Assembly (NCBI GenBank): GCA_039024915.1
Contig: JBCCPK010000002.1
Location: 434,001 to 498,000 of the forward strand
Length of the DNA: 64,000 nucleotides
From: Pseudomonadota bacterium
GTDB lineage: Bacteria > Pseudomonadota > Alphaproteobacteria > Rhizobiales > MH13
Direction: 5' to 3'
The notes beneath the pieces are model-generated. The model saw only the letters and a program-made list of their open reading frames with translations. It searched no databases and was not told the DNA's origin. The position numbers and the translations under genes were made by a program. The first letter of the stretch is position 1. Every line of letters begins with the position of its first letter. Shown here piece by piece: positions 1 to 64,000 of this stretch.

Positions 1-133
1 CCTGTCATTGTCAGTCCCCTACCGGGCATTTGCAAGCAGTAGGGCTTGCTCGACTTGCCAAACCGAGTGTGAAACAACCTTGCAGGTGCATTGCCAAGGG
101 CATGCTCACCCTCCCAACCGGGACCAAACCTCA

Positions 134-1378
134 ATGACCGCAACGCGGCCCCCTCGTGGCGTTGGCAGGCTTATGCCGTCCCAGCCAGATCGACCTGAAT
201 TTATTGTTATGGTCGCCATCCTGATGTCCATCATCGCCCTGTCGGTGGATATCATGCTGCCAGCCTTTGGCGAGATGAGCGCATTCTTCGGCTTGCAGCA
301 CGACAATGATCGGCAAGCGATCATAACAGTCATTTTCGCCGGACTGATGTTCGGTCAGCTGATTTTCGGGCCCCTGTCCGATTATATCGGTCGCAAACCC
401 TCGATCCTCATCGGGTTGGGGTTTCATCTTTTCGGGTCGCTCCTGTGCATCGTGGCTCAGGACTTTTGGTTGCTATTGCTGGGCCGCTTCCTCCAGGGCT
501 TTGGAGGCGCCGCCCCCCGCATCGCAATCGTCGCCATGGTACGGGATCGCTTTGAGGGGCAAGCGATGGGTCAGATCATGTCCATCGTTCTGACCGTGTT
601 CATTCTTGTGCCGACCTTTGCCCCGGCGATTGGACAGCTCATTCTCCTGTTTGCTCCATGGCAGGCGCTATTTGGTGCCCTTGTGCTGATGGCGTTGGTG
701 GGCGGCATTTGGTTGACCCTTCGGCAACCGGAAACACATCTCGAGCGGCCAACATTCAACGCATCAACCTTGATCGGCGGCGTTCGCACGGTTCTCACAA
801 CACCGGTGACCATGCTGTACTCATTGGCATCGGGGTGCGCTTTTGGAACGCTGCTGGGTTACATCGTGTCCTCGCAGCAAGTCCTGCAAGATCTCTATGG
901 CACCGGTGAACTTTTCGCCTTTTACTTTGGCCTGACGGCAGCCTTCTTAGCCGTATCGTCGTCGGTTAATGCCTGGCTTCTTAACCGCTTCGCCATGGAG
1001 AGAGTCACAGCAACCGCCATTGCTGTTCAGATGGGATGGTCCAGCGGCTTTTGGATCCTGCTAGCGATAATCGGCACACCACCGTTATGGCTGTGGATGG
1101 TCTTCATCTCCGTCACACTGTTTTTCGTCGGCATGACGTTTGGCAACTACAACGCGATTGCGCTGCGACCATTGGGGCGGATTGCGGGTCTGGCATCGTC
1201 TGTGACGGCCTCAATCCAAACGCTGATTTCTGTAAGCGTTGCGGCGTTTATCGGCTCGCAATTCGATATGAGCGTTATGCCCATCGTGACGGGTTCTATC
1301 GTGATGTCGGCGATCGCAAGCGGTTTGATGCTCGTCGCGCGGAGAGTGGAGCGTCAATCGGCAGCAAGCGGCTCATAG
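134..1378 (+). CDS. Bcr/CflA-type MFS drug exporter
   Basis: A 414-residue polytopic membrane protein of the major facilitator superfamily, most like the Bcr/CflA drug:H+ antiporters (12 TM helices). After a short polar N-terminus the first helix carries ALSVDIMLPAF, a typical Bcr/CflA opening. The loop 2-3 motif GPLSDYIGRKP is the MFS motif A, and GRFLQGFGGAAPRIAIVAMVRDRF matches the fourth-fifth helix region of the subfamily in spaced form. The reading frame runs open from base 8, but I place the start at ATG 134 or possibly ATG 173, because the upstream part is Cys/His-rich and not membrane-like. It overlaps the 3' end of the convergent MBL gene by 25 bases. Substrate unknown. Confidence 0.85.
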   Translation: MTATRPPRGVGRLMPSQPDRPEFIVMVAILMSIIALSVDIMLPAFGEMSAFFGLQHDNDRQAIITVIFAGLMFGQLIFGPLSDYIGRKPSILIGLGFHLFGSLLCIVAQDFWLLLLGRFLQGFGGAAPRIAIVAMVRDRFEGQAMGQIMSIVLTVFILVPTFAPAIGQLILLFAPWQALFGALVLMALVGGIWLTLRQPETHLERPTFNASTLIGGVRTVLTTPVTMLYSLASGCAFGTLLGYIVSSQQVLQDLYGTGELFAFYFGLTAAFLAVSSSVNAWLLNRFAMERVTATAIAVQMGWSSGFWILLAIIGTPPLWLWMVFISVTLFFVGMTFGNYNAIALRPLGRIAGLASSVTASIQTLISVSVAAFIGSQFDMSVMPIVTGSIVMSAIASGLMLVARRVERQSAASGS

Positions 1379-2208
1379 CAAAAGCCATCTCCGTCCCGCG
1401 AAACGTAACCAAGCGCCGGGAAAGGCAGATGGTATCCCGCAATCAGCAAATGCCTGTCGCTTGCAAAATCGAGAAGCTCGCGCCGAACTCGTGCAGCCTC
1501 AAGCGGATCGACATCGAGGCTCATGTACCAGTCGGGATGAGCCATCGACCAGATGGCGTGGTTGGCGAGATCGGACATAACCAGGGCAGCCGAACCGTCG
1601 CTTTCGATCAGAACGCAGACGTGCCCGGGCGTGTGTCCGGCACCGTCGAGCACCGTCACGCCAGGTGCGACTTCATCGCCGGGCGCACACACCTGCAACC
1701 GATCCCCCAGCGTTTCAACAAGCCGCTCGGCAAGCGCGCACAGGCCCGGTTCCGCCGTCTCCGACAGCCAGTAGTCGATCTCGGCTTGCGTTATGAGGTG
1801 GCGCGCAGCGGGAAAGGAAATTCCGCCCCGATCGTCCAAAAGCCCCCCGACATGGTCGCGGTGCAGATGCGAGATCAGAACCGTATCGATGCTGTCCGCC
1901 GGGATGCCGTTGGCAAGCAGCGATGCGTGAAGCTGACCGGCTACAGGATGCTGTGCCGGCCCAAAGCCCGCGTCGACCAATACCCTGTGCCCAGCTGTCT
2001 CAACCAGTGTAACGGTAACAGGGAAATCGAAGCCTCCCGGATCAAGCGCGTTGTCAGCACAAACAGCTCGGAAGTCGCCTGGCTCAGCGTTGATGCCGAA
2101 GAAGGCCTGAGAAGGGGCGTGGTGGACAGACCCATCTTTCAACTGCGTCAGCGTAATCTGACCAACGCAAACCGTGTGGCTAGCGGTAGGGCTTGTGACA
2201 GTTGACAT
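1354..2208 (-). CDS. MBL-fold metallo-hydrolase (lactonase-like)
   Basis: A 284-residue cytoplasmic protein of the metallo-beta-lactamase fold. The metal-binding signature is clear as SHLHRDHVGG, followed by the downstream His (DGAGHTPGHVCV), the bridging Asp (VMSDLANH) and a last His near AGYHLPFP. This layout is usual for lactonase or glyoxalase-II-like hydrolases, including N-acyl-homoserine lactonases, but nothing fixes the substrate. It stands alone on the minus strand and runs convergently into the MFS gene with a 25-base overlap. The ATG at 2208 is the first start after an in-frame stop. Confidence 0.8.
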   Translation of the reverse strand: MSTVTSPTASHTVCVGQITLTQLKDGSVHHAPSQAFFGINAEPGDFRAVCADNALDPGGFDFPVTVTLVETAGHRVLVDAGFGPAQHPVAGQLHASLLANGIPADSIDTVLISHLHRDHVGGLLDDRGGISFPAARHLITQAEIDYWLSETAEPGLCALAERLVETLGDRLQVCAPGDEVAPGVTVLDGAGHTPGHVCVLIESDGSAALVMSDLANHAIWSMAHPDWYMSLDVDPLEAARVRRELLDFASDRHLLIAGYHLPFPALGYVSRDGDGFCYEPLAAD

Positions 2209-2345
2209 CAGGCGACCAGACGCAAATCAGGGGGCACCAAAAAGACCTTGATCCCTTACATCTGGGTTACTGCGTCACGCCGAAGATCAAAACCCGGAAC
2301 AGTACCCATATCAGCGCTGCCGCCGACGCTAGGCACACCTCGGTG

Positions 2346-3398
2346 CTACGTGTCCTCGGAGGATGCTGGCGCACCGAACAACGCCATTTGCGCGGTCGCC
2401 ACTGCTTCCGGCATCGTCAGCCCAAGATGAGCAAACGCAGTGGGCGTCATCAGCCGCCCACGCGGCGTCCGCTGGATCAATCCTTGCTGCAGAAGGAAGG
2501 GCTCAACAATTTCTTCCAGTGCATCGCGCGGCTCCGACAGAGCTGCGGCCAAGGTCTCGATACCCACTGGCCCACCACCAAACTTCGTTGCAATGAGGTT
2601 GAGGTAGCGCTGATCGAGGACATCCAAGCCAATTGAATCCACATCGAGGCGGGTGAGTGCGGCATCGGCGATCGCTTTATCGATCGCACCGTTACTCTCA
2701 ACAAGCGCAAAGTCTCTCACGCGCCGAAGCAAACGGCCTGCGATGCGCGGTGTGCCGCGCGACCGATTGGCAATCTCCTTGGCACCAGCGTCATCGATGG
2801 GGACACTTAACAGGCGCGCACCGCGCTTAATGATCCGCTCCAACTCGTCGGGGGTGTAAAACTGCAAGCGGATGGGAATGCCAAAGCGATCCCGCAGCGG
2901 CGTCGTCAAAAGGCCGAGGCGGGTCGTCGCTGCGACGAGGGTGAAACGGCAAAGATCAATCTTCACGGATCGGGCGGCTGGGCCCTCGCCGATAATCAAA
3001 TCAAGCTGGAAATCCTCCATCGCAGGATAAAGAATCTCCTCCACTGCGGGGTTGAGACGGTGGATTTCATCGATGAAGAGGACATCACCATCCTCCAGAT
3101 TGGTCAGGATTGCCGCCAGATCGCCTGCTTTGGCAATGACCGGGCCCGACGTTGCACGGAAGCTCACGCCCAACTCTCGCGCAACGATCTGTGCGAGAGT
3201 GGTTTTTCCCAATCCAGGTGGCCCGACGAACAAGACATGATCAAGCGGCTCATTGCGTGCTCGAGCGGACTCAATGAATATTTTCAGATTGCCTCGCGCC
3301 TCAGCCTGACCCGTGAAGTCGTCAAGAGTTTGGGGGCGTAGAACGGGGTCATCGCCATCGCGCCGGTCAACGTCACGTACGGGGGCGCCTTCGCTCAT
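2346..3398 (-). CDS. ruvB: Holliday junction branch migration helicase RuvB
   Basis: The hexameric AAA+ motor that with RuvA drives branch migration of Holliday junctions during recombinational repair. The 350-residue length is normal. The N-terminus has [12 protein letters not shown], then Walker [13 protein letters not shown] (about residues 57-68), Walker [13 protein letters not shown], sensor-1 region VAATTR and the RuvB-specific arginine-finger region [11 protein letters not shown], and ends in the winged-helix DNA-binding domain. Its start overlaps the stop of the upstream membrane-protein gene in an ATGA junction, so it is translated as the last gene of the ruvC-ruvA-(three membrane genes)-ruvB operon. 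Confidence 0.97.
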
Positions 3399-3850
3399 CC
3401 GCTCACCTCCGCTTCAAGCAAACCGCTCAAACGAACGATCGGCCAAGCTGCCGCCACAACACCTATCATCAAGACAACGATGCCCATCGCTTGAACCACC
3501 CCAACGATCGGTGAGGCAAGCAACGCCCCAAGTGACCCGCCCAGAAAAACACAGATCAGCACCAGCGGCAGAGACAGTGTGCGCCCCATGGCAACAAGCC
3601 ACGCGACAGCGGCAGATGCCGCGAGCGCAGGAAACAAACCGAAAAGATAGCTATAAACCGAGCCCGACAAGAACACCCCGAGCGCGGCGCGCGGTAGATC
3701 GCTGATGCCGAAGCGCGAAAGATCGTAGGACGGGTCACCCAGCAACTGCAGCACTAGAAACAGGATACCGGCCAACGGCGGCATAACCACGATCAAAACC
3801 AGCGTAATGATCGCAATTACCGTAACGCGCTTGCCTAACCTCAGCTTCAT
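3395..3850 (-). CDS. small polytopic membrane protein in ruv operon
   Basis: A 151-residue hydrophobic protein I do not recognise. About four transmembrane segments can be seen: near residues 9-35 ([20 protein letters not shown]), 53-75, 78-105 and 110-140. The N-terminus is basic (MKLRLGKR), suggesting an inside N-terminus. Its start overlaps the stop of the preceding gene (ATGA) and its stop overlaps the ruvB start (ATGA), so it is translationally coupled on both sides. The function is unknown and its place between ruvA and ruvB is not the usual ruvCAB layout. Confidence 0.75.
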
Positions 3851-4335
3851 GGCGCGGTTCGGGCGGTAGGCGGGCGCTTGGAGAACAGGCGAAGCAGGCC
3901 TGTGAGAGCCACCGAAGCGGGGATGGTAACCGCAGCTCCAAAACTCGCCCCATAGACCGCACTCTGCCAGCCCGCGAACTCACTGATCATGTAGAATACT
4001 GCACCGACGGCGGCGCCAAGCAGAAACGCAGAGAACATTGTCACCGGTCCACGCCACCCCTCGTACCAACCGACGATCAGGCCAGCTGCGAGACCCGGAA
4101 GTATTCCCCAATAGGGTGGGCCATGAAACGTCAAGAGCGCGCGCCACGATACCCCGGTCACAAAAGTCCCCAATGCGACGCCAAACGTTGCGTCGGAACC
4201 GATCATTGCGAATACAATTAGCAGCAGCACGCCCGTTAACGCCGCGATCCAAGGACCGACGAGCGCGAACAGACCAACAATCAAGGCGAGGTTTCGCCAC
4301 GGCTTGTCTGGTAGCTCTATCGCGCGATCTGGCAT
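3847..4335 (-). CDS. small polytopic membrane protein in ruv operon
   Basis: A 162-residue membrane protein without recognised family. It shows about four to five hydrophobic helices, beginning LALIVGLFALVGPWIAALTG and continuing with Gly/Ala-rich helices typical of small inner-membrane proteins. I chose the ATG at 4335; a TTG at 4356 would add seven residues and overlap the previous gene by 14 bases. It couples by an ATGA junction to the next membrane-protein gene. Neighbours are ruvA upstream and ruvB downstream, but nothing in the protein suggests a direct recombination role. Confidence 0.7.
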   Translation of the reverse strand: MPDRAIELPDKPWRNLALIVGLFALVGPWIAALTGVLLLIVFAMIGSDATFGVALGTFVTGVSWRALLTFHGPPYWGILPGLAAGLIVGWYEGWRGPVTMFSAFLLGAAVGAVFYMISEFAGWQSAVYGASFGAAVTIPASVALTGLLRLFSKRPPTARTAP

Positions 4336-4342
4336 CGGGTTC

Positions 4343-4615
4343 TCAGACAAAGGCAATCAAGGCCCCCACGCTCAGCATCATCACAGCGACGATCGTCAAA
4401 ACGCCCAGACGCAGCCAGCCAAAGGTCTCGTGAACGCGTGCGTCTTCGCTAATCACTGACCATGGGCGATCCCATACATAGACCCGGCCAAACATCTTCC
4501 GATTAAACCAAGAACGCAGAACGAGCAGGGCCATCATCCCCACGGGAAGGATCGCAAACACGCAAACGAGCCCGATAACCCACGCCCGAGGCACGTCGAA
4601 TAGGGCCATGAACAC
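4343..4615 (-). CDS. small two-helix membrane protein in ruv operon
   Basis: A 90-residue protein with a hydrophobic helix near residues 12-34 and a second at the C-terminus (LGVLTIVAVMMLSVGALIAF), joined by a basic and aromatic stretch (SWFNRKMFGRVYVWDRPW). It starts one base after the ruvA stop, so it must share the ruv transcript. I do not recognise it. Together with the next two genes it forms a block of three small membrane genes inside the ruv operon. Confidence 0.65.
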   Translation of the reverse strand: MFMALFDVPRAWVIGLVCVFAILPVGMMALLVLRSWFNRKMFGRVYVWDRPWSVISEDARVHETFGWLRLGVLTIVAVMMLSVGALIAFV

Positions 4616-4616
4616 C

Positions 4617-5234
4617 TCAAGAGGACAGAGCTTTCAGACCAAGCCGGATCAACGTTTGCGCTGACGCGCCGTCGCCCGCTTCGCCCTTCGCTTTGGCTAC
4701 CGCACCAGAGGCCTGTTGAGCGGAATAACCCAAATTGGTCAAGGCTGATACGGCATCAACGATGGCGCTGCCCGCACCCGGTTCGTGATGGTCGGCTTGC
4801 AGGCTAATTGCGCCTGGCTCGGCGGCCGAAACAGTTGGTGCCCGGTCTTTCAACTCACTGACAATACGTTGAGCAACCTTGGGACCCACGCCAGGTGCAC
4901 GCGCCACCATGGCCTTGTCCTGCAGTGCGATCGCTGAGGCAAGATCCGACGTCGACAGCGTCCCCAAAATTGCGAGCGCAACCTTTGCGCCAACTCCCTG
5001 AACAGACTGCAAAAGCCGAAACCATGCCCGCTCGCTTTCGGAAGCGAACCCGTTCAACCGGATAAGGTCTTCCCGCACCAGCGTATCGATCCAAAGCGTG
5101 ACGCCCTCCTCGCCAGCAGCATAGCGACCAAGCATCGTGGAGGTGCCAAATACCTCATAGCCTACGCCACCCACATCAAGGATCAGGCTTTCAGTCAAAA
5201 CGCTGTCAACGCGGCCGGTAAGCTTGCCAATCAT
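4617..5234 (-). CDS. ruvA: Holliday junction DNA helicase subunit RuvA
   Basis: RuvA binds the four-way junction as a tetramer and loads RuvB. The 205-residue protein begins [29 protein letters not shown], the typical OB-fold domain I, given here in shortened recognition: [10 protein letters not shown] and VGGVGYEV. The two helix-hairpin-helix motifs follow ([17 protein letters not shown] and [21 protein letters not shown]), and a C-terminal three-helix domain III ([16 protein letters not shown]) contacts RuvB. The start overlaps the ruvC stop in an ATGA junction. The order ruvC-ruvA is usual, but ruvB is displaced by three inserted small genes. Confidence 0.97.
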
Positions 5235-5737
5235 CTTAGTCTTTCAAGCGCGCGCACCGATCTTTGATGGGCATGGCAAATGGCGATCGCCAACGCATCG
5301 GCCTCATCGGCCCGCGACACCTTCGCCCGCGGCAGCAAAACCTCGACCATAGCTTGCACCTGTCGTTTATCGGCATGCCCGACACCGACGACTGTCTTTT
5401 TCACCTTGTTGGCCGCGTACTCGCCAACTTGAAGCCCATGCTGGGCGACCGCCAGCAGAGCCACGCCACGAGCCTGTCCAAGCTTCAGGGTGGACAGAGG
5501 GTCCTTGTTGACGAAAGTCTCCTCGACCGAGGCTTCCGCGGGCGCATGATCGACAATGACGTTTGTAAGCCCTGCATGGAGTGCGGCAAGCCGCATCGCT
5601 AACTCCTGATCCGATGCAGGTGAGACAACGCCGCTGGCTACGTAGCTGAGCTGGGTGCCCGCGCAATCAATGACACCCCAGCCCATGTGCCGGAGGCCTG
5701 GGTCCACACCGATAATACGAATCGTCTCAATTGCCAT
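5231..5737 (-). CDS. ruvC: Holliday junction resolvase RuvC
   Basis: The endonuclease that cuts symmetric strands of Holliday junctions resolved by RuvAB. The protein is 168 residues from ATG 5737 (an upstream in-frame ATG at 5773 would add twelve unlike-family residues). Catalytic acidic residues lie in [15 protein letters not shown] (Asp near position 11), VEETFVNKD (Glu) and the C-terminal [17 protein letters not shown] (two Asp). It is the first gene of the ruv operon and is divergent from the TauE/SafE gene, 74 bases away, which must hold both promoters. Confidence 0.97.
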
Positions 5738-5811
5738 GGCGCTTGTTTTGGCACGGCCAATCGCGTACCGCACCCGCTTCCGTAAAGCAGACCGCCCGTC
5801 AATCCACCATC

Positions 5812-6588
5812 ATGCACAGCGTTTTTGAAGCCTTCGCCGACCTCGCTCAAGACCCATCGCTTGTTCCAGCACTACTCGTTATCTCCGCAGCGGGGGCAAT
5901 TCGTGGTTTTGCGGGCTTCGGTGGTGGCATGCTGTTCATTCCCTTCGGCAGCTTCCTGTTCGAACCACGTGTCGCCGTCGTCGCGTTCTTCCTGATCGAT
6001 TCGGTGGTAACATTGCCGCTCGTGCGGCGAGCGTTCCAACACTGGGACTGGCACACGGTGCTACCGTGCGCACTGGGATCTTGGCTGGGCGTCGGCTTTG
6101 GCGCGTACATCCTCGCCACGGCTGATCCCCTCGCGCTTCGTTGGTCCATAAGCGCCATCATCATCGTCCTGGTCGCGTTCATGGCCACCGGCTGGCGTTA
6201 CAGAAAACGCCCTGCGCCGCTGCTTTCGGTCGGAGTCGGCGTTTCGTCCGGTGTCCTGGGTGGCGTCAGCCAGGTCTCCGCACCACCCTTGGTAGCGTTT
6301 TGGACCTCTGGGCCGCTACCGGCAGAAGTCATCCGCGCCAATGTGATCTGCTTCTTCTTTTTCGCAACGCTGGGCAGCGCAGTGGCCTTTGCGCTCAACG
6401 GCATTTTCGGCGCTGAGCCGATCGGACTGGCCCTCTGGCTAGCGCCCGCTTACGGGTTTGCGCTCTTCGTCGGCGCGCGACTGTTCGGAAGGGCAAATGA
6501 AACGCTGTTCCGGCGCGCCGCACTGATCATGATCATGGTGGCGGCAGTTCTTTCGATGCCGCTACTCGATCCGGTCTTACGTGGCTAA
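5812..6588 (+). CDS. TauE/SafE-family anion permease
   Basis: A 258-residue membrane protein of the sulfite exporter TauE/SafE (DUF81) family, with about eight helices in two repeats. The first repeat begins with [19 protein letters not shown] and the second with [20 protein letters not shown], both carrying the family's Gly-rich helix pattern. I start at ATG 5812, because the earlier in-frame ATG lies in the divergent ruvC start region. Members move sulfite, sulfoacetate or related anions; the substrate here is not known. It ends four bases into the convergent yebC gene. A second, unrelated copy of this family lies at 59.1 kb. Confidence 0.8.
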
Positions 6589-7331
6589 CCGGCGAGCTGC
6601 TCCAGAACGTCGTCGGACATCTCGAAGTTGGCGTAGACGGTCTGCACGTCATCATCATCTTCAAGCGTATCAATGAGTTTAATGAGCGTTCCCGCCTTGT
6701 CGGCATCCACATCGATCAGGTTTTGCGGCTTCCAGATCGGATTGACGCTTTCAGCTTCACCCAACTGGGCCTGAAGAGCTGATGAGACCTCGTTAATGTC
6801 CCCGAAGGCGCAATAGATCGTGTGGCCGTTCTCGTCCGAGATCACATCTTCGGCCCCCGCCTCGATCGCGGCTTCCATGACCGTATCTGCGTCCGCCGCA
6901 TCGGCCGGATAGCGGATTTCTCCGACCCGATCGAACATAAAAGAGACAGAACCCGTCTCACCGAGCGAACCACCATGTTTGGTGAAGTAGGAGCGGACCG
7001 CGCTGGCTGTGCGATTGCGGTTGTCCGTCATCGCTTCAACAACCACCGCTATGCCTCCGGGCCCATAGCCCTCATAGCGAATCTCTTCATAATCATCGCC
7101 TTCGCCAGCCTGGGACTTTTTGATCGCACGCTCGATATTGTCCTTAGGCATCGATTGCGCCTTGGCATTTTGGACGGCAAGCCGAAGCCGCGGATTCATA
7201 TCGGGGTCGGGCATCCCCATCTTCGCTGCGACCGTGATCTCCTTGGCGAGCTTGGAGAACAGCTTAGACCGCGCCTTATCCTGGCGGCCCTTCCTGTGCA
7301 TGATATTTTTGAACTGACTGTGGCCAGCCAT
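6585..7331 (-). CDS. yebC: YebC/PmpR-family regulator
   Basis: A 248-residue YebC family protein starting [18 protein letters not shown], the very conserved N-terminus; that start is at 7331, two codons inside the longest frame. Later motifs also match: [25 protein letters not shown] and the [19 protein letters not shown] strip, seen as adjacent blocks. The family includes DNA-binding regulators such as PmpR and mitochondrial TACO1, and recent work links YebC proteins to translation of proline-rich stretches. In many bacteria yebC is next to ruvC; here a TauE/SafE gene lies between them. Confidence 0.95.
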
Positions 7332-7421
7332 CGGCAACCTCGACTCACGACAAATGGTTGAATTTCCCGCACATAATCGCTGGCCGACCGAAAATCCAGC
7401 AGTTGGGGCCTTCCGGCGAAC

Positions 7422-8249
7422 CTATGCCCAGAAACTGGGCGCGATGGGATCAAGTCTGCCGCCCATACGGACAGGGCCGCATTGCTCCGCCAGTCCGGTC
7501 TTCGCGTCAACCAGAACGGCTATACCTGAAACGGTCCCTTCGCCCTCCGCTGGGCTGAAGCGCCCCTGAGGGAGCTTGGTCACGAAACGCCGGACCGGTT
7601 CCGTCCGATCCATTCCGATGATGGAGTGATAGTCGCCGCACATGCCAGCGTCGGTCTGGTACGCGGTGCCTCCAGGCATAACTCTGTGATCAGCGGTAGG
7701 CACATGCGTGTGCGTTCCAACAACCAGCGATGCGCGGCCATCAAGGTGAGCACCAAGGGCCTGCTTTTCTGAGGTCGCTTCTGCGTGGAAATCGACGATT
7801 GCGCAGTCCGCAACCGCACCGATCGGGCACTGTTCCAGCTCACGATCGACAAGTGCGAAAGGGTCACCCATGGCATCCATGAACAAACGGCCCATCGCAT
7901 TGATCACCAGAACTTGCTCGCCGGTTCGTGCTTTGAACAGCCCACTGCCTCGGCCCGGCGTTCCATCGGGAAATGTGATCGGCCGCAAAAGGCGCGGCGT
8001 CCGCTCAATGTAAACGAGCGTTTCGCGCTGGTCGAAAGCGTGATTGCCAAGCGTGATGACGTCGATGCCACAGTCGAAAAACTGCTCGCAGATACTCTCG
8101 GTGATACCAAAACCGTGTGCGGCGTTCTCGCCGTTGCAAACAACGAAATGAATATCCTGTTTTTGGATCAGATCCGGCAGGTGGGCCTCAACGGCATCGC
8201 GGCCAGCGCGGCCCACCACATCACCCAAAAACAGACAGTGGAAGCTCAT
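7422..8249 (-). CDS. YmdB-type (TIGR00282) metallophosphoesterase
   Basis: A 275-residue metallophosphoesterase. The dimetal motifs are visible in order: FLGDVVGRAGRDAV near the start, VCNGENAAHGFGIT, TLGNHAFDQRE, and GTHTHVPTAD. These match the YmdB/TIGR00282 family, which hydrolyses cyclic nucleotides in Bacillus; the activity of alphaproteobacterial members is less certain. The gene overlaps the end of the upstream 5-formyl-THF cyclo-ligase gene by four bases (ATGA), so the two are co-translated, probably on the transcript downstream of 6S RNA. Confidence 0.9.
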   Translation of the reverse strand: MSFHCLFLGDVVGRAGRDAVEAHLPDLIQKQDIHFVVCNGENAAHGFGITESICEQFFDCGIDVITLGNHAFDQRETLVYIERTPRLLRPITFPDGTPGRGSGLFKARTGEQVLVINAMGRLFMDAMGDPFALVDRELEQCPIGAVADCAIVDFHAEATSEKQALGAHLDGRASLVVGTHTHVPTADHRVMPGGTAYQTDAGMCGDYHSIIGMDRTEPVRRFVTKLPQGRFSPAEGEGTVSGIAVLVDAKTGLAEQCGPVRMGGRLDPIAPSFWA

Positions 8250-8860
8250 CGTCCACCGCTATCACTTATGAATGGGGCAAGGCGAGTCTCGCCTGCTGGG
8301 CAAATGATCAATCCATCAGGCGTCAGGATGCCGTCTAGTGGAACATCGTGCGGCTCATTCACTATGTCCGCCACCTCTTGGCAGGCATAGGCTATCCCCA
8401 CACGCACTGGATCAGCACCGTTTTGCCGGAACTTCGCGATTGCGCGGTCGTAATGGCCTTTACCATAGCCGATGCGGTTCCCGGAGGCGGAAAAGGCAAC
8501 CAAGGGCATCAGCAAAATCTGAGGTATGCACTGCGCCTGCGTCTCATCGGGACCAAGCGTGCCGAAACCAACCGGTACCAAAGGCCGAGCCGGGTTCCAG
8601 CGCCTGAAAACCATGGTGGTCTGATCGAGCAGGACCGGCAGACACAAAATCGCTCCGGCGGCATTGAACCGATCAAGCAGCGGCAACGGATCGATCTCGT
8701 GGCCGATGGCGTGATAGCCCCCGACGACCTTGCCTTCCACATGCCACGCAGAATGCTTGACCAGTCCAAGAGCGCTTGCATCCCGATCCGCCGGTGAGAG
8801 TTCCGAGCGACGGGCTAGCGCACGCGCCCGCACAAGCGACTTCGATTCGCTTACAGGCAT
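8246..8860 (-). CDS. 5-formyltetrahydrofolate cyclo-ligase
   Basis: This enzyme converts 5-formyl-THF to 5,10-methenyl-THF using ATP and so returns the stored folate form to one-carbon metabolism. The 204-residue protein has the family's C-terminal signature FSASGNRIGYGKGHYDRAI and the N-terminal region VRARALARRSEL. The gene sits directly downstream of 6S RNA and zapA, the order zapA-ssrS-cyclo-ligase (ygfA in E. coli) seen in many proteobacteria, and it may be read as part of the 6S primary transcript. It overlaps the following phosphoesterase by four bases. Confidence 0.95.
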   Translation of the reverse strand: MPVSESKSLVRARALARRSELSPADRDASALGLVKHSAWHVEGKVVGGYHAIGHEIDPLPLLDRFNAAGAILCLPVLLDQTTMVFRRWNPARPLVPVGFGTLGPDETQAQCIPQILLMPLVAFSASGNRIGYGKGHYDRAIAKFRQNGADPVRVGIAYACQEVADIVNEPHDVPLDGILTPDGLIICPAGETRLAPFISDSGGR

Positions 8861-8897
8861 GTCAGCCGCGAGTTTGTAACGGGAAAACAGTTAGGTG

Positions 8898-9049
8898 AAG
8901 CCGCGACAGCCGTGTCAGCGTCGATCCTGGGAAACCTACAAAGTAGGTGGGCGCCGTGTGATCCGGTCCACGGACCGGTCCAGGGACAGCTCCCGTTCGG
9001 ATCGGTAAGGCCCCAGGGAAAAAGCCGATACACGAGCAGCGCAGCCTCT
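8898..9049 (-). ncRNA. ssrS: 6S RNA
   Basis: The 242-base gap between zapA and 5-formyl-THF cyclo-ligase holds the expected 6S RNA on the same strand. 6S RNA imitates an open promoter and sequesters the housekeeping RNA polymerase holoenzyme. The ends can pair in a long interrupted closing stem (GCTGCG and CGTGT near 9030-9045 against ACACG and CGCGGC near 8900-8915). The conserved 5' central-bubble sequence appears as TTTCCCTGGGGCCTTACCG, followed by GAACGGGAGCTGTCCCTGG. A good promoter lies just upstream. The ends are estimates from the stem and the predicted start. Confidence 0.78.
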
Positions 9050-9055
9050 AACCCT

Positions 9056-9083
9056 AATATAACGGCCGGTTTGCAGCATTCAA
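9056..9083 (-). promoter_or_regulatory. promoter of 6S RNA
   Basis: On the minus strand TTGAAT (9078-9083) and TATATT (9056-9061) are separated by 16 bases, close to the housekeeping -35 and -10 consensus. The predicted start, about seven bases downstream, falls at the 5' foot of the 6S closing stem. The promoter lies just after the zapA stop. Confidence 0.6.
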
Positions 9084-9102
9084 TCTCTGGACACAGACTG
9101 TT

Positions 9103-9462
9103 CTAACCATTCTCACGGGCGCCAACCAAGGCCTCCAGTCGGGCCGCAACGCCATCAAGGCGTGCCCTGACGGCTTCGGGATCGAGCGGTTGCGACGACG
9201 CCGCAGTATTCAATGCTTCGGTCAGCTTGTGAACCTGCCCAGTCAACAACTCGATTTTTTCTTCTGCTTCGCCAACCCGATCGGTCATCATCAAGCCGGC
9301 CATAACCGCCAGTCGGGTATCACCGATCTCGCCAAACGATGACCTGAGCTCGTCAACGGTGCCGTCGAAGGTGTTTGCAAGGCCAGCCAAACGCTCCTCA
9401 TCACCGTCTTCGCAGGCGAGACGGAATGATTTGCCCGCAATACTCACAACAACTTGACCCAC
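9103..9462 (-). CDS. zapA: cell division protein ZapA
   Basis: ZapA binds and bundles FtsZ filaments at the division ring. The 119-residue protein starts MGQVVVSIAGKSFRLACEDG, has the globular head ERLAGLANTFDGTVDEL with IGDTRLAVMAGLMMTD, and ends in a long coiled coil (EAEEKIELLTGQVHKLTEAL). Length and layout are normal. The upstream DUF4164 gene is 21 bases away and probably co-transcribed, and 6S RNA follows downstream. Confidence 0.92.
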   Translation of the reverse strand: MGQVVVSIAGKSFRLACEDGDEERLAGLANTFDGTVDELRSSFGEIGDTRLAVMAGLMMTDRVGEAEEKIELLTGQVHKLTEALNTAASSQPLDPEAVRARLDGVAARLEALVGARENG

Positions 9463-9483
9463 GCCGACTGTTTCCCTCGCTCC

Positions 9484-9783
9484 CTAGGACCCTCGGACTT
9501 CCGAAGACGCGTTCTCACCTGAAAGGACGGAGCGGACGCTGTTTATGACATCGATCAAGCGTTGCGAAACCGCCTGATTCGCAGCCTCCATTGCGCGGGT
9601 CTCAGCGCGAGCATTATCCAAATACTGAGCAAGCTGTGCACGGTCCGTACTCAATCGGGCAACCTCGGCGTATAGACGCTCTCGCTCGGCCAAGAGGGCC
9701 TGGCGCTGACCAACACTTGTTTCAATCGCGCCGATCGCCCGGTCCAGGCGATCAAAAACCGCGTCCAATTCATCCGCCATCAT
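9484..9783 (-). CDS. DUF4164-type coiled-coil protein
   Basis: A 99-residue, mostly helical protein with heptad-like stretches ([20 protein letters not shown] and [18 protein letters not shown]). It resembles the DUF4164 proteins that precede zapA in Hyphomicrobiales. No catalytic motif is seen. Position and coiled-coil nature suggest a role with ZapA in division, but that is only inference. It is divergent from the transketolase gene across 248 bases that must hold both promoters. Confidence 0.7.
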
Positions 9784-10031
9784 GCGGCCCCTCGCATTTG
9801 CGCACCCACCACCGGAAGTTTCTTGTGCAACGCCTTGCGCGCATTTACGAACGTCGACTGGCGTGCGTCAACGCTCCAAGCCGGCGGCCGTTCACTTTCT
9901 CGTTGATGGAGCACATCGGCAATGCTCCCTTTTCAACCTTTGTCCGTTCGTCTAGAAGGCAGCCGGCTCGCCGCTCAAAACGTTCTGCGGCCGCAAGACG
10001 TCTTCTGCAAAAACCACCGGCAATTGTCTCC

Positions 10032-12020
10032 ATGACCGATGTTGATCGCCACAAACAGATGGCAAACGCCATCCGTTTCCTTTCCATTGACGCCGTTCAG
10101 AAGGCGAACTCCGGTCATCCGGGGCTGCCCATGGGTGCGGCCGATATTGCAACGGTCCTGTTTTCCAAGTTCATCAAGTTCGATCCAACGGAGCCGAACT
10201 GGCCAGATCGCGACCGCTTTGTGCTGTCTGCGGGGCATGGATCGATGCTGCTGTATTCGATTCTCTACCTGCTTGGCGTCGAGGACATGTCGCTTGATGA
10301 TCTGAAGAATTTTCGGCAGTTGGGTTCGAAAACGGCCGGCCACCCCGAATATGGTCATGCAGCGGGAATCGAAACCACAACCGGGCCGCTGGGCCAAGGT
10401 CTCGCTAATTCCGTCGGCATGGCGCTCGCCGAACGCATCCTAGCGGCGCGCTTCGGTTCCGAATTGGTTGATCATTACACCTATGTCCTAGCGTCTGATG
10501 GCGACCTTATGGAGGGCATCAGCCACGAGGCGATATCCCTTGCGGGTCATCTCAAACTGAACCGCCTCATCGTCCTTTTCGATGATAACAACATCTCAAT
10601 CGATGGTCCCGTAACGCTGTCAGAAACCGGTGACATGTTGGAGCGTTTTGAAGCCGCCAATTGGGACACGGTGCGCATCGATGGTCACAATCCCTCAGAT
10701 ATTGAAGCAGCGATTGAGCGCGCCCGCTCATCTGACAAGCCCAGCCTGATTGCCTGCAAGACCCGGATAGGCTTTGGCGCACCAACCAAAGAGAACACGT
10801 CGAAAGCCCATGGTTCGCCGCTGGGTGACGAAGAGATCGCCGCAACGCGGGAAGCCTTGGGTTGGGATCACCCACCGTTTGAGGTGCCCGTTGACGTCCT
10901 TGACGCCTGGCGGATCACCGGCGTGAAGGCGGTCCACGAGCGCGCGGAATGGCAAAAGAGACTGGATGCTGCCGATCCGCAAACCAAGGCCGAGTTCGAG
11001 CGCCGCTTGCGCGGTGACCTGCCCGCTACACTCGACAGTGTGATAGAAACCTATGTCGCATCGCTCGCCGAAACCGCGCCAAAAGTGGCCACCCGCAAAG
11101 CCTCTGAGATGGCCTTGGAGGCGTTCGTCCCGACACTTCCTGAGGCCGTATCTGGATCGGCTGACCTAACCGGTTCTAACAATACCCGCACGACCACCAT
11201 GACGCCTGTCAGCGCGGACAATTATGGCGGCAACTTCGTTCATTGGGGCATTCGCGAACACGGCATGACCGCGGCCATGAACGGAATGGCGCTGCACGGC
11301 GGTATCATTCCGATCTCTGGAACTTTTCTTGTTTTCTCGGATTACTCACGTCCTGCGATCCGACTGGCCGCTCTGATGGGTATTCGAGTTGTCCACGTGC
11401 TGACACATGATTCGATTGGTCTGGGTGAAGACGGTCCCACCCATCAGCCCGTCGAGCACTTGGCGGCCTTGCGTGCGATCCCCAACCTCAACGTCTTCAG
11501 GCCAGCCGACGTGATTGAAACCGCAGAATGCTGGCAGCTTGCGCTCAAATCAGAGGACCGTCCCTCGGTTCTCGCGCTGACCAGGCAAGGGCTGCCGTGC
11601 CTTCGGCATGAGGACAGCGGTAAGAACAGATCCGCACGTGGTGCCTATGAACTGGCGTCAGGTGGATCGGACGCTCGCGTGACCTTGTTCGCCTCGGGTT
11701 CCGAAGTTGAGATCGCGATGGCGGCCCGTGCGCTCCTGAGCGAAGATGGAATTGCCGCACGCGTTGTATCGGTTCCATCGTTTGAACTTTTTGAGGCGCA
11801 AGACGATGATTACCGAGCGGCCACGATAGGCTCAACCGACGTCAACATCGCGATCGAAGCCGGTGTCGAGTTGGGCTGGAGTCGCTACATCGGCCAGGAT
11901 GGCATTTTCATCGGGATGTCATCATTCGGTGCTTCTGGGCCCTACCAGGAGGTCTACGCGCACTTCGGTATTACCGCGGAAGCTGCTGCGGCAGCCGCAA
12001 GGGCGAGGCTCGCGGACTAA
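10032..12020 (+). CDS. tkt: transketolase
   Basis: Thiamine-diphosphate enzyme moving two-carbon ketol units in the non-oxidative pentose phosphate pathway (or Calvin cycle). The 662-residue length is normal. From ATG 10032 it reads [21 protein letters not shown], then the active-site [21 protein letters not shown], the ThDP/Mg motif [13 protein letters not shown], and in the pyrimidine domain [19 protein letters not shown] and [20 protein letters not shown], each read as separate motifs. The open frame extends 147 codons further upstream but that part is not transketolase-like. It is followed by gap, pgk and fba on the same strand. Confidence 0.96.
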
Positions 12021-12174
12021 GGCACGGTTATCGGGGACTGTGCTCGCATAGCAGCCCTGCATGGGATGCTCTTTATTGAACAGGTATCGCCAACTATGGT
12101 GACGCCCAAAGGTGAACCATGATCGAACCTAGTCGATCGCGGAAGCGCTTCAGTCCTTAGGGGGAGACACAAGC

Positions 12175-13188
12175 ATGACAGTGAAAGTTGCCATCAACGG
12201 TTTTGGTCGGATCGGCCGGAACGTGGTCCGGGCCATCTATGAATCAGGCCGCAAGGACATTGATGTCGTCGCCATTAACGATCTTGGGCCGGTCGAAACC
12301 AATGCGCATTTGATGCGCTACGATTCGGTGCATGGGAAATTTCCCAAAACCGTCGAAGTGGATGGCGACACGATCAAGATCGAGGGCGGTGACAGTTTCA
12401 AGGTTCTGGCTGAGCGTGACCCTGCCAAGCTCCCCTGGGGCGCGATGGGTATCGATATTGTCATGGAATGCACCGGCATCTTCACGGCGAAAGACAAGGC
12501 CTCCATGCACCTTGAAGCTGGTGCAAAAAGAGTTCTGGTTTCAGCGCCTGCAGCTGGGGCTGACAAGACCATCGTATACGGCGTGAATCATGAAGTGCTG
12601 ACCGCTGACGATCTGGTTGTTTCCAATGCTTCGTGCACCACCAATTGCCTGGCGCCCGTCGCCAAAGTTCTGCATGACGCGATCGGCATCGAAAAGGGGA
12701 TGATGACGACCATCCACTCCTACACCGGTGACCAGCCGACGCTCGATACAATGCACAAGGATTTGTATCGCGCCCGCGCAGCTGCGATGTCGATGATCCC
12801 AACCTCGACCGGCGCTGCAAAAGCGGTGGGTTTGGTCCTTCCCGACCTCAACGGAAAGCTCGACGGTTTCGCGATGCGCGTTCCAACCCCCAATGTTTCG
12901 GTGGTCGATCTCAAGTTCATCGCGTCGAAAGCGACGTCGGTCGACGAGGTGAACGCCGCTATCAAGGCCGCTGCATCCGATGGCCCGCTGAAGGGCATTC
13001 TTGGTTACACCGAAGACAAGCTCGTCTCCATTGACTTCAACCACGACCCGCACTCATCCATCTTCCACATGGATCAGACCAAGGTCATGGACGGTAGCTT
13101 TGTCTCCGTCTTGTCTTGGTACGATAATGAGTGGGGCTTTTCCTGCCGTATGGCGGACACTGCCGTGGCGATGGCGAAGCTGATCTAA
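12175..13188 (+). CDS. gap: glyceraldehyde-3-phosphate dehydrogenase, type I
   Basis: Catalyses the reversible oxidation and phosphorylation of glyceraldehyde 3-phosphate. The 337-residue protein starts [18 protein letters not shown] (NAD-binding Rossmann fold) and has the active-site [12 protein letters not shown] with catalytic Cys, the catalytic His region [10 protein letters not shown] and the terminal [21 protein letters not shown] ribosome site precedes the ATG. It lies 154 bases after tkt and is closed by a strong symmetrical terminator, so it probably has its own transcript end. Confidence 0.97.
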
Positions 13189-13192
13189 CTTC

Positions 13193-13224
13193 AAAAAAAG
13201 CGCGGCATTGTCCGCGCTTTTTTT
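13193..13224. terminator. rho-independent terminator after gap
   Basis: A 6-bp GC stem (gcgcgg / ccgcgc) with a six-base loop is flanked by seven A on the left and seven T on the right, five bases after the gap stop. The A/T symmetry means it could stop transcription from either side. Confidence 0.85.
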
Positions 13225-13226
13225 GC

Positions 13227-13397
13227 GGAGGTGATCCATCAATACACTGCTCGCCCCTTTTAATTGGTGCAGCTGTACTTGCTTTGGCGCTTGGCGTGAT
13301 GGCAGCCTTACCTAAGCGTCCTTCAAAACCTTGTCGAAGAGGTAGCGGTAACGACGGTAGCTTCGGCGACACCAGCAGTGGTGGTGGCGGCGAATAG
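13227..13397 (+). pseudogene. decayed small membrane ORF with intact long Shine-Dalgarno
   Basis: Just after the gap terminator lies GGAGGTGATCC (13227-13237), an 11-base match to the complement of the 16S rRNA 3' end. Six bases after its GGAGG core comes ATC AAT ACA CTG CTC GCC, where ATG would be expected. That frame stops soon, but moving one base in the C4 run at 13254-13257 gives LLIGAAVLALALGVMAALPK followed by a basic and Ser/Gly-rich tail ending SSGGGGE, then TAG. With three C and an ATG start it would be a normal roughly 50-residue one-helix protein. I read it as a small gene with a lost start and a frameshift; sequencing error cannot be excluded. Confidence 0.4.
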
Positions 13398-13702
13398 CGC
13401 AATGGCACTGATCCGAACGGCCGATTAGTTTTGGTGACGACCAATTCTTCCAGACCGGGGTGCGTGTTCGCGATAGGGCATGCGACCACTGTCGCGACAA
13501 ACGAGAATAAAGCGGTTGGGATCAAGCCTCGCACTCAAGGGACGCTTTAGGGACTATGCAAACAATCATTTTCATCCTCTTTCTCGCTGCGATCGCCATA
13601 AACGTCTTCTTCCTTTTCCGGGTGTCGGGAAAATTTGGGCGGCTCAACGATCGCTTATCCGAACGGGGCGCGGAGCGGCGGCGACTGGAAGCAAAAGGAA
13701 AT

Positions 13703-14893
13703 ATGAGCTTCAGAACCCTCGATGAGATGAACATGGACGGCAAGATCGTCCTCACCCGCGTCGACATCAATGTCCCCACCAACAACGGCGAAGTCACCGA
13801 CGCCACGCGGATTGAACGGATTGTTCCAACAATCAGAGATATCCAATCCAAAGGGGGTAAGCCGGTGCTGCTGGCGCATTTCGGTCGTCCAAAGGGCAAA
13901 CCGAACCCGGACTACTCCCTGCGCGTGACTGTCCCTGCCCTTGAGAGTGCACTGGGCCAGGGCGTGGAGTTCATCGAAAAGCCGGACCGGGCGACCCTAG
14001 AAGCGCTGCCTTCGAGCGCCGTTGTCCTTGTCGAGAACACCCGCTTCTCACCGATGGAAGAGAAGAACGACCCCAAAATGGCGGAGTTCCTCGCCTCCCT
14101 CGGCGATGTCTATTGCAATGATGCTTTTTCTGCGGCGCACCGCGCCCATGCGTCCACCGAGGGGGTCGCACGCCTCCTGCCGGCGTGCGCTGGACGCCTC
14201 ATGCAAGCGGAGCTGACTGCGCTCGAGAGGGCCCTGGGGGACCCGCAGCATCCAGTTGCCGCAGTCGTTGGCGGAGCAAAGGTTTCGACCAAGCTCGATT
14301 TGCTATCGAACCTTCTGTCAAAAGTTGATCACCTCATTATCGGTGGGGGCATGGCCAACACCTTTCTCGCCGCTAAAGGTATCGAGGTGGGCAAGTCGCT
14401 GGCGGAGCATGATTTGGCTGAAACAGCGCGCGGGATCATGGAGAAGGCGGAAAGCGAGAATTGTACGATCCACCTGCCCACCGACATCGTCGTGGCGCAG
14501 GAGTTCGCCGCAAATGCTTGGTCAAAAACCGTTCCAGTCGACCAATGCCCACCCGACGCCATGATCCTCGACGCTGGTCCCGAGACGATCGAAAACGTCG
14601 TTGAAACGATCAGCGCGTCGAAGACACTTGTCTGGAACGGCCCGCTTGGCGCGTTCGAGATTGCACCCTTCGATGCGGCGACGGTGAACGCGGCGCGCGC
14701 CGCCGCCGCAGCAACACGCGCCGGACGCCTGCTCTCGGTGGCTGGCGGTGGTGACACCGTCGCTGCGCTCAAGCACGCCGGCGTCATCGACCAATTCAGC
14801 TATGTTTCGACCGCTGGTGGGGCTTTCCTCGAGTGGATGGAAGGCAAAACCCTTCCCGGTGTCGCAGCACTGGAAGATGCGGCGAAGCAATAG
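13703..14893 (+). CDS. pgk: phosphoglycerate kinase
   Basis: Transfers phosphate between 1,3-bisphosphoglycerate and ADP. From ATG 13703 the protein has 396 residues, the normal length, starting [21 protein letters not shown] and containing [28 protein letters not shown], the hinge [14 protein letters not shown], the [13 protein letters not shown] block and the nucleotide loop [15 protein letters not shown]. The frame is open a further 49 codons upstream to an ATG at 13556, which would add a hydrophobic helix (see findings). A short AAGGA lies three bases before ATG 13703. The next gene is fba. Confidence 0.95.
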
Positions 14894-14969
14894 GCAAGCC
14901 CGGAACGCACTTGCTGCGATCCGAGACGCTGACTTATCGTGAAAAATGAACAACGGACCGGGGGACCCA

Positions 14970-15863
14970 ATGTCCAAAGATCAAATGACTGAGCAGATGA
15001 CCAACGGCAAAGGCTTCATAGCGGCGCTCGACCAGAGCGGGGGGTCAACACCGAAGGCTCTGAAGCTCTACGGCATCGACGAAGACGCTTATGCCTCAGA
15101 AAGCGAAATGTTCGACCTTATCCACGCCATGCGGTCCCGAATTGCCACCGCACCGGCCTTTACCGGCGACAAGGTGGTCGGAGCGATCCTGTTCGAGATG
15201 ACCATGGACCGCGAGATAGCCGGTAAGCCAACGGCGCGGTATATGTGGGAAGACCGCCGCGTGGTTCCATTCCTCAAGATCGACAAGGGCTTGGCCGACG
15301 AGGCGGATGGCGTGCAGCTCATGAAGCCGATCCCCGGCCTTGACGATCTGCTTTCCCGGGCGGTCCAACACGGTATCTTCGGCACCAAGGAGCGCTCGGT
15401 CATCAATCGGGCATCGCAGAGCGGTGTTGATGCCGTGGTTGCCCAGCAGTTCGAGCTCGGTGCGCAGGTGCTGTCGCATGGTCTGATGCCGATTATCGAG
15501 CCTGAAGTCACAATCTCGATTGCTGATAAAGCGGAAGCAGAAGACATGCTTTTGGATTCGATCAGCAGACATCTCGACTCTCTCCCCGGAGATAAGAAGG
15601 TCATGCTGAAGCTGTCGCTACCCACGAAGGTCAACCTCTACAAGCCGCTGGTTGACCATCCCAAGGTGATGCGCGTTGTTGCACTGTCCGGCGGATATGA
15701 GCGTGATGAAGCCAATGCCGTCCTCGCAAAGAATACCGGAGTTATCGCCAGCTTCTCACGCGCCCTGACTGAAGGGCTTTCAGCCCAGCAAAATGATGCG
15801 GAATTCAACGCAGCAATCGCCAAAACCATCGATGCAATCTACGCTGCATCGGTGGCGGGCTAA
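14970..15863 (+). CDS. fructose-bisphosphate aldolase, class I
   Basis: Schiff-base aldolase cleaving fructose 1,6-bisphosphate. Motifs include IAALDQSGGSTPKALKLYG near the N-terminus, KIDKGLAD, and LSHGLMPIIEPEV followed by KVMLKLSLPTK, with the Lys residues expected for a class I enzyme. I chose ATG 14970 (297 residues) because GGGGGA lies four bases before it; the ATG at 14946 would add eight residues. It follows pgk by 76 bases and precedes a ThiE-like gene, an order I associate with Hyphomicrobiales. Confidence 0.92.
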   Translation: MSKDQMTEQMTNGKGFIAALDQSGGSTPKALKLYGIDEDAYASESEMFDLIHAMRSRIATAPAFTGDKVVGAILFEMTMDREIAGKPTARYMWEDRRVVPFLKIDKGLADEADGVQLMKPIPGLDDLLSRAVQHGIFGTKERSVINRASQSGVDAVVAQQFELGAQVLSHGLMPIIEPEVTISIADKAEAEDMLLDSISRHLDSLPGDKKVMLKLSLPTKVNLYKPLVDHPKVMRVVALSGGYERDEANAVLAKNTGVIASFSRALTEGLSAQQNDAEFNAAIAKTIDAIYAASVAG

Positions 15864-16040
15864 GCCAGGAAGCCGAGGAGCCATCAGAAAGAAGTATGCT
15901 CGCCGTTTGCAACAGCCGAAGCTCCATATGTCTGGCGCAAGTCCGGCTCTAACTCGGTAAGCAGGGGCAAGCGATTGTCGGGTGCAAAGCCCGTGAGCGC
16001 CGCCCCGCTTTCGCCTTTTTTCTTGCGCTTTCAACGACCC

Positions 16041-16685
16041 ATGGCACTGACTGACTATCGCTCCCGCCTCTTTCTGATCACGCCGCAGGCTTGGCCCGAC
16101 GATCTTGAAGATCGAGCCGAAGCGGCCTTCAGCGGCGGAGACATCGCATGCATCCTCCTCGAGGGCACTCCAGATCAGACCCGGGTCAAAGATCTGACGG
16201 CCAGCGCGCAGGCCCAGGGCATTGCTGTGCTGATTGCCGACGATACACAGCTTGCGGGCCGCGTTGGCGCCGACGGGGTACACATGACTGACCCCAAGCA
16301 GCTGCCTGCCGCGGACATCGCCAAACGGCAAGAGGTCGGCGAAATTGTTGGATGCGCTGGCATCAATACGCGTCACCTCGCGCTCGAAATGGGCGAACGA
16401 GGCTTCGATTATCTGTTCTTCGGACGGACCGATCGACCCATCGATCGCGATACACATCCCAAGACACGCAGCCTCTCGTCATGGTGGGCGCAGATGATGA
16501 CAGTCCCTTGCGTGGCAATCAGCGGATCGTCCGACGACGCATTCGAGGAGCTGGCAGCAAGCGGCGTCGAATTCATCGCGATTCGTGATCAAATCTGGGA
16601 TGATCCGGCGCCTGCCGAGCGTGTTCGCCGGTATAACAGCGCGCTCGATAAGGTTGCTCAAAAACGCATGAACGCCGCCGCATGA
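16041..16685 (+). CDS. thiamine phosphate synthase-like protein
   Basis: A 214-residue TIM-barrel protein of the ThiE/TenI superfamily. The recognisable strip is SRLFLITPQAW at the start, DIACILLEG, VLIADDTQLAGRVGADGVHM (the phosphate and pyrimidine-binding region) and YLFFGRTDRP. Family members join the thiazole and pyrimidine halves of thiamine, but no other thi genes are near, and such stand-alone copies after fba are often annotated only as ThiE-like. The start at 16041 gives the normal family N-terminus; an ATG 66 bases upstream adds unlike sequence. It overlaps the next gene by four bases. Confidence 0.7.
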   Translation: MALTDYRSRLFLITPQAWPDDLEDRAEAAFSGGDIACILLEGTPDQTRVKDLTASAQAQGIAVLIADDTQLAGRVGADGVHMTDPKQLPAADIAKRQEVGEIVGCAGINTRHLALEMGERGFDYLFFGRTDRPIDRDTHPKTRSLSSWWAQMMTVPCVAISGSSDDAFEELAASGVEFIAIRDQIWDDPAPAERVRRYNSALDKVAQKRMNAAA

Positions 16686-17692
16686 TGACCCACGCACTCA
16701 AGACTGTTTTGGTGATGGCGTTCCTCGCCACCCTCAACCTTGCCGAAGGCCGGGCGCAGGAAGCGGATGAACCCACTACCACCGATGGTTCAGTGCAGTC
16801 GCAACCTGCTGACGACGACGTTTTTGAACTCGATCCAGCTCTCGCGTTTGAAGCCTTCTTGGCTGGTAATCACGCCCGAGCGCTGGACCTTGCCATCACC
16901 TTCGCCGGTCGCGGCGACATACCTTCAATGCGACTGCTAGGCCAACTTTATCAGAATGGGATAGGCATTACACGCGATGCCGAGGAAGCGGCCGCTTGGT
17001 ATCAACTGGCAGCGGAAGCTGGCGACCCGGAAGCGCAGGTTCTTCTAGCCACCATGAAACTTGATGGCGTTGACATCGAGCTGGACGAAACCGGCGCCGC
17101 AAAACTGCTACGCGAGGCGCAGCTGGGCGGCAGTGTGGAAGCCAAACAGATGCTCGGGATGCTCATGCTCGAGGGTCGCGGCGTCGATCGCGACATACCA
17201 CGCGCCGCCCGTATGATCAGCGAAGCGGCAGATGCGGGTAATCCAGCGGCCCAATACACACTTGGCGTTTTGTACGAAGAAGGCTTGGGTGTCCTACAAG
17301 ATAGCGAGAGCGCCTACATTTGGTATGAGCGCGCGGCCCGAGGTGGGGATTCTGAAGCGCAGGTCGTCTTCGCCCTTGGGATCATCTCGGGCATCGCATC
17401 CGATCCAGAGCTTTCCGATGAACTGAATATTGAAAATGCAATCTTTTGGCTGCGCCGAGCAGCCGAGGCAGGTAATCCGATCGCTGAAAACCGCCTCGCG
17501 CATGCGTATGCTCAGGGGCTCGGCGTACCGCTTGATCCGGTACAAGCCGCATACTTCCATGCGCGTGCGGTGTCTGGTGGGTTGACCGATGCGGCACTCG
17601 ACAGTTTCGTTGGCAGCTTGACCGACGAACAGCGATCGGCTGCGCAGTCCTTGATCGCACGCGACAACGCCCCGCCCAATCCCTTTGATTGA
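16682..17692 (+). CDS. secreted Sel1/TPR-like repeat protein
   Basis: A 336-residue protein with an N-terminal signal peptide (hydrophobic LKTVLVMAFLATLNLAEGRA, likely cut after GRA) and six to seven Sel1-like repeats from about residue 70 onward, e.g. AAAWYQLAAEAGDPEAQVLL, RMISEAADAGNPAAQYTLG and IWYERAARGGDSEAQ. Such periplasmic repeat proteins act as scaffolds. It overlaps the ThiE-like gene in an ATGA junction. The partner and role are unknown. Confidence 0.85.
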   Translation: MMTHALKTVLVMAFLATLNLAEGRAQEADEPTTTDGSVQSQPADDDVFELDPALAFEAFLAGNHARALDLAITFAGRGDIPSMRLLGQLYQNGIGITRDAEEAAAWYQLAAEAGDPEAQVLLATMKLDGVDIELDETGAAKLLREAQLGGSVEAKQMLGMLMLEGRGVDRDIPRAARMISEAADAGNPAAQYTLGVLYEEGLGVLQDSESAYIWYERAARGGDSEAQVVFALGIISGIASDPELSDELNIENAIFWLRRAAEAGNPIAENRLAHAYAQGLGVPLDPVQAAYFHARAVSGGLTDAALDSFVGSLTDEQRSAAQSLIARDNAPPNPFD

Positions 17693-17821
17693 TCGCCACG
17701 GCGAGGCTTGGGGCACCCCTCTTGTAAAGGTGCATTGGGTATGGTCCACACGCGTGGTGAGATCCAAGGACAGGCTTGAGCTTTAAGCGGCCAGTCCATA
17801 GCCCGACAATTGAGTGAACGA

Positions 17822-18385
17822 ATGAAGATCAACGGAAACGAGATCCGCCCCGGCATGGTCATCGAATATGATGGTGGCCTTTGGGTCGCCGTCAAAGCAG
17901 GTGCCGTGAAACCGGGCAAGGGACCCGCTTACAATCAGGTTGAACTCAAAAATCTGATCGATGGACGAAAGCTCAACAATCGCTTTGGTTCGGACGAGCG
18001 TGTTGAGCGTGCCCGCATTGATACCAAGGAGTTCCAGTACCTCTATGAAGAGGGCGATATGCTGGTCTTTATGGACACCGAAACTTACGATCAGATCAAT
18101 CTCTCCAAGGAGTTTGTCGGTGACCGCGCGGCCTTTCTGCAAGATGGTATGCAGGTGATGGTTGAGCTTCACGGCGAGCGCCCGATTGGCTTTCAGCTAC
18201 CGGGCCAAGTTACGCTAGAGATCGTCGAAGCGGACGCTGTTGTGAAAGGGCAAACGCAGTCGTCTTCTTACAAACCGGCAATGCTCGAGAATGGACTGAG
18301 GGTCATGGTGCCGCCATTCATCAAGACCGGCGAACGCATCATCGTCGACACTGGCGAGATCACTTACGTCAAGCGCGCGGACTGA
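17822..18385 (+). CDS. efp: translation elongation factor P
   Basis: EF-P relieves ribosome stalling at polyproline stretches. From ATG 17822 the protein is 187 residues and starts [20 protein letters not shown]. The tip loop reads [17 protein letters not shown], with the Lys between two glycines that is lysylated by EpmA in many proteobacteria; no epmA or epmB is in this window. The other OB domains ([16 protein letters not shown] and [12 protein letters not shown]) are complete. The open frame starts four codons earlier, at 17810. The inositol monophosphatase gene follows after five bases. Confidence 0.96.
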
Positions 18386-18390
18386 GCAGC

Positions 18391-19224
18391 GTGGCCAAAT
18401 CGGCGATACTCACCATTATGGAACGAGCGGCTGTCAAGGCCGGACGCCGGCTTGCGCGCGACTTCACCGAAGTCGAACGCTTGCAGGTTTCAACAAAGGG
18501 TCCGGGAGATTTTGTATCAGACGCCGATAAACGTGCTGAGCAAACCATCTACGAAATACTCAATGAAGCTCGACCGGATTGGGGCTTTCTCGGAGAGGAA
18601 ACTGGCATAAACAAAGGGGCGGACAAGCAACATCGCTGGATCGTCGATCCGTTGGACGGCACCACGAACTTCCTGCACTCGATCCCGCAGTTTGCGGTCT
18701 CAATTGCGCTTGAGCGAGACGGTGAAATCGTTGCCGGCCTGATCTACAACCCCATCAGCGATGAGATGTTCTCCGCCGAAAAAGGCAAAGGCGCGTTCCT
18801 CAACGATACCCGGTTGCGCGTGGCGGCACGGCGCAGGTTGACGGACGCCGTCATCGTCAACGGATTTCCGCACCGGGGGCGCGGCGATCATGGTTTGTGG
18901 CTTCGCGAAGCAGCCATGGTCATGTCAAAGACCTCCGGAATGCGGCGTTTCGGTGCAGCGGCGCTGGATCTGGCGTGGATCGCCGCGGGACGGTTTGATG
19001 GCTACTGGGAGGAAGGCCTGTCGCCGTGGGATTTCGCCGCCGGGGTTATTCTTGTCAGAGAGGCTGGCGGAATAATCCGAGATACGCGCGGGGGCGAGAA
19101 CGCTATGCAGTCTGGAAACCTTGTGGCGGGAAACGATCTGATCGTTGGCCAACTGTGCAAAGTCCTATCGGAGGCGCAAGCGGCCCACGCCAAGGCGCAG
19201 ACCAACCGTTCAGATAACGCTTAG
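18391..19224 (+). CDS. suhB: inositol monophosphatase family protein (SuhB-like)
   Basis: A 277-residue Mg-dependent sugar/inositol phosphatase. The metal site is clear: GEETG, then WIVDPLDGTTNFLHSIPQFAV in spaced form (VDPLDGT is the family signature), and the C-terminal WDFAAGVILVREAGG. The start is GTG 18391; ATG 18418 is an alternative nine codons later. It follows efp by five bases and probably shares its transcript. Substrate may be inositol phosphate or another sugar phosphate. A HisN-type relative occurs at 55.6 kb. Confidence 0.88.
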   Translation: MAKSAILTIMERAAVKAGRRLARDFTEVERLQVSTKGPGDFVSDADKRAEQTIYEILNEARPDWGFLGEETGINKGADKQHRWIVDPLDGTTNFLHSIPQFAVSIALERDGEIVAGLIYNPISDEMFSAEKGKGAFLNDTRLRVAARRRLTDAVIVNGFPHRGRGDHGLWLREAAMVMSKTSGMRRFGAAALDLAWIAAGRFDGYWEEGLSPWDFAAGVILVREAGGIIRDTRGGENAMQSGNLVAGNDLIVGQLCKVLSEAQAAHAKAQTNRSDNA

Positions 19225-19351
19225 TCAGCCAGTTAAGCCCAAACAAGCGCTTGCATTGACTTGCGCAACAGCAACACTCCATGTTCACAAGGCCACATCG
19301 GTTTGGACCGATTTCAGGCATTCCCGCCGACGACCATACATGAGGCCGCCG

Positions 19352-20482
19352 ATGGCTGAACGCGACATAGACCCTTACAGCCTTTCCAGGCCCGCAATTT
19401 ACCTGGCCTTGATGGCGGTCTTCATAGGCCTTGCTGGGTTTGTCGTGTTGATCCTTTACCGCGCGATAGCGACGGCGTTTCTGGCTAACCCGGGACTGAA
19501 CGGGCTAATTATCGGCGTACTGGTGGTCGGCATCATCCTGTCAATCTTCCAAGTGGTGAGGCTGCTGCCGGAGATCAAATGGGTCAACACCTTCAGACTG
19601 GTTGAGTTTGGCGCGGATGTCGGCCAGCCAACACCAAGGCTGCTGTCCCCACTGGCCGCATACTTACGAGAATTGCAGGGCCAGGGCGGTGCCGTTGGAC
19701 CAGCCATGTCGACCCAGACGGCCCGCTCGATCCTTGAGTCCATAGGCACACGGCTCGATGAGGGCCGTGAGATAAGCCGATATATGATCGGACTGCTCGT
19801 CTTCCTGGGACTATTGGGCACCTTTTGGGGCCTGACACAAACGATTTCATCGGTTGGCGAAACCATCGACGGGCTGGACGTCACATCGGGCGATTTCGGC
19901 ACAATCTTCGAGAATCTGAAGACGGGCTTGTCAGCGCCACTCGACGGTATGGGGACAGCCTTTTCATCCTCCCTGTTTGGTCTTGCTGGCTCTCTGGTTC
20001 TCGGTTTCCTGGACCTGCAAGCGGGACAGGCTCAAAATCGGTTTTACACCGAGCTTGAAGACTGGATGTCCAACATGACCGGCGTTGATGTTTCCGGTGC
20101 CGCAACGGGCACGGCAACTGAAAACGCGCTGGCTTCGCTAGAAAGGTCCATGGATCGCCTCACCCGGCAAGTCGCAGCTCAAAACCAGCTGGCAGCCTCG
20201 CAGGCGCGCCTTGCGCAGGAAGAGGGTGGTTTGGAGGACACAGTTGTGCGTCCGGATGGCTCGTCGCAGACCATCCAGCAGTCGCTGGACAATCTCGCAA
20301 ACGGCGTCCAGTCTCTGGTCCAACATATGCGGGCAGAACAACAATTGTTGCGGGATTGGGTCGAGGACCAAGGTGATCAAAATCGTCGTCTTGCCAGGGT
20401 CATGGAACGCGTAACGGACGCGTTAGATCAACGCGACCGCGACCTGTTGCGAAGCCGCCCTGACCCTGAGCCGGGTGAGTAA
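19352..20482 (+). CDS. MotA/TolQ/ExbB-like proton channel subunit
   Basis: A 376-residue inner-membrane protein. Two helices lie near the N-terminus (IYLALMAVFIGLAGFVVLIL and LIIGVLVVGIILSIFQVV), then a pair in the middle (MIGLLVFLGLLGTFWGLTQT and FSSSLFGLAGSLVLGFLDLQ), the latter with the MotA/TolQ-type Gly/Thr pattern, and a helical cytoplasmic C-terminus. The next gene, six bases on, encodes a MotB-like OmpA protein, so the two likely form one ion-driven envelope complex. No flagellar, tol or exb genes are nearby. Start may also be ATG 19340. Confidence 0.82.
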   Translation: MAERDIDPYSLSRPAIYLALMAVFIGLAGFVVLILYRAIATAFLANPGLNGLIIGVLVVGIILSIFQVVRLLPEIKWVNTFRLVEFGADVGQPTPRLLSPLAAYLRELQGQGGAVGPAMSTQTARSILESIGTRLDEGREISRYMIGLLVFLGLLGTFWGLTQTISSVGETIDGLDVTSGDFGTIFENLKTGLSAPLDGMGTAFSSSLFGLAGSLVLGFLDLQAGQAQNRFYTELEDWMSNMTGVDVSGAATGTATENALASLERSMDRLTRQVAAQNQLAASQARLAQEEGGLEDTVVRPDGSSQTIQQSLDNLANGVQSLVQHMRAEQQLLRDWVEDQGDQNRRLARVMERVTDALDQRDRDLLRSRPDPEPGE

Positions 20483-20488
20483 ACCGAA

Positions 20489-21517
20489 ATGGCTTTGTCA
20501 CGCGCCAGGCGGCGTTCCCAAACGGTCGATTACTGGCCTGGCTTCGTCGACGCTATGGCGACGCTGCTGCTAGTTATCATTTTCCTGCTATCGATCTTCA
20601 TGCTGGCGCAGTTCTTCCTGAGCCAAGAGATCACTGGGCGCGATACGGTTCTCAACCGGCTCAATCAGCAGATTGCGGAACTGACCGAGTTACTCGCCCT
20701 TGAACGCGCCACGGGCCAGGAGCTGCAAAGTCGCATCTCAACGCTCCAGGTCAGCCTTGATGATGCCCGCGAGGAGAGTGACCGTTTGCGCGGCATCGTC
20801 GATACACCCGCGATAGTAGATGACAGCCCGAATGTGATTGCCGGTCTTGAAGCGGAAGTTGACGAAGAACGGGCTGTATCGCGTGAAGCGCTGAACCAGG
20901 TAGAACTTCTCAACCAACAAATCTCAGCGCTACGCCGCCAGATAGGCGCACTGGAGGACGCTCTTGATGCGTCTGAAACGCGCGATCGCGAGAGCCAGAC
21001 GCGCATTGCCGACCTGGGCCGACGCCTCAATGTCGCGCTCGCGCAGCGCGTTCAGGAATTATCGCGTTATCGCTCTGACTTTTTTGGTCGCTTGCGGCAA
21101 ATCCTCTCCCAACGTTCCGATATCCGGGTCGTTGGCGACCGCTTCGTCTTTCAATCTGAAGTGCTTTTTGGGTCTGGCGAAGCCGAAATCAACCAGAGCG
21201 GCACACAAGAACTGTCGCGCCTTGCCGACGCGATCGTGGAGCTCGAAGCGGCAATCCCAAGCGAGATAAATTGGGTCATTCGGGTGGATGGCCACACCGA
21301 TGCAGAGCCTCTTTCTGGTGCAGGCCGCTTTGCAACAAACTGGGAGCTGTCGACCGCCCGCGCCACGTCAGTTGTCCGATTTCTGGTTGGCCAAGGTGTA
21401 GCACCCGATCACCTGATGGCCGCAGGTTTTGGCGAGTTCCAGCCGTTGGTCGAGGGGGATGATCCCGAGAACTTTGCGCGCAACCGGCGGATCGAATTCA
21501 AGCTTACGGAGCGTTAG
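20489..21517 (+). CDS. MotB-like OmpA-domain peptidoglycan-binding protein
   Basis: A 342-residue protein with a basic N-terminus (RARRRSQTVDYWPGFVDAMA), one TM helix (TLLLVIIFLLSIFMLAQFFL), a long periplasmic coiled coil (about residues 55-180) and a C-terminal OmpA/MotB domain with VDGHTDAEPL, ELSTARATSVVRFL and NRRIEFKLTER. The short-N-terminus plus single helix is the MotB/ExbD plan, and the helix lacks an obvious second domain. It pairs with the MotA-like gene directly upstream. It probably anchors the channel to peptidoglycan; the cellular task is unknown. Confidence 0.85.
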   Translation: MALSRARRRSQTVDYWPGFVDAMATLLLVIIFLLSIFMLAQFFLSQEITGRDTVLNRLNQQIAELTELLALERATGQELQSRISTLQVSLDDAREESDRLRGIVDTPAIVDDSPNVIAGLEAEVDEERAVSREALNQVELLNQQISALRRQIGALEDALDASETRDRESQTRIADLGRRLNVALAQRVQELSRYRSDFFGRLRQILSQRSDIRVVGDRFVFQSEVLFGSGEAEINQSGTQELSRLADAIVELEAAIPSEINWVIRVDGHTDAEPLSGAGRFATNWELSTARATSVVRFLVGQGVAPDHLMAAGFGEFQPLVEGDDPENFARNRRIEFKLTER

Positions 21518-21525
21518 CGGCTGAC

Positions 21526-23394
21526 CTAAGCCGCCTGGCTTGTAAACTGCAGGTTCGCAAGTCGAGCGTAGATGCCGCCTTCGCCGATGAGGCTTGCATG
21601 CGTGCCGCACTCCGCAATTTGCCCCTTATCCAGCACGATAATTTCATCGGCGTTGCGCACCGTTGCAAGGCGATGGGCAATCACCACGACCGTCCGCCCG
21701 ACCATAAGGCGATCCAGAGCCTCCTGAATGAGCATCTCGCTTTCCGCGTCCAACGCACTGGTGGCCTCGTCAAGCAGCAGTATGGGAGCATCTTGCAGGA
21801 CTGCACGCGCGATTGCGAGGCGTTGCCTCTCTCCGCCTGACAGGGTGACACCACGCTCGCCGATAGGCGTATCAAGGCCCTGTGGCAGCGCGTCCACGAA
21901 GCTCGAGGCATTGGCGGCGGCAATCGCGTCACGCACTTGCTCGTCCGTCGCGCCAGGTCGGGCGAAGGCAACGTTTTCCCGAACGGTTGCTGCAAATATC
22001 GCGACATCCTGCGGAACCAGCGCAACGTGCTCGCGCAAAGCGCGCGGATCGAGATTTCGGATGTCACTTCCATCGACACGAATGGAGCCGCCGTCGACGT
22101 CATAGAAACGCAGGAGCAATTGGAGAACCGTAGACTTGCCAGTGCCCGAGTGCCCGACCAAGGCCACCGTTGCGCCGGGTTGAACGTCAAAGCTCACCCC
22201 CTTTAAAACAGCATCGGCGTTGTCACCACCCTCGCGATAGCCAAACCGCACATCATCAAACTCGATGCGACCAACGATCTGACGATCGTCAACGCTTTCG
22301 GCATACGAATCCTGCTTCAAAATGGTGACATCAATCTTGAGAAGCCCACACAGTCGGTCAGCGGCGCCGACGGCCTGCGCAACATCCCCAACGACCTGGC
22401 TCACTTCGCCCAAGGCTCCGGCGGCAAACAGAGCGTACAAAAGAAACTGACCAAGCTCACCGGCTGTCAAGCGGCCGTCACTGACCGATTCAGCGCCGTA
22501 CCAGAGTACCAGGACAACCGACGAGAAGATGATGAAAATCGCAAAGCAGGTCAGCAAAGCCCGCGCTATAATCGATTGCCGTGCGGCTTCAAATGCGGCT
22601 TGGGCGGCGTCACGGAAGCTCCGCGACAGACGGCTTTCGGCTGCATGCGCTTGTACGGTCCGTACTGAGCTGATGGCCTCGGTTGCCATTGCGGACGCAT
22701 CAGCCAAAACGTCCTGCGCAATCCGCGAGCGAGATCGCACCTTTCGGCCAAATATTATGAGCGGCAGCACTATAAGCGGGATGGCAAGGAGCACGGCACT
22801 CGACAGAGCAGGGCTTGTGACAACCATCATCACTGACGCGCCCACGAACATGAAGGCATTTCGCAAGGCAATCGAGATCGATGAACCAACCGCAGACTTC
22901 ATCTGTGTTGCATCGCTGGTGAGCCGCGAGATCAACTCACCGGAGCGCGCCTTATCGTGGAAGGCGAGATCAAAGCGCATAATCCGCTCAAACACCGCAG
23001 CTCTAAGATCAGCGACGATGCGCTCGCCCGTCCATGTCACGAGATAGAACCGTAAAGCGCTCATAACGGACAACACGCAAACCACAGCGATCAGACCAAA
23101 GAAGACCGCATCGATGGGCGCGCCATCAGCTCCTGTGAAACCTTGATCGATGACCATGCGCACAGCGAGCGGTATCGTTAGAGTCGCACTCGTCGCGCCG
23201 ACCAACGCCAAAAAGGCCAAGACGATCATCAACTTGTAAGGCGCAATGAAGGGCCAGAGCTGCGCAAGTGTCTTACGTGCCAGCTTCCTGTCGAAGGACA
23301 TCTTTTGACCACCGCCAACGCCATACCGGCCCGCCGGTTCGATGGAAGAAGAACGCGGTGCGGTGTTGCTCAAAGAGGCGCCTTGATCACTCAT
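21526..23394 (-). CDS. ABC exporter with fused membrane and ATPase domains (MsbA-like)
   Basis: A 622-residue half-transporter. The N-terminal six-helix exporter domain begins LWPFIAPYKLMIVLAFLALV, and the C-terminal ATPase has Walker A GHSGTGKSTVL, Q-loop VPQDVAIF, signature LSGGERQRLAIARA, Walker B ILLLDEATSALD and H-loop VIAHRLAT. It belongs to the lipid A/lipid or multidrug exporter group and works as a dimer at the inner membrane. The start at 23394 gives MSDQGASLS; a frame-open ATG lies five codons upstream. It converges with the OmpA-domain gene, eight bases apart. Confidence 0.9.
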   Translation of the reverse strand: MSDQGASLSNTAPRSSSIEPAGRYGVGGGQKMSFDRKLARKTLAQLWPFIAPYKLMIVLAFLALVGATSATLTIPLAVRMVIDQGFTGADGAPIDAVFFGLIAVVCVLSVMSALRFYLVTWTGERIVADLRAAVFERIMRFDLAFHDKARSGELISRLTSDATQMKSAVGSSISIALRNAFMFVGASVMMVVTSPALSSAVLLAIPLIVLPLIIFGRKVRSRSRIAQDVLADASAMATEAISSVRTVQAHAAESRLSRSFRDAAQAAFEAARQSIIARALLTCFAIFIIFSSVVLVLWYGAESVSDGRLTAGELGQFLLYALFAAGALGEVSQVVGDVAQAVGAADRLCGLLKIDVTILKQDSYAESVDDRQIVGRIEFDDVRFGYREGGDNADAVLKGVSFDVQPGATVALVGHSGTGKSTVLQLLLRFYDVDGGSIRVDGSDIRNLDPRALREHVALVPQDVAIFAATVRENVAFARPGATDEQVRDAIAAANASSFVDALPQGLDTPIGERGVTLSGGERQRLAIARAVLQDAPILLLDEATSALDAESEMLIQEALDRLMVGRTVVVIAHRLATVRNADEIIVLDKGQIAECGTHASLIGEGGIYARLANLQFTSQAA

Positions 23395-23669
23395 GCTTCT
23401 CCCAAACATGGGGCAACAATGCTTGCAAGATGACGAAAGGTGTCATCCGGCGCGAACCAAGCTGAATTCGAGGGGTTGCCAGGGTTGGGCTTCTTGCGCC
23501 GCGCATCAGCTTGGTGTATTCGCCGCACTGAAATTTTCGCCAGTGACAAAGTGCCCGCCACGGAATTTGCGATTAAGCGTGTTCCCATCAGCTCACTCGT
23601 TTTGGCGACCTGCCCTAGGGGGCCGCCGATGACCTGCGCGAACCTCAAACCGTGATGGACCGATTAGTT

Positions 23670-23897
23670 ATGAAGAAAGACATTCATCCAGACTACCACA
23701 TGATCAAAGTGGTCATGAATGATGGGACCGAGTACGAGACCCGCTCGACCTACGGTAAAGAGGGCGATACTCTCCGTCTCGATATTGACCCGACAACGCA
23801 CCCCGCCTGGACTGGTGGGCAGCAGACCCTTCTTGACCGAGGTGGTCGTCTTTCGAAGTTCAAAAACAAGTTCGACGGTTTTCTGGGCTCAAAGTAA
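23670..23897 (+). CDS. rpmE: ribosomal protein bL31
   Basis: A 75-residue large-subunit protein starting [20 protein letters not shown], preceded in frame by six unlike residues. It has the conserved [18 protein letters not shown] and [11 protein letters not shown] strips. There is no cysteine, so it is the zinc-independent form that alphaproteobacteria usually have. It is a single gene with its own terminator, divergent from the ABC exporter. Confidence 0.95.
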
Positions 23898-23944
23898 GCC
23901 GCAGCTTTGCAGAGCTGCGCTCCTTAAGGTCGCAGATGCCAAAC

Positions 23945-23973
23945 AAAAAAACACCCGACCAGCGGGTTTTTTT
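23945..23973. terminator. rho-independent terminator between rpmE and rcdA
   Basis: A short hairpin cccg-accag-cggg with an extra A-T pair, flanked by an A-rich run on the left and seven T on the right. It lies 50 bases after rpmE and 24 bases before the end of the convergent rcdA gene, so it can serve both. Confidence 0.7.
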
Positions 23974-23996
23974 ATGTCTGCCGGCCGAACAATGCA

Positions 23997-24548
23997 TCAA
24001 CCTTTGAAAGCGTCGGACAGTCTGGCCATCTGCTCCGCCACCGGATTGAGCTGGCCGCCGTCACGTGATGCTTCGGGGTCCTGCCCGGTGTAAAAAATTG
24101 CATCGAGGCGCTGGACCCGTGATTGGAGCGCCATGGACGCCTCCACCATCAAACGCAGCTTTTCAGGAAGCTCATCCCATCCCGGCCCACGCTTCGGCGA
24201 GGAGAGGCCGTGGATACGGACTTTCGCTTTCTCCTTCGCGGCCTGCTCTAAGGTCAATTCGCCCTCGTGAACCGCTCGCTGCAGCAAAAGCCATGACGCT
24301 AGTTGCATAAGCCGCGTCGTCAGCCGCATCGACTCCGTGGCGTAAGCCATAGCCGCCGGGCGATCGAGATGTTGCGACGCCTGCTTGCCTTCGGCTTCGA
24401 GATAAGCAGCGGTCTCCTCGACCAGCGTCATCCCTTGCTCAAACAGCTCATGGAAGGCATTCGACCCAACCAGCCTATCTGCAAATGACACCGGACCGCC
24501 GACTGCCGCCATCGGGCTTTCGCCCTTTCCACCACCGCTATGATCCAT
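23997..24548 (-). CDS. rcdA: protease adaptor RcdA (DUF1465)
   Basis: RcdA was defined in Caulobacter as a ClpXP adaptor that, with CpdR and PopA, delivers the cell-cycle regulator CtrA for degradation. The 183-residue protein has the family core FADRLVGSNAFHELFEQGMT, LVEETAAYLEAEG, and MRLTTRLMQLASWLLLQRAV followed by EGELTLEQAAKEKAKV, then a short variable tail. I place the start at ATG 24548; the open frame goes nine codons further. Its partner gene cpdR is also in the window (53.6 kb). Confidence 0.88.
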   Translation of the reverse strand: MDHSGGGKGESPMAAVGGPVSFADRLVGSNAFHELFEQGMTLVEETAAYLEAEGKQASQHLDRPAAMAYATESMRLTTRLMQLASWLLLQRAVHEGELTLEQAAKEKAKVRIHGLSSPKRGPGWDELPEKLRLMVEASMALQSRVQRLDAIFYTGQDPEASRDGGQLNPVAEQMARLSDAFKG

Positions 24549-24691
24549 ATGAGTACGCGCGCTCCACTGACACAACTTTAGCGCTTAATCGGATGACCGC
24601 CATCGCGATTTCACAATAGCGGCCCGCTGTTCAGAACCAGTTAACGACAAAAGACAATCCACATTTGTGGCAGCTTTGCAGCTCGATGGCA

Positions 24692-24768
24692 CAAAAAAAA
24701 GCCGCGGGAGACCCGCGGCTAAAAAGTTGGAAAACAGGGAGGCGTCAATGAGCAGCCAATGCTCAAAA
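24692..24768 (-). ncRNA. small RNA, MmgR/suhB-like, copy A
   Basis: On the minus strand a promoter (24775-24780 TATAAG) is followed by a 6-bp hairpin (TGAGCA / TGCTCA, 24749-24765), then unpaired TGACGCCTCCCTG, then an 8-bp GC terminator stem (24701-24719) with a U8 tract ending at 24692. The predicted length of about 77 nt, the CCTCCCT motif able to pair with Shine-Dalgarno sequences, and the terminator match the alphaproteobacterial MmgR/suhB (Rfam RF00519) plan. A second RNA of the same design lies at 55.2 kb. It sits between rcdA and DUF1192. Confidence 0.65.
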
Positions 24769-24774
24769 ACTATC

Positions 24775-24810
24775 CTTATAAGTAAGTGGGAAAGGTTATT
24801 AACCGGTTAA
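24775..24810 (-). promoter_or_regulatory. promoter of small RNA copy A with CtrA-like box
   Basis: The -10 is TATAAG (24775-24780). Sixteen bases upstream is a weak -35 (TTAATA). It is overlapped by a near-match to the CtrA box TTAA-N7-TTAA (TTAA at 24807-24810 and TTAT at 24796-24799, one mismatch), which is also part of the perfect palindrome TTAACCGGTTAA (24799-24810). A CtrA box over a weak -35 is the usual layout of CtrA-activated promoters. CtrA control is inferred. Confidence 0.4.
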
Positions 24811-24863
24811 CAAATAAAAATATCGAGCGTTTTTTCAGACTTCAGTCATCTTACCAATTGGTT

Positions 24864-25061
24864 TCATTCAGTTTTTTTTGAACCAAAAACCGCGTCCGCT
24901 GCGAGACGCGCGGCATCCTTCGCCACGATCGCGGACTCGTGCCTCTCAATTTCCCGTTTCAGGAGTGCAATACGGTCGGCAAGTTCACTTATGGAAATCT
25001 CGGAGAGATCTTCGCCAAGAACGACTGACGCTCTGAGCTTGCGCTCCTGATCCTCGTCCAT
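24864..25061 (-). CDS. DUF1192 family protein
   Basis: A 65-residue acidic-start protein, MDEDQERKLRASVVLGEDLS, then SISELADRIALLKREIERHE, which is the DUF1192 family pattern: a short conserved head and one amphipathic coiled-coil helix. GGGGAGG lies ten bases before ATG 25061, so this start is better than the frame-open ATG at 25136. Function unknown. It is divergent from the quinone oxidoreductase gene, 114 bases away, a common pairing in Hyphomicrobiales. Confidence 0.8.
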   Translation of the reverse strand: MDEDQERKLRASVVLGEDLSEISISELADRIALLKREIERHESAIVAKDAARLAADAVFGSKKTE

Positions 25062-25175
25062 CTTTATTTGCCTCCCCTGCAAGACCAATGGCTCAGAAGC
25101 GAAACCAAGTGTAGCTGTCTCTACAAATCTCATCAAACGGCAAAAAGCCTACCAAAGTGAACAGGAGCTCCCCTT

Positions 25176-26186
25176 TTGGCGCTTTCGCTCGAACTACCCG
25201 AAACCATGCAGGTGATAGAGATCGACCGGCCCGGTGGCCCCGAGGTGTTGGTACAGGGCTCTCGACCCATGCCGGTGCAACTGAGCGGCCATGAGATTTT
25301 AATCCATGTCGAAGCCGCCGGGGTCAACCGGCCGGACATCCTCCAACGGGTTGGAGCCTATCCCCCACCGAAGGGCGCGACTGATATTCCAGGGCTGGAG
25401 GTCGCTGGAAAAGTGGTTGCCGTGGCGACCGCTGACATACGATTTCGAATAGGCGACGATGTCATGGCCCTTGTGTCGGGCGGAGGTTATGCAAGCCATT
25501 GCGTTGCCGATGCGCGCCATGCGCTCCCCATCCCACCAGGCTTAAGCGCTGAGGAGGCGGCGGGGGCCCCGGAAACGGCCTTTACCGTTTGGTCGAACGT
25601 GTTCGAACGAGCTGGGCTTAAACCAGGCGAGACCTTCCTCGTTCATGGGGGTACCTCAGGGATCGGTTCCATGGCAATTCAGCTCGCAAAGGCGCATGGT
25701 GCAACGGTTCTGGCCACCGCGGGCAACGATGAAAAGTGCACGGCCATGCGCGAGTGGGGCGCTGACCATACCTTCAACTATCAGTCGGTTGATTATGTCG
25801 AGGGGGTGAAGGCCGCTACGGGAGGAAAGGGCGCCAACGTTATCCTCGATATGGTCGGGGGCGACTACATCGAGCGCAACTGGAAAGCAGCCGCCGTCGA
25901 AGGGCGAATTGTCCAGATAGCTTTTCTGAACGGGGCGGTCGTCGAAGCTGATTTCACCCGGTTGATGCTCAAACGCTTGACCCACACAGGCTCGACTCTG
26001 CGCGCGCGGGATGCGGAATCCAAAGCGAATCTCGCAAAGTCGGTGGAAAACCATATCTGGCCGCTGCTGCACGATGGCAAGGTCCGAGTTCCAATCGACG
26101 CGGTGTTCCCCTTGCACGCAGCGGCGGACGCGCACAGGCGGATGGAGAGCTCTCAGCATATTGGCAAGATCATCCTGAAGCCGTGA
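25176..26186 (+). CDS. NAD(P)H-quinone oxidoreductase (zinc-independent MDR, PIG3-like)
   Basis: A 336-residue medium-chain dehydrogenase/reductase without structural zinc site. The N-terminus MQVIEIDRPGGPEVL, VEAAGVNRPDILQRVGAYPPP and the NADPH-binding VHGGTSGIGSMAIQLAKAHG match the TP53I3/PIG3 type quinone oxidoreductases. I use TTG 25176 because AGGAG lies eight bases before it and because relatives have about ten residues before MQVIEI; ATG 25206 is the alternative. Confidence 0.88.
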   Translation: MALSLELPETMQVIEIDRPGGPEVLVQGSRPMPVQLSGHEILIHVEAAGVNRPDILQRVGAYPPPKGATDIPGLEVAGKVVAVATADIRFRIGDDVMALVSGGGYASHCVADARHALPIPPGLSAEEAAGAPETAFTVWSNVFERAGLKPGETFLVHGGTSGIGSMAIQLAKAHGATVLATAGNDEKCTAMREWGADHTFNYQSVDYVEGVKAATGGKGANVILDMVGGDYIERNWKAAAVEGRIVQIAFLNGAVVEADFTRLMLKRLTHTGSTLRARDAESKANLAKSVENHIWPLLHDGKVRVPIDAVFPLHAAADAHRRMESSQHIGKIILKP

Positions 26187-26349
26187 GCAACTGATGCCTC
26201 CATGAGGAGCGGCTGGCAACGCAGGTCGTTGCAACCGCCTCCTACTTTAGCTATATCTAAGGTTCTTCCGACATCGCTGCTTCGATGCTCGGCCCCGCTT
26301 CTGAAGATATTCAGACGGGACCACGAACCCTTTTTGTCAGGATCCCGAT

Positions 26350-27135
26350 ATGTCCGAATTGCCTCTGATGCCGAAAGCCACCGCCGTTTGGCTGGTCGAC
26401 AACACCGCGTTGAGCTTTGCGCAGATTGCCAAGTTTTGTGCACTGCACCCCCTCGAAGTGAAGGCGATCGCCGATGGAGAGGCAGCGCAAGGGATCAAGG
26501 GTCTTGACCCCTTACAAACGGGGCAGTTGACGCGCGAACAGATTACCGAAGCCGAGAACAACCCGGAAATCGCACTTAAGGTCCAGCCAGCGAAAACGCA
26601 GGTTGCAACGTCAAGCAAGAAGCGTGGCCCACGCTACACGCCGGTCTCGCGTCGCCACGATCGACCGAACGCCATTCTGTGGTTGCTGCGCAACCACAAG
26701 GAACTCAAGGACGCGCAGATCATCCGTTTGGTTGGAACGACGAAAACCACCATCGAAGCTATTCGGTCCGGCTCGCATTGGAACGCCGCAAACCTCACGC
26801 CGATGGACCCCGTGACCCTCGGCCTGTGCAAGCAGATTGAACTCGATCTCGAAGTCGAAAAAGCATCGCGCGGCTCCGTTCCAAAGGTGGAACCAACCGG
26901 GCCAGTTTTGCTCAGTGCAGAAGAAGCGCTTGCGGCTCGTGGCGGCGACGATACCGAAGCCACAACTACTGGGGAAGATGCCAGCATTGAGGACGTATTC
27001 GGCGTCCAGCCTGATGCGACACCAGACGAAGAGGCTGCCGAGACATCCGATGAGGATCTTGATGCCGAGTCCGTGTTTGCCAAGCTGAAAGAGCTTAAGA
27101 TTGATGACCGCGAGCGAGCGGACGACGAGACCTGA
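26350..27135 (+). CDS. trcR: cell-cycle transcriptional regulator TrcR (DUF1013)
   Basis: A 261-residue protein with the DUF1013 core: PLMPKATAVWLVDNTALSFA, then FCALHPLEVKAIADGEAAQG, and the second conserved block RPNAILWLLRNHKELKDAQI with GTTKTTIEAIRSGSHWN. These resemble two helix-turn-helix units. TrcR is described as a cell-cycle transcriptional regulator in alphaproteobacteria. The last 70 residues are very acidic and low in complexity (GEDASIEDVFGVQPD and similar). It ends 17 bases before the convergent SDR gene. Confidence 0.85.
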   Translation: MSELPLMPKATAVWLVDNTALSFAQIAKFCALHPLEVKAIADGEAAQGIKGLDPLQTGQLTREQITEAENNPEIALKVQPAKTQVATSSKKRGPRYTPVSRRHDRPNAILWLLRNHKELKDAQIIRLVGTTKTTIEAIRSGSHWNAANLTPMDPVTLGLCKQIELDLEVEKASRGSVPKVEPTGPVLLSAEEALAARGGDDTEATTTGEDASIEDVFGVQPDATPDEEAAETSDEDLDAESVFAKLKELKIDDRERADDET

Positions 27136-27152
27136 TCAGGACCTTCGACCTT

Positions 27153-27956
27153 CTACTCGTCCCGTGCCACGGGCACCGTATAGTTCAGCGCAAGGCGACC
27201 GCCGTCGGCGTAAACTGTCTGGCCGGTCATATAACTTGATTGGTCACTGGCGAGGAACGCAGCCAGCGAAGCGATCTCATCAGCTTCGCCGATACGGCCC
27301 ATGGGGGTGCGTGACAGCACCTTCTTACGAGCCTCTTCGTCTTCTATAACTTTCTCCATGAGCTCGGTCATGATTGTTCCGGGTCCAATGGCGTTCACAC
27401 GAATGCCATACTGCGCAAGAGCCAGAGACATAACCTTCGTTAACTGGCGGACTGCACCTTTTGACGTGGTGTAGGGAACTTGGTTGGGTAATGCCAACTC
27501 AGCGTTCACGCTTGAAATCGTGATGATGGATCCCGGTCTCGATCCATTCTCAATCTGCTGCACCATCTGCTTGGCGACACTCTGACAAATCAGGAAAACG
27601 CCCTTCACGTTGACCGCCATTACACGGTCGAACTCCGCTTCTTCAATTTCAAGAAAATCTGCGGTGTGAACGGTGCCAGCATTGGCGACCACAACATCAA
27701 TGTCACCAAAACCTTCGACCGCTTTTGCTAACAGGTTGCGTACGTCGAGACGGTCGGACACGTCGCAGTGAACATAAGCGACACTGCCCAACTTCCGAAG
27801 GGTTTCCTCGGCTTCCAATCCCTTTTTGTCGTCAACGTCAGCGATGACGACCGCCATGTCTTCTTCAACAAATCGTTGGGCGATCGCATAGCCGATACCT
27901 TGTGCGCCGCCGGTAACAATCGCTGTCTTGCGCTCCAGCCCGAATCTTACCGACAT
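27153..27956 (-). CDS. short-chain dehydrogenase/reductase
   Basis: A 267-residue classical SDR. The cofactor motif TGGAQGIGYAIAQRF lies at residues 15-29, the NAG motif in VVANAGTVHT, and the catalytic Ser-Tyr-Lys in ITISSVNAEL and YTTSKGAVRQL. The C-terminal SYMTGQTVYADGG is typical for FabG/glucose-dehydrogenase-like members. The substrate cannot be told. It lies between trcR and prpE; the 52-base gap from prpE suggests possible co-transcription. Confidence 0.85.
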   Translation of the reverse strand: MSVRFGLERKTAIVTGGAQGIGYAIAQRFVEEDMAVVIADVDDKKGLEAEETLRKLGSVAYVHCDVSDRLDVRNLLAKAVEGFGDIDVVVANAGTVHTADFLEIEEAEFDRVMAVNVKGVFLICQSVAKQMVQQIENGSRPGSIITISSVNAELALPNQVPYTTSKGAVRQLTKVMSLALAQYGIRVNAIGPGTIMTELMEKVIEDEEARKKVLSRTPMGRIGEADEIASLAAFLASDQSSYMTGQTVYADGGRLALNYTVPVARDE

Positions 27957-28008
27957 GCACTCTCCATCGACCGGCGCTTGCTCAGACCGCTCAAGGTGGC
28001 GGCAGCCT

Positions 28009-29925
28009 TTAGGCTACCGCGTAGCCTTTCGTTTTCAAGGCACCTTCAATCTCATCGAGAATTGCTGGATCGTCGATGGTCGCAGGCATCTTGTAAGGCT
28101 CACCATCGGCTATCTGCCGCATGGTTCCGCGCAAGATTTTGCCTGAACGTGTTTTGGGCAATCGGTCAACAACCATCACAGTTTTGAAAGCTGCAACCGG
28201 TCCGATTGTCTCTCGAACTAGACCGATCAGTTCCTTTTCAACGGCTTCGGGCGTTGTGTCAGCTCCAGATTTCAAAACAACGAAGCCGGCCGGCAGTTGC
28301 CCCTTCAGGGCATCGCCAACACCAATGACCGCCGCTTCTGCAACCATCGGGTGGCCCGCGAGGACTTCTTCCATTCCCCCGGTTGAGAGCCGGTGGCCCG
28401 CCACATTAATGATATCGTCAGTACGCGCCATGATGAACAAATAACCATCTTCATCCATCATCCCGGCATCGGCGGTTTTGTAGTAGCCGGGAAACTCCTC
28501 AAGGTAAGCTGCACTGAAGCGCTGGTCGTTGTTCCACAAAGTCGGCAGACAGGACGGCGGCAAGGGCATCTTCACGACTATATTGCCGAGCGTACCGGCT
28601 GGGACCTGGTGACCGGCATCGTCGAGAACCTGAACGTCATAGCCGGGCATTGGAACGGTGGGTGAGCCATGTTTGATCGGCAACTGCCCCAAGCCCAGCG
28701 GATTGGCGGCAATTGCCCAACTCGTCTCGGTTTGCCACCAATGGTCAATCACCGGCAGGCCGAGCTTGTCTTCCGCCCATTTGACGGTGTCGGGATCTGC
28801 ACGCTCACCAGCGAGAAACAGCGACTTCAAAGAGCCAAGGTCGTAATTTCCGATGAAATTGCCCTCGGGGTCTTCCTTTTTGATAGCCCGGAAAGCCGTT
28901 GGCGCGGTGAACAGTGCATTGACCCCGTGTTCCGCACAGACCCGCCAAAAGGCCCCAGGATCGGGCGTGCCAACTGGCTTTCCTTCGTAAAGGATTGTGG
29001 TGCAGCCCGCGAGCAGTGGAGCGTAGACGATGTAGGAGTGGCCCACGACCCAACCCACATCCGATGCTGCCCAGAAGACCTCGCCGGGTTTCATGTCGTA
29101 GATCGCGTCCATGGTCCAATTGAGCGCCACCATATGACCACCCTGGTCCCGAACAACGCCCTTGGGGATACCTGTCGTCCCGGACGTGTACAGGATGTAG
29201 AGTGGGTCCGTTGCCAACATTGGCTCGGGATCACTCGACTGCCCACCAGCGCGTGCGTTCGCCATCGCATGTTCGTAGTCATGATCGCGACCGTCGATGA
29301 GCTCGCAGACCAGTTGCTCACGTTGTTTGATGACGCAAACGTCCGGCTTGTGGGCAGACAGCTCAATCGCCTCATCAAGCAAAGGCTTGTAAGCAACCAG
29401 TCGGTTGGGTTCGATGCCGCAGGATGCTGAGATGATCGCCGTGGGGCGCGCATCGTCGATACGCGTGGCAAGCTCGCTGGCAGCAAATCCACCAAAAACG
29501 ACAGAGTGGACCGCGCCAATCCGGGCACAAGCCAGCATAGCGATGGCCGCTTCAGGGATCATTGGCATGTAAACGATCACGCGGTCGCCCTTACCAACAC
29601 CCAAGCTTTTGAGAACGGCGCCCAATGTGCTGATCTCGTCGCGCAAATCCTTGAATGTGTATGTCTGCTTCTGACCAGTTACCGGGCTGTCGTAAATCAA
29701 GGCCGCTTGGTCGCCTCGATCAGATTCAGCATGCCGATCAACGCAGTTAAACGCGGTGTTGCAAACGCCTCCTGGGAACCATCTGCCGTAGACACCCGCA
29801 TCGGGGTCAAACACTTTATCAAATGGCTTGATCCAATCGATCGACTGCGCCGCTTGAGCCCAGAAGCCAAGCGGGTCCTCGCTCCAGGAATTATAAACTT
29901 CGTGGTAGCGGCTTTCCCCGTGCAT
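28009..29925 (-). CDS. prpE: propionyl-CoA synthetase
   Basis: An acyl-CoA ligase of the AMP-forming superfamily that activates propionate (and less well acetate). The 638-residue protein has the A3 motif YTSGTTGIPKGVVRDQGGHM, whose VVRDQGG part is typical of PrpE rather than Acs, the motif GWVVGHSYIVY, and the C-terminal lysine region LPKTRSGKILRGTMRQIA. AAGGGGAA lies six bases before ATG 29925, which decides the start over TTG 29946. No methylcitrate or methylmalonyl genes are adjacent. Confidence 0.9.
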   Translation of the reverse strand: MHGESRYHEVYNSWSEDPLGFWAQAAQSIDWIKPFDKVFDPDAGVYGRWFPGGVCNTAFNCVDRHAESDRGDQAALIYDSPVTGQKQTYTFKDLRDEISTLGAVLKSLGVGKGDRVIVYMPMIPEAAIAMLACARIGAVHSVVFGGFAASELATRIDDARPTAIISASCGIEPNRLVAYKPLLDEAIELSAHKPDVCVIKQREQLVCELIDGRDHDYEHAMANARAGGQSSDPEPMLATDPLYILYTSGTTGIPKGVVRDQGGHMVALNWTMDAIYDMKPGEVFWAASDVGWVVGHSYIVYAPLLAGCTTILYEGKPVGTPDPGAFWRVCAEHGVNALFTAPTAFRAIKKEDPEGNFIGNYDLGSLKSLFLAGERADPDTVKWAEDKLGLPVIDHWWQTETSWAIAANPLGLGQLPIKHGSPTVPMPGYDVQVLDDAGHQVPAGTLGNIVVKMPLPPSCLPTLWNNDQRFSAAYLEEFPGYYKTADAGMMDEDGYLFIMARTDDIINVAGHRLSTGGMEEVLAGHPMVAEAAVIGVGDALKGQLPAGFVVLKSGADTTPEAVEKELIGLVRETIGPVAAFKTVMVVDRLPKTRSGKILRGTMRQIADGEPYKMPATIDDPAILDEIEGALKTKGYAVA

Positions 29926-30052
29926 CGTGCGTTCCCCTTGAGCCAAAGAGCTTTTTCACGGTTATGGCCAGCCCCGCGCTCATGAGCAAGCTGAGCAAAG
30001 GGTGGGGGTATGGCGAACGCACAACTTGCCTGTTTTGTCACCGATGAAATGC

Positions 30053-30083
30053 AAAAAGGGCCGCCCGGGGTACCGGACAGCCC
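30053..30083 (-). terminator. rho-independent terminator (minus strand)
   Basis: On the minus strand an 11-bp stem with two G-U pairs and a TACC loop (30058-30083) is followed by five T (30053-30057). It would end the transcript of the minus-strand DUF465 gene, whose stop is 64 bases upstream. Confidence 0.75.
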
Positions 30084-30147
30084 ATGCGAAGCCCGCTTAC
30101 GCTGGGTGTTTGCCGAACAAACTCAAATGGTCCGGCGGGGCCGGCAG

Positions 30148-30333
30148 CTATCCCGACAAGGGTACAGCCGATCGTTTCACCCGTTCAATCTCATCTTTCA
30201 AACTGAGTTTTTGCCGCTTCAAGGATACCAATTGCAGCCGGTCCGCTGCAGGGCGACGCTCCTGATCCGCAATTTTCAAATCAATAGCGGAATGACGCCG
30301 CTGGAGTTCAGCGAGATGTGATTCAACCGTCAT
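30148..30333 (-). CDS. DUF465 (YdcH-like) small protein
   Basis: A 61-residue helical-hairpin protein, with a first helix ESHLAELQRRHSAIDLKIAD and the typical second helix LVSLKRQKLSLKDEIERVK. AGGAGG lies five bases before ATG 30333. The family is widespread and of unknown function. A diverged paralogue of the same family starts 225 bases away on the opposite strand, so the two share a divergent promoter region. Confidence 0.85.
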   Translation of the reverse strand: MTVESHLAELQRRHSAIDLKIADQERRPAADRLQLVSLKRQKLSLKDEIERVKRSAVPLSG

Positions 30334-30557
30334 CAAGACCTCCTAATTGATTGACCAGGTCAGGCTGCCCGAAGGAGATTCCCAGCACAAGCGTGAAAGC
30401 GCAAAAACTGCCCATTTGTGGGGCATTGCTCCTTGATATTCGACGCTGCACTGCACGATTTGATCTTGTTGCGCCGCATGGTAGATGTCCGAGGAAGTTG
30501 GAGCGGCGAAACGTAAGCACGTGCGCCCAAGCAGTACTGGCGGCAGCGTAATCCTTT

Positions 30558-30773
30558 ATGAGCTCGACGGTTTCAAACGATGATGCGGATCCGCAAGCAC
30601 AACTGGCGCAACTCCGACAGGAACACAGGGACCTCGACCACGCCATCGATGCCCTGTACCAGACGGGCCGGGCAGATCATTTGCAAATTCAACGTCTGAA
30701 GAAGCGTAAACTCATCCTCAAGGATCGCATTGCGGCTTTAGAGGACCAGCTTCTCCCGGATATAATCGCCTGA
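30558..30773 (+). CDS. DUF465 (YdcH-like) small protein
   Basis: A 71-residue paralogue of the gene at 30148-30333, with an acidic N-terminal arm, then [20 protein letters not shown] and [20 protein letters not shown], the family's KKRKLxLKD pattern. It lies 16 bases upstream of purE and is probably on the same transcript, as is frequent for this family in Hyphomicrobiales. The ribosome site is weak. Confidence 0.82.
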
Positions 30774-30789
30774 GCGGCAGCATGCAGTT

Positions 30790-31290
30790 ATGAGTCCTAT
30801 GTCAGATCAACCCATCGCAATCATCATGGGAAGCCAGTCGGACTGGGCCACCATGCAGCATGCGTCCACTATCCTCGATGAGCTGTCCATTGGACATGAC
30901 GTGCAGATCGTTTCAGCCCATCGGACGCCTGACCGAATGGTAAGTTTTGCAAAAACCGCGCGCGAGGCGGGGTTTCAAGTCATCATAGCTGGTGCCGGCG
31001 GTGCCGCCCATCTGCCGGGAATGGTAGCATCTATGACGACCATACCGGTGCTTGGCGTGCCGGTTGGTGCGACTGCGCTACAAGGTCAGGACGCTTTGCT
31101 ATCAATCGTCCAGATGCCAGCGGGTGTTCCGGTCGGAACCCTGGCCATTGGGAAACCCGGTGCAAAGAATGCTGCGCTTCTGGCGGCTTCGATCCTCGCC
31201 CTCACAAATCAAGGTATTCAAGAGCGGCTCGATGCCTGGCGGCAGACCCGCAGCGAGGCCGTTGCAGCGCGCCCGGAACGCTCTGCCTAG
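30790..31290 (+). CDS. purE: N5-carboxyaminoimidazole ribonucleotide mutase PurE
   Basis: Class I PurE, which moves the carboxyl group of N5-CAIR to give CAIR in purine synthesis. The 166-residue protein has [18 protein letters not shown], the active-site [27 protein letters not shown] and [13 protein letters not shown]. The start is ATG 30790 or ATG 30799, the latter giving the more usual N-terminus. purK follows after five bases, the normal purEK order. Confidence 0.95.
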
Positions 31291-31295
31291 ACACG

Positions 31296-32396
31296 ATGAA
31301 CGCCGCTCCTACCCCACTGCACCCTGGCCGGACTATTGGTATTTTAGGGACCGGTCAGCTGGGGCGAATGCTGGCAATCGCCGCAGCCGAACAGGGGTTT
31401 CGCGTTCATGTCTTTGGCCCTGAAATCGACCCGCCGGCGGCACAGGTCGCCAACATCCACACCCAATCACAGTACGACACCATCAACGCCCTCGAGCGCT
31501 TTGCAACGATGTGTGATGTCGTCACGTTCGAATTCGAGAATGTTCCAACCGACGCACTGCAGTATTTGCAGGCGCGGGCGCCATTGCGACCAAGCTTAGA
31601 GTCGCTGCGCGTCAGTCAGGATAGGCTGGTTGAAAAGCAGTACATTCAATCCCTGGGACTAGGTGTCGCCCCGTTTGCGGCTATTGACGATGCTGCCGCG
31701 CTTGAGCGTGCACAAGATGAGCTGGGCGGACCATTTATTCTGAAGAGCAGGCGCCTTGGCTATGATGGCAAAGGCCAGGTAAGGCTCGGAGCGGAACCGG
31801 CCGACGCGCAGGAGGTTTGGCGGCGTTTCGGCGGGGTGCCTGCGATCGCTGAACGCGTTATCCCCTTCAGTTATGAGACCTCCGTCGTTCTCACGCGTGG
31901 GATGGATGGGCGTTCGGTTTTCTATGATCTGCCGGTTAATCGGCATTCAGATGGGATATTGGTTCACAGTTCGGTTGGCGCAGCGTTCGCCGCTCAGATA
32001 CCTGAACATCTCGCGCACGAGGCGCAATCAGCCGCGAAGAAGATCGCGGACGCTTTGGGCCATGTCGGGACGCTTGCTGTCGAGTTTTTCGTCACAAAGA
32101 CCGACGAGCTCATCGTCAACGAAATTGCGCCTCGCGTTCACAACACCGGCCATTGGACGCTTGATGGCTGCTTGCATGATCAGTTTGCTAACCACATACG
32201 CGCCATCAGCGGCTACGATCCGTTCTCTACCGTCCGGCATAGCGACGTGCAGATGGTCAATCTGATCGGCGCAGAGGCTGAACCGAGCGTCCTGAGTGAT
32301 CTGCCAGACAACGCAGTCGTCCATTTGTACGGTAAGGCGGAACCTCGGCCCGGGCGGAAAATGGGACACGTCAACTATGTCCAAACGCCAGGCTGA
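31296..32396 (+). CDS. purK: 5-(carboxyamino)imidazole ribonucleotide synthase PurK
   Basis: ATP-grasp enzyme that carboxylates AIR with bicarbonate, feeding PurE. The 366-residue protein has IGILGTGQLGRMLAIAAAEQ at its start, FEFENVPTDAL, the ATP-grasp strip PFILKSRRLGYDGKGQVRL and NEIAPRVHNTGHWT, all typical. It is co-directional with purE, five bases downstream. Confidence 0.95.
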   Translation: MNAAPTPLHPGRTIGILGTGQLGRMLAIAAAEQGFRVHVFGPEIDPPAAQVANIHTQSQYDTINALERFATMCDVVTFEFENVPTDALQYLQARAPLRPSLESLRVSQDRLVEKQYIQSLGLGVAPFAAIDDAAALERAQDELGGPFILKSRRLGYDGKGQVRLGAEPADAQEVWRRFGGVPAIAERVIPFSYETSVVLTRGMDGRSVFYDLPVNRHSDGILVHSSVGAAFAAQIPEHLAHEAQSAAKKIADALGHVGTLAVEFFVTKTDELIVNEIAPRVHNTGHWTLDGCLHDQFANHIRAISGYDPFSTVRHSDVQMVNLIGAEAEPSVLSDLPDNAVVHLYGKAEPRPGRKMGHVNYVQTPG

Positions 32397-32629
32397 TCTG
32401 GCCAAAACAAACCAAGATCACTGCGTAATCAGGCCTACTTGATGGTTATGCGTGTGGACACCGTGCATGGGTTCTGGTATCCGGCTCAGCATCATCAGTC
32501 ATGACGGTGTGATTTGCTGCGCCCGCTCTTGCAACCGGGTTGGCCGCTCATATCACGTTGCCAAACACCAATTATCTCCATTGGCGCTCCATGGGCCTTT
32601 GGGTAACGGAAACAACGACAGGACGACAC

Positions 32630-32854
32630 GTGCAGGTACTTGTTCGCGACAACAATGTGGACCAGGCGCTCAAAGCGCTTAAGAAGAAAATGCAACGAGA
32701 GGGCATTTTCCGGGAAATGAAACTTCGTGGGCACTACGAAAAGCCAAGCGAAAAGAAGGCTCGCGAAAAGGCCGAAGCCGTGCGACGTGCACGCAAACTG
32801 GCGCGCAAACGCGCCCAGCGTGAGGGCTTGATTCCGGCCAAAGGCCGCCGTTAG
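32630..32854 (+). CDS. rpsU: ribosomal protein bS21
   Basis: A 74-residue small-subunit protein. The start is GTG 32630: the family begins [20 protein letters not shown] and AGGA lies eight bases before the GTG, while the frame continues open for 30 unlike codons upstream. The core [20 protein letters not shown] and the Lys/Arg/Ala tail are complete. The 230-base gap from purK probably holds its promoter and leader, with a small inverted repeat CCAAT/ATTGG near 32569-32585. Confidence 0.94.
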
Positions 32855-32913
32855 AATTTACATTCGAGCAGCGCTCACACGGCCTCAGCCTATTGTGGTT
32901 ACCCGGTCAAACG

Positions 32914-33786
32914 ATGAACAGCAGAGCTTACGAACGCGGCGCAGCTGCTCGGCCTCACTGGTGGGTTGAGGCTGCGCGTGTCGTACGGGGCTTGAAGCGG
33001 CTTGTACTGATACTTGTTGGCGGACTTGCTTTGGCGGGTTGCCAGACTGCGGGTCTCAATGCCGTTGGACCGCTAGAACCCAACCAGGCCGTCAATATTG
33101 CGTCCCTCACCGAAGTCATAGCCGCAAACCCGAACGATCCCGGTGCCTACAATGTTCGCGGCACCGCCTACGGTCGGGAAGGCCGCTACCGTGATGCTCT
33201 TGCCGATTTCAACAACGCGCTCGCGCTCAATCCGCGCTTCTACCAAGCGCTTGCGAATAGAGCCCTTGTCCATCGAGAGATGGGCAATGATGAGCTGGCA
33301 CTTGCCGACTACTCTGCTTCAATTGTCGCAAACCCCGCATACGATGCTGCATACGTTGGTCGTGGCAACATTTACCGCGACCAGCGGCAGTACAACCTCG
33401 CCCTGTCGGACTATCAGCGTGCAATCCTGCTGAACTCCTCCGATGCGCGCGCTTATTATAACCGCGCACTCGTCTTTCAGGCGCAAAACAATCACCTCCT
33501 GGCCATCGAAGACCTCACGACGGCGATTGGTTTCAATCCAAACGCGGCCGAGCCGTACATGGCACGCGGGCTTAGCTATTTGGCTGTCCGCGATTTTGGT
33601 GCTGCCGTTGAGGACTTTGACGCTGTGATCGGCAGGGAGCCGCGCAACAGCGATGCTTGGATCAACCGCGGACTAGCCTACGAAGCCGCGGGGGCAAATG
33701 AAAACGCCCTAGCTTCTTATCAACGCGCGCTGGCAATCGATGAGAATAACCGCGACGCGCTCCAAGGATTGCGACGCGTCAATTAG
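32914..33786 (+). CDS. TPR-repeat lipoprotein (NlpI-like)
   Basis: A 290-residue predicted lipoprotein: after a basic stretch comes LVLILVGGLALAGCQTAG, with lipobox LAGC. Then five to six TPR repeats follow, e.g. NPNDPGAYNVRGTAYGREGR, NPAYDAAYVGRGNIYRDQRQ and NPNAAEPYMARGLSYLAVRD. The layout resembles NlpI. The start is uncertain: ATG 32893, ATG 32914, or TTG 32992 which would give a more standard short signal peptide. It ends overlapping the convergent unknown gene by four bases. Confidence 0.8.
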   Translation: MNSRAYERGAAARPHWWVEAARVVRGLKRLVLILVGGLALAGCQTAGLNAVGPLEPNQAVNIASLTEVIAANPNDPGAYNVRGTAYGREGRYRDALADFNNALALNPRFYQALANRALVHREMGNDELALADYSASIVANPAYDAAYVGRGNIYRDQRQYNLALSDYQRAILLNSSDARAYYNRALVFQAQNNHLLAIEDLTTAIGFNPNAAEPYMARGLSYLAVRDFGAAVEDFDAVIGREPRNSDAWINRGLAYEAAGANENALASYQRALAIDENNRDALQGLRRVN

Positions 33787-34508
33787 GCGATCCATGCCTG
33801 CTTCAGTGCAGCACTCGCAACATGTCTAAATCCGACATCACGCGCCAACCGCAGGGCCAACTGCTCCAGTGTTATTGGCGTCCCAAGCCGTTCAGCCAGC
33901 TGGGCGAATATCCACTTCTGCGGACCTAGCGGTAACGGATACCCATGTCTCAAGATAGGGCCGTGGCGAGAACGATAGACGAAAAACCCTCGAACTACGC
34001 CCCGAAAGCGAATTGGTGATGCGATAAGCCGTAACGGGCAGCCAGGCACCCAGACACGGTCATAATTTATGCCGATCGATTCACTTTGATCCAGCACTGA
34101 CAGCGCCCGTATAGGTACCAACTGAAGAAAGGCAGTCTGTGGTGTTGCGCGCATTGGCGTTTGGACTGCCGTGGCAGGTACCGCACCATATCGCGCGACG
34201 TGTGCTGAATGTGCGACCGTGAGACCTTGAACGCGGCAAGGTAGCTGGAACAGACCCAAAGGTCGGCAGCCGAATTTGCGGCGCAACGCTTCTACTGATG
34301 CATTCGAGCCCGTAGCCAGAACGGGTGCGTATCGGCCCCGACCTGCGACATCGATCAGGCCATCGTCGCGGACAACTGCATTGCGACAGACGGTGCCGCG
34401 CGCGTTGCCCCTATCGAACTCGAAAGCGTGAAACGGGCGTACATAGGGGTAATTCAGCGCACGTGCCACTCGGGCACTGTCTGTCGCAGAGAATGCCGTC
34501 GATGTCAC
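33783..34508 (-). CDS. conserved-looking protein of unknown function
   Basis: A 241-residue soluble protein I cannot assign. It is rich in Arg, Val and Ala, has no signal peptide or TM segment and shows features such as YPYVRPFHAFEFDRG near the N-terminus and APVLATGSNASVEALRRKFG about residue 65-85. The GSN element recalls gamma-glutamylcyclotransferase-like proteins (YGSN), but other motifs of that family are not evident. It lies directly downstream of the pntB gene (34 bases) on the same strand and may be the last gene of the pnt transcript. Confidence 0.6.
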   Translation of the reverse strand: MTSTAFSATDSARVARALNYPYVRPFHAFEFDRGNARGTVCRNAVVRDDGLIDVAGRGRYAPVLATGSNASVEALRRKFGCRPLGLFQLPCRVQGLTVAHSAHVARYGAVPATAVQTPMRATPQTAFLQLVPIRALSVLDQSESIGINYDRVWVPGCPLRLIASPIRFRGVVRGFFVYRSRHGPILRHGYPLPLGPQKWIFAQLAERLGTPITLEQLALRLARDVGFRHVASAALKQAWIA

Positions 34509-34542
34509 GCCTTCAGCAAGCGCCAGATAAGCGCTGTCGCCG

Positions 34543-35940
34543 TTACAACGCCTTGACGATATCCTCGACCATCTTCTTGGCGTCGGAGAACAGCATCATG
34601 GTGTTGTCCCGGAAAAACAGTTCGTTCTGAACGCCAGCGTAGCCGGAGGCCATGCCGCGCTTGATGAACAACACGGTGCCGGAGTCCGCAACATTCAAGA
34701 TGGGCATCCCGTAGATGGCCGATTGAGGATCGGTTTTCGCCGCAGGATTGGTTACATCATTTGCACCGATAACGAAGGCAACGTCAGCGGTCGAGAATTC
34801 GGAGTTGATGTCTTCCAACTCAAAAACCTCATCATAGGGAACCTGAGCTTCAGCAAGCAGAACATTCATATGACCGGGCATGCGACCGGCAACGGGGTGG
34901 ATCGCATATCGGACCTCAACACCCTCATCCTTGAGCTTGTCAGCCATCTCGCGAAGCGCATGCTGCGCCTGGGCAACCGCCATGCCGTAACCAGGTACGA
35001 TGATCACCTTACCCGCATTCTTCATCATGAAGGCGGCGTCATCCGCCGAGCCCTGTTTGACCGGCCGTGTCTCCTCCTCGCCGGAGCCACCAGCCGCTGC
35101 ATCGTCGCCACCAAAGCCACCGAGAATGACCGAGAAGAAGGACCGGTTCATGCCTTTGCACATGATGTACGAGAGGATTGCGCCCGAAGAGCCGACCAGC
35201 GCGCCGGTAATGATCAGAGCTGTGTTGCCGAGCGTGAAACCAATTCCCGCGGCAGCCCAGCCGGAGTACGAGTTCAGCATAGAGACCACGACCGGCATAT
35301 CTGCGCCGCCAATGGGGATGATGATCAACACGCCGAGCACAAGCGCGGCAAGAACGATCAGCCAGAACACAAAGTGGCTTTCGGTGGACACCAGCACAAT
35401 CGTCAAAACCACAAGGGCGACGGCCAAACCGATGTTGATGAAGTGCCGCATGGGCAACATGATCGGCTTGCCAGACATGCGCCCATCGAGCTTCGCAAAC
35501 GCAATGATCGAGCCCGTGAACGTGATCGCTCCGATCGCTGCCCCCAACGCCATTTCGATAAGCGCGGCAACCTTGATGGTGCCAACTTCGCCCAGCCCAA
35601 ACGCCTGAGGCGCATAAAGAGCCGCCGCAGCAACCAGGACAGCTGCAAGACCCACCAGCGAGTGAAACGCAGCCACAAGCTGCGGCATTGCCGTCATTGG
35701 AATTCGGCGGGCGATTACAGCACCAAGGCCACCACCAATGCCGATACCAAGCAATATCAGGACGACCGAGCCCGGCGTAAGATTGGTCAGGAACAAGGTC
35801 GTAACGACCGCAATCCCCATACCGATCATGCCGTACAGGTTGCCCTGCCGCGAGCTTTCAGGACTCGAGAGCCCCCGCAAGCTCATGATGAAAAGCACGC
35901 CTGCGATCAGGTAGAAAACGGCTGCAAGATTAGCACTCAT
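34543..35940 (-). CDS. pntB: NAD(P) transhydrogenase subunit beta
   Basis: The beta subunit of the proton-pumping transhydrogenase, which forms NADPH from NADH using the proton gradient. The 465-residue protein has about nine helices, then the soluble NADP-binding domain III with IIVPGYGMAVAQAQHALREM (Rossmann loop), HPVAGRMPGHMNVLLAEAQV, and FVIGANDVTNPAA. The order on the minus strand is pntA1-pntA2-pntB, with 15 bases between pntA2 and pntB, typical of alphaproteobacteria. Confidence 0.96.
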   Translation of the reverse strand: MSANLAAVFYLIAGVLFIMSLRGLSSPESSRQGNLYGMIGMGIAVVTTLFLTNLTPGSVVLILLGIGIGGGLGAVIARRIPMTAMPQLVAAFHSLVGLAAVLVAAAALYAPQAFGLGEVGTIKVAALIEMALGAAIGAITFTGSIIAFAKLDGRMSGKPIMLPMRHFINIGLAVALVVLTIVLVSTESHFVFWLIVLAALVLGVLIIIPIGGADMPVVVSMLNSYSGWAAAGIGFTLGNTALIITGALVGSSGAILSYIMCKGMNRSFFSVILGGFGGDDAAAGGSGEEETRPVKQGSADDAAFMMKNAGKVIIVPGYGMAVAQAQHALREMADKLKDEGVEVRYAIHPVAGRMPGHMNVLLAEAQVPYDEVFELEDINSEFSTADVAFVIGANDVTNPAAKTDPQSAIYGMPILNVADSGTVLFIKRGMASGYAGVQNELFFRDNTMMLFSDAKKMVEDIVKAL

Positions 35941-35955
35941 TGTCGTCGTCCCGCC

Positions 35956-36417
35956 CTAGCGTTCTTTTTTCTTGTACATGGCAAGCATGCGTTGGGTGAC
36001 GAGAAAGCCGCCGAATATGTTCACTGACGCGAGGATCAGCGCGATAAACCCAAACGCTCGCGCAAGACCGGTACCTTCAGCACTTGCCATATCGACGCCC
36101 ACAGCAAGCAGTGCGCCAACAACGATCACCGATGAGATCGCGTTGGTCACACTCATCAACGGGGTGTGAAGGGCAGGCGTCACCGACCAAACGACGTAAT
36201 AGCCAACGAAAATGGCGAGCACGAAGATCGATAGTCTGAAGACAAAGGGGTCAATCGCACCGCCGCTGGCGCCGCTAGCTGCAGCTGCGACGGCATCAGC
36301 GGCCCCGCCTTCAGTCGCCAACTCAGCCGCTAGCCGTGCAGCTTCCGCTGCAGCTTCTGTTGCGGCCGCCGCTGCTTCCTGCGCGGCCTCAACGGCCTGG
36401 TTCAGTGCATCACTCAT
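35956..36417 (-). CDS. NAD(P) transhydrogenase subunit alpha part 2
   Basis: The membrane part of the split alpha subunit, 153 residues. The N-terminal third is low-complexity Ala/Glu helix ([20 protein letters not shown]), followed by three to four helices with [20 protein letters not shown] and [20 protein letters not shown], the conserved PntA domain II pattern. It touches pntA1 with a one-base overlap of stop and start, so translation is coupled. Confidence 0.9.
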
Positions 36418-37574
36418 CAGCTTGCCTCCGCTTCAGGAGCATCGGTTTTCGGGGCGAAGTTCGGATGGACGACATTGCCTTCGCGGGTCAGCACTGTCGC
36501 CGCGACCAACTCGTCTTCCCAATTCACATTCATTTCTTTGCTTTCCTTGTCGATCAGTGTCTCGACAAAGGCATAAAGGTTCTTCGCATACAGCAGAGAC
36601 GCAGTCGCGGCGATCCGTCCTGGCACATTCAAGTAGCCGACGATCTTTGCAGGTCCGGAATCGACGACCTCGCCTGCTTTCGAGCCTTCGACATTGCCAC
36701 CACGCTCAACGCCAAGATCAACCAGTACTGACCCCGGTTTCATGCTCTCAACCATTTCCTTGGTCACAAGGCGCGGAGCCGGTCGACCCGGGATAAGCGC
36801 GGTCGTGATGACGATGTCCTGCTTGGCGATGTGCTCTGCCACCAACTCCGCCTGTGCTTTTTGCTCCTCGGCGGTCAGTTCGCGCGCGTAGCCGCCCTCG
36901 CCCGACGCATCCTTCAGGGCTTCGGTCATGATGAACTTGGCACCCAACGATTCGACCTGTTCACCGGCGGCAGCTCGCACATCGGTCGCCGTCACAACGG
37001 CGCCCAGGCGTCGCGCAGTCGCAATGGCCTGCAAGCCAGCAACGCCCGCACCCATGACGAAAACCTTAGCAGCGGGAACCGTGCCGGCGGCGGTCATCAT
37101 CATGGGAAGTGCGCGATCAAAAATCTCCGCTGCATCAATGACCGCCTGATAACCCGCGAGGTTTGCCTGCGACGACAGGACATCCATCACCTGCGCGCGC
37201 GTTATACGCGGCATAAACTCCATAGCCACACCCGTAAGCCCGGCTTTTGCCATGGCTTTGACATCGGCTTCGTTGCCATAAGGGTCCATCTGCGCAATCA
37301 CCATTGCGCCCTTGGGCATCGCCTTTAACTCAGCCGCCGATGGGCGGCGAACGCGCAGCACAATATCTGCGCCGAATACGGTTGCCTTTGCGTCTTTAGC
37401 GATTGAAGCGCCTTCCGCCTCAAAGGCCGCATCGGGTATTCGTGATTGTTCGCCCGCGCCCGCCTGGACAACCACATCGATCCCCAAAGCCCTAAAGCGC
37501 TTGACGGTATCAGGTGTGGCAGCCACCCGGCCCTCATTACTTTCGCTCTCACGCGGGACGGCAATTTTCACCAT
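36417..37574 (-). CDS. pntA: NAD(P) transhydrogenase subunit alpha part 1
   Basis: Soluble NAD(H)-binding domain I of the transhydrogenase, 385 residues, similar to alanine dehydrogenase. Visible motifs are [20 protein letters not shown], the nucleotide-binding [38 protein letters not shown] and [20 protein letters not shown]. The alpha subunit is split from its membrane part, as in Rhodospirillum rubrum. The gene starts the pnt operon; a short aa3-oxidase subunit IV gene precedes it by 104 bases. Confidence 0.95.
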
Positions 37575-37678
37575 GTGTGAAATCCTTAACGGGGACGGGA
37601 AAGATCAGGCGCTTTCAAAACCACTGCAGCCGCCGCGTTGCAAGCCGCCAACGGTTGGTAATTCGGAGCGAAACGGTA

Positions 37679-37825
37679 TCAGAGCAGGAAAATCGCCATC
37701 AGGATCAGAACGATCACTGTCGCAACTGTTCCCCACTTCAACAAAGCGGTAAACAGGGCAAACGTCCGATTGTGCTCGGCATAGTCGTTCGAGACTTCAG
37801 ACGATGGTTCGGTAACTTGCGACAT
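37679..37825 (-). CDS. aa3-type cytochrome c oxidase subunit IV
   Basis: A 48-residue one-helix protein found by reading the minus strand: MSQVTEPSSEVSNDYAEHNR, then TFALFTALLKWGTVATVIVL and ILMAIFLL. An N-terminal polar arm with a conserved DYxEHxxT start of the helix is characteristic of the bacterial aa3 oxidase subunit IV family. It lies upstream of pntA on the same strand, a frequent neighbour in Hyphomicrobiales, while the catalytic oxidase subunits are not in this window. Confidence 0.8.
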   Translation of the reverse strand: MSQVTEPSSEVSNDYAEHNRTFALFTALLKWGTVATVIVLILMAIFLL

Positions 37826-37942
37826 TATCTGTTTCCTGCTGCACCACAATCGTGTTGGATAGCGCTTACAACACCGCAGGCTGGCACTTCAATGCTTGTG
37901 CGCAAGGAATGTGAACGTGGGGCAATCGACCTCAGTCAGAAC

Positions 37943-39367
37943 TCACTGAGCCGCAACTGCTGTCGCCGGGTCACCAACGCCATGGTAATCAGCTGAAAGC
38001 GGAGCAAGGCCCGCCGCCTGCATCGCGCGGGTCTGCTTGTCGACTAACTCGAAGCGGTCGAAATCTGCGATCTCTTTCTGGAAAAGCTGATAGAAGTTGA
38101 GCTCTGATCGCAGGTGAAGGAACACGCCTCCCAAGCCGATCGCAGCGCGGTCCATGAAGACAAACTCGCGCGGTATCTTCACCGGGCCAAGCCTTTGTAG
38201 CTCCTTACGAACCATGATCGCCTGCTCGCGGCCATACTCCGTTGCGTTAATACCATCGGCCACCGCACGGACCTTATCCTCAAGCAAAGGCGCATTGATG
38301 AAACGCGCCCAAATGTTGAGGACGTCACGAAGCTCTTTTGTCAGGTTTTCAAAGCCCCACAGTTCGTAGGCGTGAACGATCTGGTCTTCGTCGTCGTTCA
38401 TCAGCCCCTCATTGAGGTCGAGGACACCTTGAACGAAGCGTGCGGGAAACTTGCGAATGCAGCCATAGTCCAGCAGGTTGATGCCCTGCGGTTCGCCTTC
38501 TTCGCGAAACACCATGTAATTGCCAAGGTGCGGGTCGCCATGAATCACGCCGATATGTGCAAAGGGCTTCCACCAAGCGTGGAAGATGGCCGTTGAGAGC
38601 CGGTTTCGAACTTCCAGGCTAGCGTCTTTGAAGTTGAGGATCTTCTCGCCATCGAGCCATTCGAGTGTCAGCAGCCGTGACGTTGACAGCTCATCGACCA
38701 CGCCGGGCACGCGCACCAACGCATCAGTTTGACCAAAATAATTGCGGTAGAGGCGCGCGTGGGAGGCCTCCAACTCGTAGTCGAGCTCTTCCTGAAGTCG
38801 CTCGGCGATCTCCAACTTCATGGCAGACGCATCGACAGCCCCATCGACACGTTTGAACATGGAAAACATGAAATCGAGCTGTTTCAGGTCGGCAGCAACG
38901 GCGGACGCCATATCGGGATATTGAAGCTTCACCGCGAGTGAAGCACCATCATGGCTTGTTGCCTTGTGCACCTGACCCAGAGAAGCCGCAGCCGTCGGCG
39001 CATGCTCGAAGCTGCCGAACTTCGACTGCCAATCTGCGCCAAGCTCGGCCCGCATCCTGCGCTTGACGAACGCCCAGCCCATGGGGGGAGCCTCGGACTG
39101 AAGCTTCTGCAACTCTGCCGCATATTCGGCGGGTACAGCGTCCGGGATCGTCGAGATCAGCTGGGCGACCTTCATCAACGGACCCTTTAGCCCGCCTAAG
39201 GCATCGGCGAGCGCCTCCGCGTCAGCAGAGTTAACCTTCGCGCCACCGAACAGGCGCCGACGTGCCATCGTGGCAGCGACACCGCCAACGGAAGTTCCAA
39301 CTTGCGCGTACCGCCCTAACCGCCGTGAAAAACGATTGCGCTCTGCGTCTGTCTGATTGTCCGCCAT
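37943..39367 (-). CDS. ABC1/UbiB-family kinase-like protein
   Basis: A 474-residue ABC1 (AarF/UbiB/Coq8) atypical kinase-like protein. The family-specific KxGQ-type region reads LKGPLMKVAQLISTIPDAVP (with KVAQ), the Ala-rich loop AAASLGQVHKA, the nucleotide-binding Lys in AVKLQYPDMASAV, the catalytic-loop equivalent IHGDPHLGNYMV and the metal-binding LLDYGCIRKFP. Family members support ubiquinone synthesis or lipid homeostasis. It lies 54 bases after pepF on the same strand. Confidence 0.88.
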   Translation of the reverse strand: MADNQTDAERNRFSRRLGRYAQVGTSVGGVAATMARRRLFGGAKVNSADAEALADALGGLKGPLMKVAQLISTIPDAVPAEYAAELQKLQSEAPPMGWAFVKRRMRAELGADWQSKFGSFEHAPTAAASLGQVHKATSHDGASLAVKLQYPDMASAVAADLKQLDFMFSMFKRVDGAVDASAMKLEIAERLQEELDYELEASHARLYRNYFGQTDALVRVPGVVDELSTSRLLTLEWLDGEKILNFKDASLEVRNRLSTAIFHAWWKPFAHIGVIHGDPHLGNYMVFREEGEPQGINLLDYGCIRKFPARFVQGVLDLNEGLMNDDEDQIVHAYELWGFENLTKELRDVLNIWARFINAPLLEDKVRAVADGINATEYGREQAIMVRKELQRLGPVKIPREFVFMDRAAIGLGGVFLHLRSELNFYQLFQKEIADFDRFELVDKQTRAMQAAGLAPLSADYHGVGDPATAVAAQ

Positions 39368-39421
39368 AAGCTCTTTTCTATGCTTGGGAAGCTTCCTGTA
39401 CGCACAGATAGGCTTGGAGGT

Positions 39422-41215
39422 TTAGCTCTCAAGCGCTTCAAGCTCGTCAATGAACCCGGAGATCACATTGAGACCTGCCTGCCAGAAGTTGGGATCGCGG
39501 GCATCGAGGCCAAATGGCTTGAGCAGTTCGGAGTAAGGTTTCGAGCCGCCAGCACGGAGCAGATCGAGATAGTGCTCGGTAAAGCCTTCATGTGCGTTCT
39601 CGTATCGGGCGTAAAGCGCGTTTACGAGGCAATCACCAAAAGCGTAGGCGTACACATAAAACGGCGCATGAATGAAGTGGCCGATATAGGTCCAGAACGG
39701 GCGATAGCCCTCGTCGAAGCGGATCGCATCTCCCAAGCTTTCATGTTGAACCGAAATCCAAAGATCGCACAATTGCTCTGACGTCAGTTCGCCCTCTTTT
39801 CGAGCGACGTGCACCTTGCGTTCGAAGGTGTAGAAAGCGATCTGCCGGATAACCGTGTTGATCATATCCTCGACTTTGCCTGCAAGCAGCGCTTTGCGTT
39901 TTGCAGGATCCCGCGTCTGGGCCAACACCGAGCGGAAAGTCAGCATCTCACCGAACACGCTCGCCGTTTCTGCCAGCGTCAGTGGCGTCTGCGCCATCAG
40001 CGCCCCTTGCCCGCCGGCGAGAACCTGGTGGACGCCATGTCCCAACTCGTGCGCAAGGGTCATCACGTCGCGGGTGCGACCTTGATAATTCAAAAGGATG
40101 TAAGGATGCGCACTGGGGACCGTTGGATGGGAAAAGGCGCCTGGAGACTTACCTTCGCGCGATGGGGCATCGATCCAGTGTTCATCGAAAAAGCGTTTAC
40201 CGATATCGGCCATTTGCGGCGAGAAATCTGCATACGCGTCGAGCACGATGCTCTTAGCATCGTTCCAATGGACAAGCGACTTATCGGTATTCGGTAACGG
40301 GGCGTTGCGATCCCAATAGTCAATCGCCTGCGCGCCCATCCACTTTGCCTTAAGTGCGTAATACCGATGGGACAGTCTCGGGAAGCTCGCGCGCACCGCG
40401 TCTACAAGCGCATCAACCACTTCACCTTCAACGCGGTTGGCCAAATGACGGCTGTCCGCAACGTCCGAGAAGCCCCGCCAACGATCGGAAATCTCCTTGT
40501 CCTTCGCCAGGACGTTGGTGATCAAGGTGAAAGTTCGCAGATGCTCGCCTAAGGTTGTCCCAAGGGCTTGCGCGGCCGATTTCCTGCGCGCGGGGTCATT
40601 GTCCTGCAAAAGCGAGAGTGCTGGCTCCAGCGACAAAGCCTGACCATCAACCTCAAAGCGCAATGCAGCAATCGTCTCATCAAAGAGGCGGTTCCAAGCA
40701 GACCGACCGGTGACCGACTTCTCATGAAAAAGCTGCTCAAGCTTATCGTCCAGCTGAAAAGGCTTTTCACGCAGCGTATCGTCAATCCAAGGCTTGTAAG
40801 CCTTAAGTTCCGGGGCGCTGTAGCCTGCCTCCAGCGCATCAGGATCGAGCGCGGTCAGCTCAAGGGTAAAAAAGACGAGATGCGAGGTCGCGGTGGTCAG
40901 CTTCTCCTGAACGTCACCGAAAAATTTCGCGCGCGCCGGATCGGTCGTGTTTTCAGAGTAAACCAGGCCGGCAAAGGAATAGAGGCGGCCGAGCAGCTCA
41001 TCGAGCGCTTCATACCGCGCCACAACAGACGCAAGGACAGCACCGCCCTCGTTCAGCTTGGCGGCCAGCGTACCTTTGTGATCGCGTTCGAAGACCTGCG
41101 CATCGTTCAGCGCTTTGCGCAAATCACGCGCCACTTCGGGAGAATCGATGCCCGGGTACAGGGCAGACAAGTCCCAATTGGGCAGCGATCCAAGGTCAGT
41201 TTTGGCGGCAGACAT
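39422..41215 (-). CDS. pepF: oligoendopeptidase F (M3 family)
   Basis: A 597-residue zinc metallopeptidase with the M3 family motif MTLAHELGHGVHQVLAG (HExxH reads HELGH) and the third-ligand region SVFGEMLTF. It carries the PepF/M3B layout, with the N-terminal oligopeptidase F domain from about residue 110 onward (YSENTTDPARAKFFGDVQEK) and the C-terminal YVYAYAFGDCLVNALYARYE. It degrades cytoplasmic oligopeptides. It is divergent from the NtrC-type regulator. Confidence 0.93.
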   Translation of the reverse strand: MSAAKTDLGSLPNWDLSALYPGIDSPEVARDLRKALNDAQVFERDHKGTLAAKLNEGGAVLASVVARYEALDELLGRLYSFAGLVYSENTTDPARAKFFGDVQEKLTTATSHLVFFTLELTALDPDALEAGYSAPELKAYKPWIDDTLREKPFQLDDKLEQLFHEKSVTGRSAWNRLFDETIAALRFEVDGQALSLEPALSLLQDNDPARRKSAAQALGTTLGEHLRTFTLITNVLAKDKEISDRWRGFSDVADSRHLANRVEGEVVDALVDAVRASFPRLSHRYYALKAKWMGAQAIDYWDRNAPLPNTDKSLVHWNDAKSIVLDAYADFSPQMADIGKRFFDEHWIDAPSREGKSPGAFSHPTVPSAHPYILLNYQGRTRDVMTLAHELGHGVHQVLAGGQGALMAQTPLTLAETASVFGEMLTFRSVLAQTRDPAKRKALLAGKVEDMINTVIRQIAFYTFERKVHVARKEGELTSEQLCDLWISVQHESLGDAIRFDEGYRPFWTYIGHFIHAPFYVYAYAFGDCLVNALYARYENAHEGFTEHYLDLLRAGGSKPYSELLKPFGLDARDPNFWQAGLNVISGFIDELEALES

Positions 41216-41445
41216 TGATGCGTTTCCCTCATAAATGTCGCTAGAGCTAGTTTGATGCTACGGGTAATCGTGGCCCAACCGGCGCGCAACCCCAGGCCGG
41301 ACAAAGTCAGCCGCGCTGACAGCGACAAATGCTCGCTGATATGCTTAATCGCCCGTTTACCCTATCCCGCGATGATGTCCGATAACGAGACAGCCCGGGT
41401 CATGGCGTTTCCGCCAGAGCCCTACGATTGCGTGGAGATGTATGC

Positions 41446-43053
41446 GTGAGCTCGCGTTCCCAAGTTCTGATTGTTGATGATGACCCCGTTCAGAGACGCC
41501 TTTTAGAGGCAGCGGTAAGTCGGCTGGGGCACACGCCGATAGCAGTGGAAGGCGGTGACGCCGCTCTGGAACTTCTGGCAAGTGGTCAGGGTCGTGCGGT
41601 TCGCGCAGTTCTTCTGGATCTAATGATGCCCGACACAGACGGGATGGCGGTTCTTGGTGCTCTCAAGGAACGACAGAATCAGGTCCCGGTGATCGTTCAA
41701 ACCTCGAAAGGTTCAATCGACACTGTTGTTTCGGCCATGCGCGAGGGCGCAACGGACTTTATTGTGAAGCCAGTCGCGCCGGAACGGCTTCGCGTGTGCC
41801 TATCAAACGCGCTTAAAATGAGCGCCCTCGAAGATACGGTTGGCCAACTCAAACGGCGAATCGAAGGCCGCCTGACGGTTACCGACATCATCACGCGGTC
41901 CGCCTCGATGAAGAGGGTCGTCCAACTCGCCGAGCGAGCTGCCAAGTCACAGATACCAATCCTGATTGAAGGTGAGTCGGGTGTCGGTAAGGAAATGGTG
42001 GCTCATGCCATCAAGGGCTCAAGCCAGAGGCGCAACAAACCGCTCGTCACCGTGAACTGTGGCGCGATACCGGAGAAACTGGTCGAATCGGTACTATTCG
42101 GTCACGAGAAAGGCGCGTTCACCGGCGCCAACGAAAAGCACGTTGGAAGATTTGCCGAAGCGCATGGTGGCACGCTGTTCCTCGATGAAATTGGAGAGCT
42201 GCCACTTGAGGTGCAAGTCAAACTTCTCCGAACCCTGCAGAACGGCGAGGTAGACCCTGTTGGCGCAAAAGCGCCGGTACGCGCTGACTTCAGGTTGATT
42301 TCCGCGACAAATCGCTCGCTGACAGAACTTGCGCGCGAGGGGCTGTTTCGCGAAGACCTGTACTATCGCTTGAATGTGTTTCCTATTTGGATCCCACCTC
42401 TGCGCGAACGTCTTGATGACTTGCCGCACCTGGTCGAACACTTCATCGTTCGGTTTGCCGCCGAAGAAGGCAAACGTCACCTCAAAGGCATCTCCCACGA
42501 TGCCATGCAGATGCTCCTACAGTACACATGGCCTGGAAATATCCGCCAACTTGAAAATGCAATCTTCCGTGCAGTTGTCCTGTGCGATCAGGACTCGCTC
42601 TCGCCAGCGGACTTTCCCCAGATCCGAGCGCTGACAGAAGGCCGCGAAGGTTTGCTCGTATCTGAAACCCAGCCCACAGCCGGTGGCAAGGTGATTGCGT
42701 TCGATGCCTCGAGAGCAGGCGCAAACGGCAGGCAGGCTGATCAGAACGTCGTCGGCGAAGCCGTCATCGGATCAATCGACGCGAGTTTTGGTGCAAATGA
42801 TTACGGCGTCGTTGATCTGACCAATGGCAAAGGCAATCCCCGAAGCCTGGCAGACCTCGAAGAGCGCGCCATTCGCTTCGCCGTCGGCCATCTGGGTGGC
42901 CATATGAGCGATGTCGCGCGGCATTTGGGCATCGGTCGTTCAACGCTCTACCGGAAACTTGCTGACTATCAGATCGACCCGGCAGACCCGACTGGTACCG
43001 ATAGCAGGACAAGGGATGCCCAATCCGAGGCGAGCCAGGCGGCGCAGCGCTAA
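41446..43053 (+). CDS. sigma-54-dependent response regulator (NtrC family)
   Basis: A 535-residue regulator with three domains. The receiver domain (1-120) has VLIVDDDPVQRRLL, phosphoacceptor Asp in AVLLDLMMPDTDG and the Lys in DFIVKPVAPERL. The AAA+ domain has Walker A GESGVGKEMVAHAI, the sigma-54 contact loop GAFTGAN, Walker B GGTLFLDEIGELP and the arginine region FREDLYYRLNVFPI. A Fis-type HTH ends it (VARHLGIGRSTLYRKLADYQ). I start at GTG 41446, with GGAG eight bases before. No sensor kinase is adjacent, so its signal is unknown. Confidence 0.93.
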   Translation: MSSRSQVLIVDDDPVQRRLLEAAVSRLGHTPIAVEGGDAALELLASGQGRAVRAVLLDLMMPDTDGMAVLGALKERQNQVPVIVQTSKGSIDTVVSAMREGATDFIVKPVAPERLRVCLSNALKMSALEDTVGQLKRRIEGRLTVTDIITRSASMKRVVQLAERAAKSQIPILIEGESGVGKEMVAHAIKGSSQRRNKPLVTVNCGAIPEKLVESVLFGHEKGAFTGANEKHVGRFAEAHGGTLFLDEIGELPLEVQVKLLRTLQNGEVDPVGAKAPVRADFRLISATNRSLTELAREGLFREDLYYRLNVFPIWIPPLRERLDDLPHLVEHFIVRFAAEEGKRHLKGISHDAMQMLLQYTWPGNIRQLENAIFRAVVLCDQDSLSPADFPQIRALTEGREGLLVSETQPTAGGKVIAFDASRAGANGRQADQNVVGEAVIGSIDASFGANDYGVVDLTNGKGNPRSLADLEERAIRFAVGHLGGHMSDVARHLGIGRSTLYRKLADYQIDPADPTGTDSRTRDAQSEASQAAQR

Positions 43054-43183
43054 TCGTTTGTCATATTTTGGTTGGAAGTGTGTTTCTGAGCATCTTTCGT
43101 GAGTTAGCGCGATCTGCCAAACACGCACTAACTGTGGCGAAGCTCAAGAGAAGCTGGCGCCAAACCTATCGAGAGGGCGCCTC

Positions 43184-45175
43184 ATGCGCAGGTTTGTTAG
43201 CAGCAGAAGACCATCGAAACCGGGCGTCTCACGTGGCGTAGTATGCCTCCTGGCAACGACAGTGCTTGCGGCGGGTGCACTGCAAACAAAGCTGGCAAGT
43301 GCACAGACTGCCCTTCCCGCCATTGATCTTGAATGCGAAATCAGTCCTGCCTGCGCCGCCGGAACGCGTGCGGTCGCACGGATTGTCGATCCTCAACAAA
43401 CTAGCATCCGCAACGATCAGGTAGACAGCATTCCTGCGCGCGGGAATGTCATCCCCGCGCCCTCACAAGCCCGCACAGATCGTATCTCGGCTCCTGAACC
43501 CTCAGTCGAGACAGCAGCAGTGGACGTTGCGGCCTTGCAAGCGCGCGATGCCCGTATGTTGGCGACACTTACCCGGCAACTGATTGAGCATCATGTTACC
43601 CAGGGTTTGGGGAATGATGGTGAGACGACCGCGGCTGAGCGAGAGGCTGCCGAAGCCTTTTACGCGGCGCGCGCCTTTCAACCGCTTTTCCTGGAAGCCG
43701 GCGCGCTAAACGCTCGCGGTACGGCGATTATTGGAGTTTTTACGTCGGCTGATGAATACGGCTTAGAGCCGGCCGATTTTGTGAACCCGGCGTTCCTCGA
43801 AGAAGGCGAGCAGACCGGTGATGCGGCCAAGGCCGCCCTCGCAGACATCAACATGGCCTTGTGGGCCCTTCGCTATGCACGCCATGCACAGACAGGGCGT
43901 GTAAACCCCGCAACAATAAGCGCGGACATCACGTTGGACCGAAATCTCGTCGATCCGGGTACCGTTTTGCCCGCCCTCGTCGACGCGTCAGATACCGCAG
44001 AAGCGCTGCTAGGTTTTCATCCCCAACATGATCAGTTCCGCGCGCTGCGGCTTCGCTTGGCCGAATTGCGCTCTGAGAGCGCAGACGAGCAGTACATTGC
44101 GATCCCAGAAGGCGGAACCTTGCGTGTCGGAGATCGAGATGACCGCGTGCCGTTACTTCGCGAGCGCCTTGGCGTTCCAGCACCCGAAGCATCATCAGAA
44201 GAGATTTCGCGTACGGGAGAAGCGCAGCTTGTTCTCGCATCCTCTCTACCGGATGAAACGGGCGCCGAGGGCGCAGCAAACGCACCCGATGTGCTGGTGT
44301 TCGACGAGGCTCTTGATCGCGCCGTTCGCGACTTTCAGGCGTCGCACAACCTCGTTACCGACGGCATAGTTGGGCCTGCTACCTTCTCTGCACTGAATGC
44401 CAAGTCGGGCGACTTGGTTCCTCACATCATTGCAAATATGGAGCGCTGGCGTTGGATGCCACGCGAGCTGGGGCGCTTTCACGTCCTCGCCAATGTACCA
44501 GAGTACCGATTGTGGGTGATGCAGGATGGTGAAAGCATCTTCACGACGCGAACCATTGTGGGACGAAACCGCCACCGAACAGCGATTTTTTCCGATGAGA
44601 TGGAATATCTGGCCGTCAATCCGTACTGGAATGTGCCCAGTTCGATTACGCGCAGTGAGTTGCTGCCAAACATCCTAGCCAATCCAGGTTATCTGCCGGC
44701 GCGCAACTACGAGGTGCTCTACAACGGGCGTGTCATTGATCCCTATGCAGTCAATTGGCAGGCTGTGGCAGACGGCGCAGGCTCACCCAGGATTCGCCAG
44801 CGACCAGGTCCACGCAACGCGCTGGGCGAAATCAAATTCATGTTCCCCAACCAGCACGCCATATACTTCCATGATACACCATCTCGAGGCCTTTTTGGCC
44901 GGGATCGGCGTTCCTTTTCGCATGGGTGCGTCCGGGTGCAGGATCCGTGGGCGTTCGCGGAAGCTCTGCTGGAGAACGAACCCGATTGGAACTTGGCGCG
45001 GCTGCGTTCGCTCAAAGGGCCGCGTGAGCGCACGATGCTTCTTGATCAACACATCCCGGTGCACATCACCTATTTCACAGCGCGTGTGGATGATGATGGA
45101 GATCTGATCATGTCGAACGACCTGTACGGCCACCATGGACGCGTCTTGGCGGCTCTTGGTCTGGATAACTCGTGA
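43184..45175 (+). CDS. L,D-transpeptidase (YcbB-like) with PG-binding domain
   Basis: A 663-residue exported peptidoglycan cross-linking enzyme. A signal peptide (GVVCLLATTVLAAGALQTKL) is followed by a disordered stretch, the YcbB/LdtD scaffold domain, a peptidoglycan-binding repeat (VRDFQASHNLVTDGIVGPATF, around residue 380-400) and the YkuD domain with the catalytic SFSHGCVRVQDP (Cys in SHGCVRV, His before). It makes 3-3 cross-links between peptide stems. The DUF882 peptidase-like gene follows, an envelope pair often seen in Hyphomicrobiales. Confidence 0.92.
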   Translation: MRRFVSSRRPSKPGVSRGVVCLLATTVLAAGALQTKLASAQTALPAIDLECEISPACAAGTRAVARIVDPQQTSIRNDQVDSIPARGNVIPAPSQARTDRISAPEPSVETAAVDVAALQARDARMLATLTRQLIEHHVTQGLGNDGETTAAEREAAEAFYAARAFQPLFLEAGALNARGTAIIGVFTSADEYGLEPADFVNPAFLEEGEQTGDAAKAALADINMALWALRYARHAQTGRVNPATISADITLDRNLVDPGTVLPALVDASDTAEALLGFHPQHDQFRALRLRLAELRSESADEQYIAIPEGGTLRVGDRDDRVPLLRERLGVPAPEASSEEISRTGEAQLVLASSLPDETGAEGAANAPDVLVFDEALDRAVRDFQASHNLVTDGIVGPATFSALNAKSGDLVPHIIANMERWRWMPRELGRFHVLANVPEYRLWVMQDGESIFTTRTIVGRNRHRTAIFSDEMEYLAVNPYWNVPSSITRSELLPNILANPGYLPARNYEVLYNGRVIDPYAVNWQAVADGAGSPRIRQRPGPRNALGEIKFMFPNQHAIYFHDTPSRGLFGRDRRSFSHGCVRVQDPWAFAEALLENEPDWNLARLRSLKGPRERTMLLDQHIPVHITYFTARVDDDGDLIMSNDLYGHHGRVLAALGLDNS

Positions 45176-45223
45176 TCGTGGCCAATCGGCCCTCGGTTTC
45201 CGCTGGCGCCATTTGGTAAAAAA

Positions 45224-45248
45224 GGGTTAACCCGTAACCATCTTTTAA
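45224..45248 (+). promoter_or_regulatory. CtrA-like box before DUF882 gene
   Basis: The 309-base gap 45176-45484 holds GGGTTAACCC (perfect palindrome, 45224-45233) directly followed by GTAA-CCATCTT-TTAA (45234-45248), one mismatch from the CtrA consensus TTAA-N7-TTAA. The rest of the gap shows no ORF or strong hairpin. CtrA control is inferred from the motif only. Confidence 0.4.
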
Positions 45249-45484
45249 CCCAAAAGCTGCATCGTAGCGGGCGGTGACGTAGAGCTAACGGTTCGTGCCC
45301 CAATTTTAACAACTTTGCAGCATCGGACAAATGATGCGTTTCTCAAGCGCTTCGGCAACAGTTTGAGTTTGAGATGCGCAAGAGAGTTATGTGGCACCTG
45401 GGACTGTTGTATCAGAACACTTGGTATGGTCGCTGAACTCGTATTGGGCTGGCGGCAATTTCGGGCAAGCAGCTGATAGACAGT

Positions 45485-47503
45485 GTGCGCCTAATCGGGC
45501 CGAAGGCAATGGGCTCGAGTGAGGGTAATTTGGACGGCGTAGGTAAAGCGGCAGCAGCAGCGCGATCGGGTGGTAGGCTGTGCAATCTATCCACCCTCGT
45601 TTCGTGTGCTTTTCTCCTGCCTCTCGCCATCATGCTGCTTTTCCCGTCAGCAGCGGAAGCCCAAAACCGCACCCTGACCCTCTACAACACCCACACCCAT
45701 GAGCGCCTTACCGTTACCTACAAACGCAATGGCCGCTTTGTTCAGGGAGGGTTAGATCAGCTCAACCGCTTTTTGCGGGACTGGCGCCGTGATGAAGTTA
45801 CGCGGATCGATCCCGATCTGTTCGACATCGTCTGGAACGTGTACCGCGAAGTTGGGGCCTCGCAACCGATCCACGTTGTCTCTGCTTACCGCTCACCGGC
45901 AACCAATAACATGCTTCGGCGGCGATCATCTGGCGTGGCGCGCAACTCGCAGCACACGCAGGGCCGCGCGATGGACTTCTTTATCCCCGGCGTAAGCGCG
46001 GCCGCCATCCGCGCTGCGGGCTTGCGACAGCAGCAGGGCGGGGTCGGCTACTACCCGCGCTCAAACACACCGTTTGTCCATCTCGATACAGGCACAGTGA
46101 GAATGTGGCCCCGCATGACCCGGTCGCAGCTCGCGCGGGTGTTCCCTGACGGGCGCACCATCCATGTTCCAGCTGACGGACGTCCTATGGCTGGCTTTGA
46201 ACAGGCGCAACGGGATCTCCAGCGCGGGGGACGCAGTTCGACGCGTTCAACGGTTCAAGTTGCTTCGTCGGCAAGCCCCGAAGACGCCAGTGCCGTGGTT
46301 CTTCCAACGGCGCAAGGCGATGACGGCGACGGGAATATTTTCGCGGGCCTGTTCGGTGGGGGCCGTGAAAGCGAACCCGCGGCAGCGCCTGCCCCACGGG
46401 CTGCAGCCCAGCCTTCGCAGGTCGAAGCCGCACCCGCACGACCAGAACGCAGAGCGCCGTTTGCCGCACCGGCACCGGTGCTTCCGCCAAACGCGGTCGT
46501 GCTGACCGCAGAAGCAGACACGCCTCCCTCAGAGCAGGAAACCGAACTTGCAGCGGTCGACATTCCACCACCCCCTGTTCCGGCTCCAACTATTGATCAG
46601 ATACAGATTGCCGCTGCTGCGGCAGCTCAGCCACCGGTAACGATTGCGGCAGCGGAAGAGCAGGCTTTCCCAGTACAACAGGCATCAACCCAGGATCGGT
46701 TTGGCGCTATCGACTCTACTTTTGCCGCTGCCCAGGATGCACAAACGCCACTTCCCAGCGCTTCTCAGCTACCGCCAATCACCAGGGCTCAGCAAATAGC
46801 TCAGACGGTTGCGGCTCCCGGACAGATTGCCGCCCTCATCGAAGCGCGTTTTGCCGAGCAAAGAGCGATGGACGCCAGCCTTCGCGGTCAAGTTCAATCC
46901 GCTCTACGCGCCAGCACTTTGGCTGGTGATCAGCCAGGTGCTCCCCAAACGCTGGCAGCCGAGGCTCCTTTACAGCCCACGGACATTGCGGCAGCGCCTC
47001 GCATCATACCGCCCGCTCCAACACCGGTTGAACGATCACAGCCAACTGAAGCTCCGATCGCGGTTGCTGCGGCACCGCAGCCTCCGGCTTCACCGACATC
47101 ATTAGCATCGGCCTTCACCGCGGTTTCAAACCAACAATCGGCTGGCCAGGACGCCATCGATGCTCTCGCCCGTGCTTCGCAAGCCAGTATTGCCGCTCCC
47201 AGCGCCACATCTTTGGCCAATGCTCCGGGCCTCAACGGCACCGGTGTTTCACAGATTGTGACCGGCTCAGCGCCGGCACGTCCCGTAGGCTTGCTGCATC
47301 CACTTTCGGAGCCAGCAACCGCATCGCTGGCGAAGAACTCAATTCGTGGCCAGGCGCACGCCGGCCTAGTTCCGCCTTCGGATGTTCTGAACCTGACGCC
47401 GGCAGTGCTACGCAATGCCGGTTTCCAACCAACCCGTCCGTTCGGCGCCCGGTCGGATCGTTTCGAGCCGCAAGGTCTCACCTCGACGTTCAACGGGCGG
47501 TAG
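45485..47503 (+). CDS. DUF882 (peptidase M15-like) protein with long Ala/Pro-rich tail
   Basis: A 672-residue exported protein. After a signal sequence (SCAFLLPLAIMLLFPSAAEA) comes a 160-residue DUF882/YcbK-type zinc domain: VSAYRSPATNNMLRRRSSGV, SQHTQGRAMDFFIPG with metal His and Asp, and FVHLDTGTVRMWPRM. This resembles D-Ala-D-Ala carboxypeptidases of M15. The remaining 450 residues are low-complexity Ala/Pro/Gln-rich without a recognised domain. The start is uncertain: GTG 45485 or ATG 45509. The preceding L,D-transpeptidase suggests cell-wall work. Confidence 0.85.
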   Translation: MRLIGPKAMGSSEGNLDGVGKAAAAARSGGRLCNLSTLVSCAFLLPLAIMLLFPSAAEAQNRTLTLYNTHTHERLTVTYKRNGRFVQGGLDQLNRFLRDWRRDEVTRIDPDLFDIVWNVYREVGASQPIHVVSAYRSPATNNMLRRRSSGVARNSQHTQGRAMDFFIPGVSAAAIRAAGLRQQQGGVGYYPRSNTPFVHLDTGTVRMWPRMTRSQLARVFPDGRTIHVPADGRPMAGFEQAQRDLQRGGRSSTRSTVQVASSASPEDASAVVLPTAQGDDGDGNIFAGLFGGGRESEPAAAPAPRAAAQPSQVEAAPARPERRAPFAAPAPVLPPNAVVLTAEADTPPSEQETELAAVDIPPPPVPAPTIDQIQIAAAAAAQPPVTIAAAEEQAFPVQQASTQDRFGAIDSTFAAAQDAQTPLPSASQLPPITRAQQIAQTVAAPGQIAALIEARFAEQRAMDASLRGQVQSALRASTLAGDQPGAPQTLAAEAPLQPTDIAAAPRIIPPAPTPVERSQPTEAPIAVAAAPQPPASPTSLASAFTAVSNQQSAGQDAIDALARASQASIAAPSATSLANAPGLNGTGVSQIVTGSAPARPVGLLHPLSEPATASLAKNSIRGQAHAGLVPPSDVLNLTPAVLRNAGFQPTRPFGARSDRFEPQGLTSTFNGR

Positions 47504-47529
47504 ATGCAGTTCCGCCCGTGTCCGTGGAG

Positions 47530-47802
47530 CTAGTCTTGGTCGTTCTCAGGTGCCACAACGGCGGCACCTCCTAAGGCGCCCAAATAGAGGTCGAGCAGCG
47601 CCTCTTGCTCCTGTCGCTCGGCCTGGTCCTGCTTTCGAATCCTGACCACCTGCCGCAAAACCTTGGTATCGTAGCCGTTGGCCTTCGCCTCGCCGTAAAC
47701 ATCTTTGATGTCATTGGCGATCGCCTTTTTTTCTTCCTCAAGCCGTTCGATCCGCTCGATGAGCGCTCGAAGCTGACCAGCTGCAACAGCCGTGTCGGCC
47801 AT
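47530..47802 (-). CDS. gapR: nucleoid-associated protein GapR (DUF2312)
   Basis: A 90-residue protein, [20 protein letters not shown], then [20 protein letters not shown] and [18 protein letters not shown], the DUF2312/UPF0335 pattern. In Caulobacter this is GapR, which clamps overtwisted DNA ahead of replication and transcription and stimulates topoisomerases. I start at 47802; the open frame begins seven codons earlier. It converges with the DUF882 gene, 26 bases apart. Confidence 0.92.
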
Positions 47803-47988
47803 GGAAATCTCCTCGGTATGCATGAAGGTGTCGGGCAGCTAGCAGAAGCTGCGCAGCGCGAGGTGAGTGCTAGCGGTCTGAACCCAAGCAGGTCAAGCTG
47901 GCCCGCAGCCCCCAATGCGGAAAGCCTCGAGGATTGTGGGGACAATCGTGATCTTAGCACCGCCACTCAAAGGCATGCCGGGCGTTCT

Positions 47989-48285
47989 TCAATCGTGCTG
48001 GGCAGATGCTACCTTGAAGGCAGCAACCTGTTCCGGCGTTGCCTCGGGTTGGGCTGCCTTCCACTGGCCGTAAGGCATGCCGTAAACATGCTCACGCGCT
48101 GTTTCCAAATCGAGTGTCTGGTCTGCCTCGTTTGCAGCATCGACCAGCCAGTTCGATAAGCAGTTCCGGCAGAAGCCAGCCTGAATCATAAGATCGATAT
48201 TCTGCACATCGTCACGCTTGCGAAGATGGTTCAAAAGCCGTCGGAACGCTGCCGCTTCCAGATCGCGCATCGTTTGTTCGGTCAC
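47989..48285 (-). CDS. DUF1244 family protein
   Basis: A 98-residue protein with the family core AAAFRRLLNHLRKRDDVQNI, MIQAGFCRNCLSNWLVDAAN (two Cys in CRNC) and YGMPYGQWKAAQPE. Start GTG 48285 is chosen because AGGAG lies seven bases before it and the family begins close to it. It follows the N-formylglutamate amidohydrolase gene after 11 bases, a usual pair, though the function of DUF1244 is unknown. Confidence 0.85.
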   Translation of the reverse strand: MTEQTMRDLEAAAFRRLLNHLRKRDDVQNIDLMIQAGFCRNCLSNWLVDAANEADQTLDLETAREHVYGMPYGQWKAAQPEATPEQVAAFKVASAQHD

Positions 48286-48296
48286 CAAAACTCTCC

Positions 48297-49136
48297 TCAT
48301 TCAACCAGCGGCATCCTGATGGCACGATCCGCCACAATTGCTTCAACCAGCGGTGTTAAGCGGCGCGCCCAAGCATCAATTCCACCCCCATCCGCTATAA
48401 GATCCTGCCTTACCTCCAACAGGGCATGAGGCAGGCCTTTAACCGTACCGTGCCGGTTCATCGTATCTCCGGGTAATTCTCCGGTATATGGCTCATTGTC
48501 GCCCACGACGATATCCCCGCTGGCGCTTAGGCTATCGATGAGCGGGCGTGCCAGCCGGGCGTCCTTATCCCACAAAACACCCGCATGCCATGGGCGCGCA
48601 ACACCACGCCAGTGCGGTGTAAACGAGTGGATAGATAGCAAGACCGCAGGCCGGCCGGTCACATGGTGCACATGATCTATGGCGCGCGAAATCGCGTCAT
48701 CATAAGGCCTATAATAATGCTCGATCCGGTGCGCTCGCTCCTTTGGTGTATGGCGCGCATTTCCCGGCACCACTGCCCCGTCGGACAAGCGCATGATAAG
48801 AGTTGGGTCATCGATGCCGCGATTGGGATCAATCAGCAGGCGCGAAAACTTGCTCATGACGAGCGTCGCATCCAACGCAGCTGCAAGTTTTTGGCACAGA
48901 CCTTTCGCACCGATGTCGAAACCGATGTGGCGCTCCAGTTGCTCGCGCGGCAGACCGAGCGTGCCATAGGGTGCCGGTAAAGTGTTTTCGGCGTGGTCGC
49001 ACAAGATGATCAAGCCGTGACCTGCGTTGCTCAGGTGCAGGGAGAACGGCGCCTGCCCGTCCGCAGAACCGGCTGTGGGACTTAAGCCACGATCGGACAT
49101 GGTTGAGGGTTGGGCGCGATTGGATGCGTCGTCCAT
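48297..49136 (-). CDS. N-formylglutamate amidohydrolase family protein
   Basis: A roughly 279-residue hydrolase of the HutG-II/N-formylglutamate amidohydrolase family. Motifs are LIILCDHAENTLPAPYG, HIGFDIGAKGL, RLLIDPNRG and VLLSIHSFTPHWRGVARPWH, the metal-binding pattern of the family. The enzyme type releases formate from N-formylglutamate, but several paralogues in Hyphomicrobiales act on unknown N-acyl substrates. The start is uncertain (ATG 49190, 49136 or 49097). A second, diverged copy lies at 54.3 kb. Confidence 0.85.
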   Translation of the reverse strand: MDDASNRAQPSTMSDRGLSPTAGSADGQAPFSLHLSNAGHGLIILCDHAENTLPAPYGTLGLPREQLERHIGFDIGAKGLCQKLAAALDATLVMSKFSRLLIDPNRGIDDPTLIMRLSDGAVVPGNARHTPKERAHRIEHYYRPYDDAISRAIDHVHHVTGRPAVLLSIHSFTPHWRGVARPWHAGVLWDKDARLARPLIDSLSASGDIVVGDNEPYTGELPGDTMNRHGTVKGLPHALLEVRQDLIADGGGIDAWARRLTPLVEAIVADRAIRMPLVE

Positions 49137-49337
49137 GGATAGATCCGGCGGGGAGTTATAGAGAGTGAGCGTTTGCTTCACACCGATCATCGATACGCCG
49201 ACTACGCCCCATCGTCAAAATGTCGCCGCATCTTCTGCATCATCGAAGCGTGCCAAACGCTTGACCAGTGTCGAGCACGCGGCAAAGAATACAACGCGCT
49301 AGGCATTGGCGTATAATTCGGCTTGCAAGGATCTGAC

Positions 49338-49922
49338 ATGCGTCTGCTGTCACCGGCCACCGGACAAACCGGAGGCTCTCGTCCTACTCTTGCTTTTCTT
49401 GTGACCGCGCTGGTCGTCGCGGGGCTCGTTGCTGGTGGCTATTACACATTCAGCCGAACCCAGAGCGCTGGCGAGGCGTTGGAACCAGACGCCGTCCAGG
49501 GGAGAGTTGTCCAAGGCTCAGATGCAATGGAGCAGGCAAACACCGTGCCGGGTCTCGGCAGTGGGCCAACCGGTTTTCGCGTTTGCAACGAGACATCAAG
49601 CACTATTGGGGTCGCTTTAGGCTACGATACGCGGCAGGGCTGGGTATCGGAGGGCTGGTGGAACCTACCGACGGACACCTGCGAGACCTTGCGTTCAGGC
49701 GCGCTCGTCGCTCGTTTCTACTATGTTTACGCAATTGATTATGAGCGCGGCGGGGAGTGGAAAGGCCGCCATTATATGTGTACACATGCGCGCATCTTCA
49801 CCATTCGGGGATTCGAAGATTGCGCCCAACGCGGGCTGGAGACCACCGGCTTTTTTGAAGTCGACACCGCGGGTCAATCCAGCTGGACGGTGCAACTCAC
49901 TGAGGACTCCCTTCAGCAATAG
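49338..49922 (+). CDS. DUF1036 family exported protein
   Basis: A 194-residue protein with an N-terminal membrane/signal segment (LAFLVTALVVAGLVAGGYYTF) and a DUF1036 domain: FRVCNETSSTIGVALGYDTR, GWVSEGWWNLPTDTCETLRS and YMCTHARIFTIRGFEDCAQRG in spaced parts. AAGGA before ATG 49338 decides the start over TTG 49323. The domain is of unknown function, and it is followed directly by pyk, nine bases on, which is a common order in Hyphomicrobiales. Confidence 0.85.
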   Translation: MRLLSPATGQTGGSRPTLAFLVTALVVAGLVAGGYYTFSRTQSAGEALEPDAVQGRVVQGSDAMEQANTVPGLGSGPTGFRVCNETSSTIGVALGYDTRQGWVSEGWWNLPTDTCETLRSGALVARFYYVYAIDYERGGEWKGRHYMCTHARIFTIRGFEDCAQRGLETTGFFEVDTAGQSSWTVQLTEDSLQQ

Positions 49923-49931
49923 GCACCGCAC

Positions 49932-51365
49932 ATGCTCAAGCGAGACCGCAGCGTCAAGATTCTCGCGACCCTCGGTCCGTCCAGCTCCGAGTTCGAACAG
50001 ATCAAAGCGCTTCATCTCGCTGGCGCCGATATATTCCGGATCAACATGAGTCACGGCGACCCGGACAAGATGCGGGCAATGATGGCTAAGATCCGGCAAG
50101 TCGAAGAAGACATCGGTCGACCGATAGGCATCCTGGTGGACATCCAGGGCCCAAAACTGCGCGTCGGCGCATTCGAAGACGACGCCATCATGCTTGAAAA
50201 GGGCGCGCGCTTTCGGCTGGATACCTCCGAAAAATCCGGAACCGTCGAGCGCGTTCAGCTTCCCCATCCCGATATTATTGAAACAATCGAAGTTGGCCAC
50301 ACGCTCATTCTTGACGATGGCAAGCTGCGCCTGGAATGCGTTGCGACGGATAACGCCAGTTTCATCGACACCGAAGTCATGGTTGGCGGCAAGCTTTCAA
50401 GCCGTAAGGGTGTCAGTCTGCCGGACACCATCCTTACCAGCGGATCGCTGACGGAGAAGGATCGCCGCGACCTAGCGGCTGCCGTTGAAGCTGAAGCTGA
50501 CTGGATTGCCCTGTCGTTTATCCAACGCCCGGAAGACGTCGCTGAAGTGCGGAAGATGGTTCGGGGTCGTTCGGGCGTCTTGTCAAAAATCGAAAAGCCT
50601 CAGGCCGTCGAAAAGATCGAGGAAATCATCGAGCTCTCCGACGCGATCATGGTTGCGCGTGGCGACCTTGGTGTCGAAATGCCGCTTGCGGTGCTGCCGG
50701 GTACGCAGAAGCGAATTACCCGGGCGGCGCGCAAAGCAGGAAAGCCGGTCGTGGTCGCAACGCAAATGCTTGAATCGATGATCTCATCACCGGTCCCAAC
50801 CCGCGCTGAGGTCTCCGATGTGGCGGTCGCCGTCTACGAAGGTGCCGATGCGATCATGCTGTCAGCTGAGTCCGCTGCTGGCGACTATCCGGTCGAAGCG
50901 GTCTCGACCATGAACACGATCGCAGCGGAAACGGAAAAAGATCCGTACTACCGCTCAATCCTCGACGCGCAACGGACCCCGCCGCAGGCAACTGGCGCTG
51001 ACGCGATTTCTGCAGCAGCGCGTCAGATCGCCGAGACGCTCCATCTATCGGCGCTGGTTTGTTACACCTCTTCAGGCGCAACCGGGCTGCGCGCAGCCCG
51101 AGAGCGACCAAAAACACCCATTATTGCGCTCACCCCGCGCCAGAGGACTGCGCGGCGACTGACCCTCATTTGGGGCGTGCACCCCATGGCCACCGATGAC
51201 GCAGCCGATATTGACGATATGGTTGAGCGTGCCTGCCAGCTTGCAATGAACGAGGGTTTCGCGGACCCTGGAAACCGCATTATCATATCGGCTGGCGTGC
51301 CGTTTGGTACGCCGGGCGCGACAAACATGTTGCGCATTGCCTTCGTGCGGGAAGATCACGCCTGA
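49932..51365 (+). CDS. pyk: pyruvate kinase
   Basis: Transfers phosphate from phosphoenolpyruvate to ADP at the end of glycolysis. The 477-residue protein has the N-terminal KILATLGPSSSEFEQIKALH, the active-site DIQGPKLRVGAF, the Lys region VLSKIEKPQAVEKIEEII, the signature IMVARGDLGVEMPL and the C-terminal allosteric domain ending NMLRIAFVRED. It is adjacent to the DUF1036 gene and converges with an alpha/beta hydrolase gene. Confidence 0.96.
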   Translation: MLKRDRSVKILATLGPSSSEFEQIKALHLAGADIFRINMSHGDPDKMRAMMAKIRQVEEDIGRPIGILVDIQGPKLRVGAFEDDAIMLEKGARFRLDTSEKSGTVERVQLPHPDIIETIEVGHTLILDDGKLRLECVATDNASFIDTEVMVGGKLSSRKGVSLPDTILTSGSLTEKDRRDLAAAVEAEADWIALSFIQRPEDVAEVRKMVRGRSGVLSKIEKPQAVEKIEEIIELSDAIMVARGDLGVEMPLAVLPGTQKRITRAARKAGKPVVVATQMLESMISSPVPTRAEVSDVAVAVYEGADAIMLSAESAAGDYPVEAVSTMNTIAAETEKDPYYRSILDAQRTPPQATGADAISAAARQIAETLHLSALVCYTSSGATGLRAARERPKTPIIALTPRQRTARRLTLIWGVHPMATDDAADIDDMVERACQLAMNEGFADPGNRIIISAGVPFGTPGATNMLRIAFVREDHA

Positions 51366-51377
51366 CATTTGAGACGG

Positions 51378-52364
51378 TTAGGCGTTGGCAGATGCCGACC
51401 TATACACCTCAGAAATACAATCAAGGATCAGATCGCCATGAGTATGGTGGGGCATATGTCCACCACCCGCGATAACCGTCTTGGTCGCTCCTTTAATGTC
51501 GCGTTCCAGGCCATCGGAATGGATGTGCGGCCAGACCACCCCGTCTTGATCACCGGTAATGACATGCACCGGACATTGGATTGATGCGTAGCTGTGAGAC
51601 TCGGCACGCACAAAGGGTCTTAGTTGAAACACATCTTGAGCGTTCGCACGAAAGCTTGATGGTCGCAGAACAAGCCTAGCGCCCAGCTCGCTGGCGTAGC
51701 CTTGAACCGGTACCTCCGGTGCAAACACGTTTTCAACGCCATCGTTGATCTGGTTCCAGCCGACCGGCAAGGTTATAAGTTCGGTGAAAAGGTGCCCAAT
51801 GACCGGCAGGCAGGCGGTACCGTAGTACCAGGTTACACCGCCCCAGCCCCCACCCTCCCAAGGGTGCGTTGCCGGCGCAACGAAAACCGCGCCCCGCACA
51901 AGCTCTCGATGATGCACGGCCAGCTGCGCAACGACAGCGCCTCCCCAGCTATGGCCGATAACAATGACGTGGTCCACGCCCAGGCGGCGAACAGCTTCCG
52001 CAATGCGGTCTGCCTGAACCCGCGGGCTGTGATCGCCCCACTTTCGCGGGCTGTTCCCCTGTCCCGGGCGATCGACAAAGACCCTATGTTGATCATCACC
52101 AAATCTTTGCTGAAGCTTGTCCTCAAGCGCAATCTGGAACTCCCGGTGGTTAGAACTCGCCCCATGCACGAACAGAAGACTTGGGCATTTGTCGGAGAGC
52201 GACCCGCGCTCGACCAGATGGAGCGGAGCTGTTGATGTGGAGACGAATTTTCCTGGCGCGGGGAACCGCGCCTCGATCCTAGCCGTGCCCCATCGCGTGA
52301 CCAACCACAGAGCGCTTGCGATCGCCGCAAGTACGACGCCAGTCGAAATCCAGAACGTCGTCAA
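51378..52364 (-). CDS. alpha/beta hydrolase
   Basis: A 328-residue alpha/beta-hydrolase-fold protein with an N-terminal hydrophobic segment (FWISTGVVLAAIASALWLVT) that may anchor it in the membrane. The oxyanion-loop LLFVHGASSNHREF, nucleophile elbow VIGHSWGGAVVAQLA (Ser), acid region VITGDQDGVVWP and catalytic His in GGGHMPHH are clear. The substrate is unknown. It overlaps the upstream TPR gene by four bases. Confidence 0.85.
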   Translation of the reverse strand: MTTFWISTGVVLAAIASALWLVTRWGTARIEARFPAPGKFVSTSTAPLHLVERGSLSDKCPSLLFVHGASSNHREFQIALEDKLQQRFGDDQHRVFVDRPGQGNSPRKWGDHSPRVQADRIAEAVRRLGVDHVIVIGHSWGGAVVAQLAVHHRELVRGAVFVAPATHPWEGGGWGGVTWYYGTACLPVIGHLFTELITLPVGWNQINDGVENVFAPEVPVQGYASELGARLVLRPSSFRANAQDVFQLRPFVRAESHSYASIQCPVHVITGDQDGVVWPHIHSDGLERDIKGATKTVIAGGGHMPHHTHGDLILDCISEVYRSASANA

Positions 52365-52999
52365 ATAGGCGCGCCCTGCAAACGCCTTTCGATGGCATCA
52401 AGCCTTTGTTGGGCTCCAGACAGATAGGGATGGACGTCCAAGGCTGCTTTCAAAAAGGTCTGTGCCTGGCGGTACCGGCCCAACTCATCAAGCATGATGC
52501 CGATACCGCTGAGAGCGCCAAAATGCCGAGGCTCGAGCCGCAGGACCTGTTCTACATCGGCAATCGAAAGCGCGTAGTCCTCGCGCATAAAGTGTACGGT
52601 CGCTCGACGGTTCCAACCCTCCGCAAAGTCCGGCGCAAGCGTGACAACCGTATCAAGCAGATCAAGTGCCAGCGGGAACCGGCGTTGGCGCATCGCTATC
52701 TCAGCACGGCGCATCAACAAATCGACCGAAGAACTGCCAGACATGTTCCAGCCACGCTGTATGTCCCGCACCAACGTCCGTGCCTGATCTGAATCTTCGG
52801 CGGAAGCCAACGCATCCAGCAAGCTGTCAACGGTGGGCGGCGTGTCAGATTGTTCGGAAAGCACGTCGGGTTCAGCTGAGCTGCCGACTGACCCCGGCTC
52901 GCCGGTATCAGCTCCCTCACCATCCGTCGCCAGGGCGCCGCCGGTGAACACGACACATGCGAAGATGACAGCCGCGCATCTTCGCAAAAAGGAGGGCAT
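52361..52999 (-). CDS. secreted TPR-repeat protein
   Basis: A 212-residue protein with a signal peptide (FLRRCAAVIFACVVFTGGALA), an acidic linker and two to three TPR units at the C-terminus (PLALDLLDTVVTLAPDFAEG, and GRYRQAQTFLKAALDVHPYL). It is probably a periplasmic scaffold; role unknown. The frame is open to ATG 53047, but starting at ATG 52999 gives a standard signal peptide. It is coupled to the alpha/beta hydrolase gene by an ATGA overlap. Confidence 0.75.
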   Translation of the reverse strand: MPSFLRRCAAVIFACVVFTGGALATDGEGADTGEPGSVGSSAEPDVLSEQSDTPPTVDSLLDALASAEDSDQARTLVRDIQRGWNMSGSSSVDLLMRRAEIAMRQRRFPLALDLLDTVVTLAPDFAEGWNRRATVHFMREDYALSIADVEQVLRLEPRHFGALSGIGIMLDELGRYRQAQTFLKAALDVHPYLSGAQQRLDAIERRLQGAPI

Positions 53000-53140
53000 C
53001 AAACCGCTGAGAAGCGAATCAGCATAGTCAGCAAAGAAAAACCGCATCGGCTGAGTGTGCCTCAGCCGACGCGGCTCGTCAAAACACGCAGAGAGAAAGG
53101 CGTTCTCTTAAGCCTCGCCGTAATTTGGCTTGGTCGAACC

Positions 53141-53266
53141 CTAGCCCTGGCGCGCCTTAAACCGGCCCTGCGTTTTGTTGATGATGTAAACGCGACCGCG
53201 GCGACGGACCATGCGGTTGTCGCGATGACGCTTCATGAGCGACTTGAGCGAGTTTTTGATCTTCAT
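53141..53266 (-). CDS. rpmJ: ribosomal protein bL36
   Basis: Read on the minus strand: [20 protein letters not shown], then [21 protein letters not shown] and stop, 41 residues. This is the bL36 form lacking the zinc-binding Cys/His set (type B, ykgO-like), typical in alphaproteobacteria. The nearby bL31 (23.7 kb) also lacks zinc ligands. An AAAGG lies about ten bases before the ATG. tRNA-Val lies further upstream. Confidence 0.93.
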
Positions 53267-53488
53267 CTTACCGAACCTTTATGAATGCGCGCCGCAGCCG
53301 GGCAAACAAAAAGACGCGCCGAAGCGCGCCAACAATCCTGGGTCGTGAAATGCCCCAATAAGCACGAAAATGTCAAGTCGATCAGCGGTCTTTGGGCTAG
53401 ACAACACCGCGCAACGCAAACGGTGAACGGTCTGAGGCGGACGGCACGCGGAGTATTAGACATCGGCATTTCAGCGATGTCAGGCCGG

Positions 53489-53563
53489 TGGTGGGCGCGG
53501 GCAGGATCGAACTGCCGACCCCTTCGATGTCAACGAAGTGCTCTCCCGCTGAGCTACGCGCCC
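53489..53563 (-). tRNA. tRNA-Val(GAC)
   Basis: A complete cloverleaf on the minus strand, 75 nt with encoded CCA (53489-53491). Acceptor GGGCGCG pairs with CGCGCCC, the D arm is AGCTCAGCGGGAGAGC, the anticodon stem-loop is CTTCG-TTGACAT-CGAAG (anticodon GAC, valine), and the T arm contains GGTTCGA-like GCAGTTCGATCCTGC. A standard housekeeping tRNA. Confidence 0.95.
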
Positions 53564-53640
53564 TCAACGGTGGCGAGGTCTTATCGGGTTGTTCCGGGCG
53601 ATGCAAGCGACATCAAAAAAGGAGGCAATACGCCCGTAGG

Positions 53641-54000
53641 TTAGGCAGCAAGGAGCTTTTCCACTTCATTGACCAATTCGCGCAAGTGGAAAGGCTTCGA
53701 AAGAACCTTGGCATCTTTTGGCGTGTTGGAATCGGGGTTCAAGGCGACAGCGGCAAAGCCCGTTATGAACATGACCTTCAGCTGTGGATCGAGCTCAGTA
53801 GCTTTGCGTGCCAGTTCGATACCGTCCATTTCAGGCATGACGATATCGGTGAGAAGCAGCGTGAAAGGCTCTTCTTTCAAACGCGAATAAGCGCTCTGCC
53901 CATTGTCAAACGATACCACATCGTATCCAGCGTTCTCCAACGCCTTTGCCAGGAAGCGGCGCATATCGTTATCGTCTTCGGCAAGCAAGATACGTGTCAT
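53641..54000 (-). CDS. cpdR: single-domain response regulator CpdR
   Basis: A 119-residue receiver-only protein: RILLAEDDNDMRRFLAKALE, phosphoacceptor Asp in LLLTDIVMPEMDGIELARKA and the Lys in KVLSKPFHLRELVNEVEKLL. In Caulobacter and Sinorhizobium, unphosphorylated CpdR brings ClpXP to the cell pole and triggers breakdown of CtrA and other substrates together with RcdA, whose gene is at 24.0 kb here. The gene is next to tRNA-Val and opposite an amidohydrolase gene. Confidence 0.92.
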   Translation of the reverse strand: MTRILLAEDDNDMRRFLAKALENAGYDVVSFDNGQSAYSRLKEEPFTLLLTDIVMPEMDGIELARKATELDPQLKVMFITGFAAVALNPDSNTPKDAKVLSKPFHLRELVNEVEKLLAA

Positions 54001-54050
54001 GGTCTACCTGTTTGCGTGGCGGTCGCTAGTTCAAACGAGTACGAATCTCC

Positions 54051-54167
54051 TTACACCTGAGGATCATATCTGACCACAGGAGGAAAGCCGATACCGCGTT
54101 GTTTGCGTTTGGCATCCTCGAAAGCAAGCGTTGACGGAACGGGCATAAGCGGCGTCTGGTTTCGCAC
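54051..54167 (-). CDS. possible 38-residue protein upstream of cpdR
   Basis: In the 298-base gap between cpdR and the divergent amidohydrolase gene, the minus strand holds a short frame from GTG 54167 (MRNQTPLMPVPSTLAFEDAK) ending RKQRGIGFPPVVRYDPQV. It has coding-like codon positions, but only a weak ribosome site; an internal ATG at 54146 is possible. It ends 50 bases before cpdR, so it could share that transcript. Weak evidence only; the rest of the gap (54168-54298) shows nothing I can name. Confidence 0.35.
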   Translation of the reverse strand: MRNQTPLMPVPSTLAFEDAKRKQRGIGFPPVVRYDPQV

Positions 54168-54298
54168 GCGCCCATGTGGACTTCATTGCGTGAACCTGCG
54201 ATCCTTCAACGAAGAATAAGTGATCGCTGATGCGACCAATGTGCCGGTCGTGACCATGTCTTCGGTGAAAGGAGCCGCCCTCGTTGGCCGCATACTGA

Positions 54299-55192
54299 AT
54301 GGACACGATTGAAGCCTTTTCCGAAGCGACGGCAATTGACCTGACCTTACCCGTCAATCAGACGGTGCCTTTCGTTTTCAGCTCGCCCCACTCCGGCACA
54401 TTCTATCCACGCGCATTCTTGGAGGCGGCTCAACTCGATCCGCGCGAGTTACGGCGCTCGGAAGATACGTATGTTGAGAGGCTTTTTGCAGGTGTAGTCC
54501 AACAGGGCGCGCCCTTGATCGCGGCGCGCTTCCCGCGGTGCTATTGCGATGTCAATCGCGAGCCCTATGAACTCGACCCGCGGATGTTCAACGAACCGCT
54601 TCCCGCCTTTGCGAATACCGCCTCGTTGCGCGTCGCTGGTGGTCTTGGGACAATCCCAAGACTAGTTGGCGATCGGCAGTCGATCTATCGAGGTAAGCTT
54701 GACGTGGCGAGCGCGCTTGAACGGGTTCAAACTCTCTACAAGCCCTACCACACGGCGCTGAGGCGAACCTTGGCACGAACCCACGTTCGGTTTGGCGCGG
54801 CAATACTCGTTGATTGCCATTCCATGCCGTCGATCATTCGAACCTCAAACGGAGCGCTATCGACTGACTTTGTCATCGGTGACCGATTTGGCACAAGCTG
54901 TTCGTCGCTCATTGCCGACACCATGGCGGAAGCACTGCAACGCATGGGATATCGGGTGTCACGAAACAAGCCGTATGCTGGCGGCTTTATCACCGAACAT
55001 TACGGGCGTCCGACCCGAGGGATCCACGCCGTACAGTTGGAGATCAACCGCGGACTGTACATGAACGAGCGAACGCTTGTTCCCAATGATGGCTTTATTG
55101 ATGTCATGGAAACTCTGAGTGAGCTCACACACTGTCTGTTCGCACTCGATGTCGGCGAACTACTCCCCATTGATCGAGCGGCCGCTGAGTAA
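54299..55192 (+). CDS. N-formylglutamate amidohydrolase family protein (second copy)
   Basis: A 297-residue hydrolase. VPFVFSSPHSGTFYPRAFLE, YVERLFAGVVQQGAPLIAAR, CYCDVNREPYELDPRMF and ILVDCHSMPSII give the HutG/NFGA metal site, in a form closer to the classical hutG enzyme than the copy at 48.3 kb. No other hut genes are next to it. It is divergent from cpdR and ends just before the terminator of the minus-strand small RNA. Confidence 0.87.
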   Translation: MDTIEAFSEATAIDLTLPVNQTVPFVFSSPHSGTFYPRAFLEAAQLDPRELRRSEDTYVERLFAGVVQQGAPLIAARFPRCYCDVNREPYELDPRMFNEPLPAFANTASLRVAGGLGTIPRLVGDRQSIYRGKLDVASALERVQTLYKPYHTALRRTLARTHVRFGAAILVDCHSMPSIIRTSNGALSTDFVIGDRFGTSCSSLIADTMAEALQRMGYRVSRNKPYAGGFITEHYGRPTRGIHAVQLEINRGLYMNERTLVPNDGFIDVMETLSELTHCLFALDVGELLPIDRAAAE

Positions 55193-55195
55193 TCC

Positions 55196-55289
55196 AAAAA
55201 AAAGAGCCGTCCGGAAAACCGAACGGCTCAAGTCTAGGGAGGAAACGCCCAAAGAGGGCATTGCGTCACGCCGGGAGGGCCATGACGCA
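55196..55289 (-). ncRNA. small RNA, MmgR/suhB-like, copy B
   Basis: On the minus strand, starting at the predicted start 55289, a 7-bp stem (TGCGTCA / TGACGCA) with a GCC-CTCCC-GGC top is followed by a second small hairpin (GCCC / GGGC), the single-stranded motif TTTCCTCCCT, and a terminator stem (gagccgt / acggctc) with a U8 tract ending at 55196. The 10-base motif, the length (94 nt) and the terminator match the MmgR/suhB family of alphaproteobacterial small RNAs (Rfam RF00519). It is convergent with the amidohydrolase gene. Confidence 0.7.
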
Positions 55290-55295
55290 CTGCAA

Positions 55296-55323
55296 AATTT
55301 ATGTGTGCGGCGCAAAAAGTCAA
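55296..55323 (-). promoter_or_regulatory. promoter of small RNA copy B
   Basis: TTGACT (55318-55323) and TAAATT (55296-55301) lie 16 bases apart on the minus strand, a good housekeeping-type promoter. The expected start falls exactly at the first base of the RNA's 5' stem. Confidence 0.6.
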
Positions 55324-55613
55324 CAAGACCAAAGTCGTTTTTGACCGATTGCTCAAATTTCGTTGCATCATGACCGTTTGCGCAAGAATATTTCATGGGC
55401 GTGCCACAACAGTAAAATCATGGTCCTAGATCGGTAATTTTAGCTCGTTTCTGGACCTCATAGGACACCGAGATAACCAAATGGCGCTGAAGCGATCCCA
55501 GATTTCTTGTTGCAAAGCCGCAACACAAGTAGCGTTGGGTGTTGAATTCGCGCTGCGTACGCCTGTTGTTCGACCACTTAGGTGCCTTCGCACCGCAACA
55601 GCGAGTCTCTGCA
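55324..55613. other. intergenic stretch before hisN
   Basis: Apart from the upstream part of the small-RNA promoter region, I see no gene, strong hairpin or repeat here. The hisN frame is open from base 55539, so part of this stretch could be coding if an earlier start is used. Base composition is more AT-rich than the neighbours around 55300-55470. Confidence 0.4.
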
Positions 55614-56438
55614 TTGCCATCGCAGCTTTCTGAATATTCGGGCCTTGCTGAGCGTGTCGCGCGCTTTGAAGATCTCAAACGACTCGCAAGGGCGGAAACC
55701 CTGACACATTTTCGCGCTGCGCCGGAAATCAGTAACAAGGCCAATCAAGGAGCGTTCGACCCTGTCACAGAGGCAGACCGAGCATGTGAACGCGCCATGC
55801 GCAACCTCATCGAACAGGCGTTTCCCACTGATGGCATAATCGGCGAGGAGTACGGCAATGTTCGTCCTGAAGCGTCTGTTCAGTGGATCATCGACCCCAT
55901 TGACGGCACGCGTGCTTATGTGGCCGGCGTGCCCCTGTGGGGATCGCTTGTCGGTATCGTCTATGAGGAAACACCGGTAGCAGGGATGGGTTATCAGCCC
56001 TTCCTCGATGAAAGCTTCGAAGGCTCGGCAGCCGGTGCGCTTTGGAAGATGCGCGGGGCTGAGCGTGAACTTCAAACCCGCGCCTGCCAAAGCTTCAGCG
56101 AGGCCACACTCATGACAACCACCCCAAGCTTGTTTCAGGGACAGCAAAGGGCGGCTTACGATCGTCTTGAAGCCGCGTGCAGGAATGTTCGTTACGGCAC
56201 CGACTGGTACGGATACGCGTTGGTTGCTGCGGGCACGTGCGATCTTGTCGTAGAGACCGGGCTCGCACTTTACGACATTCTACCTTTGGTTCCGATTATA
56301 GAGGGCTCAGGTGGCATCGTTACCGACTGGGGTGGCGCTCCGCTGCGCGAGACCGGCTTCACCGGCCAGGTCCTTGCAGCGGGGGACCGCGGCTTGCATC
56401 AGCAAGCCCTGAAACTCCTCCGGCACGCGGCAGTTTAG
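55614..56438 (+). CDS. hisN: histidinol-phosphatase (HisN type, IMPase family)
   Basis: A roughly 274-residue phosphatase. FDPVTEADRACERAM, GEEYGNVRPEA, WIIDPIDGTRAYVAGVPLWG and the C-terminal YDILPLVPIIEGSGGIVTDW are the inositol-phosphatase-type metal site in the HisN variant, which dephosphorylates histidinol phosphate in actinobacteria and many alphaproteobacteria. No ATG fits; TTG 55614 gives a normal N-terminal length, while the open frame begins at 55539. It ends four bases into the convergent hydrolase gene. It could also act on another sugar phosphate. Confidence 0.8.
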   Translation: MPSQLSEYSGLAERVARFEDLKRLARAETLTHFRAAPEISNKANQGAFDPVTEADRACERAMRNLIEQAFPTDGIIGEEYGNVRPEASVQWIIDPIDGTRAYVAGVPLWGSLVGIVYEETPVAGMGYQPFLDESFEGSAAGALWKMRGAERELQTRACQSFSEATLMTTTPSLFQGQQRAAYDRLEAACRNVRYGTDWYGYALVAAGTCDLVVETGLALYDILPLVPIIEGSGGIVTDWGGAPLRETGFTGQVLAAGDRGLHQQALKLLRHAAV

Positions 56439-57565
56439 AGCAGCGATAGATTAAGGTTCTCAAGTGAGCGGGTGAGCCGCGCCTCCCGCATCTCGGGCAC
56501 CGACAAAAACGCATCGGCGGCCGCAAAGAACATATCGCGCGAATCGTCAGTCTCGAACATCGGCTCATGAGCAGACATCGGTAAGCGGACCAAAGTGGCG
56601 GTCGGCACAGCGGCGGCCAGCCTTTCGATCGCTTCGGTGGACACCAACTTATCCATTCCAGCTTGTACAAACAGACACGGCGTGGAAATGCGATTCAGAA
56701 GACGTTGGTCCCATATGCGATCCATACCTCTGGCGCATTGATTGAGCCATCCGATCGTCGGTCCGCCCAAACCCAGTTCGGGATGATCTGCCAGTATCGA
56801 AGCGACCCGCATGTACCGTACGCGGCTGGACGTCACCACATTGCTTTCAAATGGCCCGGTTGCCCCGACCTCCTCGCTCGTCCGGGGCGCATAGCGCTGC
56901 CCGAACCCAAGCCTCGTTGCCCAAAGCGACATGCGTGCGATCGACTCATGGGACGTTTGGGCGACGTTAAAGCGAAGCAATGGTGACGACAGGATCATGC
57001 GGTCGAACCACAAGGGCCGCCGAACGAGAAGATGCAGAGCAACGAGCCCGCCCATGGAATGGGCTAGCCCCATCAGGGGAAGCGGGCAGTCCGGTAAAAC
57101 GGCACGCTCGATAACCAGTTGGGCGTCGCGCACATAAGCGTCGAAATCGTGAATATGTCCCTTGCGTGGTTCATCGCGCAAAATGCGAGATGATAGTCCC
57201 TGCCCGCGCCAATCAAACGCCACCACACAAAAGCCAAGCCGCACGAAGCGGCCAATGACATCGGCATACTTCTCGATAAACTCGGCTCGGCCTTGCATCA
57301 GAACCAGGGTTCCGATCGCGTGTCCTAGCGGACGAAAATGAGCGACGCGCAGCTTGGCATGGCGGCGGAGCCCGACTGACAAATAAAACACACGGTGAAG
57401 CCGGTCCATGGGCATCCCCGGGACGGCATAAAGCCGCGCCCCGTCGGATCCAACGGCATCCTCCATCGACGCAGCCGATGCTTGAGGCGCCAGATCAACC
57501 TCCGGTGAGGTAACCGACGGAGCGAAGAGGATATCGTCATCAAGAATCGGCGCAGGATGAACCAT
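56435..57565 (-). CDS. alpha/beta hydrolase, lysophospholipase/monoglyceride lipase type
   Basis: A 376-residue protein of the serine aminopeptidase S33/PldB group. GTLVLMQGRAEFIEKYADVI (oxyanion region), VVAFDWRGQGLSSR, the nucleophile elbow LAHSMGGLVALHLL, and VQAGMDKLVSTEAIERLA (acid region) with HEPMFE near the catalytic His are visible. It probably cleaves lysophospholipids or monoacylglycerols at the membrane; exact substrate unknown. An N-terminal extension of about 40 residues precedes the core. Confidence 0.85.
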   Translation of the reverse strand: MVHPAPILDDDILFAPSVTSPEVDLAPQASAASMEDAVGSDGARLYAVPGMPMDRLHRVFYLSVGLRRHAKLRVAHFRPLGHAIGTLVLMQGRAEFIEKYADVIGRFVRLGFCVVAFDWRGQGLSSRILRDEPRKGHIHDFDAYVRDAQLVIERAVLPDCPLPLMGLAHSMGGLVALHLLVRRPLWFDRMILSSPLLRFNVAQTSHESIARMSLWATRLGFGQRYAPRTSEEVGATGPFESNVVTSSRVRYMRVASILADHPELGLGGPTIGWLNQCARGMDRIWDQRLLNRISTPCLFVQAGMDKLVSTEAIERLAAAVPTATLVRLPMSAHEPMFETDDSRDMFFAAADAFLSVPEMREARLTRSLENLNLSLL

Positions 57566-57791
57566 GATTTTTCTTGCCCCAAGGACCCCTATGTTTCAAC
57601 GGCACCGCGGCACTACTGTTAACGTTGCGTCCTTCTAGCCACATGCATTCAAACAACCCTGTGACCGCTGTCACACCATGCTGAAAATGCCGGAGCCGAC
57701 ACACCCTTGGGGTGGCCGGCTCCTTTCTCGAACATCGATCCGGAGGGCGGATTGGACCGACGTTCAAGCTCTGGGTTGCTGATCGCTGGGG

Positions 57792-58208
57792 TTAGCGATG
57801 GAAGCGATGGCGCGGGCGCCAGATGATCTCACCATTGTATTTGTTGACGGCAACAATTCGCTGGCCGCGTCGGCCTTGGGCCTCGAACAGATAGGTGTGT
57901 CGACGATCACGCAGCAGATGAATGTTGCGGAAGCCTGCATGTCGCAAGATGCGACGCGCTTGGCGCGGCCCAAGATAATGGCGCTGCAGGTCATGATAAG
58001 GCCGCACGTGCCGAGGGCTGACCCTAACGGGCGCACGGTGCCGAACCACGCGTTCGTGGTGACCCGGGCCAATCACGAAGGTACCGTGCGGGGTCGACCA
58101 AGAGAACGTTACCTGTCCAGCATTGGCAACCGCGGCACCGCCACCAAGGGTGGCCATAGCAAGCGCGACGACGACGGCGCTCTTCATCAAGTTCTTCCGG
58201 TAGCTCAT
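57792..58208 (-). CDS. secreted His/Arg-rich small protein
   Basis: A 138-residue exported protein of unknown function. From ATG 58208, which has GGAGG eight bases upstream, it begins YRKNLMKSAVVVALAMATLG with a signal peptide cut after ANA. The mature part has VTFSWSTPHGTFVIGPGHHE, a very Arg/His-rich middle, then a C-terminal FRNIHLLRDRRHTYLFEAQG and RQGRRG-like strand unit ending in KYNGEIIWRPR, which recalls a PepSY-like fold. Found in a single-gene setting. Confidence 0.65.
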   Translation of the reverse strand: MSYRKNLMKSAVVVALAMATLGGGAAVANAGQVTFSWSTPHGTFVIGPGHHERVVRHRAPVRVSPRHVRPYHDLQRHYLGPRQARRILRHAGFRNIHLLRDRRHTYLFEAQGRRGQRIVAVNKYNGEIIWRPRHRFHR

Positions 58209-58401
58209 CTCAGTTTCCTCCGATGGCACGTCATGGGTTGATCTGGACATCTACCTTGATGCCCGTGATCAGGAGCGATGGAGGCAATCTAGAGCAGACC
58301 CCCTGAACCCAATTGGAAGTGCTTGTTCATGTTGCATTCATCGAAAGAACAGCGCTCGGCTGCCCCGGTTTAGGGGGCATTTGCGTTGCCGCGTTCGCCC
58401 C

Positions 58402-58430
58402 CTTGAAAAGCGCAAGTGCAATGACGATCT
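58402..58430 (+). promoter_or_regulatory. RpoH-like heat-shock promoter of hsp20
   Basis: CTTGAAA (58402-58408) is an exact sigma-32 type -35; about 16 bases on is CGATCT (58425-58430), a one-mismatch fit to the alphaproteobacterial RpoH -10. It is 133 bases before the hsp20 ATG, leaving a leader long enough for the RNA thermometer below. Confidence 0.5.
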
Positions 58431-58469
58431 GATGAAATGAAGGCGCCAGACGGGCCTTCAGATCGTTGT

Positions 58470-58562
58470 CCAGCCGATGCCCAAACGGGGTCGTGAGCCT
58501 GATTTAAGAGGTCGCTGGCCAGCAAAGCTTATCATTTGTTGCTTCACTTGGAGGACACATCC
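58470..58562 (+). promoter_or_regulatory. ROSE-like RNA thermometer before hsp20
   Basis: The leader ends with UUGCU (58539-58543), six loop bases and GGAGGA (58550-58555), the exact arrangement of the ROSE element's last hairpin, in which UYGCU masks the Shine-Dalgarno until heat melts it. Further upstream are self-pairing segments, e.g. GCTGGCCAGC (58514-58523). ROSE elements commonly control small heat-shock genes in rhizobia. Confidence 0.6.
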
Positions 58563-59024
58563 ATGCGCGTTGATTATTCACCGCTTTACCGTTCGACCGT
58601 CGGTTTCGACCGGCTCTTTTCCTTGCTGGACCAATCGGTCTCGAACGAAACGAATTCCTACCCGCCCTACAACATCGAACGTACCGGCGAGAACGCTTAC
58701 CGTATCACCATGGCGGTCGCTGGCTTTGGTTCCGATGAGTTGACCGTGGAAACCAAAAACCACACCTTGCACGTACGCGGCGAGCGCAAGGCTGAGCAGA
58801 ACGCCGAGGGTCGCGAGTTGCTGTATCGCGGCATTGCAGCGCGCAACTTCGAGCGGCGCTTCCAGCTAGCTGACTACGTCGAAGTCGCAGGTGCCTCAAT
58901 GGAGAACGGCTTGCTGCACATCGACCTCAAGCGTGAATTGCCTGAAGCGATGAAGCCGCGCACCATCACGATTGCGAACGGCTCTGAAACGCCGGCTATC
59001 GATGTGGATGCAAAAGCGTCGTAA
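58563..59024 (+). CDS. Hsp20 small heat-shock protein
   Basis: A 153-residue alpha-crystallin-domain chaperone that holds unfolded proteins. It begins MRVDYSPLYRSTVGFDRLFS, then YNIERTGENAYRITMAVAGF, VETKNHTLHVRGERK and the FERRFQLADYVEVAGASMENGLLHIDLKRELPE region in pieces, followed by a C-terminal tail with the ATIDV-like anchor AIDVDAKAS. GGAGGA lies eight bases before the ATG. It is controlled by the heat-shock promoter and thermometer above, and closed by a terminator. Confidence 0.92.
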   Translation: MRVDYSPLYRSTVGFDRLFSLLDQSVSNETNSYPPYNIERTGENAYRITMAVAGFGSDELTVETKNHTLHVRGERKAEQNAEGRELLYRGIAARNFERRFQLADYVEVAGASMENGLLHIDLKRELPEAMKPRTITIANGSETPAIDVDAKAS

Positions 59025-59045
59025 GGCTGCTTTACCTTACGACGG

Positions 59046-59073
59046 AAAGGCCCGGCACTTGCCGGGCCTTTTT
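59046..59073. terminator. terminator between hsp20 and TauE/SafE
   Basis: A 10-bp stem (aaggcccggc / gccgggcctt) with a four-base loop and T runs on the right (and A on the left) lies between the two convergent genes and can stop both. Confidence 0.8.
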
Positions 59074-59077
59074 GTGA

Positions 59078-59818
59078 CTAGCTCAGAAGGACGTCGCTCA
59101 GCAGCTTAAAGGACACCAGTCCCAGAGCGATTTCGACAAACGCAAAGAAGACCTTCTGCGGTAGCCAACGGCTGATCTGTGCTCCGCTCCATGCGCCGCC
59201 CAGAGCAAACGGGACCAGCCACAAAACCTGCATGAGTGTTTCCCAAGTGAGCTGACCGGCCAGAACGAATGCTGGCATCTTCATGATGTTGACGCAGGTG
59301 AAGAAAATGGTGGTCGTGCCCAAGTAGGCCATTTTCTCAAGCTTCTGCGGCAGAACATATGCTTGATACGGGGGACCGCCAGCATGGGCGATGTAACTCG
59401 TCAGGCCCGCGAGCGCCCCGAAGACCACACCACGCGGCACATCAGCCGGCCTCGGCGGCCCCTCACGCTTTCTCAATCGCTTGAAGATCGCATTCGCCAG
59501 ATAGGCAAAGCCGATAAACGCCAGCAGCAGCTTGATCGCGTTCGTCGGAACCGTGGAAACGGCGAAATAACCTCCAATGATACCAAACACCGAGCTTGGC
59601 AGAAGGATCATGAGGTTCCGGCGGGAGAAAGCCTTGCGAAACAGGTAGACCGCGTAGCAATCAGCGATCATGTAGAGTGGCAGCAGCAGCCCGGCCGCCA
59701 GGATCGGATCCATATACAGCGATAGCAGCGGGACCGCGAGGATCGCCATCGCTGGCATTCCGCCCTTGGACAGCCCCAAAATGAAAGCGGCCAGGCCGGC
59801 AACAATCCAAAAACCCAA
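59078..59818 (-). CDS. TauE/SafE-family permease (second copy)
   Basis: A 246-residue polytopic protein of the TauE/SafE family with about eight helices: GFWIVAGLAAFILGLSKGGM with the family's GLSKGG, and VVFGALAGLTSYIAHAGGPP with YxxHAGG, which is close to TSUP members thought to export sulfur compounds. It is not closely similar to the copy at 5.8 kb. It lies 26 bases from the threonine aldolase gene on the same strand. Confidence 0.82.
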   Translation of the reverse strand: MGFWIVAGLAAFILGLSKGGMPAMAILAVPLLSLYMDPILAAGLLLPLYMIADCYAVYLFRKAFSRRNLMILLPSSVFGIIGGYFAVSTVPTNAIKLLLAFIGFAYLANAIFKRLRKREGPPRPADVPRGVVFGALAGLTSYIAHAGGPPYQAYVLPQKLEKMAYLGTTTIFFTCVNIMKMPAFVLAGQLTWETLMQVLWLVPFALGGAWSGAQISRWLPQKVFFAFVEIALGLVSFKLLSDVLLS

Positions 59819-59844
59819 GCAGCTGATCCTCTATTGGCGCTTGT

Positions 59845-60909
59845 CTAAGCGGCCTTGCTGCGGCTTGCGGCTTCGAGAAAGTGATCGACATGATCTTGCG
59901 TCGTCGCAAAGCTGGTGACGAGACGTATCAGGGTCTCATCGTCTGCTGGCCGAGCGCCATCGTCCGCTGCGTCCGACGGCCAGGGCGCAAAGATCGCACC
60001 TGCGCTCGCCAGGCTATCCGCCATTGTATTTGGGACGATCGCGAAAACCTCATTGACTTCAGTTGGCGCGGCGAGCCGGCAACCTGGCAGCGCTGACAAG
60101 CCATTCGATAGGTCGGCCGCCATCGTATTGGCGTGGCTGGCAAGCCTCTTCCAGGTGTCGTCGCGCAACATCGCCAGCGCTTGTGCGGCAGCAAACCGGT
60201 TCTTTGAAAACACTTGGCCCATCTGCTTGTTGCGATACGCAAGATCGTCGTGGAGATCAGGCCTGAAACTGACCACCATCTCGGATGCCCAGGCGCCGTT
60301 TTTGGTGAAGCCGAGAGAGAGCATATCCACGCCCGCCTCATGGGTCATCGCGCTGGGGGCAACATCTTGCGCCACCAAGGCGTTGCAAAAACGCGCACCA
60401 TCCATGTGTAGGAACACGCCGTTACGACGCGCAATCGAGCCGATGGCGGCAACATCCATGACACAATACGTGGTGCCAAACTCGGTTGCCTGGGTCATCG
60501 AGACAGCGATTACCCGTCCACGATAGATCGCACCGTCGGGATAGGCAGCCAATCCGTCAAGTACATCGCGGGCGCTGATACGGCCCTGACGTCCCTGCAG
60601 TTTGTGCAACTTCATGCCAACAAGCGATTCTGGCCCGCAGGCTTCATCGACCAGAATGTGGGCGTCACGATGGGCGAGAATCGCTCCACCGGGTCGCGTG
60701 ATGGCGCTCAGCGCCAACATGTTCGCGCCCGATCCCGTGGCCGTGCAAAAAACATCGACTTGCCGGTCAAAAAAAGCGCCCAACGTGTCCTTGAGTTGGC
60801 TGGTCAGGTCATCGGCGCCATAGGATGCGGCGAACCCAGAGGACGCCGCACGCAGAGCATCGGTCACCTCCGGTGCTGCGCCTGCCCAGTTGTCACTTCC
60901 AAAATACAT
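59845..60909 (-). CDS. low-specificity threonine aldolase
   Basis: A 354-residue PLP enzyme that cleaves L-threonine and L-allo-threonine to glycine and acetaldehyde. From MYFGSDNWAGAAPEV it has DVFCTATGSGANMLALSAIT, FLHMDGARFCNALVAQDV, and the PLP Lys in SLGFTKNGAWASEMV. The start is ATG 60909; the open frame begins at 60948 inside the upstream terminator. It is separate from the bufferin-like operon, which ends just before it. Confidence 0.9.
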   Translation of the reverse strand: MYFGSDNWAGAAPEVTDALRAASSGFAASYGADDLTSQLKDTLGAFFDRQVDVFCTATGSGANMLALSAITRPGGAILAHRDAHILVDEACGPESLVGMKLHKLQGRQGRISARDVLDGLAAYPDGAIYRGRVIAVSMTQATEFGTTYCVMDVAAIGSIARRNGVFLHMDGARFCNALVAQDVAPSAMTHEAGVDMLSLGFTKNGAWASEMVVSFRPDLHDDLAYRNKQMGQVFSKNRFAAAQALAMLRDDTWKRLASHANTMAADLSNGLSALPGCRLAAPTEVNEVFAIVPNTMADSLASAGAIFAPWPSDAADDGARPADDETLIRLVTSFATTQDHVDHFLEAASRSKAA

Positions 60910-60920
60910 CGCAGCCCCAA

Positions 60921-60957
60921 AACAAAGAAGGTCCGGTGCATGTAGCACCGGACCTTC
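60921..60957 (-). terminator. terminator of the bufferin-like operon
   Basis: A perfect 13-bp stem (60927-60939 with 60945-60957) and a five-base loop, followed on the minus strand by a T-rich run (TTTGTTTT). It lies 71 bases after the DoxX gene stop and directly before the threonine aldolase start. Confidence 0.8.
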
Positions 60958-61027
60958 GGCATGGCCAACTCATATCCACGCGTCATAGGCGCATCAATAT
61001 GCTTCGCCCATTGACCATGCAAACGTG

Positions 61028-61645
61028 TCAGCGTTCGCGTTTCAGCGCCCGACCCAACACGCTATCGGCGGAAAGAAGACCTGGTCCCTTGATAACAAGA
61101 TAGATCAGGGGAAAAGCCCACAGGAGGCGTTGATCAAGAATGATCGCATTCTGGAAACGGTCGAACCATGCCCCGATATCGGCGTCGGCAACGCCATGGA
61201 AGGCAACATCAACGTAGGATTGGACGACAATGAAACCGAGCATGCCCAAGGACGATAAACGGGTGAACAAACCAATCGTCACCAAAATCGGCAGGAGAAA
61301 CTCGGCGTAGGTTCCTGCATAGACCAGCAGGGTCCAGGGCCACGCTATCTGTGTGACGTCATACCCTACCGCCTCAATCACAGGCGGAACAATCTGCGCA
61401 TAGGCACCGATGGACAGGGAAAACAGACCACCATCCAACTTGGTCTGCGCGGCATTCCAGTAATACCCGAACAACACGGCGGCGAACGTGAAGCGCGCCA
61501 ACGCACCAGGAAGCCAAGCGGACGTTGCACGCTCAAGAACGCCGAATAACCGATTGTGAAGAGCGATTACGGTGCCAAGAGGGCCTGTTCTGTTTTGATC
61601 GTCATCAGCCATCTGGCCGACGGCGTGTGTGTCAAGGCTGGCCAT
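61028..61645 (-). CDS. DoxX-family membrane protein
   Basis: A 205-residue membrane protein with four helices, among them LPGALARFTFAAVLFGYYWN, a Pro/Tyr-rich loop, IAWPWTLLVYAGTYAEFLLP and ILVTIGLFTRLSSLGMLGFI, with the DoxX-type EFLLPILVTIGLFTRL strip. It is the last gene of the bufferin-like operon, starting 12 bases after bufC; DoxX proteins occur in the same place in known bufferin operons (BufD). It may help copper handling or redox steps at the membrane, but this is not shown. Confidence 0.82.
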   Translation of the reverse strand: MASLDTHAVGQMADDDQNRTGPLGTVIALHNRLFGVLERATSAWLPGALARFTFAAVLFGYYWNAAQTKLDGGLFSLSIGAYAQIVPPVIEAVGYDVTQIAWPWTLLVYAGTYAEFLLPILVTIGLFTRLSSLGMLGFIVVQSYVDVAFHGVADADIGAWFDRFQNAIILDQRLLWAFPLIYLVIKGPGLLSADSVLGRALKRER

Positions 61646-61657
61646 GGTCAGCTATCC

Positions 61658-62497
61658 TTATGCGGTGTGTTTGGGCGAAGGTGAAGGTGTTTCGGCCGAG
61701 AAAGCCCTGAAGGCGCCTACGGACAAGCCTAACGCCAGCGTGGCCTGCAGATCGAAATCCGGTTGAACCTCGAACGCTTTTTCCGCCGCGTCGGCGAAGG
61801 TGTCGCTCCCTTTGCAGGCGGCGAAAAAGGCATATCCGCCAGGACTTACTGCCCGCACGATTGGTTCGTACACCGGGCGGGTGACGATGGCATGTTCCGG
61901 TCGATTGATATCAAGGCGCGCTCGGGCATCCCCGAGGTCCGCGCCGGAGTTTGCAGCTTTTTCGATGGCATGAACACTGACGATGGCGAACTTGGTATTG
62001 AGCAGTCGAACCGCTGGATGGACGAGCAAATGCCCTCTCGAAAGGGTCTCTGGATCGACTGTGGCCAGCGTCGCCCCATCAAGGCAAGGCGCGTCAGCCG
62101 CGTGGTATGCGCCCAACTGCAGCATCTCAAGACGCGCAAGATCGGCGAGGAAAGGTCGCGAGGCAGAAACCGGATGGTTTGCGAGAAAGTCCGGAAAATC
62201 GGCCCCAAACTCGGCAAGAATTGCGGTTCGTGGCGGGTGTGTGCGCGCAAAGCCTGCCATAACTGCTCGGGCAGGCTCATCTCCAATGAGCTTCACTGTT
62301 ATGGGAAAGCTGTCGGCAAGCGCCTCAATCAGGCTGGACATCACATTGTTTCGGTAAACGGCGAACGCTTCCTCGGGGTTTGCCCCGTTAGCACGCGCAA
62401 TCCCTGCCGGAACGGGCGCATCGGGGTCGAGCACAGCCTGCGCGAACACGGACTGGTCGTCGGAAGGTCCGCCGTGTGTCATTGCATCAAGCGACAT
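61658..62497 (-). CDS. bufC: DUF2063 partner protein of MNIO enzyme (BufC-like)
   Basis: A roughly 279-residue soluble protein with the DUF2063 N-terminal domain: [40 protein letters not shown] with [11 protein letters not shown], and [20 protein letters not shown]. Such proteins bind the precursor peptide and the MNIO enzyme as recognition partners (HvfC, MbnC-like role, BufC). ATG 62497 overlaps the end of bufB by 11 bases; the frame is open further upstream. It depends on bufA and bufB for sense. Confidence 0.85.
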
Positions 62498-63356
62498 GGC
62501 GACGGCCAAGCAGCGGACTTTGGCGATCAAGGACCGCTTGCGCTCGCGCAGCTTCCTTCTGAAGCACCGGGAAAGCAGGAATATCGGTGTCCCATTCAAC
62601 CAGCGTGGGGCGCGCACCCATACGCTCGATCAGCGAGCCGTAGAGCTCCCAAACCGGATCTGCCACTTCGCGATCATGCGCGTCAATCAGAAGGGGCGCT
62701 CCATCGGTCAACATGACCGACGCGTGCCCGGCCAGATGCACCTCTCCGACATGCTGCACAGGGAAAGCATCGAGATAGGCTTGCGGCGAGGTGGCATGAT
62801 TGGTTGCCGAAACAAACACATTGTTCACATCGAGAAGCAAACCACATCCAGTACGCCGCGCGATCTGGGTAAGGAACTCAGTCTCTTCCATCTCGGACGT
62901 CTCGAAGACGACATATGTAGAAGGGTTTTCAAGCAGGATCGTCCGACCGAGCGCGGTCTGCGCTTCGTCGATGTGATCGCAAACGCGTTGCAACGTCTCC
63001 TCGGTGTACGGGACGGGCAGAAGGTCGTTCAAGTAGCTTTCATCATGGCTCGACCATGCCAAATGTTCTGAAAACAGGTCGGGCTGATAGCGTCGGTTAA
63101 GTTCTGCCAGGCGCGCAAGATGGTCGGAATCCAAGCGGCCCTCGCCTCCGATCGACAGACCGACACCGTGCAGTGAAAGCCCATAGCGCTGGCGCAAATC
63201 AGTGAGCATCCGGTGGGGCAAACCACCAGCACCCATATAGTTTTCGGGGTGTACCTCGAACCAGCGGACATCGTGTCTACCGGCCATTATCTCTTCGGCA
63301 TGGGCGTGCTTGAAGCCGAGGCCGGCATCACTATCGGTGATCATTGGAGCGGGCAT
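62487..63356 (-). CDS. bufB: DUF692 multinuclear iron oxidative enzyme (MNIO, BufB-like)
   Basis: A roughly 289-residue DUF692 TIM-barrel enzyme. The iron ligand regions of the MbnB/MNIO family are in order: [63 protein letters not shown] and [10 protein letters not shown]. MNIOs modify cysteines of a precursor peptide, for example to oxazolone/thioamide in methanobactin or thiooxazole in bufferins. The start at ATG 63356 is downstream of a strong intercistronic hairpin; the open frame begins at 63434. Confidence 0.9.
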
Positions 63357-63390
63357 GGCGAAGACTTTCAGAACAGGCACGGTTGGAGGG

Positions 63391-63421
63391 TTGCCGGACG
63401 GACAAAAAGTCCGCCCGGCAA
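63391..63421 (-). promoter_or_regulatory. intercistronic hairpin between bufA and bufB
   Basis: A 13-bp stem with one G-U pair (63391-63403 with 63409-63421) and a five-T loop lies in the 80 bases between bufA stop and the bufB start. No U tract follows, so it looks like an mRNA-stabilising or processing element rather than a terminator. Confidence 0.6.
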
Positions 63422-63436
63422 TTGGTGTGAGCAACC

Positions 63437-63769
63437 TTATGCAGGCAGGTCGCGATCGAGTTCGGTCAGGGAGCCCATACGGCCATCCGGCAGGAAGAGC
63501 TCATCGTCTGACATGCTGGCAGAGCCATACTGCTCGCAAGTGCCGGTTGGAACGAACGTCCAGGCGTTGCCCTGATAGTCAACCGTCGATGTGCCAGCAC
63601 AAGTGGTGCCCGGGCCTGCAGCGCAGTCATTAGCACCAGCAATTGAAATGCCATAACATTTCTCTTGGCCTTGAGCATGGGCCGGAGCAACGGCGGTTAC
63701 GGAAGCGGCGGCGCCAACAGCAGCAGCTGCGAGAACGGCGGCGGAAACGGTACGTCGGGTGAGGCTCAT
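63437..63769 (-). CDS. bufA: DUF2282 precursor peptide (bufferin, BufA1-like)
   Basis: A 110-residue exported peptide. The signal sequence (residues 1-32) ends APAHA, then [40 protein letters not shown] and GTCEQY carry four cysteines at 38, 49, 57 and 78, the exact DUF2282 spacing. In bufferins these cysteines are modified by BufB/BufC and bind copper in the periplasm. A C-terminal tail of about 30 residues ([15 protein letters not shown]) follows the last cysteine. AAGGGAA lies about ten bases before the ATG. Confidence 0.88.
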
Positions 63770-64000
63770 TGGTCTGTATTCCCTTGATGGTTCTTTGAGA
63801 GGATCAGCATACGTAGGAAAACTTAAAGCTCTCCATACACAGCAAGCTGCCTGACGATGCGTTCAAGGTGAAATGACAAGAGCGGGAGAGTTTGGGCACG
63901 GCGCACTCACGCCGTGGTGCACCAGCGTGATCTGTCTTCACGAAACCGTGAAATACAGAAATCTTCGATGCTCTGGCACTAGAGCTTAGCCGGGTGCCCG
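63770..64000 (-). promoter_or_regulatory. upstream region of bufA with two inverted repeats
   Basis: The region holds the promoter of the operon, but I see no certain -35/-10. Two inverted repeats occur: CACGGCG-N6-CGCCGTG (63897-63916) and TTCACG-AAAC-CGTGAA (63937-63952). Either could be an operator, or the first a terminator stem of a gene beyond the window. Copper or an ECF sigma factor regulates bufferin genes in Caulobacter, but a matching motif was not found. Confidence 0.35.

Follow-up and report, generated by a model that had tools for sequence, protein, structure and literature searches.

A Buf1-type bufferin operon, probably copper-sequestering, with a candidate upstream operator in an alphaproteobacterium

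Introduction

An earlier note on the stretch of alphaproteobacterial DNA analysed here, which is 64,000 nt long and is referred to below as the window, proposed that four of its genes form a bufferin-type operon with an unusual precursor. Bufferins are described as a family of peptides that carry thiooxazoles derived from cysteines and, once exported through Sec, sequester copper in the periplasm (PMC12452194, PMC12668002), and in precursors of the Buf1 type the central cysteines are modified and the outer ones are joined in a disulphide (PMC12452194). The locus raises the questions of whether it makes a peptide of this kind, whether its precursor stands apart from those of its relatives, and how its expression is controlled. 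We conclude, with a probability of about 0.88, that it is a Buf1-type bufferin operon making a modified peptide that sequesters periplasmic copper. By its gene content it is a complete and ordinary member of a known, widespread family, a textbook Buf1 operon, and the less familiar part of the locus lies upstream of it.

Organization of the operon

All coordinates are positions within the window. The first gene, bufA (63437–63769), encodes a Buf1/DUF2282 precursor of 110 residues and is followed by bufB (62487–63356), encoding an MNIO/DUF692 maturase of 289 residues, bufC (61658–62497), encoding a DUF2063 partner of 279 residues with a predicted RRE-like C-terminal domain, and a gene for a DoxX-family membrane protein of 205 residues (61028–61645), which is the last gene of the core cluster. 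All four genes are on the minus strand, and their strand, order and coordinates agree with the arrangement proposed previously, in which a DUF2282 precursor, a DUF692 MNIO, a DUF2063 partner and DoxX follow one another. The DUF2282, DUF692 and DUF2063 families, against which it had been suggested that the proteins be checked, were all matched above their Pfam gathering scores, and all four reading frames are intact. Judged from the sequence, the start of bufB is most likely the ATG at 63356 rather than the TTG at 63434 that opens the longest reading frame (the 315-residue form), and that of bufC is most likely the ATG at 62497, which overlaps the stop codon of the MNIO gene, rather than the GTG at 62617 of its longest frame.

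The strong terminator claimed for the end of the operon was recovered in a hairpin scan as an intrinsic terminator on the minus strand at 60927–60957, with a perfect 13-bp stem, a 5-nt loop and a T-rich tail. The scan returned two terminator-like sites against a shuffle mean of 4.2, and the call is made on the strength of this single 13-bp stem and not on the number of sites. Beyond the terminator lie genes for a Beta_elim_lyase-family protein and a TauE-family protein, as assigned with Pfam.

The precursor BufA

BufA matches PF10048 (DUF2282) with 81.1 bits against a cut-off of 22.4 (E 5.9e-23), and the four cysteines said to occupy DUF2282 positions are present as C38, C49, C57 and C78. Inspected by eye, the N-terminus, which looks similar in the relatives compared with it, shows a charged start, a hydrophobic stretch and an AHA site, and residues 1–32 are likely to form a Sec-like signal cleaved after APAHA at residue 32. 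The same four-cysteine pattern was found in all 84 precursors of the 80 related loci (those of the best 80 of 544 enzyme relatives), a figure that holds partly by construction because the precursors were collected with the profile of the same family. BufA contains a single four-cysteine DUF2282 domain, and no EGKCG repeat was found within it. Among the NCBIfam models, the one for BufA2, the Buf2 precursor with six or twelve cysteines, gave 18.7 of the 60 bits set as its cut-off to this protein with four cysteines only, and no BufA1 model matched at E 0.01.

The suggestion that the precursor is unusual did not hold up when it was compared with its relatives. Its core is close to the common form of the family, and although its C-terminal tail of 32 residues exceeds the length seen most often, 22 (21 of 109 distinct precursors), a tail of 32 residues also occurs in three genomes of the same genus (L033; L034, which is identical to L037; and L035), so that BufA is normal for its group. 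The tails that follow the last cysteine (63437–63535 in the window) recurrently end in G-S-L, often as L.RDLP. A generous search pattern found the G-S-L ending in at most 97 of the 109 distinct precursors, which is an upper bound because GTL, GML and chance GS[AM] satisfy the pattern too and in BufA itself it matched an earlier GSA first; RD plus one residue is present in 56 of the 109. The tail motif possibly serves in recognition by the partner BufC; for the signal peptide, preliminary evidence of a role in recognition has been described (PMC12452194).

The maturation enzyme BufB

BufB scored 387.6 bits against the NCBIfam model NF050167 (MNIO_BufB), for which the cut-off is 310, and PF05114 (MbnB_TglH_ChrH) matched above its gathering score with an E-value of 1.6e-106. 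The closest enzyme of known structure is 3BWW (E 2.5e-43). Residues H89, H124, E169, D202, N205, H233, D251, H253 and E280, numbered as in the 315-residue form, are conserved in 105 or more of the 108 MNIO sequences aligned, a set in which the enzyme of the window is counted twice. Through the alignment with 3BWW, by which the numbering was transferred, N205, D251 and H253 appear to match N175, D242 and H244 of HvfB, and these HvfB residues are the predicted iron ligands of site 3 that were replaced by alanine (PMC13419390). The genome to which the window belongs contains one MNIO and one DUF2282 protein above the cut-off, the second DUF2282 match having an E-value of 1.07, below the cut-off; with one of each in the genome the pairing of precursor and enzyme is unambiguous.

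The partner BufC and the DoxX protein

BufC matches PF09836 (DUF2063) with 78.5 bits against a cut-off of 27.2 (E 4.7e-22). A search of the PDB by sequence found no relative for BufC, the profile search being empty at E 0.01, and the TALE repeats returned by a single-sequence search (E 0.011 and 0.091) were taken as chance matches. A structure model of BufC built from 40 sequences has a mean pLDDT of 93.3, and Foldseek gave three matches to it at E ≤0.001, namely the two TglI entries 8hci and 8hi7 and the entry 3dee. A second structural comparison placed the same three entries at the top with Z scores of 13.9 (8hi7), 13.8 (8hci) and 13.7 (3dee), the next row having 7.2. The entry 3dee, cited in PMC12668002 as a DUF2063-bearing PME1 protein, aligns over residues 45–268 of BufC. 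By its DUF2063 domain and predicted fold, BufC has the make-up of a type 1 PME, in which DUF2063 is fused to an RRE-type domain. The C-terminal part also matched the chains 5v1v, 5lq4 and 6gos, which we take to be RRE-bearing, with Z scores of 5.9–6.1, but these direct matches add little because their scores are no higher than those of unrelated rows such as GdmN (7.2).

The DoxX protein passes its family model narrowly, with 26 bits against the PF07681 cut-off of 23.6 (E 1.5e-5). The NCBIfam cut-offs of HvfC and HvfX were missed by BufC (54.4 of 142 bits) and by the DoxX protein (19.2 of 80 bits), respectively. The BufA2, HvfC and HvfX models describe sister types, and the three proteins tested against them lie below the curated cut-offs.

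Distribution and relation to known systems

DUF2282 was found in 38 of the 61 related genomes and, within the class, in 90 of 241 genomes that were drawn at a completeness of at least 90%, with the genome of the window included in both counts. A scan of named genomes gave 544 relatives of the enzyme, and the loci of the best 80 of these were compared. BufA, MNIO, PME and DoxX follow one another on one strand in 70 of the 80 loci, and in 69 of those 70 the gaps between neighbours are below 300 bp. Among the other ten, several run into the end of their contig (for example L043, L052, L071, L072 and L091), and the disorder or doubling seen in L095 and L102 arises solely from the use of long stop-to-stop frames. 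Two or three precursors are present in loci L043, L091 and L111. The closest named relative among the best 80 is Devosiaceae bacterium MH13, the enzyme of which is 77% identical over its best segment, and strains of Cohaesibacter and Thalassospira are among the cultured relatives that have the operon. As a system, the operon is one further example of a large and already described family of copper-sequestering peptides that is common in the lineage.

Assigned by reading, the recurrent neighbours in the 80 loci are glutamate-synthase-like, small heat-shock-like and aldolase-like genes, and they reflect synteny. In the window, a small heat-shock-like gene (58536–59024) and an aldolase-like gene (59845–60948) have counterparts near the operons of relatives in 12 and 10 of the 80 loci, respectively. 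Several Hyphomicrobiales have such neighbours beside their bufferin operons, which suggests that the chromosomal position is old and was not gained by recent transfer, whereas the copy in Legionella lies on an integrative conjugative element (PMC5413113).

The operon has its nearest described counterpart in Caulobacter, where the Buf1 operon CC3254–CC3257 has the same order of DUF2282, DUF692, DUF2063 and DoxX (PMC3511200). In Cupriavidus metallidurans and Legionella, the gig operons are stated to be bufferin clusters (PMC12452194, PMC5413113). The fontiphorin/oxazolin (EGKCG) captophorins likewise combine an MNIO with a PME1 partner, and a 5-thiooxazole product has been proposed for this class (PMC12668002), with a mass loss of about 8 Da reported for a double-repeat fontiphorin test peptide in the same work; captophorin precursors carry EGKCG repeats, in contrast to the single four-cysteine DUF2282 domain found here. 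The hosts of the gig operons named above, Cupriavidus metallidurans and Legionella, belong to other bacterial classes. The methanobactin proteins MbnBC and the TglHI pair include enzymes of the same superfamily as BufB and partners with a fold related to that of BufC, and the enzymes are distant in sequence from BufB (E 4.7e-16 for TglH and 1.3e-9 to 2.3e-6 for MbnB chains). Their precursors are without signal peptides (PMC12452194), whereas BufA carries a Sec-like signal as judged by eye.

Proposed function

Every sequence-level feature of a Buf1 operon that could be tested is present, and in this respect the original proposal of a bufferin-type operon stands. We infer the modification, export, copper binding and protection from characterised relatives. 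By analogy with these, BufA would be synthesised with an N-terminal Sec signal and presented in the cytoplasm by BufC, through its DUF2063 and RRE-like domains, to the iron enzyme BufB, which would convert the two central cysteines C49 and C57 to 5-thiooxazoles. The outer cysteines C38 and C78 would then form a disulphide, and the modified BufA would be exported via Sec and hold excess copper in the periplasm. DoxX would have an accessory role, and metal would probably induce the operon by way of some regulator that is not the SigF/NrsF pair.

A true bufferin operon could also have its main role in another stress, such as that caused by chromate, cadmium, gold or another agent. In Caulobacter, dichromate and cadmium induce the genes of the Buf1 operon by way of SigF (PMC3511200), in Legionella gold as well as copper elicits a response of the operon (PMC5413113), and doxX genes have been proposed as markers of protection against other stresses (PMC12452194). 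However, Buf1 and related peptides bind copper wherever the chemistry was done, as described in PMC12452194 and PMC12668002, and none of the neighbouring frames near the operon points, by reading, to another metal, so that a main role outside copper is considered unlikely. A peptide left unmodified despite the presence of the genes, or a decaying operon, is very improbable, as neither finds support in the sequence, the four frames and the enzyme residues are kept, and the same four-gene order is present in the same-genus genomes G001 and G003 (the short contig of G002 shows the precursor and enzyme only).

A candidate operator upstream of bufA

In Caulobacter the bufferin operon is under the control of SigF and is held back by NrsF, and the genes for both (CC3253 and CC3252) adjoin it (PMC3511200); for the Legionella operon an influence of RpoS has been suggested (PMC5413113). 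In the genome of the window, which is 97.6% complete, a search that detected the Caulobacter control returned no match to NrsF, and the operon is preceded by a TCAC-N6-GTGA dyad. The upstream frames were read, and no sigma factor was seen among them; they look unrelated. With no NrsF in the genome, a regulator other than the Caulobacter SigF/NrsF pair is likely. The hexamer GTAACC, which we take to be of the SigF type, occurs in the Caulobacter loci L106 and L112; it was found in 8 upstream regions of the first set described below (112 regions) and in 13 of the second (82 regions), in 2 and 1 of these together with the dyad.

The half-sites TCACG and CGTGA were spotted by aligning the upstream regions of four genomes of the same genus, that of the window included. 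The promoter region, at about 63770–63952, falls outside the interval 60921–63769 covered by the earlier note and contains the candidate operator TTCACG-N4-CGTGAA (TTCACGGTTTCGTGAA, 63937–63952), the centre of which precedes the start codon of bufA by about 175 bp and which is the sole exact TTCACG-N4-CGTGAA in the genome. A second, wider pair of half-sites, TCACG-N14-CGTGA (63907–63930), is partly conserved in the other members of the genus, and the block TTGTCATTTC on the minus strand at 63870–63879, a possible promoter element, is shared with the three other same-genus upstream regions.

TCAC-N6-GTGA was found upstream of bufA in 36 of 112 distinct discovery regions, a set that includes related genomes and in which the dyad had been noticed before it was counted, against a mean of 0.38 and a maximum of 3 in 200 shuffles that keep single-base composition only. 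Other spacers between 0 and 15 gave counts of 0 to 2 in these regions, and other 4-mer dyads at N6 reached at most 6. The dyad was also found in 9 of 82 additional regions that had been screened against the discovery set by shared 24-mers (shuffle mean 0.285, maximum 2, n=200); here TCAC at other spacers gave 0 to 2, and the GC-rich dyad CGGC reached 7. Because it is absent from 76 of the 112 and 73 of the 82 regions, the dyad marks at best one of several modes of control. A profile of 34 sites shows a TTGATTTCCA-like block and, read by eye, suggests additional weak half-sites at intervals of some ten to eleven bases.

These observations led us to consider that many alphaproteobacterial Buf1 operons, including this one, are under a non-SigF regulator that binds the candidate operator YTCACR-N4-YGTGAR, probably with extra half-sites towards the promoter at a spacing of about one helical turn, a proposal for and against which we see the odds as even. 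No recurrent DNA-binding regulator appeared among the 22 largest neighbour clusters of the 80 loci, of which five were read fully. An exact-text literature search for spellings of the motif found no paper, most subscription journals being beyond its reach, and searches on bufferins, the gig operon and the palindrome gave nothing relevant beyond the Legionella paper, and one on UzcR nothing usable, among the matches listed. If the proposal is true, naming the protein that binds the operator would bring to light a metal-responsive switch that does not belong to the SigF system; an operator-like site that is conserved and lies in a genome in which no NrsF was detected provides a direct handle on the switching of the other bufferin operons.

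The strict form of the dyad occurs at three places in the genome of the window, compared with one for a reversed control: at bufA, upstream of a gene for a YHYH protein and within the frame of a DciA-like gene. Across 15 related genomes it occurs at 32 places, compared with 17 for the control, and no consistent target emerged among the 17 of the 32 places that were inspected as loci. A weak excess of this kind speaks against a large regulon or else against the strict form of the motif. The YHYH-domain gene (L121:341–1447, minus strand) has its strict dyad at L121:1501–1516, 54 bp upstream, and it is possible either that this gene is co-regulated or that the site is there by chance. In genomes of the same family a strict dyad precedes an rpoH-like gene by about 150 bp in two cases (L134 and L142) and lies not more than 100 bp from a DUF3047-like gene in two (L132 and L135), both genes being named by reading; the dyad of L132 falls inside another frame. 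Four identical copies of the strict dyad are present in G043 and are perhaps a repeat.
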